Shown here piece after piece: positions 1 to 49,916 of a stretch of 49,916 nucleotides of DNA; positions within the stretch are counted from its first letter, which is position 1, and each line of letters begins with the position of its first letter. Made by a program: the position numbers and the translations under genes. Under the pieces are notes generated by a model. It was not told where the DNA came from and did no database searches. It saw only the letters and a list, made by a program, of their open reading frames with translations. The stretch is from a virus: the IMG/VR virus record IMGVR_UViG_3300036045_000016, positions 1-49,916 of that record. The stretch is one strand, 5' to 3'.

Positions 1-127
1 GGGGGGGGCCTGTTGTCTAGTCCGCACGTTTTTCTAAGAAAGTCCGCATTAGCGGACAAATCCAAGGTTTACAAAACCGCACTTTCAAACGTTATATACT
101 ATAGAGAGTATATTTTTTACTCCTAAG
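1..127. repeat. Terminal direct repeat, left copy (assembly overlap of a circular genome)
   Basis: These 127 bases are identical to 49790-49916. A length of exactly 127 is a common assembler k-mer size, so the repeat most likely reflects a circular or permuted genome and not a packaged terminal repeat. It lies inside the divergent intergenic region, so no gene is cut. It contains the octamer AGTCCGCA twice (19-26 and 40-47), the second as part of the small hairpin TCCGC-ATTA-GCGGA. Confidence 0.9.
68..112 (+). promoter_or_regulatory. AT-rich promoter-like segment upstream of the rightward operon
   Basis: TTTACA at 68-73 followed by AT-rich sequence with TATACT at 95-100; the spacing is not ideal (17 bases to GTTATA, 21 to TATACT). 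TATACT-ATAGAG-AGTATA forms an inverted repeat over the same place, as an operator would. It precedes the structured leader and the first late gene. The assignment is weak and rests only on composition and location. Confidence 0.3.
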
Positions 128-130
128 GCT

Positions 131-340
131 ATATAGTACTATTCAGTACTGTCCTGGCTGTCCGAAGGCTTCTCCCGACAGGGAGAACCGTAAAGGCCCG
201 AAGGGCCTGTAGGACAAGCCGGTACCGCATACTTCTCTTTAGGTGTCTTCAGAAGGGGGCTGTTTTGGGACAGCCCCTCTAAACTTTCCTGTCAGTACGA
301 TTCAGTACTGCACTATTCAGTACTATTCAGTACTGTAAGG
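131..340 (+). promoter_or_regulatory. Structured leader flanked by GTAC-core repeats
   Basis: Between two clusters of ATTCAGTACT-type repeats (132-150 and 291-336) lies a compact foldable segment. TGTCCT near 149 can close with AGGACA near 211, enclosing the hairpins TTCTCCC-GACA-GGGAGAA and AGGCCC-GAA-GGGCCT. It is followed by GGGGCTGT (256-263) pairing with ACAGCCCC (270-277). No open frame is convincing here. It would be the 5' leader of the rightward transcript or a small RNA; the GTAC repeats may be protein-binding sites. Confidence 0.45.
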
Positions 341-353
341 GGGTGTTCCTTTG

Positions 354-551
354 ATGTACCAGGGCTACCCAAGCTCTCCGAGCCCGCGAGGGACTCGCTG
401 CTCCATTTGCGACTCCACTGCCGTCTTCATCGGGGACACCTGCTCCTCCTGCAACATGTCAATTCGACGCGACCTAAACCTCGGCTTCCCAAAACTGGAG
501 GCCTACCTCACCAAGTGGGCCGCATTTAGGGAGTGGGAAGGTGGGACCTAA
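354..551 (+). CDS. Small zinc-ribbon protein
   Basis: A 65-aa protein with a CSIC...CSSC arrangement (two CxxC knuckles about 11 residues apart) near residues 16-33, which is a typical treble-clef or zinc-ribbon spacing. The start is ATG 354; a TTG directly upstream is also in frame. A weak AGGGGG element lies about 12 bases before it. It is the first gene of the rightward operon and overlaps the next gene by a few bases. Function is unknown. It could be a small regulator or a structural accessory. Confidence 0.6.
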   Translation: MYQGYPSSPSPRGTRCSICDSTAVFIGDTCSSCNMSIRRDLNLGFPKLEAYLTKWAAFREWEGGT

Positions 552-735
552 GTCCACCACGACGCCTGAGTGCGTTCCTGACCGCTTCAATCGCTGTCTA
601 GACGGCGCAGAGACCGTCATTCTCACCTGGGCGCACAATCCCGCAGCCGTAATCGGCTGCCTTATCTGCATTTTCCTACTTTTCGCGTGGGTTGCAGCTC
701 GTCCGAGCTCCCCCGCAGACGACTCTAAGGAGTAG
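541..735 (+). CDS. Small single-pass membrane protein
   Basis: A 64-aa protein with a hydrophilic N-terminal half, one strongly hydrophobic segment at about residues 33-54 and a short acidic tail, so a single membrane span is likely. GTG start with AGGGAG seven bases upstream, overlapping the end of the preceding zinc-ribbon gene. No family is recognised. A small membrane gene this early in a late operon could affect the host envelope, but that is a guess. Confidence 0.55.
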   Translation: MGPKSTTTPECVPDRFNRCLDGAETVILTWAHNPAAVIGCLICIFLLFAWVAARPSSPADDSKE

Positions 736-740
736 CCAGC

Positions 741-953
741 TTGTTCAACCCCTTCCGGCGCAACAAGCGCCGCGTTCTCATGCTCGTTTCTGTCGGAGAG
801 CACCCGGCCGGCACCGTAACCTTCCTCCCCACCGCCATTGCCGACCGTTTCGTCGCTCGGGGCTACGCCGCAGGGGAGCTAAGCCGCCCATTTAACGAGC
901 AGGAGCTCAACGAGCTCCGTTCTAACCCCCCTAGCCAGACCGTGAGCGTCTAG
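741..953 (+). CDS. Small phage protein, likely virion-associated
   Basis: A 70-aa protein starting at TTG 741, with AAGGAG overlapping the previous stop. The N-terminus is very basic (FRRNKRR). The middle resembles short virion-associated proteins that carry a G-(D/T)-V...A..LVARGYA pattern (here FLPTAIADRFVARGYA). It sits directly before a row of structural genes. No enzymatic motif is visible. Confidence 0.55.
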   Translation: MFNPFRRNKRRVLMLVSVGEHPAGTVTFLPTAIADRFVARGYAAGELSRPFNEQELNELRSNPPSQTVSV

Positions 954-1361
954 ATGGCCTCTGCGCACTACGACCTAACGCTCAAGCGGTTTCTCGATGC
1001 CGATGACGACATGCTGGTGGACACCATTAAGGTCCGGCTGGTCCGAGTCTCCGCCTATACCTTCTCCCAGAGCCACGACTTTCTCAATGACCTGCCTGCA
1101 GCCATCGTCACGGACGTCACTCTGGGCTCCAAGACCACTGATGGGGCCGGTTCGCACCCTGGCTGCTTCAACGCCGCTGATGCCGTCTTTACCGCAGTCC
1201 CTTCCGGGGCAGCTATCGACGCCTTGGTGATCTACAAAGACACTGGTACCGCCTCCACGTCCCCCTTGATCGCCTATATCGACGGCTTCTCCGTCACCCC
1301 GAACGGCGGCGACATCACCGTCCAGTGGTCCAACTCTAGCCCGTTCATTTTCAAGATCTAA
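954..1361 (+). CDS. Phage structural protein (decoration/fibre type)
   Basis: A 135-aa beta-rich protein. The C-terminal half has the segment LIAYIDGF...PNGGDITVQW ending FIFKI, a pattern I associate with small phage structural proteins encoded next to spike and fibre genes. It begins at ATG immediately after the preceding stop and has no clear Shine-Dalgarno site, so it may be translationally coupled. The exact role (head decoration or tail fibre) cannot be read from the sequence. Confidence 0.6.
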   Translation: MASAHYDLTLKRFLDADDDMLVDTIKVRLVRVSAYTFSQSHDFLNDLPAAIVTDVTLGSKTTDGAGSHPGCFNAADAVFTAVPSGAAIDALVIYKDTGTASTSPLIAYIDGFSVTPNGGDITVQWSNSSPFIFKI

Positions 1362-1362
1362 T

Positions 1363-2202
1363 ATGGCCGAGATTGCAGACCTCTCCGCCCTCGTTAACCG
1401 TCTGACGGGGGGCAACTCCGGCACCCCGGAGCACCTGTTCTTCCACAAGCAGGAGCGCGTCAACGGAGCGCTTGCTGCCGCTACCGTCGCCGGACGCTGG
1501 ACATCCCTCTGGCGCTACGAAGGGCAGCCGGCCCACGGAGCAGTGCAGGGCGCTACCGGAGCCGCTTTCGACAACACCACCAACGGCGGGCTCAAGCAGG
1601 CCGACCCCGGCGGGGGTCGCCAGAAGTGGCTAGTCGGCGCCAACCTTCACTCCAACGTCGCCGGCACCATCGTCCTCTACGACCGCCTGGCGGCGGACGG
1701 AACATTCTCCGGCACCACCACGACAGCCCAAACCGTCTCTTTTACCCCGCCGTCACGGTACTCCAGCGGCGTCGGCAACCAGGTCTGGATCGAAATTCAG
1801 ACTGCCATCGGCTCTACAGCCACTACGGCCACCGTCAACTACACCGATCAGGACGGCAACACCGGCGTTATTTCTCCGACGTTCTCTATCGGCGGCGCGG
1901 GACTCCAGGAGGCCGAAAGGATCATTCCTGTCTCCCTGGCTACCGGCGACACCGGTGTCCGCAATGTGGCAGACGTAGACCTTGTCGCCTCTACCGGCAC
2001 AGCCGGCGACTTCGCCGTGATCCTGGCACACCCGCTGGTCACCATCCCCGTCTACGGAGGCGGCGGTACCTCTCGCGACCTGATTTTCGGTGACCCCGGG
2101 GTTATCGAAATTCCCACGGACGCCTGTCTCGCAATGGCCTGGATCGCCAACGGCACTACTCGCCCGCAGATTTTCGGCTCGCTTCACATGTTGGAGGCGT
2201 AA
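1363..2202 (+). CDS. Structural protein, paralogue 1 of a tandem pair
   Basis: A 279-aa protein rich in Gly, Thr, Ala and Val. It shares a colinear pattern with the next gene: a VxxxxLYDRL / LMLIDRL strand, TTTTAQ(T/N)V, a YTDQD(G/N)N segment, then a GDTGVR motif followed by ASTGTAGDF. The two look like duplicated beta-rich virion proteins. Its stop overlaps the ATG of the paralogue (TAATG). Likely a head- or tail-decorating protein. Confidence 0.65.
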   Translation: MAEIADLSALVNRLTGGNSGTPEHLFFHKQERVNGALAAATVAGRWTSLWRYEGQPAHGAVQGATGAAFDNTTNGGLKQADPGGGRQKWLVGANLHSNVAGTIVLYDRLAADGTFSGTTTTAQTVSFTPPSRYSSGVGNQVWIEIQTAIGSTATTATVNYTDQDGNTGVISPTFSIGGAGLQEAERIIPVSLATGDTGVRNVADVDLVASTGTAGDFAVILAHPLVTIPVYGGGGTSRDLIFGDPGVIEIPTDACLAMAWIANGTTRPQIFGSLHMLEA

Positions 2203-3032
2203 TGCCCGTCGCAGACCTCGACACCTTCCGCTCTAAGACCGACAACCCGTGGCAGCCTGTCCCGATCACCAAGTCCGGCCCTACCTCGGTCGCCGCCGCG
2301 CGCGCGATCCGAAGCATGTGGACGGTAGCCCCATTCGCTGGCACCACCCCGGCCGGCGCTGTCGCCCCGTCAATGGCTACGACCGGGGCTATGGAAATCA
2401 ACTTCCGCCAAAACCCCGGCGGTGGTAACGACCTCTGGTTGGCTGCAGTCGATGTCATAAGCTCTGTGCCGGCAAACGTCGGTATGCATCTGATGCTCAT
2501 CGACCGGCTTTCGCATATGGGCGGGCTTAGCGCGACGACAACTACCGCCCAGAACGTCAATACGGCGGCTTTGACGCGATATACCCTCGGCGCCGGCGTC
2601 ATGATGGGGGTCGAGATCTACACACAGATCGGCACCACGGCGACCACCCTCACCGCGAGCTACACCGACCAGGACAACAACTCCGGCATCACCAGCCCCG
2701 TGATTACATTCGGCGGAACCAGCTACCGGGAAGTCAACACCCTGCTGGTGCTGCCGCTGGCAGAAGGCGACACCGGGGTGCGGTCGGTACAGACCGTGAC
2801 CGTGGCGGCGACCACCGGCACCGCCGGCAACTTCGGTGTCACGCTGTTCAAGCCGCTGGCCTTGATCCCCCTCGTCTGCGGCATGCCGACCTCTTGGAAC
2901 GCCTTGATGGGCGGCTGCGGGCAGTTGGCAGAGATTGCTGACGACGCCTGCCTTGGCTGGATGGTGGTTTGTTTCGCCGGGCAGACAACCTCCGCGACGA
3001 TCCACGGCCAAGTCCGCTTCATCGAAGCCTAG
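2202..3032 (+). CDS. Structural protein, paralogue 2 of a tandem pair
   Basis: A 276-aa protein homologous along its length to the preceding 279-aa protein: same order of LMLIDRL, TTTTAQNV, YTDQDNN, GDTGVR and ATTGTAGNF blocks, and a matching C-terminus (..VRFIEA against ..LHMLEA). N-terminal parts diverge more. The start ATG overlaps the preceding stop, so the pair should be co-translated. Probably two related subunits of one virion structure. Confidence 0.65.
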   Translation: MPVADLDTFRSKTDNPWQPVPITKSGPTSVAAARAIRSMWTVAPFAGTTPAGAVAPSMATTGAMEINFRQNPGGGNDLWLAAVDVISSVPANVGMHLMLIDRLSHMGGLSATTTTAQNVNTAALTRYTLGAGVMMGVEIYTQIGTTATTLTASYTDQDNNSGITSPVITFGGTSYREVNTLLVLPLAEGDTGVRSVQTVTVAATTGTAGNFGVTLFKPLALIPLVCGMPTSWNALMGGCGQLAEIADDACLGWMVVCFAGQTTSATIHGQVRFIEA

Positions 3033-3035
3033 AAC

Positions 3036-3629
3036 ATGGCCTACATCTACCGGCGCGGCCAGCGGCGCGTCTTTGTCGTCCCCAACGCCGGCATGGCGGA
3101 CAACCTGCGCGTTCTTCCCCTGGAGGCGGCAGCAAGCGCCCAGACGGTCACTCCGGCCGGCCTTGCATCGGCCAGTTCTTTCGGTACCGTCACCATTGTC
3201 CCGGGCAACGTCACTGTCGCCGTCTCCGGGCTGGCCTCAGCCAGCGCTTTCGGCGCCCCGACAGTCACCGTCGCAGGGCAAACGGTTACTCCCGCAGGGC
3301 TCGCATCCGCCAGTTCCTTCGGGACCGTCACCATCATCCCCGGCGGCGTTATCGTGCCGGTATCGGGACTGGCGTCAGCCAGCTCCTTTGGCGCAGTTAC
3401 CATTATCCCCGGGGGAGTTATCGTCTCTCCCGCCGGACTCGCTAGCGCCTCCTCATTCAGCGCTGTCACGATCCTCACAGGCGGCGTCACCGTCACTGTT
3501 TCTGGGCTCGGCTCTGCCTCTCAGATCGGCAACCCCAACGTCTTTGGGGACTTCGTCCCGGACGGCTCAACCTTCATGCGCATCCTATCCCGCGTTCACT
3601 TCGGCAACAGGAGACACCTGAACCTCTAA
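3036..3629 (+). CDS. Repeat-containing structural protein (G-L-A-S-A-S-x-F-G repeats)
   Basis: A 197-aa protein with about six tandem repeats of 22-24 residues between about residues 39 and 177. Each carries the core GLASASSFG followed by (T/A)VTI(I/V)PGG and a short V-V/T-V link. Similar GIASAEAFG-type repeats are known in phage virion proteins. A basic head (YRRGQRRVFVVP) precedes them and a non-repeat tail follows. The repeat number is probably variable between relatives. Confidence 0.65.
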   Translation: MAYIYRRGQRRVFVVPNAGMADNLRVLPLEAAASAQTVTPAGLASASSFGTVTIVPGNVTVAVSGLASASAFGAPTVTVAGQTVTPAGLASASSFGTVTIIPGGVIVPVSGLASASSFGAVTIIPGGVIVSPAGLASASSFSAVTILTGGVTVTVSGLGSASQIGNPNVFGDFVPDGSTFMRILSRVHFGNRRHLNL

Positions 3630-3898
3630 TGTCCATCCAGATGGGCTGGTACGGCGGTCCCGGCGGGCTTGACTCCCCGGCTACTGCTGCATTCAGCGTC
3701 ACCCCCAACGATTCCACAGACTTTGCCTTCTATACCCGCGGCTTGTGGATCGGTGGTGCAGGCAACCTCTCGGTACAGATGATGAACGACACCATTCTGA
3801 CGTTCTCCGGTGTCCCTGCCGGTACCCTCCTGCCCCTCGCCGTCCGAAAAGTTCGTGCAACCGGCACGACCGCTACGAACATCGTCGGTGTCTATTAG
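3629..3898 (+). CDS. Spike-base-like protein
   Basis: An 89-aa protein beginning at an ATG overlapping the previous stop (TAATG). The pattern AFSVTPNDSTDF...RGLWIGGAGNL...FSGVPAGTLLPLAVRKVRATGTTATNIVGVY matches the small spike base protein family described for gene-transfer-agent and phage heads (RCAP_rcc01079 type). The C-terminal signature is the strongest part. It probably anchors head spikes or fibres; the capsid genes lie 7 kb downstream. Confidence 0.7.
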   Translation: MSIQMGWYGGPGGLDSPATAAFSVTPNDSTDFAFYTRGLWIGGAGNLSVQMMNDTILTFSGVPAGTLLPLAVRKVRATGTTATNIVGVY

Positions 3899-3923
3899 CC
3901 CCCTCTAAGGAGTAAGCAATCGT

Positions 3924-4577
3924 ATGCGCGCCACTCGGGATGACCTCCTGCTGGCAAAGATTGCCCTGCTCGAATCCGAGCGGGAGCGCAATCTAAGGAT
4001 CGCAGAGAAGAACGACGTCGAAACCAAGATGCTCAACCGCCGCCTTCGGGATGAGAATGCTTCGTCCAACGAGGCCCAGGTTTACTACTTCCACGGCCCC
4101 GTAAGCCCTATCACGTCTGCCGACTGCGTGGAGCTGTTGGCTATGTGGGCGCGTAAGAACCCTGGTTCCGACATGACTGTGGTCTTCAATAGCCCCGGGG
4201 GCTCCGTCTTCGAGGGCCTGGCGCTCTACGACTCCATCCAGGACATTCGTGCCCGTGGACATCACGTGACTACGAAGTCCATCGGCATGGCAGCCTCAAT
4301 GGGAGGCGTGCTTCTTCAGGCCGGAGACGAGCGGGTGATGGGCCAAAACGGCTTTATGCTCATCCACGAGGTTTCCGGCGGAAACATGGGCAAAGCCTCG
4401 GAGCTGGAGGACGTCCTCAAGTTCATGGGGCGTCTCCAAGACAAGTGCTGCGGCATCCTGGCAAGCCGATCCACCTTGTCGGTGGCGCAAATCAAGCGCA
4501 GGTGGAAGAAGACCGACTGGTGGCTCGACTCTGAGGAAGCCCTACGATACGGCTTCATCGATCGGATTGAGGAGTAG
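3924..4577 (+). CDS. ClpP-like (S14) prohead/maturation protease
   Basis: A 217-aa protein with a coiled N-terminus and a ClpP fold from about residue 55. It has the SPGGSV oxyanion-side motif, the nucleophile Ser in the GMAASMGG segment, the catalytic His in MLIHEVSGG, and a C-terminal helix. Phage ClpP homologues usually mature the head. Here the gene is just before TerL and 6 kb from the scaffold/capsid pair, an unusual place. AAGGAG lies 11 bases before the ATG. The stop TAG is in the same frame as the terminase reading frame that follows. Confidence 0.8.
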   Translation: MRATRDDLLLAKIALLESERERNLRIAEKNDVETKMLNRRLRDENASSNEAQVYYFHGPVSPITSADCVELLAMWARKNPGSDMTVVFNSPGGSVFEGLALYDSIQDIRARGHHVTTKSIGMAASMGGVLLQAGDERVMGQNGFMLIHEVSGGNMGKASELEDVLKFMGRLQDKCCGILASRSTLSVAQIKRRWKKTDWWLDSEEALRYGFIDRIEE

Positions 4578-4667
4578 CTGCCTTCCTATCATGCGAGGGT
4601 AACTACCCCGTCAGTCAAAGATCTAGGTGAGCGGGTCCTAGCGTATCCCGACAAGTTCCAGTGGTTC

Positions 4668-6092
4668 TTGTCCAAGGGATACCAACCGCATCCGTTCCAG
4701 ACAATCTTCCATACCCTCGAAAATGGTCCCAAGCTCTGTCGATTCCGGCACCTTGTGGCAGGTCGTCGTGGTGGTAAAACGCTGTCAGCGGCGTGGGAGC
4801 TTCTCTATTATCTGCTCCACCCCGAGCGTCACCACCGGGACGCCCACCAGCAGGACTCTGATCGTCCCCTCGTCGCCTGGGTTCTGACCAAGGACTACCC
4901 CTCGGGCCTACCGGCCCTCCTGACCTTCAGACAGGTTCTACAGGAGGCGGGGCTCCAGCACGGCGTCGAGTACAAGGAGAACAAAGGCAATCGGTGGTTC
5001 GAGTTCGAGAATGGCTCCTGGCTCTTCTTCAAGACGGCTGACGACCCGAACTCCCTCCGTGGTGCCGGTCTCGACTTCCTCTGGATGGACGAGGCCTCCT
5101 TCATCCCCAACGAAGACGCCTGGATGGTTGTGCGCCCGGCCCTGGCCGACCGACTTGGTTCAGTCCTCGCTACGACGACGCCGGACTACAAGAACTGGTT
5201 TTACGACGAGTTCTGGGGCGAGAAGGCCCTTACCGACGATCGCATCGGACGGGTGGAGTACTGGTCGATCGACAATCCGTACTTTAACGAGGAAGAGTGG
5301 CAGTACGTCAAGGAGAACACCCACCCGCTGATCTTCCGACGCGAGTACTGCGCTGACTGGAACGCTATGGCGGGCCGCGAGCTCGCCGGCGAGTGGCTCA
5401 AGTATTGGGGCTACAAGGCCGACCCGGCCGCAGACATCATCACCCTCCCCCGGGATAGCGATGGGAAGCTGAAGCCGCTGCGGTTCTACATCGGCGTTGA
5501 CCCCGCTATCTCACTCAACGACAAGGCCGACCACTTCGCTATGGCTTGTGTGGCCGTAACCGAGGACCACAGTCAGGCCTTCCTGTACGACACCTACCGT
5601 GACCACATTCCGTTCCCGGAGCAGTTGGACAAGATCGCAGAGTGGCACGCTAAGTACCACCCGCAGTACATCGGAGTCGAGGCTGTCGCCTATCAGGCAG
5701 CCCTGGCTCAGCAGGCGCTTCGTCTCCCCGGACTCCCGAACGTCATCAACATGTTCGCGAAGGGGAAGAAGTTTGAGCGCATCCTGGCGATGGCTCCTCT
5801 CTTCAAGACCGGACGCATCCGGATTAAGAAGGAGCACTCTGACTTCATCGACGAGTGGTTGGACTACGACTCGGAGCTTAGGAATCCGAAGGACGACCTC
5901 CTCGACGCGGTAGAGATCGCACTGCGCACCGCTGGTGCGCTCCTTCCGGGAATGCCCTCCAGCACTCCCGACCTCCCTTGGACGGAGGACGATATGCCGG
6001 CCGGTTCTCTAGAGATGCTCGCCCTGCGCGACCGTCCCGGACACCGGCGACGTAATGCCCCCTGGGATGAACACCTAGGAACAAACTTCTAA
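4668..6092 (+). CDS. terL: Terminase large subunit
   Basis: Packaging motor ATPase and headful nuclease. Counting from TTG 4668 (474 aa), Walker A is AGRRGGKT (31-38), Walker B LDFLWMDE (135-142), the RNase H-like nuclease begins YIGVDPA (274-280), and a DDLLDA acidic motif is near 415. The frame stays open back to 4578, and the extension (..LGERVLAYPDKFQWF) reads like real protein, yet contains no ATG, GTG or TTG. TTG 4668 has no Shine-Dalgarno site, whereas GAGGAG lies at 4569-4574. The true start is therefore uncertain and may be non-standard. Confidence 0.88.
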   Translation: MSKGYQPHPFQTIFHTLENGPKLCRFRHLVAGRRGGKTLSAAWELLYYLLHPERHHRDAHQQDSDRPLVAWVLTKDYPSGLPALLTFRQVLQEAGLQHGVEYKENKGNRWFEFENGSWLFFKTADDPNSLRGAGLDFLWMDEASFIPNEDAWMVVRPALADRLGSVLATTTPDYKNWFYDEFWGEKALTDDRIGRVEYWSIDNPYFNEEEWQYVKENTHPLIFRREYCADWNAMAGRELAGEWLKYWGYKADPAADIITLPRDSDGKLKPLRFYIGVDPAISLNDKADHFAMACVAVTEDHSQAFLYDTYRDHIPFPEQLDKIAEWHAKYHPQYIGVEAVAYQAALAQQALRLPGLPNVINMFAKGKKFERILAMAPLFKTGRIRIKKEHSDFIDEWLDYDSELRNPKDDLLDAVEIALRTAGALLPGMPSSTPDLPWTEDDMPAGSLEMLALRDRPGHRRRNAPWDEHLGTNF

Positions 6093-6101
6093 GGAGTTAT
6101 T

Positions 6102-6434
6102 TTGGCTCTTGGTACTGTTACCGAGGTTAAGTCTGGCGTCTTCGGGGACCTGCGCTACGCGGTCCTTGACGTCAACGTGACCTCCGGCGCAAACTACACT
6201 ACGACCGGCGAGCTCTTCTCGCACGTCAACATTCCCGGCTTTAAGGTGAGCCTTCTGGCTGTCTCCGGCTCGCCCGGTGGGTCCGCCGGCTTTGTCGTCG
6301 TCTATGACGCTATCAACGGCAAGTTGATGGCTTTCCGACAGAACGCCACCACCGGTGCGCTCAACGAGGTTCCGGCGAACACGGATCTTTCCTCGGCAGC
6401 GAACCGCGTCCGTCTCATCGCCTTCGGGAAGTAA
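6102..6434 (+). CDS. Small structural protein
   Basis: A 110-aa beta-rich protein starting at TTG with AAGGAG 5-6 bases upstream. Contains LDVNVTSGANYTTTGE... and ends VRLIAFGK. Length, composition and location between terminase and portal suggest a minor head or fibre protein, but no known family can be named with confidence. Confidence 0.55.
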   Translation: MALGTVTEVKSGVFGDLRYAVLDVNVTSGANYTTTGELFSHVNIPGFKVSLLAVSGSPGGSAGFVVVYDAINGKLMAFRQNATTGALNEVPANTDLSSAANRVRLIAFGK

Positions 6435-6729
6435 GATGTTCTCTCGCGAGGGCGCGCCCCCCTTTGATCCGGGCGTCTGTTTCATCTGTGAGCTTGCGCC
6501 TACAGATGGCTTCGTCGATACACTTCGGGAGTTTGATGCCGGGTACTTCAACCCGCTCAACGGCCGGAAGGTTGTCTGTCTGTCTTGTGTGACTGGTCTC
6601 GCTGACGCGATCGGCTGGTCCGAGAACAAGAGCGCGCAGGGGAAGCTCAAGGCCTCCCAGGCAAAGCTGGCAGAGGCAGGCAATCGTATCGACGCCGCGC
6701 TCAAGGCCCTCTCCGAGCCTTCGGCTTAA
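6435..6729 (+). CDS. Zinc-knuckle coiled-coil protein
   Basis: A 97-aa protein from ATG 6435, chosen because it follows the preceding stop directly; the open frame extends upstream. Cys pairs CFIC (about 16-19) and CLSC (about 48-51) could bind one zinc ion. Residues 60-95 (NKSAQGKLKASQAKLAEAGN...) are predicted as a helical coiled coil. It lies between terminase and portal, so a packaging accessory role is possible but unproved. Confidence 0.6.
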
Positions 6730-7004
6730 TGGACGAGGGCCTTGTTGCCCAACTCCTTGAGATCAACAAGCAACTAACGGAGCAGATTGTCGAGCTCTCT
6801 CGGGAGCTTGCACAGACTAAGGCGCCTGTTTGGGCGCCTACCGCTCCTATCAAAACCCGCTCGTTCCCGCTGCATGTGTCGGAGAACGAGGAGGACGCGC
6901 AATACCTCCTCTCTACCGGGCAGATCAGTAAGGACGAGTACGAAGACGTACTCAAGGAGATCGGGTTCATGAACGCTGAAATCACAGTCCCGGTCGGTTT
7001 GTAG
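6729..7004 (+). CDS. Small helical phage protein upstream of portal
   Basis: A 91-aa protein. The ATG overlaps the previous stop (TAATGG). An N-terminal amphipathic helix (LLEINKQLTEQIVELSREL) is followed by a Pro-rich linker and an acidic C-terminal segment. No family is recognised. Tight spacing to the portal gene suggests co-expression. Confidence 0.55.
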   Translation: MDEGLVAQLLEINKQLTEQIVELSRELAQTKAPVWAPTAPIKTRSFPLHVSENEEDAQYLLSTGQISKDEYEDVLKEIGFMNAEITVPVGL

Positions 7005-7018
7005 AGAGGAGGTGAGCC

Positions 7019-9490
7019 GTGGCAGACACAAGCGGTTCAACGCGCACTAAGCCCCTCTCACAACTCAAGACCGTAGAGGATCTGTGCCAAAAGCTAGAGG
7101 CCCTAAGAACACATAGGACACCGTTGGAGCGCCAGTGGCGGCTCAACCTGGCGTTCTACAAGGGCCGGCAGTACACGTATTACGCTCCCCGCTCTGACCG
7201 GCTGGAGACACTCGGGGTGGACGAGGGCACCAAGCCTCGCCATCGCGTCCGGGTGGTCTCTAACCAGATCATGCCGGGAGCACACACGCTGCTCGCGCAG
7301 CTCACCAAGACCAAGCCGCGACTCTTTGCCACCCCCGGCTCTGGGGCCGAGAATGAAGTCCGTGCTACCCAGATGGCTCAGTCGCTTCTTGAGTATTGGT
7401 GGACGGATATCGGACTCGACGAGAAGCTGGACGAGGCTCTCCTCTGGAGCATTGTCGCCTCGGCCGGTTACTGGAAGATCACCTGGGACCCGTTCGCTGC
7501 CAAACAGATGCGCTTCACATTGGGGCCAGATGGGCAGCCGATCGTTGACGAGGCCCTGAAGGCCGAGTTTAAGCGCAACCTAGAGCAGTACGGTATCGAG
7601 CCGGAAGAGAAGATCGTCTACATGGGCGATGTGAAGGTGGATGTCATGTCCCCCTTCGATGTCTTCCTCGACCCCACCGCCAAGACTTTCGAGGAATCGA
7701 AGTACGTCATCTGTCGCCATTCGATGGATCCCGATGACATCAAGGCGCAGTGGGGTAAGGATCTTCTTCCCGACGCAGCCCCAGCCTCTCCGGACGCCAC
7801 GATCCCGTACGCCAACGCTGCCGGAGCCCCCGAGCTTTCGGTGCGCAACATCTACATCGCTTACTTCAAGCCTGGCGCCTCGATGCCGGACGGCCGCTAC
7901 GTCGTCTTCACCGAGGGTCAGGAGAAGCAGATTCTCGCAGACGAGAAGTGGCCTTTCCCCCACAACCAGCTCCCGCTGGTCAAGTTTGCCGGCATGCGCG
8001 TCCCTGGGTCGGTCTACGACGATTCCGTTGTTACCCACGCCGTCCCGATCCAGAAAGAGCTTAATCGCACCCTTTCGCAGATCATCGAGTACAAGAACCT
8101 CACGGTTAACCCTCGTATGATCGCTCCCCGTGGCTCGCTTAGCACGAGGCCCACCACGGAGCCCGGGCAGGCAATTGAGTTCGACCTCCTTCCCGCCGGC
8201 ACTGGTTATGCCAAGCCGGAGTGGGAGCAGGTGCCGGCCCTTCCGCCCTACATCCTGGAAGTACTGAACAACGTTCAGCAGCGCCTCTCCGACATCTTTC
8301 TCTCGGCTGAGGTTCTCCAGGGCAAGGTGCCGCCGAACGTCGAAGCCGGCGTAGCAATCGACCTCCTGCAGGAGATGGCGACCGACAAGTTGGCGCCGAT
8401 CATCAAGCTCCTGGAGACGTCGCTAGCCCGCGCAGGTCAGCAGATGCTCGGTCTCGCCCAGACCCACTACGTCGAGCCGAGGCTCCTGAAGATCAGGGGA
8501 TCCGGCGGGGGCGTTCAGGTAAAGCAGTTTATCAACTCAGATATCACCGGGAACATCTCCGTGCACGCGGAGACAGGCTCGGGCCTTCCGCGCACTCGCG
8601 CAGGCAGGCAAGCAAGGATTGAGCGGCTGATCGAGATGGGTGTGGTTCCTGTGCATCAGGCCCACAAGTACCTCGACTTGGCCGATCTCTCCGGGCTGGA
8701 AGCTCAGATGGCGGCAGACGAGAACCTCGCTTACCGCAACATCGACAAGATCCTCGAAGGAAAGCCGATCAACCCCGAAGCCGCGCAGCAGGCCATGATG
8801 GCCGTTAACCAAGGCCTCGACCCACAGACCGGCGAGCCCCTAGAGTCCCCAGAGCACGCGCAGCAGGTCCTCATTCAGGCCGCGCTGTCACCCCAGCCCG
8901 GAATCGACTTCGCAACGCATCTTGCGGTCACGTCGATGTTCATGAAGGGGATCGAGTTCGAGGGCCTAGGTACGGATACCCGACAGGGTTTCTTCACGTA
9001 CTTCGCTGCACTGCAGCAGGCCGCTCAGGACAACGCCCCGCAGGCAGAGCCGCAGGCTCCGAGGGTCAACCTCCAGATCAAGAGCACTGCTGGTCCGGCC
9101 ACTCAGACCAAGATCCTCCAGAAGGCCGGCGTGCCGGTTGAGGAGGAAGACGCGCTTGAGCCTCCGCTGCTCACGTGGGTTTCGGACGATGTGGACGAGC
9201 CTGATACGGACGCTACCGGCCCCGGTCAGGAAGGTAACAACCTAACCGAAGCCGCGCTGGCGGTTCTCGAAGCCAAGACAGCGGACGCTGAAGTGAAACG
9301 TGCCGCGTTGCGAGATGACGAGGCTAAGGAGCTCGACTCGGTAACGAAGTCTAATGCAGACCTCCGTGCCGAAGAACTCCACGGGCAGGCCGTACGGAAG
9401 GCGTCAGCAGACGCCGACCTGGCTGAGAAGAAGGCTAAGGAGTCTAACTTCAAGCCTAAACCAGCCCCAGCCAAGCCGAAAGGTAAGTAA
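7019..9490 (+). CDS. Portal protein
   Basis: An 823-aa protein with a GTG start preceded by GAGGAGGTG. The N-terminal core shows features of podovirus-type portals: WRLNLAFYKGRQY, an LTKTKPRLF strand-helix near residue 97, the VKFAGMRVPGSVYDDSVV wing region, and TLSQIIEYKNLTVNP. The C-terminal third (about 740-823) is a Lys/Ala/Asp-rich barrel-like helix ending KPKPAPAKPKGK. It forms the dodecameric DNA gate at the head vertex and docks the terminase. Large size and gene order agree. Confidence 0.85.
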   Translation: MADTSGSTRTKPLSQLKTVEDLCQKLEALRTHRTPLERQWRLNLAFYKGRQYTYYAPRSDRLETLGVDEGTKPRHRVRVVSNQIMPGAHTLLAQLTKTKPRLFATPGSGAENEVRATQMAQSLLEYWWTDIGLDEKLDEALLWSIVASAGYWKITWDPFAAKQMRFTLGPDGQPIVDEALKAEFKRNLEQYGIEPEEKIVYMGDVKVDVMSPFDVFLDPTAKTFEESKYVICRHSMDPDDIKAQWGKDLLPDAAPASPDATIPYANAAGAPELSVRNIYIAYFKPGASMPDGRYVVFTEGQEKQILADEKWPFPHNQLPLVKFAGMRVPGSVYDDSVVTHAVPIQKELNRTLSQIIEYKNLTVNPRMIAPRGSLSTRPTTEPGQAIEFDLLPAGTGYAKPEWEQVPALPPYILEVLNNVQQRLSDIFLSAEVLQGKVPPNVEAGVAIDLLQEMATDKLAPIIKLLETSLARAGQQMLGLAQTHYVEPRLLKIRGSGGGVQVKQFINSDITGNISVHAETGSGLPRTRAGRQARIERLIEMGVVPVHQAHKYLDLADLSGLEAQMAADENLAYRNIDKILEGKPINPEAAQQAMMAVNQGLDPQTGEPLESPEHAQQVLIQAALSPQPGIDFATHLAVTSMFMKGIEFEGLGTDTRQGFFTYFAALQQAAQDNAPQAEPQAPRVNLQIKSTAGPATQTKILQKAGVPVEEEDALEPPLLTWVSDDVDEPDTDATGPGQEGNNLTEAALAVLEAKTADAEVKRAALRDDEAKELDSVTKSNADLRAEELHGQAVRKASADADLAEKKAKESNFKPKPAPAKPKGK

Positions 9491-10002
9491 TGGCGAGAAG
9501 GATCTACACCGAAGATGAGCAAGCGCAGGTGGCACTCATTTTGCAGGTGAACCGGGGAGCCCTCCGAACTACGGCTCGGGAGACAGGCATCCCGGTAGGG
9601 ACCCTCCGCGACTGGAAGATGAAGTGGGAAAAGGAAGGTTACCCCGATGTGAGTGACCTTCCCGACCTCCCCGACTTCGTCGTTGTTGCCACCGAGGTAC
9701 GCGACCTGATGCTCGTGAAGCTACGCGAGAAGGTCGAAGCTGGGCAGGCAACCGCCCGCGAGCTCGTGACAGGGATCGGTGTCCTTGAGGACAAGATCCG
9801 TGTAGCTAAGGGTCTGGCGACCAACCGGACCGAAACCGTAGCGGTGCAGTCGATCGACGCTAAGGAGCTGGCTAAAGAGCTGGCACAGTTTGTCGATTCC
9901 AGCGCTGCCGCCATTCAGCAGAGAGCAGACGTAATCGACGCTGAGTGGTCCGAAGTCAAGGAGAGCAAGCCTAGAGCACTCGCCTTGGCACAAGGAGACT
10001 AA
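9490..10002 (+). CDS. Helix-turn-helix protein, possible small terminase subunit
   Basis: A 170-aa protein. Residues about 23-50 form a clear HTH (RTTARETGIPVGTLRDWKMKW), followed by a helical stretch. A DNA-binding HTH N-terminus with a helical oligomerisation domain is the usual plan of small terminases, and no other TerS candidate exists in the late region. Its place after the portal is unusual for TerS, so a transcriptional or scaffold-linked role stays open. ATG overlaps the portal stop. Confidence 0.6.
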   Translation: MARRIYTEDEQAQVALILQVNRGALRTTARETGIPVGTLRDWKMKWEKEGYPDVSDLPDLPDFVVVATEVRDLMLVKLREKVEAGQATARELVTGIGVLEDKIRVAKGLATNRTETVAVQSIDAKELAKELAQFVDSSAAAIQQRADVIDAEWSEVKESKPRALALAQGD

Positions 10003-10872
10003 TTGAGTAGTTACGACACCGAAGCGGCCAGGGCCGCACTCGAAGCCGCCATTGACCCCCCGGTCGAGCCGGTCGAGCAAGCACAGCCCGAATCCACTGA
10101 AGTGCCTTCAGGGGTTGACGCAGAGAGCAACTCGGCAGAGAAGCCGGGACTCTTTCATGGCGTGGACCCAAATGCCCTTACGCCTGAGATGCGTGAGATG
10201 TTCGACTCCATGCAGCGTGACTACACGCAGAAGGCACAGGAGCTTGCAGCTCAGCGTAAGGAGGTCGAGTCGCTTGGCGACTTCGATCAGGTCCGGAATG
10301 CCGTGGAGTTTGCCCAGGCGCTCCGGGACCCCCAGAATCTAGTCCAGCTTCATACTGAGCTTACGGATTATCTCCAGGAGCTCGGGCTGAGTAAGGCAGA
10401 GGCCGAGCAGGTCGCCGCCACTCAGACGGGTCTTGAGACCGAGGACGGTACGGAGACGGACTGGAACTATACCGACCCCGATGCGGAGAGCGTCAGGCGC
10501 GAGCTTGATGATCTTCGACAGTGGAAGGAGCAGCTAGAGGCAGAGCGGACCCAGAGCCAGATCGAAGCGGTCTTGGCTCAGCAGGAAACCGCTATCCGCC
10601 AGACTAACCCCACGTACAAGGAAGAGGATATCCAGGCGATCTACGAGCTCTCGTACGCCTACGGCGCCGATCTTGTGTCGGCCCAGAAGGCCTATGAGTC
10701 TCATCGCCAGCGGATCCTTTCTTCGTATGTGGACACCAAGACGGCGGTGCCGGCAGCACTAACCTCCCCCACTGCTACGGGTGGGTCTCAGATCCCTGAG
10801 TCCTTCCCCTCTCTCAAGGAAGCCCATGAGTATGCCAAGCGGCGTGCCATGGTGGAGCTTGAGGGCCTCTAA
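10003..10872 (+). CDS. Scaffolding protein
   Basis: A 289-aa acidic, Glu/Gln-rich helical protein with a long coiled coil (about residues 65-205) and a short more ordered C-terminus, directly before the major capsid gene. TTG start with AAGGAG five bases upstream. These features fit a podovirus scaffolding protein that directs procapsid assembly and is then removed. Whether the ClpP-like protease at 3.9 kb cleaves it is not known. Confidence 0.75.
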   Translation: MSSYDTEAARAALEAAIDPPVEPVEQAQPESTEVPSGVDAESNSAEKPGLFHGVDPNALTPEMREMFDSMQRDYTQKAQELAAQRKEVESLGDFDQVRNAVEFAQALRDPQNLVQLHTELTDYLQELGLSKAEAEQVAATQTGLETEDGTETDWNYTDPDAESVRRELDDLRQWKEQLEAERTQSQIEAVLAQQETAIRQTNPTYKEEDIQAIYELSYAYGADLVSAQKAYESHRQRILSSYVDTKTAVPAALTSPTATGGSQIPESFPSLKEAHEYAKRRAMVELEGL

Positions 10873-10929
10873 GTAGAAAGGGTCGGCTATCCCGTAATAG
10901 ACGACCTCTGAAGGAGATAGCACTAGGTA

Positions 10930-12165
10930 ATGCCTGGCGCAATTATCCAAACTGTCTCATCACTCCTTAAGGATGTCTACCTCCCCCCGGTGGTAGAGCA
11001 GCTCAATAACGAAGTTGAGCTCCTTTCTCGCCTAGAGAAGGTTAAGGACTTCCAGATGGTAGGTAACCAGGTTGTCGTCCCGCTGCACACGAACCGCTCA
11101 GGCGGTATCGGCTCTCGTACGGAGTCGGGTGGTAACCCGCCTAGGCTCCCGGATGCTGGTAACCAGACTTGGGCGCGTGCCGTCTACGATCTGACCTACC
11201 ACTACGGTCGGATCCAGGTCTCCGGTGCAGCGATGGCGAAGACCAAGGCTCAGGTGGGCTCGTTCCTTGATGTTCTGAAGTCCGAGATGGACTTCCTCAA
11301 GAACGACCTGCGCAAGGACCTCGCTCGTCAGGTCTGGGGTCCGTCGGATGGTAACACGACCGGCGGTAACGGTCGTATTGTCACCTGCGGTTCGACCTCG
11401 TCCTCGTCCACGGTGGTCCTTAACTCCGCTGAGCCGCTTAGGAAGGGACACCTCTACGTCGGTATGCGCGTGGACATCGGTACGGCCGGTTCTCCGACCT
11501 CGCTGATTAACGGCGAGGCCATTACGGCCGTCAACGTTGCCACGCCGTCCATTACCGTCACGACTGCGATTACGACTACTACGTCGAACTTCGTGTGTCG
11601 GGCCGGTAACGCCGGCAACGAGATCAACAACCTGCAGACTGTCATCGCTGATGCAGCCAACACGTTTGGTGGCATCAACGCGGCGTCGGCCGGTAACGAG
11701 TATTGGGACAACAACCGCGACCTCACGGCGACGACCCTCTCGCTCGACCGGCTGCAGCAGATGTGGAACACGATTCGTGTGAAGGGTAATAAGACCCCGA
11801 GCATTCTTCTGACCACGCCGGCAGGCCAGCGGATCTACTACAACCTCCTGCAGTCGCAGGTGCGTTACACGGAGCCGCTGAAGATCAAGTCCGGGTACGA
11901 CAAGGAGGCGCTCGCCTTCAACAACTCGGTCCTCATTGATGATGTTGATGCACGGTTCGGTCGCGTCTACTTTGTGGACACGGACCACATCAAGAACTTC
12001 AGCAACGAAGACTGGCACTGGCTTGCTGAGGACGGCGACGTCCTCAAGTGGGTTACCAACTACGACGCCTGGGAGGCTGGAATTGCGACCTACTTCCAGC
12101 TTGGCGTTGACCGCCGGAACACGATGGGCGTCCTCACCTTCACGGGTGACACGACTGGCGTGTAA
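10930..12165 (+). CDS. Major capsid protein (HK97-like fold)
   Basis: A 411-aa protein. The N-terminal segment (LLKDVYLPPVVEQLNNEVELLSRLEK) and the following GGIGSRTESG...LPDAG region match podovirus-type HK97-fold capsid proteins. The middle carries a Ser/Thr-rich insert and the C-terminus has the late P-domain strands. Location after the scaffold and before a hairpin agrees. The start ATG 10930 is 12-14 bases after AAGGAG, a long spacing. Confidence 0.85.
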   Translation: MPGAIIQTVSSLLKDVYLPPVVEQLNNEVELLSRLEKVKDFQMVGNQVVVPLHTNRSGGIGSRTESGGNPPRLPDAGNQTWARAVYDLTYHYGRIQVSGAAMAKTKAQVGSFLDVLKSEMDFLKNDLRKDLARQVWGPSDGNTTGGNGRIVTCGSTSSSSTVVLNSAEPLRKGHLYVGMRVDIGTAGSPTSLINGEAITAVNVATPSITVTTAITTTTSNFVCRAGNAGNEINNLQTVIADAANTFGGINAASAGNEYWDNNRDLTATTLSLDRLQQMWNTIRVKGNKTPSILLTTPAGQRIYYNLLQSQVRYTEPLKIKSGYDKEALAFNNSVLIDDVDARFGRVYFVDTDHIKNFSNEDWHWLAEDGDVLKWVTNYDAWEAGIATYFQLGVDRRNTMGVLTFTGDTTGV

Positions 12166-12187
12166 GGCCTTGTAAGGCCTATTGGTT

Positions 12188-12209
12188 GGGGGCTCCTTCG
12201 GGAGCCCCC
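12188..12209 (+). terminator. Hairpin after the capsid gene
   Basis: GGGGGCTCC-TTCG-GGAGCCCCC, a perfect 9-bp stem with a UUCG loop, 22 bases after the capsid stop. No T-run follows, so it may attenuate, pause or stabilise the capsid mRNA end more than fully terminate. It is preceded by a direct repeat of TAAGGCCT. Confidence 0.65.
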
Positions 12210-12234
12210 CGCCTTCCCCTAACTAGGAGACTCT

Positions 12235-12645
12235 ATGGGATTTGTCACCTTCGTCCAAGGACGGGGGATGGTTGATTCCGACATTCTCGTGGTCGATAAG
12301 GCCGTGTCGGAATACGACGAGCGCCTCTATTTCGACCGCAACCTGGATACAGGGCAGTGGTGCATTTACCTCAAGACGCCCCCCTCGGAGGCTGACCTCC
12401 CGATCTTGGGGTTCGATGAAGTCCCTAATCCCGAGGCTGCTGTAAAGCGCCTCTGGCAGGCCGACACCCTTCGGCACGGGGAAAAGATTTTGAACGATAT
12501 GTGGAAGCGGAATGAGAAACGACTCCAGCCGCTTCGAGACAAAGCTGATGACGCATCCGGCCAGGCTGCAGAAGTCCTTGAGTGGTCACACCGCAAGATG
12601 GGCACGCATCCGACCCCCCGCGTCTTTGTACCTAGGGAGGTTTAG
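12235..12645 (+). CDS. Conserved-looking phage protein, possible head-completion protein
   Basis: A 136-aa mixed alpha/beta protein with AGGAG six bases before ATG. The N-terminal half has alternating hydrophobic strands (SDILVVDKAV..), the C-terminal half is a charged helix (KILNDMWKRNEKRLQPLRDKAD). It follows the capsid gene where head-completion proteins often lie. No signature allows a firm name. Confidence 0.55.
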   Translation: MGFVTFVQGRGMVDSDILVVDKAVSEYDERLYFDRNLDTGQWCIYLKTPPSEADLPILGFDEVPNPEAAVKRLWQADTLRHGEKILNDMWKRNEKRLQPLRDKADDASGQAAEVLEWSHRKMGTHPTPRVFVPREV

Positions 12646-13244
12646 TGAGACAGCCCGGGCTCGACCCGCGCACCCCACAGTTTCGCCGCAAGGAGCTTGC
12701 AAACATGCTTGCTCAGAAGGCCGGCAGGCGGATCCAGTCCAAGGAGCGCCTCAAGTCCGCCTTTCGGGGCGGCGGTTACGGCTTCCGGCCGGGACGTGGT
12801 GGGGGACAGAAGAACCAGTTTGTGAATCGCCAGGGCTTCCCGTTCGGCCCCGATATCGGTGAGGCCGAGTACATGGAGCAGACTCCGTGGGCTTACTCCT
12901 CGCCTTTCGAGCAGTTGGCGTTTGACGTAACGCAGCCTAACGCGCCGACCAATATCTTCTCTAACTCGCAGCTTAACGCGCCTAACGCGCCCCTCTACGA
13001 CCAGGGTCTCGACGGTCTCGCGCAGATGCCAAGGCCGAGCCTTAGTACGGACCCAGAGCAGTTCGGGTCTGAGCTAGACGGCGGCCCGTTCAACGTCGGC
13101 ACCGAGTACCAGGGAACGTCGGCCATGGGTGGCGGCGCATTCCTGCCGTGGTTCCTCAACGGACTCGGAGGTCTGATTAACCAGCCGATTATCAACACCC
13201 GTTACGGCGGTGGCGGTGGTGGCGGGCCGATGCGCACGATGTAA
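12645..13244 (+). CDS. Gly/Asn/Pro-rich virion-region protein
   Basis: A 199-aa protein; GTG overlaps the previous TAG (TAGTG). The N-terminus is basic (RRKELANMLAQKAGRRIQSKERL) with a GGGYGFRPGRGGGQKN segment, and the C-terminus ends in RYGGGGGGGPMRTM. It is low-complexity and probably flexible. Between capsid and adaptor genes it could be a minor head protein; function unknown. Confidence 0.55.
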   Translation: MRQPGLDPRTPQFRRKELANMLAQKAGRRIQSKERLKSAFRGGGYGFRPGRGGGQKNQFVNRQGFPFGPDIGEAEYMEQTPWAYSSPFEQLAFDVTQPNAPTNIFSNSQLNAPNAPLYDQGLDGLAQMPRPSLSTDPEQFGSELDGGPFNVGTEYQGTSAMGGGAFLPWFLNGLGGLINQPIINTRYGGGGGGGPMRTM

Positions 13245-13886
13245 ATGACAGCAGCCGAGATTATCACTTTCATTGAAGGTCACGGTTTCACGGATACCCC
13301 GTCTGCCGACAAGCTCGCGGCCATCAATGCCGCGTACACAGACATCTGCCGACTTGAGCCCTGGCCCTTCTTGGAAGCGTCTGACGGCGTAGCGTTCGAC
13401 GGCACTTCCGCTGTACCTACCGACTTTCCGACGGACTTTCGGGCCGCTACCGGAGTCATCGACACCCGACTCGGAGGCGTGCGCCGACTAGTTCCAATTC
13501 GTCACGAAGAACTTCTAGCCAAGACGGATCCAGCAGAGCCTCCCGGCCCGCCCCTCTATTACTACTTCATCAACAAGACAATGCACTTTTGGCCGATGCC
13601 TACCGCCGGCTACGACACCGTGATTATCAACTACATCAGGCGTGTCACCAAGCTAACGGCGGTTAGCACAGAAGCGAATATTCTCGTCCCTTGGGAGCAC
13701 CACATGGCGATTGTCTATGGGGCACTCAAGTACCTGTATTACCAGGACGACGACCCCGAGCTCTCTGTCGGAGCCAAGCAATTGTTTGATGAAGAGGTCG
13801 TGAAGATGCGCACCCAGGAGTGGGCACGGCAGTATGACCGCCCTGATTCGATTGAGGTTCTTGATTCGTTTGATCTTTACGACTAA
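13245..13886 (+). CDS. Head-tail adaptor (tail tubular protein A-like)
   Basis: A 213-aa mostly helical protein. The start ITFIEGHGFTDTP...LAAINAAYTDICRLEPWPFLE and the strand pair YYYFINKTMHFWPMP...TVIINYIRRV are typical of podovirus adaptors that attach below the portal. The C-terminal helix is EEVVKMRTQEWARQYDRPDS. It directly precedes the large hub gene, as in other podoviruses. Confidence 0.7.
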   Translation: MTAAEIITFIEGHGFTDTPSADKLAAINAAYTDICRLEPWPFLEASDGVAFDGTSAVPTDFPTDFRAATGVIDTRLGGVRRLVPIRHEELLAKTDPAEPPGPPLYYYFINKTMHFWPMPTAGYDTVIINYIRRVTKLTAVSTEANILVPWEHHMAIVYGALKYLYYQDDDPELSVGAKQLFDEEVVKMRTQEWARQYDRPDSIEVLDSFDLYD

Positions 13887-13896
13887 GGAGTAACCA

Positions 13897-16257
13897 TTGG
13901 CCCTCGATACCGAGACTTTTGAGGGCTCGGCAGGTGGCGCCAATCTGGCACTCCCGGCGCAGAGCCTTGACGACTCTGAGGCCCGCTACATCCAAGATGG
14001 ATTGACTGACCGGCCCGGAATCCTTCGCCGGAGAGGGCCGGTCACACCCGTTCCGAACGTTGTCGCGCATACCCACAAGGGATGCGGGCTGTTTGGCGCT
14101 ATTGACCCCAAGGGTGACTTCATCCTTGCTGCGCCCACTGGCGACGCTTCCAACGGATTCATCTCCCTGTACTCGGCAGACCGCACCACCAAGGTGGACG
14201 TGGCCTGGCCGTTCGCGCTTCCGGTTGATCCCCCTACGACCCCGGCTCGCATTGTCGATGCCAAGCCGCTTCTCAACGGCGGGGCCGCTATCGGTATCTC
14301 CAGCGCGTATGACGCCGACTCCCCTTCGCAGGGACTCGCAATCTGGCGTGGCGGTAATCGCGCAAACTACACCACAGGCACGATCACCTTCAACCGTGGC
14401 TCGACGTCTATCTCGGGCTCCGGCACCCTGTTCGTCGGCAACGTCTCGCCGGGGATGTTCCTCTTCGCTGAGACATCGGAGCCGTACTACAGCGTCCTGA
14501 TTGGTGTCGTCCAAGTCGTCACCAACAACACCACGCTAGTGCTGGAGAAGCCGGCCCCGTTTTCCGGATCCGCGAAGCCGTACACGCTCCAGTCCATCCG
14601 GGGCCTTGCCCCGAAGGTCGTCAAGGGACGGGTCACATTCGACGTCAACTCGACCACCGTTGTCGGGGCAAACACGAAGTTCCTCTCGCAGCAGCTCGGA
14701 GCCACTATCCAGCGCTCCGGCACCACGACTAACGGCAACGCCGTTATTACCGGGCTCTCGCAGACTTCGGATCTCCGCGTAAACATGATCGTGACCGGCA
14801 CAGGCGTCGGTACCGGGGCAGTTATTCGCTCTATCGACTCTGCTTCGCAGATCACTTTGTCAGTCAACTCGGTTGCCTCCGGCACCGTAACGATTACGTT
14901 CGCCCAGAACTGGCACATGTATCGCGCCAGCGACAACGCCTATATCGGGCGCATCAATAGCGTGGCGACGGACATCTCGGTCGCGCTTGCTGCCAACCCC
15001 TCTATCTCTGGCAGCAACGAGCGTTATATCGCGCTGCGCGTTGATTCGGACTACACAATCCTGACGACGACGCAGGCCGACAAGGTGGGCTTCCTCAACG
15101 CCTCCTATGCCGAGCGGCAGTGGTACGCCAATCAGGGATCGTCCGTAGACAAGACGGAGCGGATCTGGTTCAGCGACCCCGCTGACCCCGAGGGACTAGA
15201 CCTTTCTCCCTTTGACGGTGACTTCCTTCCGGTGGCCTCCACCAAGGGTACGAACGACCCGATCGTCGCGATCCTCGCCTGCGCTAGCTCTGTGCTAGTG
15301 CTCAAGGAGAAGGAGGTCTTCGGGATCTTCGGTAACTCTCCGACGACGTTCCAGGTGCGTAAGATTTGGGACGACGGTGCACTATCGGGCATGAGCGTCG
15401 TGCCGTACGGCTCCGGCGCGATCTGGGCAGGCCGGGACGGCATCCACTACTTCGACGGCATCCAGGTTCGGAACCTTGTCGAAGACAAGCTCGGAGACTA
15501 CTGGAAGACTGCGCTCCGAAACTTCAATCCGATGCAGTATCGCATGTGGGGTGCGGTCTACCGAGACCATTACCTACTCTACGTAGAGAACCAGCTCCCG
15601 ACGACAGGGATCACCAAGGCCTTCACGACGACGACCCCTACTCGGCACACCTACTGCCTCAACCTGGTAACCCGAGCTCCGGTGTTCCTCAAGAACATCG
15701 ACTTCCTCGGCTTCGAGCAGCTCCCGGCTGACCAGGGCAACACCCCAATCCTACAGGTGAATGATGCCACAATCGCCCGACTCATTGACGCCAGCTCCCT
15801 ATTCGAGTCAACCGGACTTGACGCCTTTGCCTGTGCCGGCAATACCGCCGGTCCTGACTTTTATTTCGAGTCCAAAAAGTTCAATGCAGGCGACTCTCTT
15901 CGGAGGAAGAACTATAAATTCCTCGCGCTGTACTACCTAGCCGCAGGCGGGGACATGAAGCTGGACACCATCGTCGGCCTCAACAACGTCGGCGCTACGG
16001 CTCTGTCGGAGTACGAGTCCAGCGGCTACACCTGGACGACCCTCGGAAATGCGTTCCCAACGTGGAGCAACCTAGGCAGTACGTTCTCAACGTGGTCGTC
16101 GATCAACAACGAGTTCTTCCGTCCCAAGAAGATCAAGTTCCAGAAGCGCTCGCAGTTCCTAGGCTTCCGCCTCTACCAGGAAGACGCCAACATGACTCAG
16201 TTCACGATGGGTCCGTATCAGCTCGGCTTCAAGTACCAGCGGGCAGGCAAGGTCTAG
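13897..16257 (+). CDS. Tail hub/nozzle-like protein (tail tubular protein B-like)
   Basis: A 786-aa protein starting at TTG with AAGGAG six bases upstream. The N-terminus has the GGANLALPAQSLDDSEARY...RPGILRRRGPV pattern seen in podovirus nozzle proteins, which read as a beta-propeller platform at the base of the stubby tail. It is strongly beta-rich, with repeated GTxTxxxGSTSISGSGT blocks in the N-terminal half. Adaptor-hub order supports the call. Confidence 0.7.
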   Translation: MALDTETFEGSAGGANLALPAQSLDDSEARYIQDGLTDRPGILRRRGPVTPVPNVVAHTHKGCGLFGAIDPKGDFILAAPTGDASNGFISLYSADRTTKVDVAWPFALPVDPPTTPARIVDAKPLLNGGAAIGISSAYDADSPSQGLAIWRGGNRANYTTGTITFNRGSTSISGSGTLFVGNVSPGMFLFAETSEPYYSVLIGVVQVVTNNTTLVLEKPAPFSGSAKPYTLQSIRGLAPKVVKGRVTFDVNSTTVVGANTKFLSQQLGATIQRSGTTTNGNAVITGLSQTSDLRVNMIVTGTGVGTGAVIRSIDSASQITLSVNSVASGTVTITFAQNWHMYRASDNAYIGRINSVATDISVALAANPSISGSNERYIALRVDSDYTILTTTQADKVGFLNASYAERQWYANQGSSVDKTERIWFSDPADPEGLDLSPFDGDFLPVASTKGTNDPIVAILACASSVLVLKEKEVFGIFGNSPTTFQVRKIWDDGALSGMSVVPYGSGAIWAGRDGIHYFDGIQVRNLVEDKLGDYWKTALRNFNPMQYRMWGAVYRDHYLLYVENQLPTTGITKAFTTTTPTRHTYCLNLVTRAPVFLKNIDFLGFEQLPADQGNTPILQVNDATIARLIDASSLFESTGLDAFACAGNTAGPDFYFESKKFNAGDSLRRKNYKFLALYYLAAGGDMKLDTIVGLNNVGATALSEYESSGYTWTTLGNAFPTWSNLGSTFSTWSSINNEFFRPKKIKFQKRSQFLGFRLYQEDANMTQFTMGPYQLGFKYQRAGKV

Positions 16258-16755
16258 ATGGCGCTCGACATTGGCGACAGCATTGGTAATTGGGACTCCA
16301 CCCGGCTGACACGATTCATCAAGGAGTTCTTCGAGAAGGACCCCCCGGCCGCTATCGGCCAGACCGCCATCGACAACCTGACGATTCAGGAGTTGCTGAC
16401 GGTCAGGGATCAGATCAGCTTCGCCCGGGATCCCAACTACCACCGGGTTGGGCTGGTTGGCGAGCCGACCTTTCAGAACTCTTGGACGAATACCGGATCT
16501 CCCTGGGGCGCCGCTGCATTTTGGAAGGACCCTTTGGGGTTTGTCCACCTTCGGGGGAACCTATCCTCGGGAACCCTAGGTGCGACGTCCTTCACCCTGC
16601 CGGCGGGCTCCAGGCCCGACGTACAGCAAATCTTCGTCATTGACGCCAACGGCGCCTTCGGGCGAGTAACGGTGCAGATGGACGGGCAAGTCGTAATGAC
16701 CACCGCCTCGGCTACGCGCACTAGCATTGACGGCATTCACTTCAAAGCAGCATAG
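16258..16755 (+). CDS. Tail-fibre-type protein
   Basis: A 165-aa protein. After a helical N-terminus (RLTRFIKEFFEKDP) comes a beta-rich C-terminal module with FQNSWTNTGSP..AAFWKDPLGFVHLRGNL.SGTLG...LPAGSRP...NGAFGRVTV...SIDGIHFKA. This is the characteristic C-terminal host-facing module of many phage fibres and head fibres. It probably assembles as a trimer attached to the hub. Confidence 0.7.
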   Translation: MALDIGDSIGNWDSTRLTRFIKEFFEKDPPAAIGQTAIDNLTIQELLTVRDQISFARDPNYHRVGLVGEPTFQNSWTNTGSPWGAAAFWKDPLGFVHLRGNLSSGTLGATSFTLPAGSRPDVQQIFVIDANGAFGRVTVQMDGQVVMTTASATRTSIDGIHFKAA

Positions 16756-16764
16756 GAGTAAGAC

Positions 16765-17598
16765 ATAGCAACCGACGCTACCGGGCCTGTTACTACCCCG
16801 GACTCTATTGCAACATATGACGTGAACGCAGATCGGCCGACTGGTGTTGGGCTTAACAACATCGTCGCCTCAATCCAGACTGCTTTCAACAACCACGCGG
16901 ACAAGCCCGCAGGCATTGTCTCAGGCGAGGTTCCGGTGTGGAATGGTTCGGCCTGGGTGCGTTCGTCCGTCACGAACATCGGCCCGACCTCGCTCGGTTC
17001 TGGTACCCCCGATAACACTAAGTTCCTTCGAGGCGACGGGTCTTGGCAAGTTGTTAGTGGACCTACCTACACTTACGCAACTACTCCTCCCGGCTCTCCG
17101 GTATCCGGCGATATTTGGTACCTCGTAGACTCAACTACAGCGCCTACCTATCAGTGGACATTCAGGTATAACAGCGGCTCTTCACACGGCGATAAGTGGG
17201 AGTTCGTCGGCGGTGCTCCCGCGAGAGTCGATGTGGCTGCAGCGGAAACTACAGCCTCAACGTCGTATGTTGCACTGACTACGGCAGGCCCCTCCTTTAC
17301 TGTGCCTCGTGGCGGCGTCTACCAGATACAAATTGGGATGTCGTGTCGTCGGTCGGGCGGGGCCGTCTCAATGTACGGCATCATGTCCTACGACATCGGT
17401 GGAACAGGTGCCGTTGACGGCGATGCATGTTTTGGTATTGGGCACGACAACAACAACACACAGGTTTCCTCTCCCATGGGGAATGAGCAGAAAACACTAA
17501 CCGCCTCTACTGCGCTGGTATCTAAGTACAAGGTGTCGGCGCAGACCATTCAGTTTGATAACAGGTGGATGTCTGTTACTCCTCTTCGGGTGAGTTAG
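16765..17598 (+). CDS. Tail-fibre/receptor-binding protein with probable ATA start
   Basis: The frame opens after TAA at 16759 and runs to 17598. AGGAG at 16754-16758 points, with six bases of spacing, to ATA 16765 followed by A-T-D-A-T-G-P-V. The first conventional start, GTG 16822, has no Shine-Dalgarno site. From ATA the protein has 277 aa: a linker, a VPVWNGSAWV..FLRGDGSWQV fibre segment, a collagen-free GDIWYLVDS strand, then a C1q/TNF-like jelly-roll pattern (ARVDVAAAETTASTSYVAL..GPSFTVPRGGVYQIQI). It is probably a trimeric host-recognition protein. Confidence 0.7.
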   Translation: MATDATGPVTTPDSIATYDVNADRPTGVGLNNIVASIQTAFNNHADKPAGIVSGEVPVWNGSAWVRSSVTNIGPTSLGSGTPDNTKFLRGDGSWQVVSGPTYTYATTPPGSPVSGDIWYLVDSTTAPTYQWTFRYNSGSSHGDKWEFVGGAPARVDVAAAETTASTSYVALTTAGPSFTVPRGGVYQIQIGMSCRRSGGAVSMYGIMSYDIGGTGAVDGDACFGIGHDNNNTQVSSPMGNEQKTLTASTALVSKYKVSAQTIQFDNRWMSVTPLRVS

Positions 17599-18243
17599 AT
17601 GGCGTTTATCCCACCCCACATTTCCTACTCCGGGGTCTACCGGGATCGCCAGCTTCAGGCACAAAAGGCGTTCCAGGACGCCCAAGCGTCCATCGGTACG
17701 CAGCGTCAGCAGCTTCGCAATCAGTTTGGATTGCGCTCTAAGACAGGCGGTGGCTTCGAGGCAGACCCCTACTCGCAATATGGGGCCGTTCAGCAGCTCA
17801 AGCAGCGTCAGGGTTCCGACCTTAGCGCTGCTTGGGATGACGCTAGTGCCAGGGGCGTCGGCCATGTCGGCCTAGGCGCACAGCGAGAGCATGGTCTCCG
17901 GTACGCTCATGGGGCTCAGTCCCAGGAGCTCGGTAACCAGTTCACTCAGGGCCTCAGCGACCTCGATAGCGCAGCCCTCCGGGCTGAGGGGGACTACCGC
18001 AACACGATGATGGGGATTGACGCCGACTCGATTCGGGACGCAATCGCCAATCGTATGTTCAATACTCCCGACTACTCAGGGCTCGATCCGGAGCCGTCCC
18101 CCTACGCACAGCAGATGGCAAAGACCATCCCTATTCAGAACAGGAAGACAACTATCAAGCAGCGTAAGCAGGCCGCTAAGGCCGCTCCTCTCCGTAAGTA
18201 CGGGTGGGGCGCTGCCGCCACATACGCGAAGAGGGGTAGGTAA
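17599..18243 (+). CDS. Internal virion-like protein A
   Basis: A 214-aa protein rich in Gln, Ala and Arg. Helical N-terminal half (RQLQAQKAFQDAQASIGTQRQQLRNQ) and a basic tail (KTTIKQRKQAAKAAPLRKYGWG). ATG follows the fibre stop immediately. Position ahead of two longer helical proteins matches the three-gene ejection-protein block of podoviruses. No catalytic motif is visible. Confidence 0.55.
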   Translation: MAFIPPHISYSGVYRDRQLQAQKAFQDAQASIGTQRQQLRNQFGLRSKTGGGFEADPYSQYGAVQQLKQRQGSDLSAAWDDASARGVGHVGLGAQREHGLRYAHGAQSQELGNQFTQGLSDLDSAALRAEGDYRNTMMGIDADSIRDAIANRMFNTPDYSGLDPEPSPYAQQMAKTIPIQNRKTTIKQRKQAAKAAPLRKYGWGAAATYAKRGR

Positions 18244-19620
18244 ATGCCTCCGTTTGAAGTCCCCAAAAACACCCCGGCAGGGCGCCGTAATCGGGGCATG
18301 GGTCCGCGTAAGCCCCCTACGAAAAGAGGCATGGGGCCTCGTAAGCCTCCCACCAAGAAGGGTACAACCCCTCGCGGGCCGTCTACCCCACCGGGGAGCG
18401 GCGGCTACAGCGGGCATGGCGGTGGAGGTAGCGGTGGCGGCGGCGGGGGCGGCTATGGCGGTGGAGAAGTCCCATACATTGATCCTCCCGCGTACGGCAC
18501 GCTACAAACGAACCCGAAGTTCCAGAAGTTCATGGATCAGCTCGTCAAGGCCGCTATGTCCGAGATGGGCCGCAAAGGCCCTCTTGCACAGTCGGTCCTG
18601 ACCGAAAAGCAGATCAATCGGGGGCTGCTGAAGCCCTCCAAGTACGCCCGGGACCTGGCTTCCGCCAAGTATGGCGCACAGGACGCAGCCCTCGCACGTC
18701 TGCACGGCAAGGCTGGTATCGACGCTAAGCAGGCACAGGACGACATCGGTATGTGGTATGGCAAGGCGCTGTCTAACGCGCAAGGCCTTGGTAACCGCTA
18801 CGCCGAGGCGTCCACCCGCCATCAAGGCGACTTATCTGCCGGCATCCAGGGGCTTATGTCTGCTTTGGGTGGCGAAGCCGACCCCGGCAATCGCGGGATC
18901 GCCCAGGCGGGCGCTACGGCCCTCGGGGAGCTTGCAGCCCTGAGTCAGAACGAGCAGAACTACGCTTCCGGACTGGCAGCTAACCTCACCGCTGAGCAAG
19001 CCCAGCAATTGCGTAACGAGCAGCGTCGGGGCCAGAACCTCCAGGACGACCTAGCCGCACAGCGCGCTGGTCTAGCGGGGGAGCGGGGTAGCTTCCAGGC
19101 CGCGACACAGGCCGAGGCCATGCAGGCCAACGCCGATCGTAGAGCCGAGGGACAGAACCTTCGCTTCCAGCAGCTCGGAGCCGTCGAGGACGACCGAGTT
19201 GGCCGGCTTGCCAGCATCCAGAACATCCTTATGGGCGCCGGCATGTTCCCGTCTCAGATGGAGCAGGCAGGTCTGTCGAATCAAGCTGCGCGGGCAGATA
19301 TCGCTAACAAGTTGGTACTTAACGCGCAGGAACGCGCTCGTCTCCAGCAGTTCGCTGGAACCCAGGGCGATAAGTTTGGGGCTCTTGAGCCCGGTACCCG
19401 TGCGCAGCTCTCTGCGCAGCTCCAGGAGAACCTGCTTGGGCCGATGGGCTACCTCAAGGTGCATCCCAACCAGTATCTCAACTTGATGCGCAACCGGCTG
19501 TACAACATTGCCGGCTACGATCGGTCACCGACGACTGAGGCGTATCTCAAGTCTCACCTGACGCCGAATCTAATCAACTGGTGGAATAAGTACCACCCGA
19601 AGAAGCGGTATACCCCATAA
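18244..19620 (+). CDS. Internal virion-like protein B
   Basis: A 458-aa protein. Residues 1-75 are Pro/Gly/Lys-rich with the near-repeat RGMGPRKPPTKRGMGPRKPPTKK and a GGGGSGGGGGGGYGGG run. The remainder is an Ala/Gln-rich helical region (about 90-400). This fits a podovirus ejection protein lining or passing through the portal channel. It is followed by AAAGGAGG for the giant gene downstream. Confidence 0.6.
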   Translation: MPPFEVPKNTPAGRRNRGMGPRKPPTKRGMGPRKPPTKKGTTPRGPSTPPGSGGYSGHGGGGSGGGGGGGYGGGEVPYIDPPAYGTLQTNPKFQKFMDQLVKAAMSEMGRKGPLAQSVLTEKQINRGLLKPSKYARDLASAKYGAQDAALARLHGKAGIDAKQAQDDIGMWYGKALSNAQGLGNRYAEASTRHQGDLSAGIQGLMSALGGEADPGNRGIAQAGATALGELAALSQNEQNYASGLAANLTAEQAQQLRNEQRRGQNLQDDLAAQRAGLAGERGSFQAATQAEAMQANADRRAEGQNLRFQQLGAVEDDRVGRLASIQNILMGAGMFPSQMEQAGLSNQAARADIANKLVLNAQERARLQQFAGTQGDKFGALEPGTRAQLSAQLQENLLGPMGYLKVHPNQYLNLMRNRLYNIAGYDRSPTTEAYLKSHLTPNLINWWNKYHPKKRYTP

Positions 19621-19630
19621 AGGAGGACAA

Positions 19631-22600
19631 GTGGCTATTAGCCCCCTGCTGCCGCTAGTTACCTCCGACCCAAACCAGGGATGGGGGAGTAGCGGACGGG
19701 CATTTGTTCCTACTCTCCCGTCTCCCCCCTCCTCCAGTGAGAGGACTGCCCTCCAGGCGCTAGAGCAGTACCTCCTAGCGCAGCGACTTAAGAAGAAGAA
19801 GCGCTCTATGCTCGGACGCGCTCTTCACGGAACCGCGGGCGGCGTGGGCGCAGCGCTCGACTTTATCGCGCGCCCCTCCTATGCCGTTGCGGAGGGCACC
19901 CGGCGAGCCCTTGAGGGCGAAGGTAACGACATCGATGTCGGAGACTTCCTCTCAGGGGCTTGGGCCGGTCTCTCAGGCAAGAAGAAGACCGGGTTCGGCC
20001 AGGTGCTCGATGAGCACGGCATTCTGGATAGCCACAAGTTCCTTCGAGGCACGATCGGACTCGGGCTGGACATTGCTACCGATCCGACCATGCTTCTGTC
20101 TCTGGCCGCTGTCCCCGTCACAGGCGGTGCCTCCCTTTCTGTTGTGGGGACGAGGCTCGCCCAGAAGGGTCTGACGACCAAGCAGGTCGCTGACGCCACC
20201 AAGCTGATTCAACACGGCTCCGACGATGTGACTGAGCTAATTAAGGCTCGGGATATCCTGACTACCGCCGGAGACGGCTACACCGCTCGTGCGGGCCTCG
20301 CCAACCTCCGGATCCAGGAGACGACTCTCCGGGCTGACCCGAGATACGCCGACCAGTTGTTCACTCCGGCTCGGCAGTCGGAACTCCATGCAGCCCAGGC
20401 TTGGGCTAGGACCGAGGCGGATCGGGAGCTCAAGAAAGTGCTCTCGTTCCAGTACAAGATTCCCTTCGCCAAGAAGACGACCGACAAGTACTGGCGCAAT
20501 GGTCGGCTTGTGGTGCGTACTCCTATCCCGGTCGGCTCCCTCAAGGGGGTTGCTGACCTCGGGGAGCGCGCTGGTCTTCTCGGCAAGATCCCGGTTGTTC
20601 CGGGTATCGCTGAGCATCTTGGACGCGCATTCAAACCTGGGTGGAGAAACGAAAAGTTCCACTCCCTTGAGCGCGTCGGACGGGCTACGGTTGAGCTCCG
20701 TGAGCGGGAGTACCTTGCCAGCCTCGCCGGCCACCTGTCGCCGTTCATCAATAAGCGCTCAGAGGACTTCCTCACAATCGATGAGCAGCTCCAGGCGCTC
20801 GACTTTGGGGAGAATGCCAAGGGTATTGTCCAGCTAGCCAAGGACTCCGAAGGCACGATCCGCTCTCGTCGCCTTAACGAGGGCATGGTGGACGCGGCTG
20901 TTCAGGCAGGCACCCTGTCCGACAAGCAGGGTCGGTTCATCAAGTCCTGGCACGGCGCCACCAACGTTCTCTTCCACGCCGACCTCGACTACGGTCGCAA
21001 CTACGGGGCGGTGCTCAAGAGCGCCAACAAGGACGGGCAGGATGTTCTTTACGTCCCCCACATGTACACCAAGGACGGCCGGAAGCTCAACCAGCTTGGC
21101 TCCACGATCCTTACCACGCCTGGTTTCGAGTTCGAGCGGCTTGCGAACAAGCCGACCTCCGTCAAGGACCTAGCTGAGCTACACGCTACCGGAACGTATC
21201 GCGATCTCGTAGAGACGGATCCGTCGAAACTGCTCGCTATTCGAGCACGCCGAGGCGCACAGTCGCACGCGGATCGCATGATCGAGAACATCCTGGCGGC
21301 TGCCGAAGGAATCCCTACCCGGATCCCTAACGCTGCCGCTATCAAGAAGCGCAGCGACGAAATCGACTTTCGCGAAGGCGAGCTCGGAAAGCTGAAGCTG
21401 GCGACTGATGCCGGCTACAACCGCGCTGTTGGTGCTCTCAAAGCCAAGGCCTTTGCCCGTACCCGGGCGGCGTTGACCGTGAAGCGTGGGGCCTTCGACG
21501 CCAAGGAGCGTCAGCTCAACGCTGATGTGCGTCGGCTGCAAGCGACGGTGCGCAGGAACAAGGTCCAGGACGCGATCCCGAGCCCAGCTCGGCTGGTCAC
21601 GATGTCGCACAAGGACTTCAACAAGGTCTTTCCGCCGTCCGCCAAGAAGCTGTTTCCGATTCGCCTCAAGGCGCTGAAGTCCCGTCGGCTTCACCAGGCT
21701 GCAGCAGCAGCCGAAGCACGGGCCAAGAACCTTAAGGCCAGTGTCGGGGAGAAGCCCCACGGCTCGCAGTACAAGGCCCTGACGGTCAAGCTCCTCAGCG
21801 ACATCAAGAAGGACCTTCCTACCGCCGCCCCTGACGGCACGCTGTACAAGCAGATTGTCAGCGCCAAGTTCAAGCGGGGAGAGACCTGGAAAGATCGGCT
21901 CGAAGAAGCAACCTCGGCCGTCAAAGGTGTCGCTCGTGCTGACTGGCAACGGACGCTGGATCAAATCAACTGGAAGCCCTCGCCCCGTAACATTCAGGCG
22001 CAGATCGCGACCAAGAAGAAGGCGCTCGCCAACCACCGTAGTCGCCGCGAGGCGATGGAGCGGAAAGTTGACGAGGACACCGCCAAGTGGTTCGACGCCC
22101 AGAAGGCGAAGCTCGATACCGAGGCAGCCAAGCAGCGAGCTAGGGCGAAGACGCATACCAAGCTCATCGCCACGGCAGAGCGCAAGATTGCCTACCACCA
22201 GAAGTCCGTCAAGAACCCCGAGGCCTACAAGCCGGGCTTCCTTGAGGTAGATAAGCTCAAGGCTGCTAACGGGGCACCGCTGGCGATTCCGGTTGAGATG
22301 GCCGACGCCCTGAAGCGCATCCGCGAAGTCATCCACGACGATCAGTTCATGGCCGACCTCGCCCGCACCTGGGCACGGCTCACAGGCCGCTGGAAGGTGG
22401 CTGTCACCGTCGTCAACCCCGGCTACCGGGTCCGTAACACCATCTCCGATGGTTGGAACATGTACATCTCGCCGGAGGGCGGGGTCCCGCTGTGGGCTAT
22501 GGGTAAGTACGGCATGGAAGCTGCGAGGCTGATGCACCGCCTCAGTCGTGGTGACGCGGAGGCCGCTCGCATCTTCCAGGAAGCGTACGAGCATTCGGTG

Positions 22601-23665
22601 ATGTCTGGTCTCTTTGGTGGTGACGTGGAGCAGGTCCTCCGGACCCTCCGTGGTGGCCTCAAGGGCGACTCAGCGAAGGAGCAGCTCAAAGATGCGCGAT
22701 TCATCAAGGCGTACACGACGTTCGCGACGAACTTCAACCGAGACGCCGAGAATTGGGGACGGCTCACCCACTATCTCTACCGCCGGCAGTATCAGAAGAT
22801 GGCGCCGGCTGAGGCCGCTTCCATTGTCCGCATTGCACACTTTGACTACGAAGACCTCACGAAGTTCGAGAGGAAGGTCAAGGGGAACCTAGCACCGTTC
22901 TACACCTGGACCCGGAATAACATTCCGTACCAGCTCAAGCAGATGGTGATGGCCCCCGGGAAGTACTCCGTCTTCTCCAAGCTGAGAAACGAGATGGAGT
23001 ATGCGTCCGGGGACGAAGGTATCGCTCCCGACTGGATCAAAGGCAACTTCGGCTTCCAGGTCCCCTGGGGCGACAACACGTTCTTCGCCCCGCAGTTCGG
23101 TCCATCGGATCTAGGAAAGGTCGCAAGCCCCAAGGGCTTCCTCAGCCTTCTGCATCCGGGTGTCAAGGCACCGGCTGAGCTGGCCTTCAACAAGTCCCTG
23201 CTCACGGACGCCCCGATCTACGGGTCGGAGCTCTCGCACCCCCGCACGCCGATCAGTGGGTGGGCAGCCAAGATGCTATCGAACATCCCCGGCACCAACG
23301 TGGGGACGACAGCACGGCAGGTGGACGGCGAGACAATGCGCGGACCGGGGGCAAGCCCCCTCATCTCGTACCTGGCCGCACAGATCCCCATGACCAACGT
23401 GGCGGTCAACCAGATGTCGAACATCCGGCAGGCACAGCGAGGACAGGGACGCTCCCTTGTCTCCTACCTCGGCGGGCTCTCCACCTTCTCACCCGACCCT
23501 GAGCAGACGCTCGGGATCGCGGAGCAGGACTGGAACAAGGCCTTTGCACAGTACGTTCGCGGCCTCCGCGACGAGGGTCGCTGGCCCGAGCCGGAACGCA
23601 ATACAAGTGATTATCAGGAAGAGCGCCGACGCTTTATCCGGCAGCTTCTTCGCGACAACAATTAG
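19631..23665 (+). CDS. Giant internal virion/ejection protein
   Basis: A 1344-aa protein with GTG start and AAAGGAGG four bases upstream. The N-terminus has Lys-rich and Gly/Ala-rich stretches, the middle (about 570-880) is a very long charged coiled coil, and the C-terminal third contains the patterns TRWARLTGRWKVAVTVVNPGYRVRN and FYTWTRNNIPYQLKQ found in large phage virion proteins injected with DNA. It is the largest gene in the genome and takes the place where a tape measure would lie in a siphovirus. No lytic or polymerase motif is evident. Confidence 0.65.
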   Translation: MAISPLLPLVTSDPNQGWGSSGRAFVPTLPSPPSSSERTALQALEQYLLAQRLKKKKRSMLGRALHGTAGGVGAALDFIARPSYAVAEGTRRALEGEGNDIDVGDFLSGAWAGLSGKKKTGFGQVLDEHGILDSHKFLRGTIGLGLDIATDPTMLLSLAAVPVTGGASLSVVGTRLAQKGLTTKQVADATKLIQHGSDDVTELIKARDILTTAGDGYTARAGLANLRIQETTLRADPRYADQLFTPARQSELHAAQAWARTEADRELKKVLSFQYKIPFAKKTTDKYWRNGRLVVRTPIPVGSLKGVADLGERAGLLGKIPVVPGIAEHLGRAFKPGWRNEKFHSLERVGRATVELREREYLASLAGHLSPFINKRSEDFLTIDEQLQALDFGENAKGIVQLAKDSEGTIRSRRLNEGMVDAAVQAGTLSDKQGRFIKSWHGATNVLFHADLDYGRNYGAVLKSANKDGQDVLYVPHMYTKDGRKLNQLGSTILTTPGFEFERLANKPTSVKDLAELHATGTYRDLVETDPSKLLAIRARRGAQSHADRMIENILAAAEGIPTRIPNAAAIKKRSDEIDFREGELGKLKLATDAGYNRAVGALKAKAFARTRAALTVKRGAFDAKERQLNADVRRLQATVRRNKVQDAIPSPARLVTMSHKDFNKVFPPSAKKLFPIRLKALKSRRLHQAAAAAEARAKNLKASVGEKPHGSQYKALTVKLLSDIKKDLPTAAPDGTLYKQIVSAKFKRGETWKDRLEEATSAVKGVARADWQRTLDQINWKPSPRNIQAQIATKKKALANHRSRREAMERKVDEDTAKWFDAQKAKLDTEAAKQRARAKTHTKLIATAERKIAYHQKSVKNPEAYKPGFLEVDKLKAANGAPLAIPVEMADALKRIREVIHDDQFMADLARTWARLTGRWKVAVTVVNPGYRVRNTISDGWNMYISPEGGVPLWAMGKYGMEAARLMHRLSRGDAEAARIFQEAYEHSVMSGLFGGDVEQVLRTLRGGLKGDSAKEQLKDARFIKAYTTFATNFNRDAENWGRLTHYLYRRQYQKMAPAEAASIVRIAHFDYEDLTKFERKVKGNLAPFYTWTRNNIPYQLKQMVMAPGKYSVFSKLRNEMEYASGDEGIAPDWIKGNFGFQVPWGDNTFFAPQFGPSDLGKVASPKGFLSLLHPGVKAPAELAFNKSLLTDAPIYGSELSHPRTPISGWAAKMLSNIPGTNVGTTARQVDGETMRGPGASPLISYLAAQIPMTNVAVNQMSNIRQAQRGQGRSLVSYLGGLSTFSPDPEQTLGIAEQDWNKAFAQYVRGLRDEGRWPEPERNTSDYQEERRRFIRQLLRDNN

Positions 23666-23710
23666 AGCCCGCTAGGGGGCAGTGGGCTCTAATACCTTTA
23701 AGGAGGTTGG

Positions 23711-24700
23711 GTGCAGCAGGATTGGGCGACAGCCCTCCTGAACCATGCCGGTTTGCCTATCACCCGGCAGAACCTAGCCTTTCTTCGCGGCTGGCAGCCA
23801 TTCGAGGGAGGGCATACGAACAACAATGCCACCTTCAACTGGCTAAACACTACCCGGGGATCGCAGTTCCCCTCGATCAACTCCGTTGGTGTGCGGGCCT
23901 TCCCTGACATGCAGACGGGCCTTAAGTACACCTGGGACACCCTGAACAGCGGTCGGTATCCCGACCTGGTGGCTGGGCTCGCTGCTGGGAACCCCTACAG
24001 CGCCGACGTCCGCGACGACTTGTCGGTCTGGGTCTCAGGATCACCAACCGGGAACCTCGCTTACGCAGACAAAGTACTGGGGCACAAAGGCAAGCAAACC
24101 CGAGCCCTCTCGAAGTCGGCAGCTAAGCACGCCGCCCAGCTAACCCAGCCCCAAACATCGGCATCTAATCCGGCGCTCTCGCGCACGATGGCGATCTTCA
24201 ACGTCATGAAGCGCAACGCTGAAACGGCAGGCCAGGATACGCAAGGGCTTGAGAATCTCATGGGATTCCAGCTCGCGCAGCAACAGGCCCAAGCGCAGTC
24301 TCAAAGCACCCTCCAGAATGCCTCTGTGCGGCCACAGGAGCCCCGTAGAGGCGCTCCCAGCGCTCAGCCTAGGCCAACCAAGGGTGCAGTGAATCTCCCC
24401 GCACAATGGAAGGGGACACACAACACCGACGGGCTGACGGACCATAGCCGTACTACCGCTATCGACATGATGGCGTCTCCCGGTACCCCGGTCGTTATTC
24501 CCTTCGACGGAGTAGTCGAGCGGTGGGGGTCTGCCCAAGGTGGCGAGGCTATGTATCTACGCGCGGCCAACGGCCGGCGCTACTGGCTCGGACACGTTGA
24601 TACCAGGATTCCGGTAGGAACCCGGTTCAAGGCAGGCTCAGTCATCGCTCGTATCTCGGCTGACCATGCCGCTCCCCACGCACATTGGGACTATCTGTAA
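23711..24700 (+). CDS. Tail lysin: N-terminal lysozyme-like domain plus C-terminal M23-like peptidase
   Basis: A 329-aa protein with GTG start after AAGGAGG. Residues 20-110 (FLRGWQPFEGGHTNNNATFNWLNTT..SINSVGVRAFPDMQTGL) resemble the transglycosylase-like module of phage lysins. Residues 228-329 carry LytM features: H..TTAID for the first zinc ligands, SPGTPVVIPFDGVVE, and the PHAHWDY HxH motif. It probably opens peptidoglycan from the virion during infection. Its ATG-overlapping end couples it to the holin gene. Confidence 0.7.
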   Translation: MQQDWATALLNHAGLPITRQNLAFLRGWQPFEGGHTNNNATFNWLNTTRGSQFPSINSVGVRAFPDMQTGLKYTWDTLNSGRYPDLVAGLAAGNPYSADVRDDLSVWVSGSPTGNLAYADKVLGHKGKQTRALSKSAAKHAAQLTQPQTSASNPALSRTMAIFNVMKRNAETAGQDTQGLENLMGFQLAQQQAQAQSQSTLQNASVRPQEPRRGAPSAQPRPTKGAVNLPAQWKGTHNTDGLTDHSRTTAIDMMASPGTPVVIPFDGVVERWGSAQGGEAMYLRAANGRRYWLGHVDTRIPVGTRFKAGSVIARISADHAAPHAHWDYL

Positions 24701-24930
24701 TGGCTGAGACTAACGGTAACGAGCCGTTTATGACTGTCCGAGAGATGGTCACAGAAATTCGAGCCGACCTAAAAGAGGTCAAGGAGCGTCAGGTTACTAA
24801 GGACGACTTCGAGGCCCAGAAGAAAGACTACGAAAGCCGTATCCGTTCGCTTGAGAAGTGGCGCTACGGCATCCCCGCTACAGGACTGATCGCCGTCCTA
24901 ACGGCGGTTGCATCCCAACTCTTCAAATAG
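24700..24930 (+). CDS. Holin-like protein 1 (coiled coil plus C-terminal membrane span)
   Basis: A 76-aa protein from ATG 24700, overlapping the lysin stop (TAATG). Residues 10-52 form a charged coiled coil (EIRADLKEVKERQV..KKDYESRIRSLEKW) and residues 55-74 one membrane helix, the plan of XhlA-like lysis proteins. The adjacent second membrane protein and endolysin complete a lysis cassette. Confidence 0.6.
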   Translation: MAETNGNEPFMTVREMVTEIRADLKEVKERQVTKDDFEAQKKDYESRIRSLEKWRYGIPATGLIAVLTAVASQLFK

Positions 24931-24938
24931 GAGGATCT

Positions 24939-25133
24939 TTGTCGCCTAAGCTCAAGACAGTTCTACTTCGTGCTGCCCGTGGCCTTGCCGCGACGGCACT
25001 AGCATTCCTGGCGGGCTTCCTGGCCGGTCCTGAGGTCCTAGACCTCGTGCCTGATCCGTACGACGTCCTCGTGACGGTCGTTCTCATTCCGACCATCCTG
25101 TCGGTTGAGAAGGCTCTTCGCTGGGAGGACTAG
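24939..25133 (+). CDS. Holin
   Basis: A 64-aa protein from TTG 24939 with AGGAGG four bases upstream. It has two hydrophobic segments (about 13-30 and 42-55) with a short basic head and a charged tail. Small size, two spans and the place directly before the endolysin (TAGTG overlap) indicate a class II-type holin that permeabilises the inner membrane. Confidence 0.65.
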   Translation: MSPKLKTVLLRAARGLAATALAFLAGFLAGPEVLDLVPDPYDVLVTVVLIPTILSVEKALRWED

Positions 25134-25657
25134 TGAAGGCACTTCGTTATCGCGCGCTTGAGCGCGCAACAAAGTGGCTCGGTGTCAAGGAGCATCCTGC
25201 GAACTCTAACCGCGGTCCCGATCTTCCCCCTCGCGGTACCCCGCCCAAGAAAGGCGGCATTGACCTCTGGTGCAGGCGAGCCAACGGGCTCGTTGGGTAC
25301 CCGTGGTGTTCGGCCTTCCTCTGCGCCATGTACTCTGACGAGGGGTACGTGATTCCGGATCCGAGACGCGCAAGCGTCGGCTTTTTCGAGGCCTGGGCCA
25401 GAAGGGTTGGATACCTGGTCACCCGCCCTTTCAAGGGGGACGTGATCTGTTACCGCTTTGATGCCGACAACTGGCCCGACCACATCGGGTTCGTGGAGAA
25501 GGTGCTCGCGCTACGCTGGCGCAACGGTAAGTTTGTAGGCTTTGTGCGCACCATCGAAGGGAATACCTCGTTTGGTAACGACGCCAACGGGGGGCAGGTG
25601 CAGCGGCGCTGGCGCTGGCTTGATGGCCGGCAGCAGTTCGTGCGGATCCCGGGTTAG
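25133..25657 (+). CDS. CHAP-domain endolysin
   Basis: A 174-aa protein, GTG start overlapping the holin stop. The CHAP-type Cys lies in GYPWCSAFLCAMY (about 58), the His in WPDHIGFVEKV (about 117), and the third site near FVRTIEGNTS. The domain cleaves peptidoglycan amide or cross-bridge bonds. No signal peptide, so export depends on the holins. No separate cell-wall-binding domain is obvious. Confidence 0.8.
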   Translation: MKALRYRALERATKWLGVKEHPANSNRGPDLPPRGTPPKKGGIDLWCRRANGLVGYPWCSAFLCAMYSDEGYVIPDPRRASVGFFEAWARRVGYLVTRPFKGDVICYRFDADNWPDHIGFVEKVLALRWRNGKFVGFVRTIEGNTSFGNDANGGQVQRRWRWLDGRQQFVRIPG

Positions 25658-25660
25658 GTC

Positions 25661-26491
25661 ATGGTTCCGGGGGCTCTGGATTTTCTGCGTAACAAAAGGG
25701 CACGTGCTCTTAGCAAGCAAATGCTAAACGCTACGGGGATGCCTCAAATGGCCTCGGATGCGTACTGGTCGTTTACAAATCCTGTTGATCGGCTTCTCGG
25801 GCGGGGTAGAGCGGCAGACCCCCAGATGGAAATTCCGTTTGGTCCTGTCGGGGCTATGGCTACCGTCCCGCTTAGGGGCTCCCGTGCTCGTCTAGCGATG
25901 GATGCAAAAAGGGCTGAAGAGGCCCGATTGCTGGATTGGCCGACTAGCCTTCCAGAGTACACCCCTAATGCTGGATCTGGTTTTTACCGGCTAGTTCCTG
26001 AGGACACTGTTAAGGTCAACTCAGTGTTTGGCTACCGGATTCCGATGGTTCAGAATCGCAACACGTTTGTTGTCGGTGCCGCAGGTCGTGGGCACGCCGA
26101 ACTATTGCGGCCGCTTGGGTTAGGCGGTCTACGAAAGCCGGGAGACAACGCAACTAACTGGACGCAGTGGGAGCTTATTGCTCCCCGCCCTCTCAAAGGC
26201 GTGAAGTCTTCCAAACAGACCTATGATTTCAGTGAGTTGTCTCCGAAGAAGGCCTACAAGTCTGGCGCGGAGCTAGAGGCCGGGTATATTCAGCCTCCCC
26301 TTAAATGGGATGATTTGATTCGCAACCCCGCTAATCATCTGAGGATGAGACACGATGCAAGGGCTCTTCGTAACGCGCTTGCAAAGCAGATGGGCAGGGA
26401 GGCAGCACAACGAATGACCAGGCCGCTCTTCGACTTCCTCGAAAGTGGAGGAGAGAAGGGCTTCCGTTGGAAGGGCAGCGCTAACACATAA
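25661..26491 (+). CDS. AT-richer orphan gene downstream of the lysis cassette
   Basis: A 276-aa protein of unknown function. Its DNA reads more AT-rich than its neighbours and uses A/T-ending codons more often, and the gene is closed by a strong terminator, which suggests a later acquisition. No membrane span or known catalytic motif is seen. Segments such as FGYRIPMVQNRNTFVVG and WTQWELIAPRP look like globular strands. It could be a lysogenic-conversion or exclusion gene, but nothing here proves that. Confidence 0.6.
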   Translation: MVPGALDFLRNKRARALSKQMLNATGMPQMASDAYWSFTNPVDRLLGRGRAADPQMEIPFGPVGAMATVPLRGSRARLAMDAKRAEEARLLDWPTSLPEYTPNAGSGFYRLVPEDTVKVNSVFGYRIPMVQNRNTFVVGAAGRGHAELLRPLGLGGLRKPGDNATNWTQWELIAPRPLKGVKSSKQTYDFSELSPKKAYKSGAELEAGYIQPPLKWDDLIRNPANHLRMRHDARALRNALAKQMGREAAQRMTRPLFDFLESGGEKGFRWKGSANT

Positions 26492-26496
26492 AAATA

Positions 26497-26548
26497 GGAC
26501 CCCTAGGGCTCCGTCCGTTACGGATGGTACCCTGGGGGTCCCTTTTTT
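26497..26548 (+). terminator. Strong rho-independent terminator
   Basis: GGACCCC-T-AGGG (26497-26508) pairs with CCCT-G-GGGGTCC (26530-26541). The loop can form an extra CCGTCCGTTACGGATGG hairpin, and six Ts follow (26543-26548). It ends the structural/lysis transcript after the orphan gene. The next gene's ATG lies two bases past the T-run. Confidence 0.85.
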
Positions 26549-26549
26549 C

Positions 26550-26960
26550 ATGCTCAGAATCTACGACAAGCACATAGACTACCTGTGCCGCAAGCACGAC
26601 ATCAAGAGGTTCGCAACCTCTAAGCGCGGTCGCGCACACGTAGAGCTTCGGCAAGTCGCCGTCCCCGAGATGGTGGACGAGATGAGCTACTTCGTAGCCC
26701 TGCACGAGATAGGCCACATCATGATCGGCTTGGAGTACCCGCGCCTAGAGCGCGAGGCCAAGGCCTGGGATTGGGCATTAGAGAACGCGAGGGTCAAACC
26801 GAACTACCGCACCAGGCAGCGTATTTGCGCTAATCTATATCGATACCTATGCAGAGCAGAACAAGAGGGGTGGCGTCGTCCGCCCCCCGAATCAAGATTC
26901 TGGCAACTACTCAGATGGTGGGAGGTTCCTGATGGCAAGGAAGACAGTAAGGGTAAGTGA
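26550..26960 (+). CDS. HEXXH putative zinc metallopeptidase
   Basis: A 136-aa protein from ATG 26550. The motif ALHEIGHIMIG (about residues 50-60) gives HExxH, and Glu residues in EYPRLEREAKAWDWAL may supply the third ligand. This resembles short phage/ImmA-like peptidases that act on repressors. The open frame extends through the terminator upstream, but homology-like sequence begins at this ATG. No normal Shine-Dalgarno site precedes it, so it may be leaderless or expressed from a start I cannot see. Confidence 0.6.
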   Translation: MLRIYDKHIDYLCRKHDIKRFATSKRGRAHVELRQVAVPEMVDEMSYFVALHEIGHIMIGLEYPRLEREAKAWDWALENARVKPNYRTRQRICANLYRYLCRAEQEGWRRPPPESRFWQLLRWWEVPDGKEDSKGK

Positions 26961-27141
26961 CATCTCCGACGATGAGATCCCCGAGGGGAAAGGCGCAACC
27001 CTGCGCATCGTCTTCGAGGACACCCGTCGCGGTGTGCGGGAGCTGGACGTGACCGACGCAGAGGCCGAGGCCCTGGGTACCGGGAGGGGGCGGGCGGTAG
27101 CGCGACGGGGCCGCAAGCCGAAGAGCCAGCCCTCCGGATAG
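26932..27141 (+). CDS. Small AT-hook DNA-binding protein, Lsr2-like in outline
   Basis: A 69-aa protein, GGGAGG six bases before ATG, overlapping the HEXXH gene. The N-terminal half is a short acidic beta-like module (LRIVFEDTRRGVRELDVTD) and the C-terminus is basic with RRGRKPKS, an AT-hook-type motif. The order, a beta dimerisation module then an RGR tail, recalls actinobacterial Lsr2. It might bind AT-rich sites such as the GTAC islands. Confidence 0.55.
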   Translation: MARKTVRVSDISDDEIPEGKGATLRIVFEDTRRGVRELDVTDAEAEALGTGRGRAVARRGRKPKSQPSG

Positions 27142-27235
27142 GGTAGAATCCGCTAAAAGTAAACACTAGGGGGTGGGCGCCAGCTCAGTGGGCATCGGCG
27201 CCTACCTCACTACTTGGCGGCGAAGGGAGTACCTA

Positions 27236-28171
27236 GTGCCTCAGTCTAGGGATCAAGCTAGAGGGTCGAGGGTACCCAACCTGAGGGATACCAACCTCCC
27301 CCCCGGAGAGCGATATCTCCAACTGGTATCTGACCACCACGACCGGGGAGGAACGTTGCTCTTCGACCATTATCTAGAGCGCCTGGAACGGCGGGGGCGC
27401 TCCCCCCTGACGAAGGGGAACTACTGCCGCGCAACGAGTAAGTTCCTGCAGTGGCTCTTTGATAACAACCTCTCTCCGGAGTCGGTTGAGCCGTACCAGG
27501 TGGAGGAGTTCTTCGACCAGTTGCCGCACGCTCCGTCTACCAAGCGGCTGATGCTGGCGAACATTCGGGCGGCGTACCGCTATGCCCACCGGCGGGGGAT
27601 GGTGCCGAGGGATCCGACCTTCGAGGTTGACCTCCCGGAGCCTCAACGAGAAAAGCCCCGCATCCTGTCCTCGATGGAGCTGAGGCGGATACGGGACAAC
27701 TGCTACACGGAGCGACAGGCGCTTCTGTTCCACATGCTGGCCTACACTGGCTGCCGGCGGAATGAGATTCGTCTGATGCGGTGGAGCCAGGTCTCGCTGG
27801 AGGACAACACCTTGTCTGTCCACGGGAAGGGGGACAAGTATCGGCTGGTGCCGATCCACCCCGCCCTGGGGGAGCTGCTCTCAGAGGCGCAGAGCGAGCC
27901 TGAGCACGCTATCCTGCCTGGACCCTACGGAGAGCCGCTGAGCTTACGCAGACTGTGGGGAGTGCTCAGGGAGCTTACCCCCACTGCCACCTGCCACGAC
28001 TTCCGTCGTACAGCAGCGTCGAGTCTGGACGCCAACGGCGTCGAGGAGAGCCTGATCTTTGAAATCATGGGATGGGCACCGAAGACCATCTTCGGCAAGT
28101 ACTACCGCCACGTCGCTTCGGAGCGACTACAACAGGCGATCCTGCAGCTCTATCGCAACGATCCGCTATAG
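27236..28171 (+). CDS. int: Tyrosine recombinase (integrase)
   Basis: A 311-aa protein. GTG 27236 is chosen because AAGGGAG lies six bases upstream; the frame is open from 27173. An N-terminal SAM-like core-binding domain (about 30-120) is followed by the catalytic domain with Arg in GCRRNEIRL, Lys in HGKGDKYR, HxxR in CHDFRRTAA, Trp replacing the last His in GWAPKT, and the Tyr nucleophile in KYYRHV. It should integrate the phage genome site-specifically. No attP core could be identified without the host sequence. Confidence 0.9.
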   Translation: MPQSRDQARGSRVPNLRDTNLPPGERYLQLVSDHHDRGGTLLFDHYLERLERRGRSPLTKGNYCRATSKFLQWLFDNNLSPESVEPYQVEEFFDQLPHAPSTKRLMLANIRAAYRYAHRRGMVPRDPTFEVDLPEPQREKPRILSSMELRRIRDNCYTERQALLFHMLAYTGCRRNEIRLMRWSQVSLEDNTLSVHGKGDKYRLVPIHPALGELLSEAQSEPEHAILPGPYGEPLSLRRLWGVLRELTPTATCHDFRRTAASSLDANGVEESLIFEIMGWAPKTIFGKYYRHVASERLQQAILQLYRNDPL

Positions 28172-28237
28172 ACCGCGGGTCGTGTCGATGTAGACACAGA
28201 TCCCGAGGACAACCAAGAATCCGAGCAACCAGTACAT
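28166..28237 (-). CDS. Possible tiny membrane peptide
   Basis: ATG 28237 starts a 23-residue peptide that is one hydrophobic helix (WLLGFLVVLGICVYI) ending with TTRGL. AAGAAGG-like purine sequence precedes the ATG. It overlaps the end of the integrase gene on the opposite strand by 6 bases. It is too short to be sure; a lysis-control or membrane micro-protein is possible. Confidence 0.4.
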   Translation of the reverse strand: MYWLLGFLVVLGICVYIDTTRGL

Positions 28238-28273
28238 GTTTGCCTTCTTTCCCTGTAGGTAGGGGAAAGGCCA

Positions 28274-28311
28274 GGAGAGGGGTCGTGGTGGTATCTGACC
28301 GGCCCCTCTCC
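28274..28311. terminator. Convergent hairpin between integrase and leftward genes
   Basis: GGAGAGGGG (28274-28282) and CCCCTCTCC (28303-28311) form a 9-bp stem around a 20-base loop that can itself close with GGTC/GACC. It sits between the convergent integrase and leftward replication operon. T-rich sequence follows on the + side only weakly, so it is a plausible but not certain bidirectional terminator. Confidence 0.5.
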
Positions 28312-28325
28312 TAACCTCTTCTATC

Positions 28326-28529
28326 TTAACGCTCGGTCGTAGAGCGAACCTCCGCACGCCAGTCGCGGTCAAGCTTCTGGTACTTGTTGAGAAGGTTCTG
28401 GACGTCTTCGTTGTCCGGGTTCACGCTTGCGTAGGCCTTGAGCTCAGCCCAGGCACGGATGCGCTGGCCCTCAGAGCGAGCGTTCTGTAGAGCGTAACTG
28501 ATGCGATCGAACACTAATCTAGTAGCCAT
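28326..28529 (-). CDS. Small helical phage protein
   Basis: A 67-aa charged helical protein from ATG 28529. This start overlaps the end of the upstream gene and has GGGAGG just before it; the longer open frame is unlikely to be used. Sequence NPDNEDVQNLLNKYQKLDRDWRAEV looks like a helical hairpin. Function unknown. It is the last convincing gene of the leftward replication operon. Confidence 0.55.
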   Translation of the reverse strand: MATRLVFDRISYALQNARSEGQRIRAWAELKAYASVNPDNEDVQNLLNKYQKLDRDWRAEVRSTTER

Positions 28530-28809
28530 CCTCCCTGATTGTAATGTATGCGATGACGGACTCGGAGTCGATCCCAACCTCATCTAGGAGGCTGCAGGCC
28601 TCGTTGGCCCCAACCTGGACGGCATCCAGCCAGAAGAGGGTCTCGACTTGGAAGACCCCAAAGACTGTCCCGTCTCCAGCGGAGAACACAGGATCCTGGA
28701 TGAGCTCAGGGAACTCCGACGCTACCGCCTCAAGAGAATCAAGCAGGGTCTCGCTGAAGTTTGCGATTCTCTTGGTCTCGAACTCGATAGTGTAGGTTTT
28801 ATTTTTCAA
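28519..28809 (-). CDS. Small protein paired with a HicA-like gene
   Basis: A 96-aa alpha/beta protein starting at TTG 28809, overlapping the end of the HicA-like gene. It does not show the usual HicB antitoxin pattern, but the tandem overlap with a HicA-like protein makes a partner role worth testing. It could equally be an unrelated early protein. Confidence 0.5.
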   Translation of the reverse strand: MKNKTYTIEFETKRIANFSETLLDSLEAVASEFPELIQDPVFSAGDGTVFGVFQVETLFWLDAVQVGANEACSLLDEVGIDSESVIAYITIREDGY

Positions 28810-29038
28810 GTACGCCTTGTCTAATCAATGCGCGGCGTAGATTCGCAAGAGCCCGCCCCCTACCGGGAGTTGAGGGTAGCGAATACACGCGATTACCATT
28901 GGGGCCGCGCACCGCATAATGACCACTGCGAGTGCGCTCGACGGCATAGCCCGCTTGTGTAATTTCCCTGATTAGTGCGTTCAGCTCTTTATGAGAGGAC
29001 AAATGTCCCATCTCCTTTGTGTGACAGGGAAGCCACAC
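28799..29038 (-). CDS. HicA-like (dsRBD-fold) protein
   Basis: A 79-aa protein (GTG 29038; ATG 29011 is an alternative). The pattern LIREITQAGYAVERTRSGHYAVRGPNGNRVYSLPSTPGRGRALANLRRALIRQGVL is that of HicA-type mRNA interferases, with the conserved His in SGHY. Free-standing HicA-like genes are frequent in actinobacterial phages, where toxicity is unproved. It could cleave RNA or serve as an RNA-binding regulator. Confidence 0.6.
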   Translation of the reverse strand: MWLPCHTKEMGHLSSHKELNALIREITQAGYAVERTRSGHYAVRGPNGNRVYSLPSTPGRGRALANLRRALIRQGVLEK

Positions 29039-29056
29039 TCACGGACCCACTCCTAT

Positions 29057-29965
29057 CTACGAGCCAGACGTGGTGAACTTGGGAGAGTCCAAGTACAACG
29101 TCTCGCCTTCGCGGAGAATGCAGAACCCCTGCGCCCACGTCGGAAACGTTGTGGAGCGCTGGAGATATGCAGTCTTGGTGCGGTCAAAGAGACCGCCCGC
29201 CTCCACCACAACCTTGTCACCATCGGTGGCAAGGCCAATCGCACAGTGATGTGCATGGGCAGAGATAACACCTGCGTCATACTTCGCCGCCAGTGTCCTT
29301 GGGGTAGACAGTGGGATGCGAGAGTAGCTAGCGGGGTGACAAACATACCATCGACGTCCGTCCCCTTGATCGACCCAACAGTGATCGAGGTTCGAAAACT
29401 CAATCGACTCCAGGGCCGACGTCCCCAAGCTACCAAAGACAAGCTTCATGGCCTCCTTGAACTGGATGCTGAAGCCTAGCGCTTTGTGTAGGCGAGCGTC
29501 GTGGTTACCCCACACATAGACAATTCGGTCGAAAGTCTCCAACAGCGTTGCCATCACCATCTGGCCCTCAGCGAGCTCCCTTTCGAGGCCTGCCTCTTCC
29601 TGCTTGGGCTGATACTGGCTCAGGGCATCGAAGTTGAAGAAGTCTCCTCCGATGATTAGCGTTCTCACTTCTGCGTTCCGGCACGTCTCGATGAAGTAGT
29701 TGACGTACTCGGGATCGTACAGCGGAATGTGCCAGTCAGCCGTGATAGCCACTGCTGGATCTGTAACTGTGATCGGGGTGTCGAGGTTGAACGTGAAGCG
29801 TTCCTCGACGTCAAGCGGGACTAGGTGCCGCTTGTAGTTGGCTCTCTTGAGACCGTTCCGCACGGTCTTCTCGTCCACGTTTAGGACCCTAGCGATAGCC
29901 CGGTTGGACATTCCCTTAGAAGCTAGGTGGACATAGAGAGTATCTTCTGGTTTACCTTCTACCAT
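29057..29965 (-). CDS. Calcineurin-like metallophosphoesterase with N-terminal HTH
   Basis: A 302-aa protein. Residues 14-40 form an HTH (GMSNRAIARVLNVDEKTVRNGLKR). From residue 68 the metallophosphoesterase motifs appear in order: DWH, GGDFFNFD, GNHD, CHP and HAHH, so the dinuclear metal site is complete. The fusion suggests a phosphoesterase guided to DNA, perhaps in DNA processing. Similar HTH-phosphatase fusions occur in phages. No substrate can be deduced. Confidence 0.75.
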   Translation of the reverse strand: MVEGKPEDTLYVHLASKGMSNRAIARVLNVDEKTVRNGLKRANYKRHLVPLDVEERFTFNLDTPITVTDPAVAITADWHIPLYDPEYVNYFIETCRNAEVRTLIIGGDFFNFDALSQYQPKQEEAGLERELAEGQMVMATLLETFDRIVYVWGNHDARLHKALGFSIQFKEAMKLVFGSLGTSALESIEFSNLDHCWVDQGDGRRWYVCHPASYSRIPLSTPRTLAAKYDAGVISAHAHHCAIGLATDGDKVVVEAGGLFDRTKTAYLQRSTTFPTWAQGFCILREGETLYLDSPKFTTSGS

Positions 29966-30257
29966 ACGAAATGCCGTTCAAGCGGTCAGTCAAGGACTGA
30001 ATGCCCCGCCTATAGCGTTTCCACATCGCTGTGTGGCTTGCGCCCACGAGGGCGCCGGCAGTTCGAGTATCGAACCCAAACTTACCGACCAGTAGAACAG
30101 CTTCGTACTCCTTTCTGTTCAATTGCGGGAGTGCTCGATCGAGGTCGCAGTAGCGCACCAGCCACGCAAGTCGAGATCTGCGATCCCGCATCTCTTCGTA
30201 GCCTTCGACTAGCGCTTCGACTTCCTCAAAGGAGTAGTTCGGCCACCATTTAGGCAT
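29952..30257 (-). CDS. Sigma-70 region-4-like HTH protein
   Basis: A 101-aa protein from ATG 30257. The C-terminal part LPQLNRKEYEAVLLVGKFGFDTRTAGALVGASHTAMWKRYRRGIQSL fits sigma region 4, where an HTH recognises the -35 element. It follows, five bases downstream and one frame over, a sigma-region-2-like protein. Together the two would equal a minimal sigma factor. The second gene overlaps the phosphoesterase start. Confidence 0.6.
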   Translation of the reverse strand: MPKWWPNYSFEEVEALVEGYEEMRDRRSRLAWLVRYCDLDRALPQLNRKEYEAVLLVGKFGFDTRTAGALVGASHTAMWKRYRRGIQSLTDRLNGISYGRR

Positions 30258-30261
30258 GAGC

Positions 30262-30483
30262 CTAAACCTGGCGGCGGCAAACTCGAATCCAGTCCCTACA
30301 ACGATTCTTGATGGCTGTGCGGGAGGGGGGTAGATCACGGCGCAACAACATGAACACCGCAATCATCCCCTCCTGCCTCAAATCGTCGTACTCGGCACCG
30401 CCTACGCCGCTAAAGCGACGCGCGATGTCCTCAATGGCTGGAAGCCACGCCGCAACCTCGTGGTCAACGACGGGGCGGGCCAC
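30262..30483 (-). CDS. Sigma-70 region-2-like protein
   Basis: A 73-aa protein from GTG 30483, which overlaps the SSB stop (TAGGTG). AEYDDLRQEGMIAVFMLLRRDL...AIKNRCRDWIRVCRRQ matches sigma region 2, which binds the RNA polymerase clamp and the -10 element. With the region-4-like protein next to it, it may switch host RNA polymerase to phage promoters, or regulate recombination as anti-host factor. A two-gene split of a sigma factor is not usual. Confidence 0.6.
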   Translation of the reverse strand: MARPVVDHEVAAWLPAIEDIARRFSGVGGAEYDDLRQEGMIAVFMLLRRDLPPSRTAIKNRCRDWIRVCRRQV

Positions 30484-30819
30484 CTAGAACAGCGTCTCTT
30501 CGTCCTCATCGTCGCCCAGCTCGTTCTCGACCCCATCCGAGGGACCGAGACCAGGCACGACCGCGATGCGATTCGCGCTTAGGTTTAGGTAGGTCTTGCC
30601 CTTGATGTTGGGTGTCGTGAACTTCCCGGTAGCGAACACCAGGTCGCCCTTTTCGATCGCTACGTCGGCAAACTCGGGCCAGAGGGTGACACGAATGTTC
30701 TTGCCCTCGGAGCCAGTCTGCTGTACAAGAAAGTCTCGGACCGTCCGGCCGTTCACGTCCCGCTCGTTCACATCGAACTGGACGAAGCCGCTAACGGTAC
30801 GGTAAAGAGTATCGCTCAA
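30484..30819 (-). CDS. ssb: Single-stranded DNA-binding protein
   Basis: A 111-aa OB-fold protein. Strands such as RTVSGFVQFDVNERDVNG and KGDLVFATGKF.TPNIKGKTYLNLSANRI agree with SSB, and the tail GDDEDEETLF is acidic with a terminal Phe as in SSB tips that recruit partners. It coats single-stranded DNA during replication and recombination. Confidence 0.75.
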   Translation of the reverse strand: MSDTLYRTVSGFVQFDVNERDVNGRTVRDFLVQQTGSEGKNIRVTLWPEFADVAIEKGDLVFATGKFTTPNIKGKTYLNLSANRIAVVPGLGPSDGVENELGDDEDEETLF

Positions 30820-30828
30820 CGTTCTCCC

Positions 30829-31032
30829 TTAGTAGTTGATGAGGATGCCAATTTGCTTCTCGCTCAACATCGTCTTGAGCAGAAGGTCCGGTACCTCGTA
30901 GTACTTCTCGTCTTGGTAGGAATAGATTAGGCTTACGTTCTCAGACGGCTTGTTTATGACCGGCCCGGTTGTGCCTTTGGGGGCTAGGTCATGGGCCTTG
31001 ATTAGCTTTACATAGTCTCCGACAGAGGCCAC
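30829..31032 (-). CDS. Small beta-barrel-like protein
   Basis: A 67-aa protein starting at GTG 31032, with AAGGGA just upstream; it overlaps the Endo VII gene end. The pattern VGDYVKLIKAHDLAPKGTTGPVINK...ENVSLIYSYQDEKYYEVP resembles short SH3/KOW-like modules. Role unknown, probably replication-associated by position. Confidence 0.5.
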   Translation of the reverse strand: MASVGDYVKLIKAHDLAPKGTTGPVINKPSENVSLIYSYQDEKYYEVPDLLLKTMLSEKQIGILINY

Positions 31033-31307
31033 GGATCCCTTTCTAGGTAGTCGGCCGCACGACGGAGCCACTCAGGGTCGATCCACGACGGTAGCGCTCG
31101 GTTGCAACGATGGCACAGGAGCCCCCTGATGACCAACTCATGATGATCGTGGTCTAGGTCAAGCTTACGCTTGGGGTTCGGTGCCTTACCACAAATGGCG
31201 CATCCGCCTTTCTGTGCTTCGAGCATGGCGTCATAGTGAGGCCGTGCAGATTTTAGAAGGAGCGCGTGTTTGTTCGGCTTCCTCCTACGTCTAGAACTTC
31301 CAGTCAT
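31008..31307 (-). CDS. Recombination endonuclease VII-like HNH nuclease
   Basis: A 99-aa protein with CAICG, LDLDHDHH and RGLLCHRCNRAL, the zinc-bound beta-beta-alpha metal site of the Endo VII family. Such enzymes cut Holliday junctions and branched DNA, which clears the DNA before packaging. The C-terminal helix (WLRRAADYL) is also typical. Overlaps the helicase gene end. Confidence 0.8.
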   Translation of the reverse strand: MTGSSRRRRKPNKHALLLKSARPHYDAMLEAQKGGCAICGKAPNPKRKLDLDHDHHELVIRGLLCHRCNRALPSWIDPEWLRRAADYLERDPWPLSETM

Positions 31308-32643
31308 CCGGAGTGGATGCTAGGAGCTCAGTTCGATTCTCATCTCGATCGGCAATCTGCACCGTGATGATCTCTCCGCCAAGCCTACGGCGGGACTTGT
31401 ACTGCGTCATGTAGAACTTACCGGGGATATCTGTGCCCCGGATATCAAGTGCAGCATCGACCACCGCCGTAATGTCACCAGAGCCACGGGACCGCTGGAA
31501 GCTAGTAGCGGTGTCCGACTTGATCGCATGGTGTACGACGATGACAGCCGCGCCGGTCTCTCGGGCCAAGGGCTGAATAGCCTCCCGGAACAACCGCGCC
31601 ATGCTATTCGCGCTGTTCTCGTCCTCCGAGTGAATGCGGGAGAGCGAGTCGATTACGATTAGCGAGGGATTCAGCTCTAGCGCTTCGTCTAGGAAGGCAT
31701 CCGGCTCCTTGTTCATCCAGATGCCGGGTCGGTACAGGTAGTGAATGCGCTTAGCTCCGGCCTTAGTCAGCGAGAGCTTCCTGAACCGATTGTAGATTAT
31801 GTCTTCGGGGTTCTCCTCATCGATGTAGAGGACCTCCCCGTGCTTCTTCACCGCTCGACCAAGCCAGCTTTCTCTGCCGTCTGCGACGGCGACTGCGAGG
31901 GACATGGTAAGCCAGGACTTCCCGATACCGGGATCGCCCATGAACAGGTTTACGTCCCCCTCACAGATCAGATTGTCTACTAGCCAGTCGATCGGCGGGG
32001 GTTCTGCAGTTAGGTCTAGCTCCGTGAAGCGCCGTTCCGGGTTGGCGGTGCGCTTACAAAGCTCTCGGAGAATAGCCACATCAAAGGTATCGAAGAAGTC
32101 ACAGGTGTCCTTGATACCCACCGGGAGACTAACCCGCCGGGCCTTCGCCCCCAGGTCAGCTCTAATCTGCTTCCAGCACGCATCAACACGAGCCTTTACA
32201 TTATAGTCCTCGTCGTTGTCTAGGACCACCCACACCCGCTCTGCGTCAGCAAAAGTCTTGGCATAGGCTGGACGCCAGGCTTCGATACCCGACAGTCCGA
32301 TTACCGACACCGCCCCACCAACTTCCTGATGGAGACGCATAGTGTCTGTCTCGCCCTCGACGAGGAACATCTGTTTCGTTCCGGGCACGTTAGGGACGTG
32401 GTAGAGACTTAGGTCACGCCCTGCGGTGAAGCGGAACCCTCTGTTCTGACCGGGCTCAAGGGAGGAGGGATCAAGCCGGCTCTTCTCTCCACCGGCGGGG
32501 TAGGGAAAGATGATCCGATCCCCACTCTGGTGGACGCCGAACTCGGCTAGTGTCTCGGCTGTAATCCCTCGCTTATCCCTGAACCAGTCTAGGATTTGCT
32601 GTTCGATGTTAGGTTGTCTTTGTTGGTTGCTAGGCAATACCAA
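31291..32643 (-). CDS. Primase-helicase-like protein (Toprim + RecA-like ATPase)
   Basis: A 450-aa protein, TTG start. Residues 14-75 resemble the primase RNAP subdomain start (WFRDKRGITAETLAEFGV..RIIFPY). Toprim motifs are FLVEGETD (93-100) and VVLDNDED (139-146). The ATPase has Walker A GDPGIGKSW (236-244) and Walker B LIVIDSLS (328-335), closer to RepA-like helicases than to T7 gp4. No zinc domain is present at the N-terminus; a separate zinc ribbon gene overlaps upstream. Confidence 0.8.
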   Translation of the reverse strand: MVLPSNQQRQPNIEQQILDWFRDKRGITAETLAEFGVHQSGDRIIFPYPAGGEKSRLDPSSLEPGQNRGFRFTAGRDLSLYHVPNVPGTKQMFLVEGETDTMRLHQEVGGAVSVIGLSGIEAWRPAYAKTFADAERVWVVLDNDEDYNVKARVDACWKQIRADLGAKARRVSLPVGIKDTCDFFDTFDVAILRELCKRTANPERRFTELDLTAEPPPIDWLVDNLICEGDVNLFMGDPGIGKSWLTMSLAVAVADGRESWLGRAVKKHGEVLYIDEENPEDIIYNRFRKLSLTKAGAKRIHYLYRPGIWMNKEPDAFLDEALELNPSLIVIDSLSRIHSEDENSANSMARLFREAIQPLARETGAAVIVVHHAIKSDTATSFQRSRGSGDITAVVDAALDIRGTDIPGKFYMTQYKSRRRLGGEIITVQIADRDENRTELLASTPDDWKF

Positions 32644-32750
32644 CAGACCCGGGGGTCATCTTTCAACCCGGTGGTCAAGTGCCAGGTTCTCTTCTTACAG
32701 GTGTAGCACTTTCGAAGGAGGAAGACCGCCGGCCTAGTATCCTTGCTCAT
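32589..32750 (-). CDS. Free-standing zinc ribbon, likely the missing primase zinc domain
   Basis: A 53-aa protein with CYTC (15-18) and CWYC (36-39), which makes a classical four-Cys zinc ribbon, flanked by aromatic and basic residues. ATG 32750 overlaps the HD gene end and the 3' end overlaps the helicase gene by 55 bases in another frame. T7-type primases start with such a domain fused to the Toprim region; here it seems to be a separate polypeptide. Easily missed because of its size. Confidence 0.65.
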   Translation of the reverse strand: MSKDTRPAVFLLRKCYTCKKRTWHLTTGLKDDPRVCWYCLATNKDNLTSNSKS

Positions 32751-33303
32751 CGTCTAGGATCTGGTAGTAGCGGAGCAGGAACCAGCCCTTAGCCTGCTCG
32801 GGTGTCCACGGCTCGATCTTGTGATCGAGATACTCGTAGCCCTCCAAGCGTAGCCCGTCCGGCATTAGGTCCCGCTGCTCGCTTCGGAGCAACACGTTGT
32901 CCGCAACCTTCACCGACGGCGGTACCTCTAGCGGCAGATTGAATTTGTAGGCCACCGCCCTTTGGAGAGCTGCCTCAGCGACCCGGTAAACCTCTCCTAG
33001 CCCGGGCTGCTGCTTGATGGGCCGGGAGATGTCAGAGAGATAGGCCTCAGAAGCATCGTGGAGTAGTCCCCACATAGCGTCCTCTTCGGGCACGAGCTTA
33101 GACACCCGGACAGAGTGCTCGGCTACGGAGTAGAACTGCTTGGTGTGGCCTGTGAACCGGCACTGGTTCGATAGCGCGTGGGCAACATCGACAATACTGA
33201 TGAGCCACGGGTTAGGATCCAGCGGCTTGATGCGTACCCCGCTGAAGGTCATGATCTCATCGGGGGCCTTCTCAAGAACCATCCCCCTATAGATCATTGG
33301 CAC
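32734..33303 (-). CDS. HD-domain nucleotide phosphohydrolase
   Basis: A 189-aa protein. The HD signature is complete: H in NQCRFTGHTKQFYSVAEHSVRVS, the HD pair in LLHDASEAYLSD, and Asp in VADNVLL. This layout is that of YfbR-like 5'-deoxynucleotidases common in phages, which adjust dNMP pools for replication. It overlaps both neighbours, so it is part of the replication operon. Confidence 0.7.
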   Translation of the reverse strand: MPMIYRGMVLEKAPDEIMTFSGVRIKPLDPNPWLISIVDVAHALSNQCRFTGHTKQFYSVAEHSVRVSKLVPEEDAMWGLLHDASEAYLSDISRPIKQQPGLGEVYRVAEAALQRAVAYKFNLPLEVPPSVKVADNVLLRSEQRDLMPDGLRLEGYEYLDHKIEPWTPEQAKGWFLLRYYQILDDEQGY

Positions 33304-33673
33304 GCTTCACAAGTGGCGGAGGCAGGGCACCGACATCGATAAGCAGGCATTCAATCAGATCGAGGTAATTGCGTAGATCATCCAGCCGGGATACGATACC
33401 CTCTCCCCGGTAGGCAAGCTCTTGTATGTCCTCTCCCCGGGTTCCCTTAAGGAAGGTCATGACGCTGTCATAGTGCTTGGTCATGTAGACGCCTGCGACC
33501 TCTAGTGGTTCAAGGCCGAGGCGCGCACCGACCGACTTGAAGTTGTAGAGCACATCGGCATCTACGGTATAGGACGAACCCGCACCGGAATACTCGGGTC
33601 CCTTCTCTGCCGAGATAGCCATGCGCCGGGCATTGGCTTCTTCAATAACTAGCTGCTTTTCCGAAAAGTGCAT
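33287..33673 (-). CDS. DUF1599-like phage protein
   Basis: A 128-aa helical protein. The pattern KGPEYSG...VLYNFKSVGARLGLEPLEVAGVYMTKHYDSVMTFLKG...VSRLDDLRNYLDLIECLL fits a phage family often called DUF1599-like, seen near nucleotide-metabolism genes. Activity is not established. It overlaps the HD gene downstream and abuts the acidic protein upstream. Confidence 0.6.
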   Translation of the reverse strand: MHFSEKQLVIEEANARRMAISAEKGPEYSGAGSSYTVDADVLYNFKSVGARLGLEPLEVAGVYMTKHYDSVMTFLKGTRGEDIQELAYRGEGIVSRLDDLRNYLDLIECLLIDVGALPPPLVKRANDL

Positions 33674-33928
33674 TTACGGGGTGATGCTCGGGAAGTAGCT
33701 GGACAGAATCTTACGTGCTTCCTCCCTGGTAATCAGATCTGCCAGGGCAAGATCCTTCACTGCCGCAGCAATGTTCGGGATGTAGAGGATCTGGCTGTAA
33801 ACGTGGTCGAGGTCAACGTTAGCGTACTCGTAGCCCTCGGGGAGCTCAAGGTCAACGTCAAACTCGAAGTCGTCTAGGTTGTCGTTCTCATCGCCAGGGT
33901 CAGAGAACGTCGTGAATTCGTTACTCAT
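33674..33928 (-). CDS. Small acidic protein
   Basis: An 84-aa protein with a very acidic first half (DPGDENDNLDDFEFDVDLELPEGYEY), then a helical half. It overlaps the end of the polymerase C-terminal gene by four bases (ATGA). No homology is recognised. Such proteins may mimic DNA or act as partners for basic replication proteins, but this is speculation. Confidence 0.55.
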   Translation of the reverse strand: MSNEFTTFSDPGDENDNLDDFEFDVDLELPEGYEYANVDLDHVYSQILYIPNIAAAVKDLALADLITREEARKILSSYFPSITP

Positions 33929-34827
33929 ACAAAGACCGCCTTTTCAGAATTGGATATAGGTCTTGAAGCTTCAGTTTCATCTCTAGCGGCAGGGCTGCCC
34001 AGATCGTCCTCTCGTCCATCGAGACGGGATAGCGACTCTTCGAGGCTTTGCTTTTCTGCCCAACTGGTCCAGGAGATTTCTGTGTCACAGCCAATAGGCA
34101 CAACCTTGTCTACAACTTCCGGCACCATCAGCTTCGGTACCGCAGTTGTGAGTTCAGAGAGCTCGGATTCCCGGCAGTCGAGCATCAGCTCGTCGTGTAC
34201 TACGTTGACAATCCGGGACTCCAACTCGTTGTCGATTAGGTAGTTGTGCACCGACACGAAGGCCGCTCGCATCACGTCGGCTGCGCAGCCCTGAATCAGG
34301 GCATTGAGCGCTACGTGAGGAGAGTGCGGGTGTAGGTGCCGACCATAGAGGGTGGTGATGTACCCCCGAGAGGCGAGACGCCTCTGCAGGGCTCCGGGGC
34401 CTTCGCCCCGACTGTAGCCCCCATTTCTAAACGGGGGATTGTGGAGCTGCTTGATGGCCGGCCAGGTCTCGTCGAACCTGTCCCTCAGTAGCCGGGCTCT
34501 AGCCAGGGGGATACCGAGAGAAACGCTGGCCTTATACGGCCCGCCACCGTAGATCGTCAGGAAGTTGTAGGTCTTCCCGACCTGTCGTTCCTCGTCCGTA
34601 GGAGCTCGATCGAGCTCCAGTACAGCCTTTGCGCTGGCTGTATGCAGGTCCTCGCCGGCGATGAACACTTCTGCCATAGCCCTGTCAGAGACAGGGGGGA
34701 TGGCACAGTAGAAGGCAAGGAGGCGGTACTCGATCTGCTGATAGTCGAAGAACAGGAAGCAGTCACGCTTCGGGACAAAGCCCGACTTGATGGTCTTATC
34801 GGCTCTCGGGATCGTTTGAACGTTCAA
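33925..34827 (-). CDS. polA: DNA polymerase I (family A), C-terminal palm-fingers part of a split enzyme
   Basis: A 300-aa protein from TTG 34827. It begins directly at NVQTIPR, the element that in intact polymerases follows TGR(L/M)SS. Motif A FDYQQIEYRLLA (27-38), motif B RQVGKTYNFLTIYGGG (81-96) and motif C VVHDEL (209-214) are intact, so the catalytic Asp residues are present. The tail after 260 is unusual and Ser/Glu-rich. It cannot be active alone because thumb and exonuclease lie in another gene 500 bases upstream. Confidence 0.85.
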   Translation of the reverse strand: MNVQTIPRADKTIKSGFVPKRDCFLFFDYQQIEYRLLAFYCAIPPVSDRAMAEVFIAGEDLHTASAKAVLELDRAPTDEERQVGKTYNFLTIYGGGPYKASVSLGIPLARARLLRDRFDETWPAIKQLHNPPFRNGGYSRGEGPGALQRRLASRGYITTLYGRHLHPHSPHVALNALIQGCAADVMRAAFVSVHNYLIDNELESRIVNVVHDELMLDCRESELSELTTAVPKLMVPEVVDKVVPIGCDTEISWTSWAEKQSLEESLSRLDGREDDLGSPAARDETEASRPISNSEKAVFV

Positions 34828-35338
34828 TAGACTCCCTTAGAGCCTCTAGCTTCGTCGAGGAGAGCATCTTCTCTAGCAGTCCCGGCCCTCCCTTGTAGTC
34901 CTCCTGGGTGAACCAGAGCCACGGCTGGCCGCTTGGTCCAAAGATAAGAAGATCCTTCTCAGCTTTCGCCGCTTTACGAATCGTGTCCCAGGTCCCACCA
35001 CTTTCGAGATCCCAGAACGCCACGACGTCATCAGCAAGGTCAACAAGCTCCTGATTTCGTTTGAGGCCGGCGCCTTTCCCGTACTTCTTCCAGTTGGGCC
35101 GGACCTCGATAAGCGGGAGGGCATTGGCTTTAGCGAAGTTGGCTGCCCAGGTGTCGGGGCCTGCGGCCCCGCCTGAAACAACCGTCGTCCCGATCAGCTC
35201 GTCCATGAAGGACTCAACGTATGCGCGACCAAGGCCGGCAATGCGTTCCCGCCCCTCGTCATCGAGCTGGTTATCCCACCACTCCTTTGTGACGGGGTAG
35301 GTACGGGATCCGACTACGGCGATACTATGCTTCGGCAC
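34796..35338 (-). CDS. SLOG-like (DUF2493-type) nucleotide-binding protein inserted in the polymerase locus
   Basis: A 180-aa protein from GTG 35338. The Rossmann start HSIAVVGSRTYP, then TTVVSGGAAGPDTWAANFAKANALPLIEVRPNWKKYGKGAGLKRN, and DDVVAFWDLESGGTWDTI are typical of the YspA/DUF2493 branch of the SLOG superfamily, which binds nucleotides or related ligands. The gene overlaps the polymerase N-terminal gene by 14 and the C-terminal gene by 32 bases. It has no HNH, GIY-YIG or LAGLIDADG motif, so it is not a standard homing endonuclease. Confidence 0.75.
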   Translation of the reverse strand: MPKHSIAVVGSRTYPVTKEWWDNQLDDEGRERIAGLGRAYVESFMDELIGTTVVSGGAAGPDTWAANFAKANALPLIEVRPNWKKYGKGAGLKRNQELVDLADDVVAFWDLESGGTWDTIRKAAKAEKDLLIFGPSGQPWLWFTQEDYKGGPGLLEKMLSSTKLEALRESIERSNDPESR

Positions 35339-36296
35339 GGCCCGAGCTCATACGGCCCGTAACGGTACCGTGCTGACGGATGTTGGGGTGTAGGATTCCG
35401 TTCACTGTCTCTTCCCGCATGGGAATTAGGTAAGTTGAATACATCTTCTTAAGCGCTCTCAGTTCTAGAAGGGCCTGGGCGAAGTCGTCATTAATCTCGC
35501 GCAGGTTGTGTGCGTCATACGAGTCACGTACCTCGTTTACGCCTTCGTAGTACGCCTTGATCTGGGGGTTGGAGTTCGGATTGAACTTACCCTCGGGGGT
35601 CTTCTGTCCGCTCTTCTCGGGGTACCAGACCTCCAACCCGAGAATGTCCTGAATAGCCCACTCCGCTCGAAGGATCCGAGCCGAGTAGTCTTTGATCGTC
35701 TCGTTGACGTACGCCTCGCTTACGCCTAGGCCATCTGCCTCCATCTCCAGCAGCGCCCACGTCAGATCCATTTCCATCTCGTAGAGCCTCAGTAGATCGG
35801 GGTAGGCTTGAACCTGGGGGTAGAGCAGGTGAAACAGGCGCCAGGTGTACTCGGCGTCCTTGATGGCATAGGGGATCAGGATGGGGCGGGGGACTTTCGA
35901 GAACCCGTCGATCTTCTTGTTGATCCCGTTAGCCTTCTTACGCACATAGGCTACGAGCTCGTCTTCCTCTGGAGTCTCCTCTTTGAGGAGCTCCCGCGTT
36001 AGGTACTTCAGCTTCTTCGGCCGGTGCTCGTCGAGCAGGTGCGCAAGCGCTTCGGTGTCGTGTATACCTCGCTTACGCCTAGGAATGACACCTGCGAGGA
36101 TGAGCTTCTGGAGGTCGAACTTCGCGTTGTGGAAGATCAGATAGCCGGCCGTGTTGATGCGAGCCGAAACTTCGGCCCGCTCGGAGGGTAGCTCTAGCCA
36201 GTGTGAATACGTGCCGTCGTAGAGCGAAGCCCCAAAGGCTTCGTCATAGAAGCTAACTCCGGTTGTTTCGGTATCAACGGCCAACAGGCTGCTCAT
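35325..36296 (-). CDS. polA: DNA polymerase I (family A), N-terminal exonuclease-thumb part of a split enzyme
   Basis: A 323-aa protein. The 3'-5' exonuclease motifs are intact: Exo I DTE (8-10), Exo II NAKFD (57-61), Exo III YAIKD (143-147). The thumb and the start of the palm follow, and the protein stops just after TGRMSS (313-318) with five extra residues (GRAEA). The next expected polymerase residues start the gene at 34827. There is no 5'-3' exonuclease domain, as is usual for phages. Confidence 0.85.
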   Translation of the reverse strand: MSSLLAVDTETTGVSFYDEAFGASLYDGTYSHWLELPSERAEVSARINTAGYLIFHNAKFDLQKLILAGVIPRRKRGIHDTEALAHLLDEHRPKKLKYLTRELLKEETPEEDELVAYVRKKANGINKKIDGFSKVPRPILIPYAIKDAEYTWRLFHLLYPQVQAYPDLLRLYEMEMDLTWALLEMEADGLGVSEAYVNETIKDYSARILRAEWAIQDILGLEVWYPEKSGQKTPEGKFNPNSNPQIKAYYEGVNEVRDSYDAHNLREINDDFAQALLELRALKKMYSTYLIPMREETVNGILHPNIRQHGTVTGRMSSGRAEA

Positions 36297-36486
36297 CTAA
36301 GCGCTAGTCTCCTTTCAGGAGAGAATTTACGAGGGCGTGTCGGAGGCTATACTCCGCGTTCCTGAATGCCACCGGCTGCCGTACCCGGTCACGCTCCTCG
36401 GACGGCAGATGCAGCTAGGCCCCGTCCCCGCCTAGCTACGCGCGGCCCCACACTGCCGGCACGGGGTCGCGCCCACGCTTGTCGTT
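36297..36486. other. Intergenic stretch without a firm gene
   Basis: About 190 bases upstream of the polymerase N-terminal gene. On the - strand there are only scraps: a 14-codon frame with CRQC, and a frame ending FRNAEYSLRHALVNSLLKGD that would need GTG for a 20-residue peptide. AAAGGAG near 36313 serves the polymerase start. The scraps look like the remains of a small zinc-binding gene, but no intact gene is supported. Confidence 0.4.
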
Positions 36487-36711
36487 CTAACTGGGATATA
36501 CCCTTTCGGGGTAGGCGCGGATGGCGTCGGCACCCTCGCGCAGCGCCCGCGCCATCACCTCTAGTCGGATGCCCGCATCGCGCATGGCGGCGGCGCGCTC
36601 CGCGAGATCTTCCGTTACCTCCGCGCGTCGGAGATCCGCGAGGACGTGTCTGTGCCAGGTGGCGCGTACGTATGAAAGCGCCCAGCCGGATTTGGCGATT
36701 GGTGGGGTCAT
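36487..36711 (-). CDS. Small helical protein
   Basis: A 74-aa protein from ATG 36711. The helical core WHRHVLADLRRAEVTEDLAERAAAMRDAGIRLEVMARALREGADAI is amphipathic. The start ATG overlaps a TGA that ends the duplicated tail of the Ala/Trp-rich gene upstream (GCATGAC), which indicates it was originally coupled directly to that gene. Function unknown. Confidence 0.55.
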   Translation of the reverse strand: MTPPIAKSGWALSYVRATWHRHVLADLRRAEVTEDLAERAAAMRDAGIRLEVMARALREGADAIRAYPERVYPS

Positions 36712-36715
36712 GCGG

Positions 36716-36768
36716 CTGTCTCCACCATCGCCCACCCGAGCGTTTTCGGCCCGACCGGCATGGCGGCT
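36716..36768. repeat. 53-bp direct repeat, copy A
   Basis: Exactly repeats 37139-37191. On the - strand it encodes [17 protein letters not shown], the C-terminus of the Ala/Trp-rich protein, but here it lies after the small CCLG-family gene and is detached from its own reading frame. The first two bases (AG, - strand) supply the end of the TAG stop codon of that gene. Confidence 0.9.
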
Positions 36769-37129
36769 ACGCCCCTCTCCTTCTTTTTCGTCTCTCGATG
36801 ATGCCCTCTATGTAGTCCGCAATCTCGTCGAAGCTCATAGGGTCTTTTTCGGAATCGGGGGCGAAACGGCAGCCGTCGTTCAAGCAGGCTAGTTTATCTT
36901 CCTGATCCGCACTAATCCCCAGCCACTTTTTCACACTGCTGGGCAGGCTCCCGCTTTTTCCCATAAAGCGGCCGTTTTCGTCCCACGATACGCCGTTTTC
37001 TTTTCCGTACAGGTCGCAGGCTACGCCCAGGCAGCAGTACGTATTTTTGCTTGGGCGTAGCGCTCTCCGACCCTGTTTGTATTTTCCACTACGGAGGGCG
37101 GCGATCCATTTATGTAGATTTTCAGTCAC
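36767..37129 (-). CDS. CCLG-family small phage protein, paralogue 1 (cassette between 53-bp repeats)
   Basis: A 120-aa protein from GTG 37129 with AGGAG six bases upstream. Conserved pattern: [33 protein letters not shown]...[16 protein letters not shown]...[10 protein letters not shown]. Two further paralogues lie at 46.1 and 46.8 kb. This family is common in phages and has no known function. The paired Cys in CCLG and the constant WxxALRSG suggest a structural or metal site. It is bracketed by the 53-bp repeats. Confidence 0.7.
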
Positions 37130-37130
37130 T

Positions 37131-37964
37131 TTACTCTCCTGTCTCCACCATCGCCCACCCGAGCGTTTTCGGCCCGACCGGCATGGCGGCTTCGAGGCCA
37201 CAGGCGTAGGCGTCGCGGAGCCCACGGGCGAGCCGGTCGGCGGGCTCGCCGTGCCACCCGGCCAGGGACGCATACTCCGAGGTGAGAGCGGCCCAGGCGG
37301 CCCAGGCGTTCCAGGCGTCCCCGTCGGCCCCGGCGCTCCAGGCGTCCCCGGCGGCGGGGGCGGCCCCGGCGTCCAAGGCAGCCCAAGCATCCCGGGCGTA
37401 CCAGATGGCCCCGGCAGTCCAGGCGTTCCAGGCGTTCCAGTCCCGGGCGTCCCGGACGGCCCCGGCGGTCGGATAGTGTCGGAGCGCCCAATTGTCGAGG
37501 CCCCGGTGCTTGAGAGCGGTGCGCAGGGAATACTCCACGCGCTCGTTGTCCTGTTCGGGCCGGGAGAGGGCGTAACGCCAGTGCATCTGTGACGTAGCCA
37601 TCCGAACGGCGTGCTTCCCGAACGGCTCCGACATACGCCCCACTGCCCTCTCGACCTCCCCTTCATCTAGTACCCCGAGGATCGTCAGTCGTGAGCACCG
37701 CAGCTTGACACCGCGTTCCACGGTGTCGCGGGATCCCCGCACGTGCAGCAGCACAGACGGCCGCCCGCTAGGCCACAGTCCGCCGATGCGCAACGCATCC
37801 TCCGGCTTTGCGCAGAAGTGCCAACCGGGGGCGCACGAATTCGGGCCGGTGTCCAGGGTCACCTTGTCGAGCGTCTTGCGCTTCCCGTCCCATACGGGCG
37901 GGCCGCCCTGGATCGGCGGGCGATAGTCGTGGGTTAGGACTTTGTAGCCTTCTCTCGTGATCAC
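37131..37964 (-). CDS. Ala/Trp-rich repeat protein with DUF7666-like N-terminus
   Basis: A 277-aa protein. The N-terminal third ([12 protein letters not shown]...[14 protein letters not shown]) matches a phage domain (DUF7666 type) with the GWHFC element. Residues 170-240 are degenerate Ala-Trp repeats such as [26 protein letters not shown]. The extreme C-terminus is duplicated downstream. Likely function unknown; the repeats probably form a helical or beta-solenoid array. Confidence 0.65.
37139..37191. repeat. 53-bp direct repeat, copy B
   Basis: Identical to 36716-36768. This copy is in its native context, encoding the last residues of the Ala/Trp-rich protein before the stop. Distance between copies is 423 bases, with one complete gene in between. 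Confidence 0.9.
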
Positions 37965-38323
37965 GCCTCTGGCCCAGGCCCGATAGGAGTCAGGGGCCGA
38001 CCCTCGATTTCGCCTTCATAGGAAGCTCCATCTCCCTCCCATACCGGTTCGGACACGGTACGAACACGACACTCGGTGACGATCACGTCGCCAGGGAGAG
38101 GAATCCCGTCGCCTCCGGAGCGGGCCGTTGCCTCGTTCCCTCGTAGCTCGCAGTCTGCCGCGTACCCATTGAAGGGGTCGATGATCTGGCTACTGTACTC
38201 AAGCTGGTAGGGCATGTAAGGGGGTGTAGGCTTAGGATCCCCCGAGACGGTAAGCACTACAGCGACGACTAGGACGACACCTAGACCGCCGGCGAGGGCG
38301 TATGCAGCGTAGATGAGTTTCAC
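37961..38323 (-). CDS. Membrane-anchored small protein
   Basis: A 120-aa protein with an N-terminal hydrophobic segment (about residues 5-27, YAAYALAGGLGVVLVVAVVLTV) followed by a hydrophilic Pro-rich domain with two Cys. It is probably anchored in the membrane with the domain outside. It overlaps the ERF and the Ala/Trp-rich genes by four bases each. Function unknown. Confidence 0.55.
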   Translation of the reverse strand: MKLIYAAYALAGGLGVVLVVAVVLTVSGDPKPTPPYMPYQLEYSSQIIDPFNGYAADCELRGNEATARSGGDGIPLPGDVIVTECRVRTVSEPVWEGDGASYEGEIEGRPLTPIGPGPEA

Positions 38324-38781
38324 CAGCCGTCTCCGTCGTCATCCGCAATTGGGTAGATGGCTGCTGATGCGGCTCGTGCGGCCTTTGACTTGGGCACCCC
38401 CCGGCTCTTCTTGGTAGCTGCCTCAGCGTCGTCGTCCTCATCGGCCACCAGGCCGAGAGCAGCCATCAAGGCATAGCGACGTGCGTACGTAATCGCGCTC
38501 CCCTGGCCCTGTGGGTCATCCTTCGCCAGCACCAGGAGCATGGTGTCCTCGATGGATTCCCCGGTTTCCTCGTGCACGATCGACGTGCGCAGGGCAGGCT
38601 CACCACCTACGGTGGTGGGAAGCTGCAGAAGGAGCAACCCGTTCGAGTTCAGCACCGGGAGGATCTGCTCCATCAGGGAGTCGAGACTGATGTATCGGTT
38701 CTTGAAGTGTGGATTGATGCTGTTCTTTTGTAGACTAGGTGCGCTCTGCTGGACTGCTAGGAGCGCTGAGTAGAGGCTCAA
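38320..38781 (-). CDS. erf: ERF-family single-strand annealing recombinase
   Basis: A 153-aa protein from TTG 38781, preferred over the longer frame because the upstream part overlaps the nuclease gene. ERF features: LLAVQQSAPSLQKN..NPHFKNRYISLDSLMEQILPVLNSNGLLLLQLPTT and SAITYARRYALMAALGL. A basic and acidic tail follows. It anneals single strands, presumably with the PD-(D/E)XK nuclease encoded just upstream. Confidence 0.75.
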   Translation of the reverse strand: MSLYSALLAVQQSAPSLQKNSINPHFKNRYISLDSLMEQILPVLNSNGLLLLQLPTTVGGEPALRTSIVHEETGESIEDTMLLVLAKDDPQGQGSAITYARRYALMAALGLVADEDDDAEAATKKSRGVPKSKAARAASAAIYPIADDDGDGW

Positions 38782-39616
38782 TGTGTTCGTATCCTTTCCG
38801 TGGTACGTAGATCCCCTCCACGTACTCTCCAATCTTGGTCGTACCCTGCTTATTGCAGTCGCAGAGAGAGTCGTCGTAGGGGCAGAACTGACATGACCAG
38901 TGCGGTACGAGCTTTAGCTCGTATTTGTCACCATTGCGATAGAGCTTCTGGACACGAGCCATAGGCTCGGCCAGGGCTGCCGTCACGAACTTCCCACTAT
39001 CGGGAAGGGAGCTTAGGTATTCCTTAGTGAGCTCCCACCGGGCTTCCATCTCCCCCCATACCTGATCCCGGGGAAGGGGCATCGTCTCTACGATGGTGGG
39101 CGTCGGAGGCTCTCCGGCCCTCATGTCGTCATTCAACGGCAGGTACATCACGAACACTCGCTTACGCAGAGGAAACTTCCCTGCCGCTAGCGCCCAATAG
39201 TACGCGGATAGCTGCCAGAGATGCTCCTCTTTCGGGCCTTCACGTACATAGGGCAGGCCCTCGCCCTTGATGGTCTTTAGGTCGCCTAGGATAAAGGCTC
39301 GGTCAGTGGGGCTATAGAACACCCAGTCGGCCGTCCCGGCCCACCCATCAGGTAACCATGGCTCGCAGTTGACCTCGGTAATGGTCAACCCCTTCTTGAC
39401 TAGAAGTTCTTGGTAGTACTTGTGCCAGAGAGTGCCGGTCATGAGGCGGATCCTCGATACGAGGGGTTCCTCATTCCGGGGTGCTCCGGCTACTCGAAGT
39501 TGGGAGTGTCGCAGGGGGCCGATCAGGTCACCACTAGGGTGCAGCAACCCATCGTTAGGCCGATCATCAGCCACCAGCCCCGCCTGTAGGATCCCAACGA
39601 GGTCAAACGGAAGCAT
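38735..39616 (-). CDS. PD-(D/E)XK exonuclease (Cas4/RecB-like) with C-terminal Cys cluster
   Basis: A 293-aa protein from ATG 39616 (GGAGG just upstream; the frame is open to 39673). Nuclease residues lie in GTADWVF, ILGDLKTIKG and HLWQLSAYYWAL. The C-terminus has CQFCPYDDSLCDC, a cluster that in Cas4/AddB-type enzymes holds Fe-S or zinc. With ERF it makes a phage recombination pair. Confidence 0.75.
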   Translation of the reverse strand: MLPFDLVGILQAGLVADDRPNDGLLHPSGDLIGPLRHSQLRVAGAPRNEEPLVSRIRLMTGTLWHKYYQELLVKKGLTITEVNCEPWLPDGWAGTADWVFYSPTDRAFILGDLKTIKGEGLPYVREGPKEEHLWQLSAYYWALAAGKFPLRKRVFVMYLPLNDDMRAGEPPTPTIVETMPLPRDQVWGEMEARWELTKEYLSSLPDSGKFVTAALAEPMARVQKLYRNGDKYELKLVPHWSCQFCPYDDSLCDCNKQGTTKIGEYVEGIYVPRKGYEHIEPLLSAPSSPAERT

Positions 39617-39768
39617 AGACCTCCATAGGGAGTTATTTATATCCCGGAATCTGTGCTCTTCAAGGCAGTCCACAGAGGGTAGTCCGCCCGTTGTATCCTC
39701 GGGCTGGTGCCCCTCAGGGGAGAGGTTTCCCTCTCTGCCATCCGGTAGGGCTACTGTAGCACATATTC

Positions 39769-40005
39769 CTACGGGTTCTCAGAACTTAATCCCCCCATAA
39801 TGGAGGGGAGAATGTCCTGTACCCACTGTGTGTCGCTCTCTAGCGTGTTATACAAGGTGTCAAGTGCCGACCCGGGCGTCTTCCCGCTGAGTGCCGCCAC
39901 CGCAAAGAGACAGGCTACCAAGTTCCGTGTAGCAAGCTCGATATCGGCAAGGTCAATCAGCACACGTGCCAGATCGAATGTGTAGTCAACGTCCTCATTC
40001 GGCAT
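39769..40005 (-). CDS. Small protein downstream of the GTAC island
   Basis: A 78-aa helical protein. No Shine-Dalgarno site precedes ATG 40005; GTAC-rich AT sequence runs right up to it, so translation could be leaderless from a promoter in the island. DLARVLIDLADIELATRNLVACLFAVAALSG looks like an amphipathic helix pair. Function unknown. It is the first gene of the leftward replication block. Confidence 0.55.
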   Translation of the reverse strand: MPNEDVDYTFDLARVLIDLADIELATRNLVACLFAVAALSGKTPGSALDTLYNTLESDTQWVQDILPSIMGGLSSENP

Positions 40006-40008
40006 ATA

Positions 40009-40240
40009 GTGTACTTCGCTGTACTTAGTGCCAGTACGATTCAGTACTTCACTATTCTGTACAGTACTCTACTTTTAGTATACTAGGCCCCTTAAGGGGC
40101 CTTAGTACTATTCAGTGCCAGTACGATTCAGTACGATTCGTAGTGTACTGTTTCGTACAGTACCGTACAGTACTATTCAGTACTGTACTGTATAGTACTA
40201 TACTGTACTATATAGTATACTATACAATAAAGTACTTAAA
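40009..40240. repeat. GTAC-core repeat island (candidate origin or operator array)
   Basis: An AT-rich 230-base stretch packed with AGTACT/CAGTAC/GTACTG elements. The 21-mer AGTGCCAGTACGATTCAGTAC (20 bases: GTGCC through GTAC) occurs at 40027-40047 and 40114-40134, and its core CAGTACGATTCAGTAC again at 293-308 near the genome start. The right part is TACTGTACTGTATAGTACTATACTG-like, alternating purine-pyrimidine and self-complementary. It separates two leftward operons. It may be a replication origin (iterons), multiple operators, or promoters. Confidence 0.7.
40081..40107. terminator. Palindrome inside the GTAC island
   Basis: AGGCCCC-TTAA-GGGGCCT is a perfect palindrome, extended by TACT and AGTA with one bulged base. 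It could end the upstream (accessory) transcript or be a cruciform. No T-run flanks it in either direction, so function as a terminator is uncertain. Confidence 0.4.
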
Positions 40241-40245
40241 GATCA

Positions 40246-40407
40246 TTAGAGAGCCCTCTTGATCGTCTCGATCCATCGCAAAGCGATTCTAAGCGATTCT
40301 AAGAGCTTCTCAACCTCGGGGGTAGGTGGAAGTACCATCGCGGCCTTCTCGGCCCTTAGGAGGGCTGTGAGAGCCTTCTGGAGGGTCTTCTGAGGGGTAC
40401 TAGCCAT
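40246..40407 (-). CDS. Small helical protein at the end of the ATP-grasp operon
   Basis: A 53-aa protein, M-A-S-T-P-Q-K-T-L then a leucine-rich amphipathic helix and a second helix (KLLESLRIALRWIETIKRAL). ATG 40407 lies within the last codons of the ATP-grasp gene (8-base overlap), which argues for translational coupling. It is too short for standard ORF lists. Function unknown; probably a small adaptor. Confidence 0.6.
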   Translation of the reverse strand: MASTPQKTLQKALTALLRAEKAAMVLPPTPEVEKLLESLRIALRWIETIKRAL

Positions 40408-41212
40408 CGTATCCGCTTCCCCTGCTCTGAAGGGAGTCCAAATAGCGGTAGTTTACGTCCAGTTCGAGCTCCTCGGCAATAGCCTCGGCGTACGCTTTGA
40501 GGGTGAGGGGAGACATCGCTGGGGCTGAGTTCACTTCCAGGATCTTATGCTCCCCTTCGGCTGTCACGATTAGATCCACTGCACCATAGACCAAACCGAC
40601 GCTATGGACAGCCCGGATAGCATCCTCAACCCGGTTAGGGCGTAGCTGTAGCCTCGGGGTTCGGAACCTATAGCCTTGTGCGTGGTTCTTGATGTAGGGA
40701 TTGGTGTTCTGCTCAGGGTAGTCTAGATACTTCCCCTGGATGCGAATAGCGCGATCCCGGTAGACGTGGACTCGGTACTCCCTGGTATTCGGTACATACT
40801 CTGTATAGAGTTCGTGTGTGGGCGGGATGTAGTCCAGACCATAGCGATACACACTAATGTTACGACCACGGGATCCCTGGCGGGATCTCCCCAGGATTAG
40901 CGAGTCGGAAATAAGGCTCCGCCCTGTAATAGTATCCACCAGGGAGGGTAGTGAGGCACCAAAACACGGGGTCGGGATGCCCGCATTCGACAAGGCGTAG
41001 AAGGTTGAAAGCTTGTCGCTGGAGGCGCGGATGGCGTCGGCTGAACTCAGCAACTCCCGGGCCGAAGATTCGGATTGTCCCGTTACGGGATGGCTCGTGC
41101 CAAACCTTATAATATACCGGCATCCCGGAATAGATGATTGGGTCGCATAGGGGACGCCCAAGCTCCTCGCTAGTCTCCGGCCCGTCGGCGCCGTCTCCCG
41201 ACAGGTAACCAA
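40400..41212 (-). CDS. ATP-grasp ligase (RimK-like)
   Basis: A 270-aa protein from TTG 41212 with AGGGAG seven bases upstream. Family features: TGRRLARSLG, AIRASSDKLSTFYALSNAGIPTPCFG, RSRQGSRGRNI (glycine-rich phosphate loop), YTEYVPNTREYRVHVYRD, and VYGAVDLIV...KILEVNSAPAMS (metal-binding E-x-N). These enzymes form amide bonds with ATP through acyl phosphate. With the amidotransferase and amidoligase genes upstream it makes a modification cassette. Confidence 0.8.
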   Translation of the reverse strand: MVTCRETAPTGRRLARSLGVPYATQSSIPGCRYIIRFGTSHPVTGQSESSARELLSSADAIRASSDKLSTFYALSNAGIPTPCFGASLPSLVDTITGRSLISDSLILGRSRQGSRGRNISVYRYGLDYIPPTHELYTEYVPNTREYRVHVYRDRAIRIQGKYLDYPEQNTNPYIKNHAQGYRFRTPRLQLRPNRVEDAIRAVHSVGLVYGAVDLIVTAEGEHKILEVNSAPAMSPLTLKAYAEAIAEELELDVNYRYLDSLQSRGSGYDG

Positions 41213-41435
41213 GCATAATCTCCCTACAGGCAGGACAGTCTCCTCGTATTAGTGATGTGATTGAGTCAAAGTCAAAGTGAGCTTCGTTTGTGAAGGAATC
41301 TATCCCGCACAGGCTTGTAGGTCTTTCAGAACCGACGTTACTTAGGTAGTGTAAGGCCACCCCGTCATCGACTGTTGTTATCCATCCGGAACTATATCGC
41401 CTTGGGTTCAGAAATTCAGGCGAAATAATTAGCAT
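40860..41435 (-). CDS. Zinc-knuckle protein with a long overprinted tail
   Basis: A 191-aa open frame from ATG 41435 (GGGAGG eight bases upstream). Only the first 75 residues look like a protein family: WITTVDDGVALHYLSN...TSLCG...RGDCPACREIML, a phage zinc-knuckle pattern (CG..CPAC). The remaining 117 residues overlap the ATP-grasp gene by 353 bases in another frame and lack any pattern, so this tail is probably an overprinted run-on or the mark of a lost stop. Confidence 0.55.
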   Translation of the reverse strand: MLIISPEFLNPRRYSSGWITTVDDGVALHYLSNVGSERPTSLCGIDSFTNEAHFDFDSITSLIRGDCPACREIMLGYLSGDGADGPETSEELGRPLCDPIIYSGMPVYYKVWHEPSRNGTIRIFGPGVAEFSRRHPRLQRQAFNLLRLVECGHPDPVFWCLTTLPGGYYYRAEPYFRLANPGEIPPGIPWS

Positions 41436-41447
41436 TAGCTTGCCTCC

Positions 41448-41693
41448 CTATGCGCTCGGTCGGTTCATGATTTCTTTCAGGGCAACCCGACACCCAGAGC
41501 ACATAGAGCCGGCTCTAATAGACATACCCTGTGGTTTGTACTCGCTAAGGCGAGTCCGGTTAAACGCCCCAAGGGGGCGACCACAAAGCCCTTGGTTATT
41601 TTGTCCGATGATACACCGCTCCGAACTGAATTCGCCGCTGAAAAAGCTACGATACCGCGTTTGTATAGTTACCGCAGGCCCCTGACGCCTCAT
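41448..41693 (-). CDS. Zinc-knuckle small protein
   Basis: An 81-aa protein, ATGA overlap with the end of the amidotransferase gene. Pattern C-I-I-G..GLCGRP...SMCSGCRVALKEIM is a variant of the CG..CPACREIM pattern of the next gene, so the two are likely diverged paralogues. Basic and probably nucleic-acid- or protein-binding. It is co-expressed with the ligase set. Confidence 0.6.
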   Translation of the reverse strand: MRRQGPAVTIQTRYRSFFSGEFSSERCIIGQNNQGLCGRPLGAFNRTRLSEYKPQGMSIRAGSMCSGCRVALKEIMNRPSA

Positions 41694-43039
41694 GCCGGCG
41701 CCTCCGCAGCCATTTCACTCGACCACTCTGCCCATACCTCGTTCTCTACGTCACTGTAGAGTACATCGAGGTCATTGTAGAGTTCAGTGTGCTTCTCGCT
41801 TGTCACGTTCGCGTGAAAGAGCATGTACTGGATGAGCTGTTCGGGGATGCCGGATGACGCAGCCATGCGGCTGATTGTCCGCTTATGGACGAAGGTGTCT
41901 AGGTCTGCGAGGTCAAGTAGGGACTCCCATTCGTTTTGCGAGAATTTATAGTAGTCCGCCGGACTGTTTGAGACACCAGCCGTCTCCTTCTCCTGGGTGC
42001 TCAGCATGCTGCGGCAGTCCAAGCACATATCGCCGTAGTCCAGCACAAAGGCCATGTGAATCTCTGCGACGACGCCCTTACAGTGTCGGCATGTGTGCCA
42101 CTTACCGTTATGCTCATTCCAGAACTCCGGGTCGGCATCCACCCTTTCCTCCCAACGGATAGCCAAACCCTGATTGGCAGCCCGAATCAGGCCTACTGCC
42201 TTCTCAAAGTCAGCAGTCTGCACGACCCCGTTCGGGGTCTGACGCTCCCAGCCGGTCTTACAGGCCGGGGCTTTGAAGTCTCCGTCCCACGACTTTGTGC
42301 TCACATACTTCTTTGTCTCGAAGTCGTCGAGACGCCTAATACCATCCTTGGTCACCGACAGTGCCACGCCGGAGATTAGGTAGTCCGTGAACATGTCCTT
42401 GTGGGGGACTTGGTTAGTGATAGCCTTCCAGGCTCGCTGGATCGCTACCTGGGTCGAAGCCCAGACAACAATGTTCTCGGTTTCGATGGTGACGAGGGGA
42501 CTAGTTGGCCCCTTGAGCAGCAATACCCGGTTCCGGTCATCGGTGTTCACCGCCGCGACAGCGAAAGATCCCGACAGCATCTTGGTAGCTTCCTGATAGT
42601 TGTCGAGTCCGTGGTGGTCAAGAGCTGCGGCGACTGCCTGGCTGTCTACCTCGGCCGATCGCTGAATACCAAGCTCCCGGAACACTTCGTCGTCGTTCGT
42701 GATGTGGCCGTTGTGGGTTAGAAATGTTGAGCCAAGCATCACCGGATGGTTATTGGCCCACACACTCTCGTGTCCCTTGGTGACATAGCGGGTATGTGCC
42801 AGAGCGGCATGGCAGGTGTCGAGCAGCCGGCGACGAGCCTTGATGAAGGTAGAAGCGCTGAGCGCTTTCTTCTCGATGCTGATCTTGTTTGCTCCAACAG
42901 ACAGGACGCCGGTAGCGTCTTTGCCTCGCGGCTCAATACCAAGTAGTAGTTCGTCAAGGAAGCGCTCCAAAAGGCCACGCTGCCCGCTTTCGTGCAACAC
43001 GTCTGGGTTCTTTAGAAAGAACCCGGCAATACCACAAAT
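41690..43039 (-). CDS. Class II glutamine amidotransferase with probable ATT start
   Basis: A 449-aa protein. The frame opens at a TAG; AGGAG lies six bases before ATT 43039, which is followed by TGT GGT ATT GCC GGG TTC TTT, giving M-C-G-I-A-G-F-F, the invariant N-terminus of this class where Cys2 becomes the nucleophile. The next conventional start (GTG 43000) would delete it. Other sites: LAHTRYVTKG, NNHPV, LTHNGHITN. A C-terminal domain follows with a CRHC...CLDC zinc pair. It releases ammonia from glutamine for the ligases beside it. Confidence 0.85.
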   Translation of the reverse strand: MCGIAGFFLKNPDVLHESGQRGLLERFLDELLLGIEPRGKDATGVLSVGANKISIEKKALSASTFIKARRRLLDTCHAALAHTRYVTKGHESVWANNHPVMLGSTFLTHNGHITNDDEVFRELGIQRSAEVDSQAVAAALDHHGLDNYQEATKMLSGSFAVAAVNTDDRNRVLLLKGPTSPLVTIETENIVVWASTQVAIQRAWKAITNQVPHKDMFTDYLISGVALSVTKDGIRRLDDFETKKYVSTKSWDGDFKAPACKTGWERQTPNGVVQTADFEKAVGLIRAANQGLAIRWEERVDADPEFWNEHNGKWHTCRHCKGVVAEIHMAFVLDYGDMCLDCRSMLSTQEKETAGVSNSPADYYKFSQNEWESLLDLADLDTFVHKRTISRMAASSGIPEQLIQYMLFHANVTSEKHTELYNDLDVLYSDVENEVWAEWSSEMAAEAPA

Positions 43040-43048
43040 AGTGTTCTC

Positions 43049-44935
43049 CTACTCGTCGTCATCTTCGATATCATCAGCAGGGAAATACTCAAGCCGGTCT
43101 TCGTCCTCGAACCCGTCGTACTCGATGTCCTCAAGTGGGACACTAGGATCCCGAGCCAGCGCAAGCTCCACGCCTCGTCGGGAGGCGGGATTTCGTGGGG
43201 CCTTCTTAGAGAACCCCTCTGCTTGTGGAAGATCTAGCAAGGAATCCAGATAGACCGGCCCGAGATTTACAAGCTGGCTCTGCTTACAGGCATAGACCAA
43301 GGAGTCCCGCTCCGCCGCCGTTAATGGCAGGTTGATGTGCATCCACTCAAGTCGCGCTTTGATTCCCCTTTTCTCAGTGATCCTAAGCCCATTCCAGTTC
43401 TGTTCCCTCCAGGGAAGAAATACGAAGTCTTCTGGAACGAAGTCCTCCCGAGCGTGTGCCCAGGCTGTCAAGGCCTGTTGTACGGCCAGCCATGCGTGCA
43501 AAATCCGAGGCGTAATCTCGGCATTCCATAGCCGCCACTCAGCGGTAGCCTTACCAAGGTTGCACTGGCAAAGGTCAAACATCCCGGCCCTGTATGCCCC
43601 ACATTCACAGTTGCGAATAGCGGACATGTAGTTTGAAAGATTTAGCCCATGGCGACTCGGTCTATATTCACGAGCAAATTCCAGCACCGAGGAATATGGG
43701 CCGTAATCATCCGGCCGAGAATAAGAAGAGCCCTGAATGGATCGGTGAGACTCAGAGCCGGAACCCGCCAAAAAGTATAGTGGGGCTTCGAGATACCGAA
43801 ACATATGGTGATAGACCCACAAATCCCGCATGTTGAAGTCGTGAAGGTCGATGTGGATATGTCCTCCGGCACGGTGCGAGAACACGATATCTCCGATTTC
43901 ACGCAGCCCACGCAGTACCTCGGTTACGCGAAGCAATGCTGCCGCATGATTCTCGCTGTCCAAGTCCAGGAGGTAGGAGACAAGCTCCCCCCCTGAGACA
44001 GAGCTGTCTCTCTTGAGAACACACGGGGTACGTGACGTACTGTCTCCGTCTGCCGTGTAGCGGGCCAGTTGCCCGTGACCCACTAGACCGGCGCTATTTA
44101 GCACTTGGAGTGCAGTCGGGCCGGATCCGTCAAATTCCGTCTCAATCGAGACGGTGCGAATCGGACGTGCGTCGGAGCTCGGCAGCAACATAGAGCCAGA
44201 TGAGGGAAGTTCTTCGGGACTCCACCGCTCAAACTCGGCACGAAGCTCCGTCCGCTTGGCGACCTCGCATATAGGGCAACACCGGCCAACGAAGCTCCTA
44301 AGGACGACATGCCGTGTATGGGGGTGATACAACTCACAAACTGGACATATGCGGCCTATACAGGTGGTGCAATAGCGCCCCCCGCCTTCTGAAGATTCCT
44401 GGAGCTCGTCTTCCAAAAACTCCTGGGCACATCCCGAACAGCGCTCCCGTGGAGCGCAGCTCTCACACAGGGTGAACCGACTCCCTACGGCGAGAAGAGT
44501 ATTACAGCCCTCTACTTCGCAGGCACGAAAGCAGTTGGCACAATAACCGTCCTCTGACAAGGCCAGACCAAAGACGTGGCAATTCTCACATGCTGTTACC
44601 CTGAGACACCCTGGACATGCCCCGAGCGGGGCTGGCACCTCGCAACTGAGACACTGCGGCTCGACCTCGGAGAACCAACGATCGTTGTTCGGGCTATCAG
44701 ACGGCTCGAACGCCCACGTACTCCATACCAAGAAGGTCAGGTACGATGTGGGGGAGAGATTCCCGATAGCGGTAGGCCTAAGTGCAAGGCCGTTCGCGTT
44801 CGCCCAATCGCGCAGTTCGAGGTACCGCCGACGCAACTCAACAGCGGAGATATTCAGCTCTCGCAGGCTTGCGGTGCTCTCGTCGATAGCCTGGAAGCTG
44901 TCGGGAAGCCTACTAATGGACGTAAGAGTCGGCAT
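43049..44935 (-). CDS. Zinc-ribbon amidoligase (GS-like COOH-NH2 ligase)
   Basis: A 628-aa protein. Residues 95-223 hold about nine CxxC-type pairs forming several zinc ribbons. From 262 the amidoligase domain appears: SIETEFDG (263-270), the basic strand LKRDSSVSGGELVS (307-320), GGHIHIDLHDF (357-367) and TAEWRLWNA. Such domains fold like glutamine synthetase and ligate an amine to a carboxylate using ATP. The tail (590-628) is highly acidic. ATG overlaps the stop of a 38-aa gene (TGATG). Confidence 0.8.
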   Translation of the reverse strand: MPTLTSISRLPDSFQAIDESTASLRELNISAVELRRRYLELRDWANANGLALRPTAIGNLSPTSYLTFLVWSTWAFEPSDSPNNDRWFSEVEPQCLSCEVPAPLGACPGCLRVTACENCHVFGLALSEDGYCANCFRACEVEGCNTLLAVGSRFTLCESCAPRERCSGCAQEFLEDELQESSEGGGRYCTTCIGRICPVCELYHPHTRHVVLRSFVGRCCPICEVAKRTELRAEFERWSPEELPSSGSMLLPSSDARPIRTVSIETEFDGSGPTALQVLNSAGLVGHGQLARYTADGDSTSRTPCVLKRDSSVSGGELVSYLLDLDSENHAAALLRVTEVLRGLREIGDIVFSHRAGGHIHIDLHDFNMRDLWVYHHMFRYLEAPLYFLAGSGSESHRSIQGSSYSRPDDYGPYSSVLEFAREYRPSRHGLNLSNYMSAIRNCECGAYRAGMFDLCQCNLGKATAEWRLWNAEITPRILHAWLAVQQALTAWAHAREDFVPEDFVFLPWREQNWNGLRITEKRGIKARLEWMHINLPLTAAERDSLVYACKQSQLVNLGPVYLDSLLDLPQAEGFSKKAPRNPASRRGVELALARDPSVPLEDIEYDGFEDEDRLEYFPADDIEDDDE

Positions 44936-45051
44936 CAGTTCAGGCTGAAGTACGCTACGTAGGGTACTGGCTCTCCGCTTTCCAACTCAGGGAGCCAAAC
45001 CAGGTAACGATAGAAGGTAGAAAGACGACGAGGGAAGTATCGGCTATACAT
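44935..45051 (-). CDS. Micro-protein coupled to the amidoligase gene
   Basis: ATG 45051 to TGA 44935 encodes 38 residues rich in Tyr and Arg (MYSRYFPRRLSTFYRYLVWLP...). Its ATG overlaps the stop of the preceding 29-codon frame (ATGTAG) and its TGA overlaps the amidoligase ATG (TGATG), a coupling arrangement. It could be a real micro-protein or a translational leader. Confidence 0.5.
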   Translation of the reverse strand: MYSRYFPRRLSTFYRYLVWLPELESGEPVPYVAYFSLN

Positions 45052-45133
45052 CTTCTCCTGCATCCTCCGGATGTCTAAGCGCCTTGATCCGCTTCCTCAT
45101 AGGCGAGTCATCTTTGCTGTCTCTCTTAGTCAT
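45044..45133 (-). CDS. Micro-protein (basic) in the same coupling chain
   Basis: ATG 45133 overlaps the stop of the 173-aa gene (ATGA) and ends at 45044, encoding 29 residues (MTKRDSKDDSPMRKRIKALRHPED..). Strongly charged and perhaps helical. Real translation is supported only by the overlapping start/stop codons. Confidence 0.45.
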   Translation of the reverse strand: MTKRDSKDDSPMRKRIKALRHPEDAGEDV

Positions 45134-45651
45134 TTTCTAAACAGCTCCACGCAGGCAGCGTGGTATGAGGTACCGCCCTGGATCTTCGCAATAAGCTCCG
45201 AAGCCTTGCCCCTGGTCACCGGCACAACACAGCGATCCTCATGCAGATCCCTGGCACGATTCATCAAGAACACCACCTGCCCATGGGTCGGGAGTCCATC
45301 CTCCTCTACCTTGACTGGCGGGGTCTTAGGAGGCTCAGGCGCTACCTGGTCGTCAGCCAGGGCGAGAAACGCAGCCTTTTCTTGCAACTGATCTATTACC
45401 TCCGAGATGCGCTGGATATGATCGACCCGCTTGTCCTGCACCACAAGGGCCGTAGTCATGGTGGCCTTGTCTTCGAGCTTGAGCTGCCGCTGACGCGCCT
45501 CCCACGACTTCCCGAACCTAGATACGAACTGCTTTAGGCTCGGCTTGCGCTTGCCCCACTTCTTCTGCACCGGGGGCTTGTTCCAGTGCTTGTTCAGGTA
45601 CTCACTGTGCGCGGCTTCAATAGTGCCGGCATTGAGGAAACCGTGTGTCAT
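45130..45651 (-). CDS. Helical protein with DUF3072-like C-terminus
   Basis: A 173-aa protein. The N-terminal half is basic and coiled (KWGKRKPSLKQFVSRFGKSWEARQRQLKLEDKA), then a Pro-rich linker, and the C-terminus PTHGQVVFLMNRARDLHEDRCVVPVTRGKASELIAKI resembles the short DUF3072 helix-loop-helix motif of actinobacteria. It starts by ATGA overlap with the preceding gene. Function unknown. Confidence 0.6.
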   Translation of the reverse strand: MTHGFLNAGTIEAAHSEYLNKHWNKPPVQKKWGKRKPSLKQFVSRFGKSWEARQRQLKLEDKATMTTALVVQDKRVDHIQRISEVIDQLQEKAAFLALADDQVAPEPPKTPPVKVEEDGLPTHGQVVFLMNRARDLHEDRCVVPVTRGKASELIAKIQGGTSYHAACVELFRK

Positions 45652-45878
45652 GGTGTTTCCTCCGCGACCTGCTTGGCCAGAAGGTAGTTATTCTCTAGGA
45701 TGTACTCCTGGCCACGCTCATTTAGGTCTTTATCTGCTGCTTGTGCGCTGAACCACTTCGCCCAGCGCACCTCTTCGTTTGGGAAGTCATCCTTCACGAA
45801 GATCGTCCCGAACACGAAGTCCGGATGCTCCCGGACACGCTGGAATAGGTCGTGAATACTCTCGGCTTCCTGATTCAT
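45648..45878 (-). CDS. Small acidic protein
   Basis: A 76-aa protein (MNQEAESIHDLFQRVREHP...). ATG overlaps the end of the previous gene (GCATGAA). Mixed alpha/beta with FVFGTIFVKDDFPNEEVRWAKWFSAQAAD. No motif is recognised. Confidence 0.55.
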   Translation of the reverse strand: MNQEAESIHDLFQRVREHPDFVFGTIFVKDDFPNEEVRWAKWFSAQAADKDLNERGQEYILENNYLLAKQVAEETP

Positions 45879-46066
45879 GCCTCCCGCCCCCGATACCTCT
45901 GTGTCCGCATCTCGCGGAGGGATTCCAGCTCGTGCCTCGTATGCGCGACATCGGAACGAACCAAGGCCCGCTGATTCAGGGAGTCGCTGATGGTGCGGTG
46001 GAACGGGCGATGCCCGGGGCGATGAATGGCGTTCTGACCACGGGTATGAATGAGGCGTGTAGGCAT
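45875..46066 (-). CDS. Small Arg/His-rich protein
   Basis: A 63-aa protein from ATG 46066, which overlaps the end of the CCLG-family gene. Basic with several His residues (IHTRGQNAIHRPGHRPFHRTI) then a helix (LVRSDVAHTRHELESLREM). The longer open frame in this phase is not used because it covers the CCLG gene. Function unknown; nucleic-acid binding is possible. Confidence 0.5.
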   Translation of the reverse strand: MPTRLIHTRGQNAIHRPGHRPFHRTISDSLNQRALVRSDVAHTRHELESLREMRTQRYRGREA

Positions 46067-46425
46067 CACTTGTACTCCTTTTCGAGGTAGTCTGCTATAC
46101 CACTGAAGGAGAGTCCGCCTTCTCCAAAGGTGTCGTTCTTCATTGATAGGTACTTTTCGTCGCGAGCCGATAGGCCACCGACCCACTCCACGACGAGACC
46201 CGGCAGGCCCCCCCGAACCGGCCGGCTGGCATCGGTAGCACAAAAGGCCATGGGCACGCCGTCACCGGGAGTAACCCAGCCCCCCTGCTTACTTTCTTTC
46301 CGATATACGTCGCACAAAACCCCCAGACAACAAAACTTATCTTTGCTGGGTCGGAGTGCTCCGCATCCCTGCTTATACTCCCCGCTGCGCAGGGCTTTGA
46401 TCCACTTGCGCATGTTCTTGTTCAT
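46066..46425 (-). CDS. CCLG-family small phage protein, paralogue 2
   Basis: A 119-aa protein sharing with the 36.8 and 46.8 kb genes the blocks KWIKALRSGEYKQG..LRPSKDKFCCLGVLCDVY and the C-terminal LSFSGIADYLEK. The middle third differs most. ATG overlaps the stop of the upstream gene (GCATGA). Function unknown. Confidence 0.7.
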   Translation of the reverse strand: MNKNMRKWIKALRSGEYKQGCGALRPSKDKFCCLGVLCDVYRKESKQGGWVTPGDGVPMAFCATDASRPVRGGLPGLVVEWVGGLSARDEKYLSMKNDTFGEGGLSFSGIADYLEKEYK

Positions 46426-46802
46426 GCGCAGCTACATCCGCTACAGCACCGGGAGTACTCGTCGCGTGCTGGGATATCCTCTGTCGGGACATAGACCTCG
46501 GGATTGGAGTTGGCGTGGGTTCCCCATACGCCCAAAGAACTCACCACGCCGTCATCTCCCTTACGGAAGCTCTGAACGACCCGGATTTCCAACAACGTTC
46601 CCTCGTCACCGGGCCGGTAGCTACCCCCGGTATCCATCCAGCTCATTGCTTCCTTGACGGCACGTAGGTACCGCCCATAGTCCGGCCCTTCGTAGGCCAC
46701 TACATAGGCTTCCTCAGAGTCCGGGACGCCGCTAAAGGGCTGCCCATTTGGCTCTGCCTGGCGCATGTCCTTGAGTAGTACGTACAACGTGTTTGGATCC
46801 AA
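46422..46802 (-). CDS. Unknown small protein with Cys-rich C-terminus
   Basis: A 126-aa protein starting at TTG 46802, directly after the stop of the third CCLG gene; ATG 46766 is a possible alternative. Middle part TLLEIRVVQSFRKG is beta-like and the C-terminus ends SRCCSGCSCA, four Cys in eight residues, perhaps for metal binding. No family recognised. Confidence 0.5.
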   Translation of the reverse strand: MDPNTLYVLLKDMRQAEPNGQPFSGVPDSEEAYVVAYEGPDYGRYLRAVKEAMSWMDTGGSYRPGDEGTLLEIRVVQSFRKGDDGVVSSLGVWGTHANSNPEVYVPTEDIPARDEYSRCCSGCSCA

Positions 46803-47180
46803 TTACAGATTCCTTTCGATGTGGTCGGCAATAGTGTTGAAGTCATACGAATCGCAAGGGGAGCACCCCTCGTCGTTCATGTCCGGAAGCACCTTCTCGA
46901 AGATTTCAAGCTCGCCGCGAGTAACTCCAGCCCACCTAAGAATCCTCTTTGGCAGTAGGCCACAACCCAGGTCTTCCTCACGATTACCCAACTTCAGGTT
47001 CCACCGACCCCCTTCCACACAGTACAAAACCCATTCCCCCGGCTGCTCTTCCAGGTAAAGGTCGGACAGAACTCCTAGGCAGCAGTAGGTGTCTTCCGAG
47101 GGGCGAAGATAGCCCTGCCCCCGCTTGTACTTCCCACTGCGAAGTGCAGCAACCCACAGGTCGCGAATACGCTTCTTCAT
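46803..47180 (-). CDS. CCLG-family small phage protein, paralogue 3
   Basis: A 125-aa protein with [35 protein letters not shown], then RILRWAGVTRGELEIFEKVLPDMND and DFNTIADHIERNL. It is the third member of this family in the genome. ATG follows AAGGAGAGAAC. Function unknown. Confidence 0.7.
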   Translation of the reverse strand: MKKRIRDLWVAALRSGKYKRGQGYLRPSEDTYCCLGVLSDLYLEEQPGEWVLYCVEGGRWNLKLGNREEDLGCGLLPKRILRWAGVTRGELEIFEKVLPDMNDEGCSPCDSYDFNTIADHIERNL

Positions 47181-47204
47181 GTTCTCTCCTTGTGAGGGCT
47201 GCCA

Positions 47205-47705
47205 TCAGCAGCCGTAGGCTCGATACTCGGGCGGATTGGTGGCAGACATAGCTGCCGCTTCGCGCTCCAACTTGCGCCACGCCTTCGTGAAGAACCGAAT
47301 ACCGTAGTACCGACGAGCTAGGTCAGCTACCCAGGCCCGTCCCCAGCAGTTAGCCCACGCTTCGTCAGATACTCCACGGGCATGGGCAGCTTCGTGAGCG
47401 AGGATCATCAGAGCCCCGCCGTTCGGGATACCTAGCATGAGGTACTGGCAGACCTTAGGGCCTAGCCAGATTTCCTCACTAGGCGAGAAGGCGAACCCGT
47501 ATAACTGGTCGCCGTAGGTGAAGTTGTACTCCGCCTGCACTGTGGCCCACTCTGTTGAGTCGGTGTAGCACCGAGCATCAACGGGCTTGCCAGCTACCAA
47601 GGAAGCCATCTGGTCAATCTTGTCCTCCGGCGGCAGCTGTTGGATGTTCTTCCCAGCCGTCCCAAGGCTCATGAAGCTAACTAGGACAGCGAGAATGGCG
47701 TGCAT
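47205..47705 (-). CDS. Secreted HEXXH metallopeptidase
   Basis: A 166-aa protein with AGGAGG eight bases before ATG. Residues 1-18 (MHAILAVLVSFMSLGTAG) are a signal-peptide-like segment. The zinc motif is ILAHEAAHARG (HExxH), followed by DEAWANCWGRAW, whose Glu may be the third ligand. It is the first gene of the long leftward accessory operon. Likely acts outside the membrane on envelope or cell-wall proteins. Confidence 0.65.
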   Translation of the reverse strand: MHAILAVLVSFMSLGTAGKNIQQLPPEDKIDQMASLVAGKPVDARCYTDSTEWATVQAEYNFTYGDQLYGFAFSPSEEIWLGPKVCQYLMLGIPNGGALMILAHEAAHARGVSDEAWANCWGRAWVADLARRYYGIRFFTKAWRKLEREAAAMSATNPPEYRAYGC

Positions 47706-47720
47706 GGCTTACCTCCTATG

Positions 47721-47757
47721 TGCTCGACCATGCCCACGGGATTGCGGGCATGGAGCA
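47721..47757 (-). promoter_or_regulatory. Hairpin in the leader of the secreted peptidase gene
   Basis: TGCTC-GA-CCATGCCC pairs with GGGCATGG-AGCA, a stable stem ending 16 bases before the start codon and next to AGGAGG. It could control translation or mRNA stability of the first gene of the leftward operon. Confidence 0.5.
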
Positions 47758-47761
47758 GCAC

Positions 47762-47821
47762 AAAAAAGCGAGCCCAGGGGAGCGAGGATTGCAGTCTGGA
47801 TACCTGCGCTCCCCCGAGCTC
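47762..47821 (-). terminator. Leftward rho-independent terminator upstream of the accessory operon
   Basis: On the - strand a 15-bp stem (arms 47807-47821 and 47769-47784, two G-U wobbles) is followed by TTTTTT (47762-47767). Only about 57 bases separate it from the start codon of the next gene, with no visible promoter, so the transcript arriving here comes from the non-coding region to the right and may need to pass this terminator. Confidence 0.7.
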
Positions 47822-48929
47822 TAAATAAAGCTACGGTTTAGGTGCATCGGTGCGGTAATGCCAGCGTTAGGCTTAGTATCTCTTAGGCCCTTCCGGCTAG
47901 GCTCGTACGCTGTAGCCACCATGGTGGTGGGATCACTGAGCCTCTGAGCGCCCTAGGCAGATACCAGGCTTCCCCCTACGGGGAAGCCGCTTTGATCCAA
48001 AGGATCAAACCAGGGTCGCGCTGACCACCGATGCAGCACCTTACAAGCGCCATAAGCGCGTAGAGCACCGCACAGCGAGGTGCACGCTGTACGGATCCGG
48101 AGCTAGTTACCTAGCGGGGCGACCCTCATTCGAGGTACTCGTACACTTTCCACCGGAGCATAATCTCCGTTACCTACAACACCTTGGACGGTGATAGGTG
48201 GCCTAGTAGAGTCTGCTGTCGCCGCCGGGTCATTATGGCCTCTAAGAGCCATCCCGGCCCTATATCCTCAATCGGTAGCTCGACTACCGAAGGGGCGCTG
48301 TCCCTCGTCGCCGCCCTTGCTATCAAGGGATCCGGCCGGGGATGTGCGCCGTCAAAGTGTACCCGAATTTTCGGGGCCGACAAACTCGTTAACGCAATCG
48401 CAATAATCCCCGCAAATCGCGGGTTTTTGTGCCGGATTTGGTGTCGCAATCGTTGCCGTAATGCGAAACGTTGCAAGCCCCGCGTGTAGGCTAGCGCACG
48501 CGCACGATAGGGTGCGTATACCTCGCTTACGCCGTGACTCGAAGGCAGGATAGCAGAATTCGCACACGCGGTGTCTTGGAGACGATAAATGCGCACCCCC
48601 ATAGTAGTAGGGAATGGAACGGGGGCAGCACCCTATTCGACTAGTCGCATAAGCGCGTACCCGAGCGACCAGGGGCGGCTCTAAGGCCCTCTGCCGTTCT
48701 GACCCTATCCCGGTAGGGGTTCAAGCTTGCAGGCGCTTAGGAGCGCTTACAGGGACGCACAGGGGCATCGGCGCTCTAAGCCGTTCTAAGGCCCCGGTAG
48801 CTGGGGGGTAGTCCAGGGTAGGGCTGGGGGCTCGGAGGCTCTTAGCGTGGCTCTCAGGCTCGTCCCAAAGGGACGACCAGGGTGGTGCAACCTGGCGAGA
48901 CTCTTCAACCGTGCAGCCGATGCGAGGGC
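47762..48929 (-). ncRNA. Candidate large structured non-coding RNA or antitermination leader
   Basis: Read on the - strand, this region is bounded by terminators and has no convincing protein gene, but many stems: GCTAG-GTAA-CTAGC with a GNRA loop, CCCTTG-ATAG-CAAGGG, TCGGTAG-TCGAG-CTACCGA, CGGAG-ATTATG-CTCCG, TTTGATCC-TTT-GGATCAAA, GGCTTCCCC-GTAG-GGGGAAGCC, TCGTCCC-TTT-GGGACGA. Long-range arms GGGTCGC/GCGACCC and GCATCGGTG/CACCGATGC also exist. Size and density recall ornate RNAs such as GOLLD or ROOL; membership is unverified. 5' end and promoter are unknown. Confidence 0.5.
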
Positions 48930-48956
48930 AAAAAAGAAGGCCCGCCGAAGCGGGCC
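48930..48956 (-). terminator. Strong leftward terminator after the basic protein gene
   Basis: On the - strand GGCCCGC-TTCG-GCGGGCC, a perfect 7-bp stem with a UUCG loop, followed by TTCTTTTTT. It closes the monocistronic unit at 48984-49313. Confidence 0.85.
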
Positions 48957-48983
48957 TCCTAGGGTGAAGCGGTGACGCTGGTG

Positions 48984-49313
48984 CTACTTGACGCGCTCGG
49001 CCAGGATCGAGCCGTTCGCGTTCGACTCGATGACCTGCCACGTGGAGCGACCGCGCTTCCCCTGGTAGACGAACGTCTCGCCGACGCGGTGAGGCAGTCC
49101 TAGCCGGGAGACGGCCCCGGCGGAGAAGGGAGACTGCCGACCGATGTGCTTTGCGGCCGCAGCGCGCTTCGCAGGGACGGTCTTCGCCTGGCGCTTCGGT
49201 GCAGGAGTGTCCCCACCGGTCGCAAGCTTCTCCAGCATGCTCGCCACCTTGTCCAGCGTGGCGTCCGTCTGCTCGATCCTCTCCGCGAGGGATGCGAGGG
49301 TCATGCGTGCCAT
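48984..49313 (-). CDS. Small basic protein with coiled-coil N-terminus
   Basis: A 109-aa protein. Residues 8-32 form a helix (AERIEQTDATLDKVASMLEKL), residues 35-60 are Lys/Ala/Pro-rich (PKRQAKTVPAKRAAAAKH), and the C-terminus is a beta module (HRVGETFVYQGKRGRSTWQVIE). The histone-like middle suggests nucleic acid binding. It is transcribed alone, next to the divergent control region, and could be an early regulator. Confidence 0.6.
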   Translation of the reverse strand: MARMTLASLAERIEQTDATLDKVASMLEKLATGGDTPAPKRQAKTVPAKRAAAAKHIGRQSPFSAGAVSRLGLPHRVGETFVYQGKRGRSTWQVIESNANGSILAERVK

Positions 49314-49789
49314 CTTGTCCTACCTTCCCGGGCGGGTCTCGCCCTGTGTGTGGGGAGGGGCAGGGTGCCCGTCCCTCGGCCCAAAGTGTGGGGACTCTGT
49401 TTTATGTTGCGCATAGTTCTGTTTACTCTAGTGGTGATAACAGTAGGCTATTGAATGGCTGCATGATGCATGAATGCTGGAGTGGTGTGATGCGAACTCT
49501 AGATCTTCAACCCATCCTCCTCTGCTTCCCTATATATACGAGGCCCCATGCCCCCCTTTCAGGTAGTACTGTGCGAATAAATTAATCACTCTCAGACACC
49601 AACCCAACACAACCATTCGGGCTTATTTTCGGCTTATATAAAGGGATTGTCTCTCCCCCGTAGGGGGAACCTTGTCGCCACTTACGCTTACAAAACCCCC
49701 GTACGGCCAATGTACGGTACTAGTGCGGCATCGTGCCCCTGGCTGTACGGGTGGACACCCGACCGTACAGCCCAACCCAGCCTCTAACT
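49314..49789. promoter_or_regulatory. Divergent intergenic control region
   Basis: No convincing gene in 476 bases. It holds AT-rich patches, and an inverted repeat GGCTGTACGG (49741-49750) / CCGTACAGCC (49763-49772) with an inner GGGTG/CACCC stem, plus further CGTAC elements at 49698-49722 and AGTACTG near 49568. It should contain the promoter for the leftward gene ending at 48984 and, across the circle junction, those of the rightward operon. Confidence 0.55.
49741..49772. repeat. Inverted repeat with CGTAC arms
   Basis: Perfect 10-bp arms GGCTGTACGG and CCGTACAGCC separated by 12 bases that can close as GGGTG-GA-CACCC. It may be an operator or cruciform near the divergent promoters; no T-run supports terminator function. 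Confidence 0.7.
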
Positions 49790-49916
49790 GGGGGGGGCCT
49801 GTTGTCTAGTCCGCACGTTTTTCTAAGAAAGTCCGCATTAGCGGACAAATCCAAGGTTTACAAAACCGCACTTTCAAACGTTATATACTATAGAGAGTAT
49901 ATTTTTTACTCCTAAG
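49790..49916. repeat. Terminal direct repeat, right copy
   Basis: Exact copy of bases 1-127. Joining the two copies gives a circular map of about 49,789 bp in which the leftward gene at 49313 and the rightward gene at 354 are separated by one continuous divergent regulatory region of roughly 0.8 kb. Confidence 0.9.

Follow-up and report, generated by a model that had tools for sequence, protein, structure and literature searches.

Reports of split phage polymerases usually treat them as isolated curiosities, and the polymerase genes of SPO1-like and Bastille phages carry introns. In phage 25, the two parts of the polymerase, gp43A and gp43B, co-purify and are active, and the split NrdA of phage Aeh1 is functional as well (review PMC2988022). 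A split intein was found in PolB of phage MIJ3 (PMC6892783). For family A, the marine Methylophilales (OM43) phages MEP401 and MEP402 encode PolA as two genes separated by a small ORF, the first comprising the exonuclease and the beginning of the Pol domain and the second the rest; this type of split was seen in most related metagenomic genomes of the authors' group I, and in the passages on the split the authors left the possibility of an intron open (PMC10580990). A split phage polymerase is thus a kind already known.

The window analysed here is the whole stretch of 49,916 nt of IMG/VR record IMGVR_UViG_3300036045_000016, in which a PolA gene is broken and a SLOG gene lies in the break. The locus is probably a naturally split family-A polymerase that goes back to one ancient break at a homing site and works as a two-chain enzyme, with the gap serving as a cargo slot and the SLOG gene as a passenger.

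Organization of the Split Polymerase Locus

The features of the locus, all on the minus strand, are the following.

31291..32643, minus strand: AAA_25 helicase/primase of the same replication cluster, with conserved synteny
32734..33303, minus strand: HD-type deoxynucleotide phosphatase (phrog_318), a conserved neighbour
33925..34827, minus strand: PolA C half, 300 aa, TTG start, beginning (M)NVQTIPR; palm and fingers with motifs A, B and C
34832..34838, minus strand: Shine-Dalgarno-like AAGGGAG, 4 nt upstream of the C-half TTG
34796..34827, minus strand: overlap of SLOG end and C-half start, 32 nt
34796..35338, minus strand: SLOG gene of the YAcAr/DUF2493 type, 180 aa, GTG start; gap cargo
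35325..35338, minus strand: overlap of N-half end and SLOG start, 14 nt
35325..36296, minus strand: PolA N half, 323 aa, ATG start; 3'-5' exonuclease, thumb and first part of the palm, with C-terminus TGRMSSGRAEA before the stop codon
38320..38832, minus strand: Erf-like single-strand annealing protein, an upstream gene of the cluster
38735..39673, minus strand: PD-(D/E)XK (Cas4-like) nuclease, an upstream gene of the cluster

The N half, the SLOG gene and the C half occupy three different frames. A preliminary description, made from the sequence alone, placed the end of the N part just past TGRMSS and the start of the C part at NVQTIPR, with all exonuclease and polymerase motifs intact and a 180-aa SLOG gene between the halves and overlapping both. 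The open reading frames, Pfam matches and structural alignments agree with it on each point. The N half matched DNA_pol_A_exo1 (3.6e-11) and the beginning of DNA_pol_A, and the C half matched DNA_pol_A from profile position 127 onward (1.1e-42). By profile alignment, the halves correspond to residues 27-349 and 352-595 of the Klenow chain 1d9d, and to Taq polymerase up to 578 and from 580, respectively. Since the halves cover complementary stretches of each solved chain, about two residues lie between them. The cut falls in the short motif-1 loop, TGR(M/L)SS versus N-x-Q-x-IPR, at about residues 672-675 of E. coli Pol I (T672/N675).

The exonuclease residues D8/E10, D61 and Y143/D147 are intact in the N half, as are D28/E33 of motif A, R81/K85/F89/Y93 of motif B and H211-D212-E213 of motif C in the C half, and no catalytic motif was lost. 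All of these except F89 are at positions conserved in the alignments of 12 and 11 members, and a C-half tail of about 40 aa is unconserved. The exonuclease motifs and motifs A, B and C with their catalytic residues place the protein in family A, and the gene of an essential enzyme is here broken at a conserved critical site with both parts retained. Single-chain AlphaFold2 models of the window halves gave mean pLDDT values of 86.7 and 85.9, with confidence dropping only at the new ends (N 312-323, C 1-8) and in the C-terminal tail, and both models match Pol I structures. The N half scored best against the aminoadenine polymerase DpoZ (NCBIfam, Foldseek), far under the cut-off, and an HD phosphatase gene lies nearby (32734-33303). 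An aminoadenine (Z-genome) polymerase was discarded because of this low score, together with the absence of a PurZ-type gene (PF00709) within the window.

Elsewhere in the window, a tyrosine integrase (phrog_1; 27173-28171, plus strand) indicates that the phage is probably temperate. The ORF at 37131-37964 (minus strand) is repetitive, with many DAW/NAW-type repeats; read in another frame, it gives collagen-like PGTPG repeats. A glutamine amidotransferase-domain protein (41690-43000, minus strand) is followed by a weak amidoligase match (43049-44935, minus strand), an unusual pair for a phage.

Relatives and Single Origin of the Break

IMG/VR was searched with both halves and with their alignments. 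The same break was found in 19 more contigs of uncultured viruses (L002, L003, L007, L090, L092, L093, L094, L096, L115, L116, L199, L200, L202 (also L203), L204, L205, L206, L209, L088 and L201), and both halves lie on the contig in 18 of the 20, window included; in L088 and L201 the N half is off the contig, and these two were left out of the complete members. A tree built from the concatenated N and C parts groups the 18 complete split members in one clade (SH-aLRT 100), which a more careful tree separated from intact relatives with a bootstrap of 100, and no intact polymerase fell inside the clade among these members and relatives. The split has a single origin. An assembly error hiding one continuous frame, which the preliminary description had named as a way for its reading to fail, is excluded, as is chance, by the recurrence of the split in 19 other contigs and by a clade with no intact member.

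In the sets examined, C halves at least 36% identical to that of the window belong to split polymerases, and below that, at 35% or less, the polymerase frame of the relatives examined is uninterrupted. Among the matches listed from cultured phages no split member was present; the best are about 30% identical and annotated as ordinary DNA polymerase I. Bacterial genomes gave six distant relatives, of which three were studied closely: L193 and L194 are uninterrupted, and L197 was discarded as a split member, its halves lying in different frames of one motif-complete stretch, which was taken as a frameshift. The residue equivalent to F762 of E. coli Pol I (F89 in the window) is Phe in 13 of the 20 split members and Leu in the other seven (L115, L116, L003, L090, L092, L093 and L094), and this distribution follows the tree. 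Among the loci read, the order nuclease, annealing protein, N half, gap, C half, HD phosphatase and helicase is largely common to the window, L002, L003 and L007.

Translation of the C-Terminal Half

Upstream of the C half, the predicted duplex with the anti-Shine-Dalgarno sequence had a mean energy of -9.2 kcal/mol across 12 members, versus -3.4 kcal/mol for random sites, for which no mean fell below -6.4; among the 12, binding was weak in L088, L092 and L093. In L002, a 16-nt element, ACCTGAGCCAGTAAGG, precedes ordinary genes and also the SLOG gene and the C half; besides the C-half site, there are four copies in 10.8 kb. Both the binding and this element indicate that translation of the C half starts independently, as for a gene of its own. 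The repeats of ACCTGAGCCAGTAAGG (L002:129, 2949, 4974, 7472 and 10121, with 0.1 expected by chance) carry a Shine-Dalgarno site and a stop codon, also end some L002 genes as NLSQ plus stop, and resemble the start-associated sequences found in certain actinophages.

At the C-half start position, 15 members have TTG, GTG or ATG and five others a near-cognate codon, namely CTG in L092 (L092:4001), ATC in L003 (L003:5001) and L094 (L094:4001), ATA in L115 (L115:1615) and ACG in L116 (L116:6465). A near-cognate start codon is unusual for an essential protein. Shine-Dalgarno binding at these starts was strong in L115, L116 and L094 and weaker in L003 and L092, and L116 and L092 offer no further canonical start until after motif A. 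The simplest reading would be near-cognate initiation behind a Shine-Dalgarno site. In L090 an extra T after ATGAACTT (L090:3991-4010) shifts the C-half frame; it is likely a sequencing error, and only in that case is the C half in frame from its ATG.

Contents of the Gap

A SLOG gene occupies the gap in four of the 18 complete members (window, L002, L096 and L116). Other lineages carry different families: a family-2 glycosyltransferase (GT2) in L200, L201, L202, L204 and L205 (Pfam 7e-14 for L202), a 62-aa protein adjoining the C half in L206, L209, L200 and L201, and a basic protein of about 190 aa in L090, L092 and L094. Immediately upstream of the C half, L003 and L090 encode LAGLIDADG-like single-motif proteins, both below the Pfam cut-off (E 0.07 and 0.02, respectively), which are 40% identical to each other (E 5e-19) and share WAAGFF(E/D)GEGSV. 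In addition, the gap holds a metallophosphoesterase in L003, an EndoVII-HNH after the N half in L090, an RNase H in L088 and a reverse-strand tyrosine recombinase in L002; the window has its own tyrosine integrase outside the gap. Given several unrelated recurrent families, one common ancestor for all gap genes was ruled out.

L205 and L206 share about 79% DNA identity over 4.7 kb downstream, and their gaps hold the glycosyltransferase and the 62-aa gene, respectively. Their DNA homology stops at the N-half stop codon and restarts at the C-half start codon, and in all members conservation ends at these two codons; besides start, stop and Shine-Dalgarno site, no gap-side conservation was found at the gap edges across members. 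This exchange between close relatives, with its borders, is direct evidence that the content turns over and not the split. The gap is variable, and between its polymerase halves the clade maintains a slot in which unrelated genes are swapped.

The SLOG of the window is a real gene: within the 497 nt strictly between the halves its frame alone is open and by codon usage resembles phage genes most closely (+0.19); the remaining frames contain stops and score from -0.22 to +0.10. The protein scored 27.7 bits against PF10686 (cut-off 28.2), which the L116 gap homologue exceeded (30.7), and matched phrog_289 with an E value of 2.5e-21. It shares with phage YAcAr/DUF2493 SLOG proteins (PF10686, phrog_289) the fold family and the ligand motifs SGGAxGxD, RN and FWDxxSxGT, but differs from them in sitting between polymerase halves and in a C-terminal extension of about 45 aa. 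Vertical inheritance of the gap SLOGs was examined with a tree, which gave no resolution; a single-clade origin was not rejected (AU p 0.149).

The preliminary description had left the SLOG protein either a role in the polymerase or the part of a passenger. As a working part, it could be an assembly factor, a DprA-like handler of single-stranded DNA or a nucleotide sensor. In the four members that have it, it adjoins or closely follows the N half and its ligand motifs are intact, Pfam also gives it DprA-like scores, and the unrejected one-clade origin would suit such a role. Against it, in 14 of the 18 fully covered split members the gap is occupied by some other gene, and no SLOG was found elsewhere in their contigs, many of which are fragments; its presence requires at least three changes on the polymerase tree, and phages commonly carry SLOG genes of this kind (244 records). 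We consider the working part quite unlikely, and passenger status is favoured by the distribution of the gene. The recurrence in four fairly distant members leaves some room for function. Interference with nucleotide signals is a general idea for the SLOG superfamily, and by analogy the protein may possibly have a role of its own of this kind.

Origin of the Break and Alternative Explanations

Two more distant and otherwise intact polymerases carry in-frame inserts within a few residues of the split loop. In L037, an in-frame intein lies at TGRLS^C (L037:5979-7268, Pfam Intein_splicing 2e-11); in L127, a 300-aa in-frame insert after IDPN (L127:5015-5914) has intein-like Cys...Asn-Cys ends and no Pfam intein match. 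Since inserts occur at motif 1 in these polymerases and LAGLIDADG-like or HNH genes in two gaps, a homing-type insertion is the likeliest cause of the break. This origin is indirect, because the LAGLIDADG-like matches are below the Pfam cut-offs and most gaps are free of homing endonucleases. The preliminary description stated that split phage polymerases usually carry such enzymes; that background has indirect support from the gaps of L003 and L090 and from the two intein-like inserts at motif 1. In the window gap only the SLOG gene was found.

Phage family-A polymerase genes are classic sites of group I introns, an intron was considered by the MEP401 authors for their split (PMC10580990, in the passages concerned), and the C half has no canonical start codon in several members. 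The gap might then be a self-splicing intron (group I or II) with the SLOG gene as its ORF, the mature mRNA yielding one polymerase. However, no Rfam intron was detected in the window or 11 relatives, even at permissive thresholds, and neither an intron core structure there nor conserved splice borders at the gap edges were found; a G does not stand before the C-half Asn in every member. The smallest gaps (175-224 nt) are largely filled by ORFs, the window SLOG spans the whole gap and runs into both halves, and within an intron, a Shine-Dalgarno site ahead of the C half would serve no purpose. RNA splicing that removes the SLOG gene, the other way in which the first reading could have failed, has left no sign in these sequences, and we regard it as very unlikely.

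Joining at the protein level by a split intein has a precedent in MIJ3 PolB and would suit the intein-like inserts of L037 and L127. Against this, the N-half tails extend only a few residues beyond TGRMSS and the C halves start directly at the conserved N-x-Q, so that neither half carries intein sequence; in the member alignments, no intein blocks were found at the C end of the N half or the N end of the C half, and this joining is scarcely credible. Half-proteins are often a sign of decay, and the polymerase could be degenerating, or one half alone could work, for example as a free proofreading exonuclease, with the host enzyme copying the phage DNA. But the catalytic residues of exonuclease and polymerase are retained in both halves across members at 36-51% identity, and the split shows a single ancient origin and long branches with no loss, which makes decay extremely unlikely.

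The two-chain polymerase would have arisen when, in one ancestor, gene continuity was lost in the motif-1 loop (T672-N675 of E. coli Pol I), with a homing-type insertion, at a site favoured by homing elements, as the most likely cause. The exonuclease/thumb and palm/fingers chains would then have been translated separately from one operon and would most likely assemble, without a covalent link, into a functional polymerase. Between the N-half stop and the C-half start codons, an exchangeable slot would have developed that holds unrelated genes in different lineages, the SLOG being the presumed passenger of the window phage. Assembly of two chains into one enzyme, as the preliminary description proposed, is still the best reading, given the conserved catalytic motifs in both halves, their complementarity and the C half's own ribosome site; activity of the paired halves would be expected from their sequences and from the described split enzymes. 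A more doubtful, tentative idea concerns how the slot is maintained: gap genes could not be lost imprecisely without killing an essential enzyme, would be swapped whole from start to stop, and might set the polymerase level via translational coupling to the weak C-half start (TTG, ATC, ATA, ACG or CTG).

Implications and Comparison with Known Systems

One break, located in the loop that touches the primer-template, seems to have become fixed throughout a divergent clade whose gap content keeps changing. An essential enzyme, this suggests, can persist in two pieces over long periods as other genes enter and leave the break. In the clade, natural pairs are available for testing how two chains assemble into a polymerase, and the possible conversion of a homing-type break into a lasting gene slot can be followed directly. 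The clade also carries a warning for annotation: a SLOG, a glycosyltransferase or another gene found in the gap may have no link to replication.

As in the T4-like gp43A/gp43B of Aeromonas phages 25 and 44RR and in nrdA of Aeh1, an essential phage enzyme is split in a critical region and both parts are kept. In those systems the separate polypeptides reassemble and a homing endonuclease lies in or near the split (PMC2988022). They concern a family-B polymerase and a ribonucleotide reductase, whereas here the enzyme is of family A, the window has no endonuclease in the gap and many unrelated cargo genes occur within one clade. Intron- and intein-bearing phage polymerases likewise have mobile elements at conserved polymerase sites, but the SPO1-like and Bastille introns and the MIJ3 intein are removed by RNA or protein splicing, and no splicing element was found here. 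MEP401 is cut about 20 residues later than the window clade, after NLQNFDGEIKTLFLSRYGE and just before motif A; the split sites differ, which points to a separate event in a distant phage, and a variety of gap contents is not described in that paper's passages on the split (PMC10580990). As far as our searches of literature and collections reach, the shared motif-1 site, its clade-wide fixation and the cassette exchange are new in comparison with gp43A/gp43B and MEP401.
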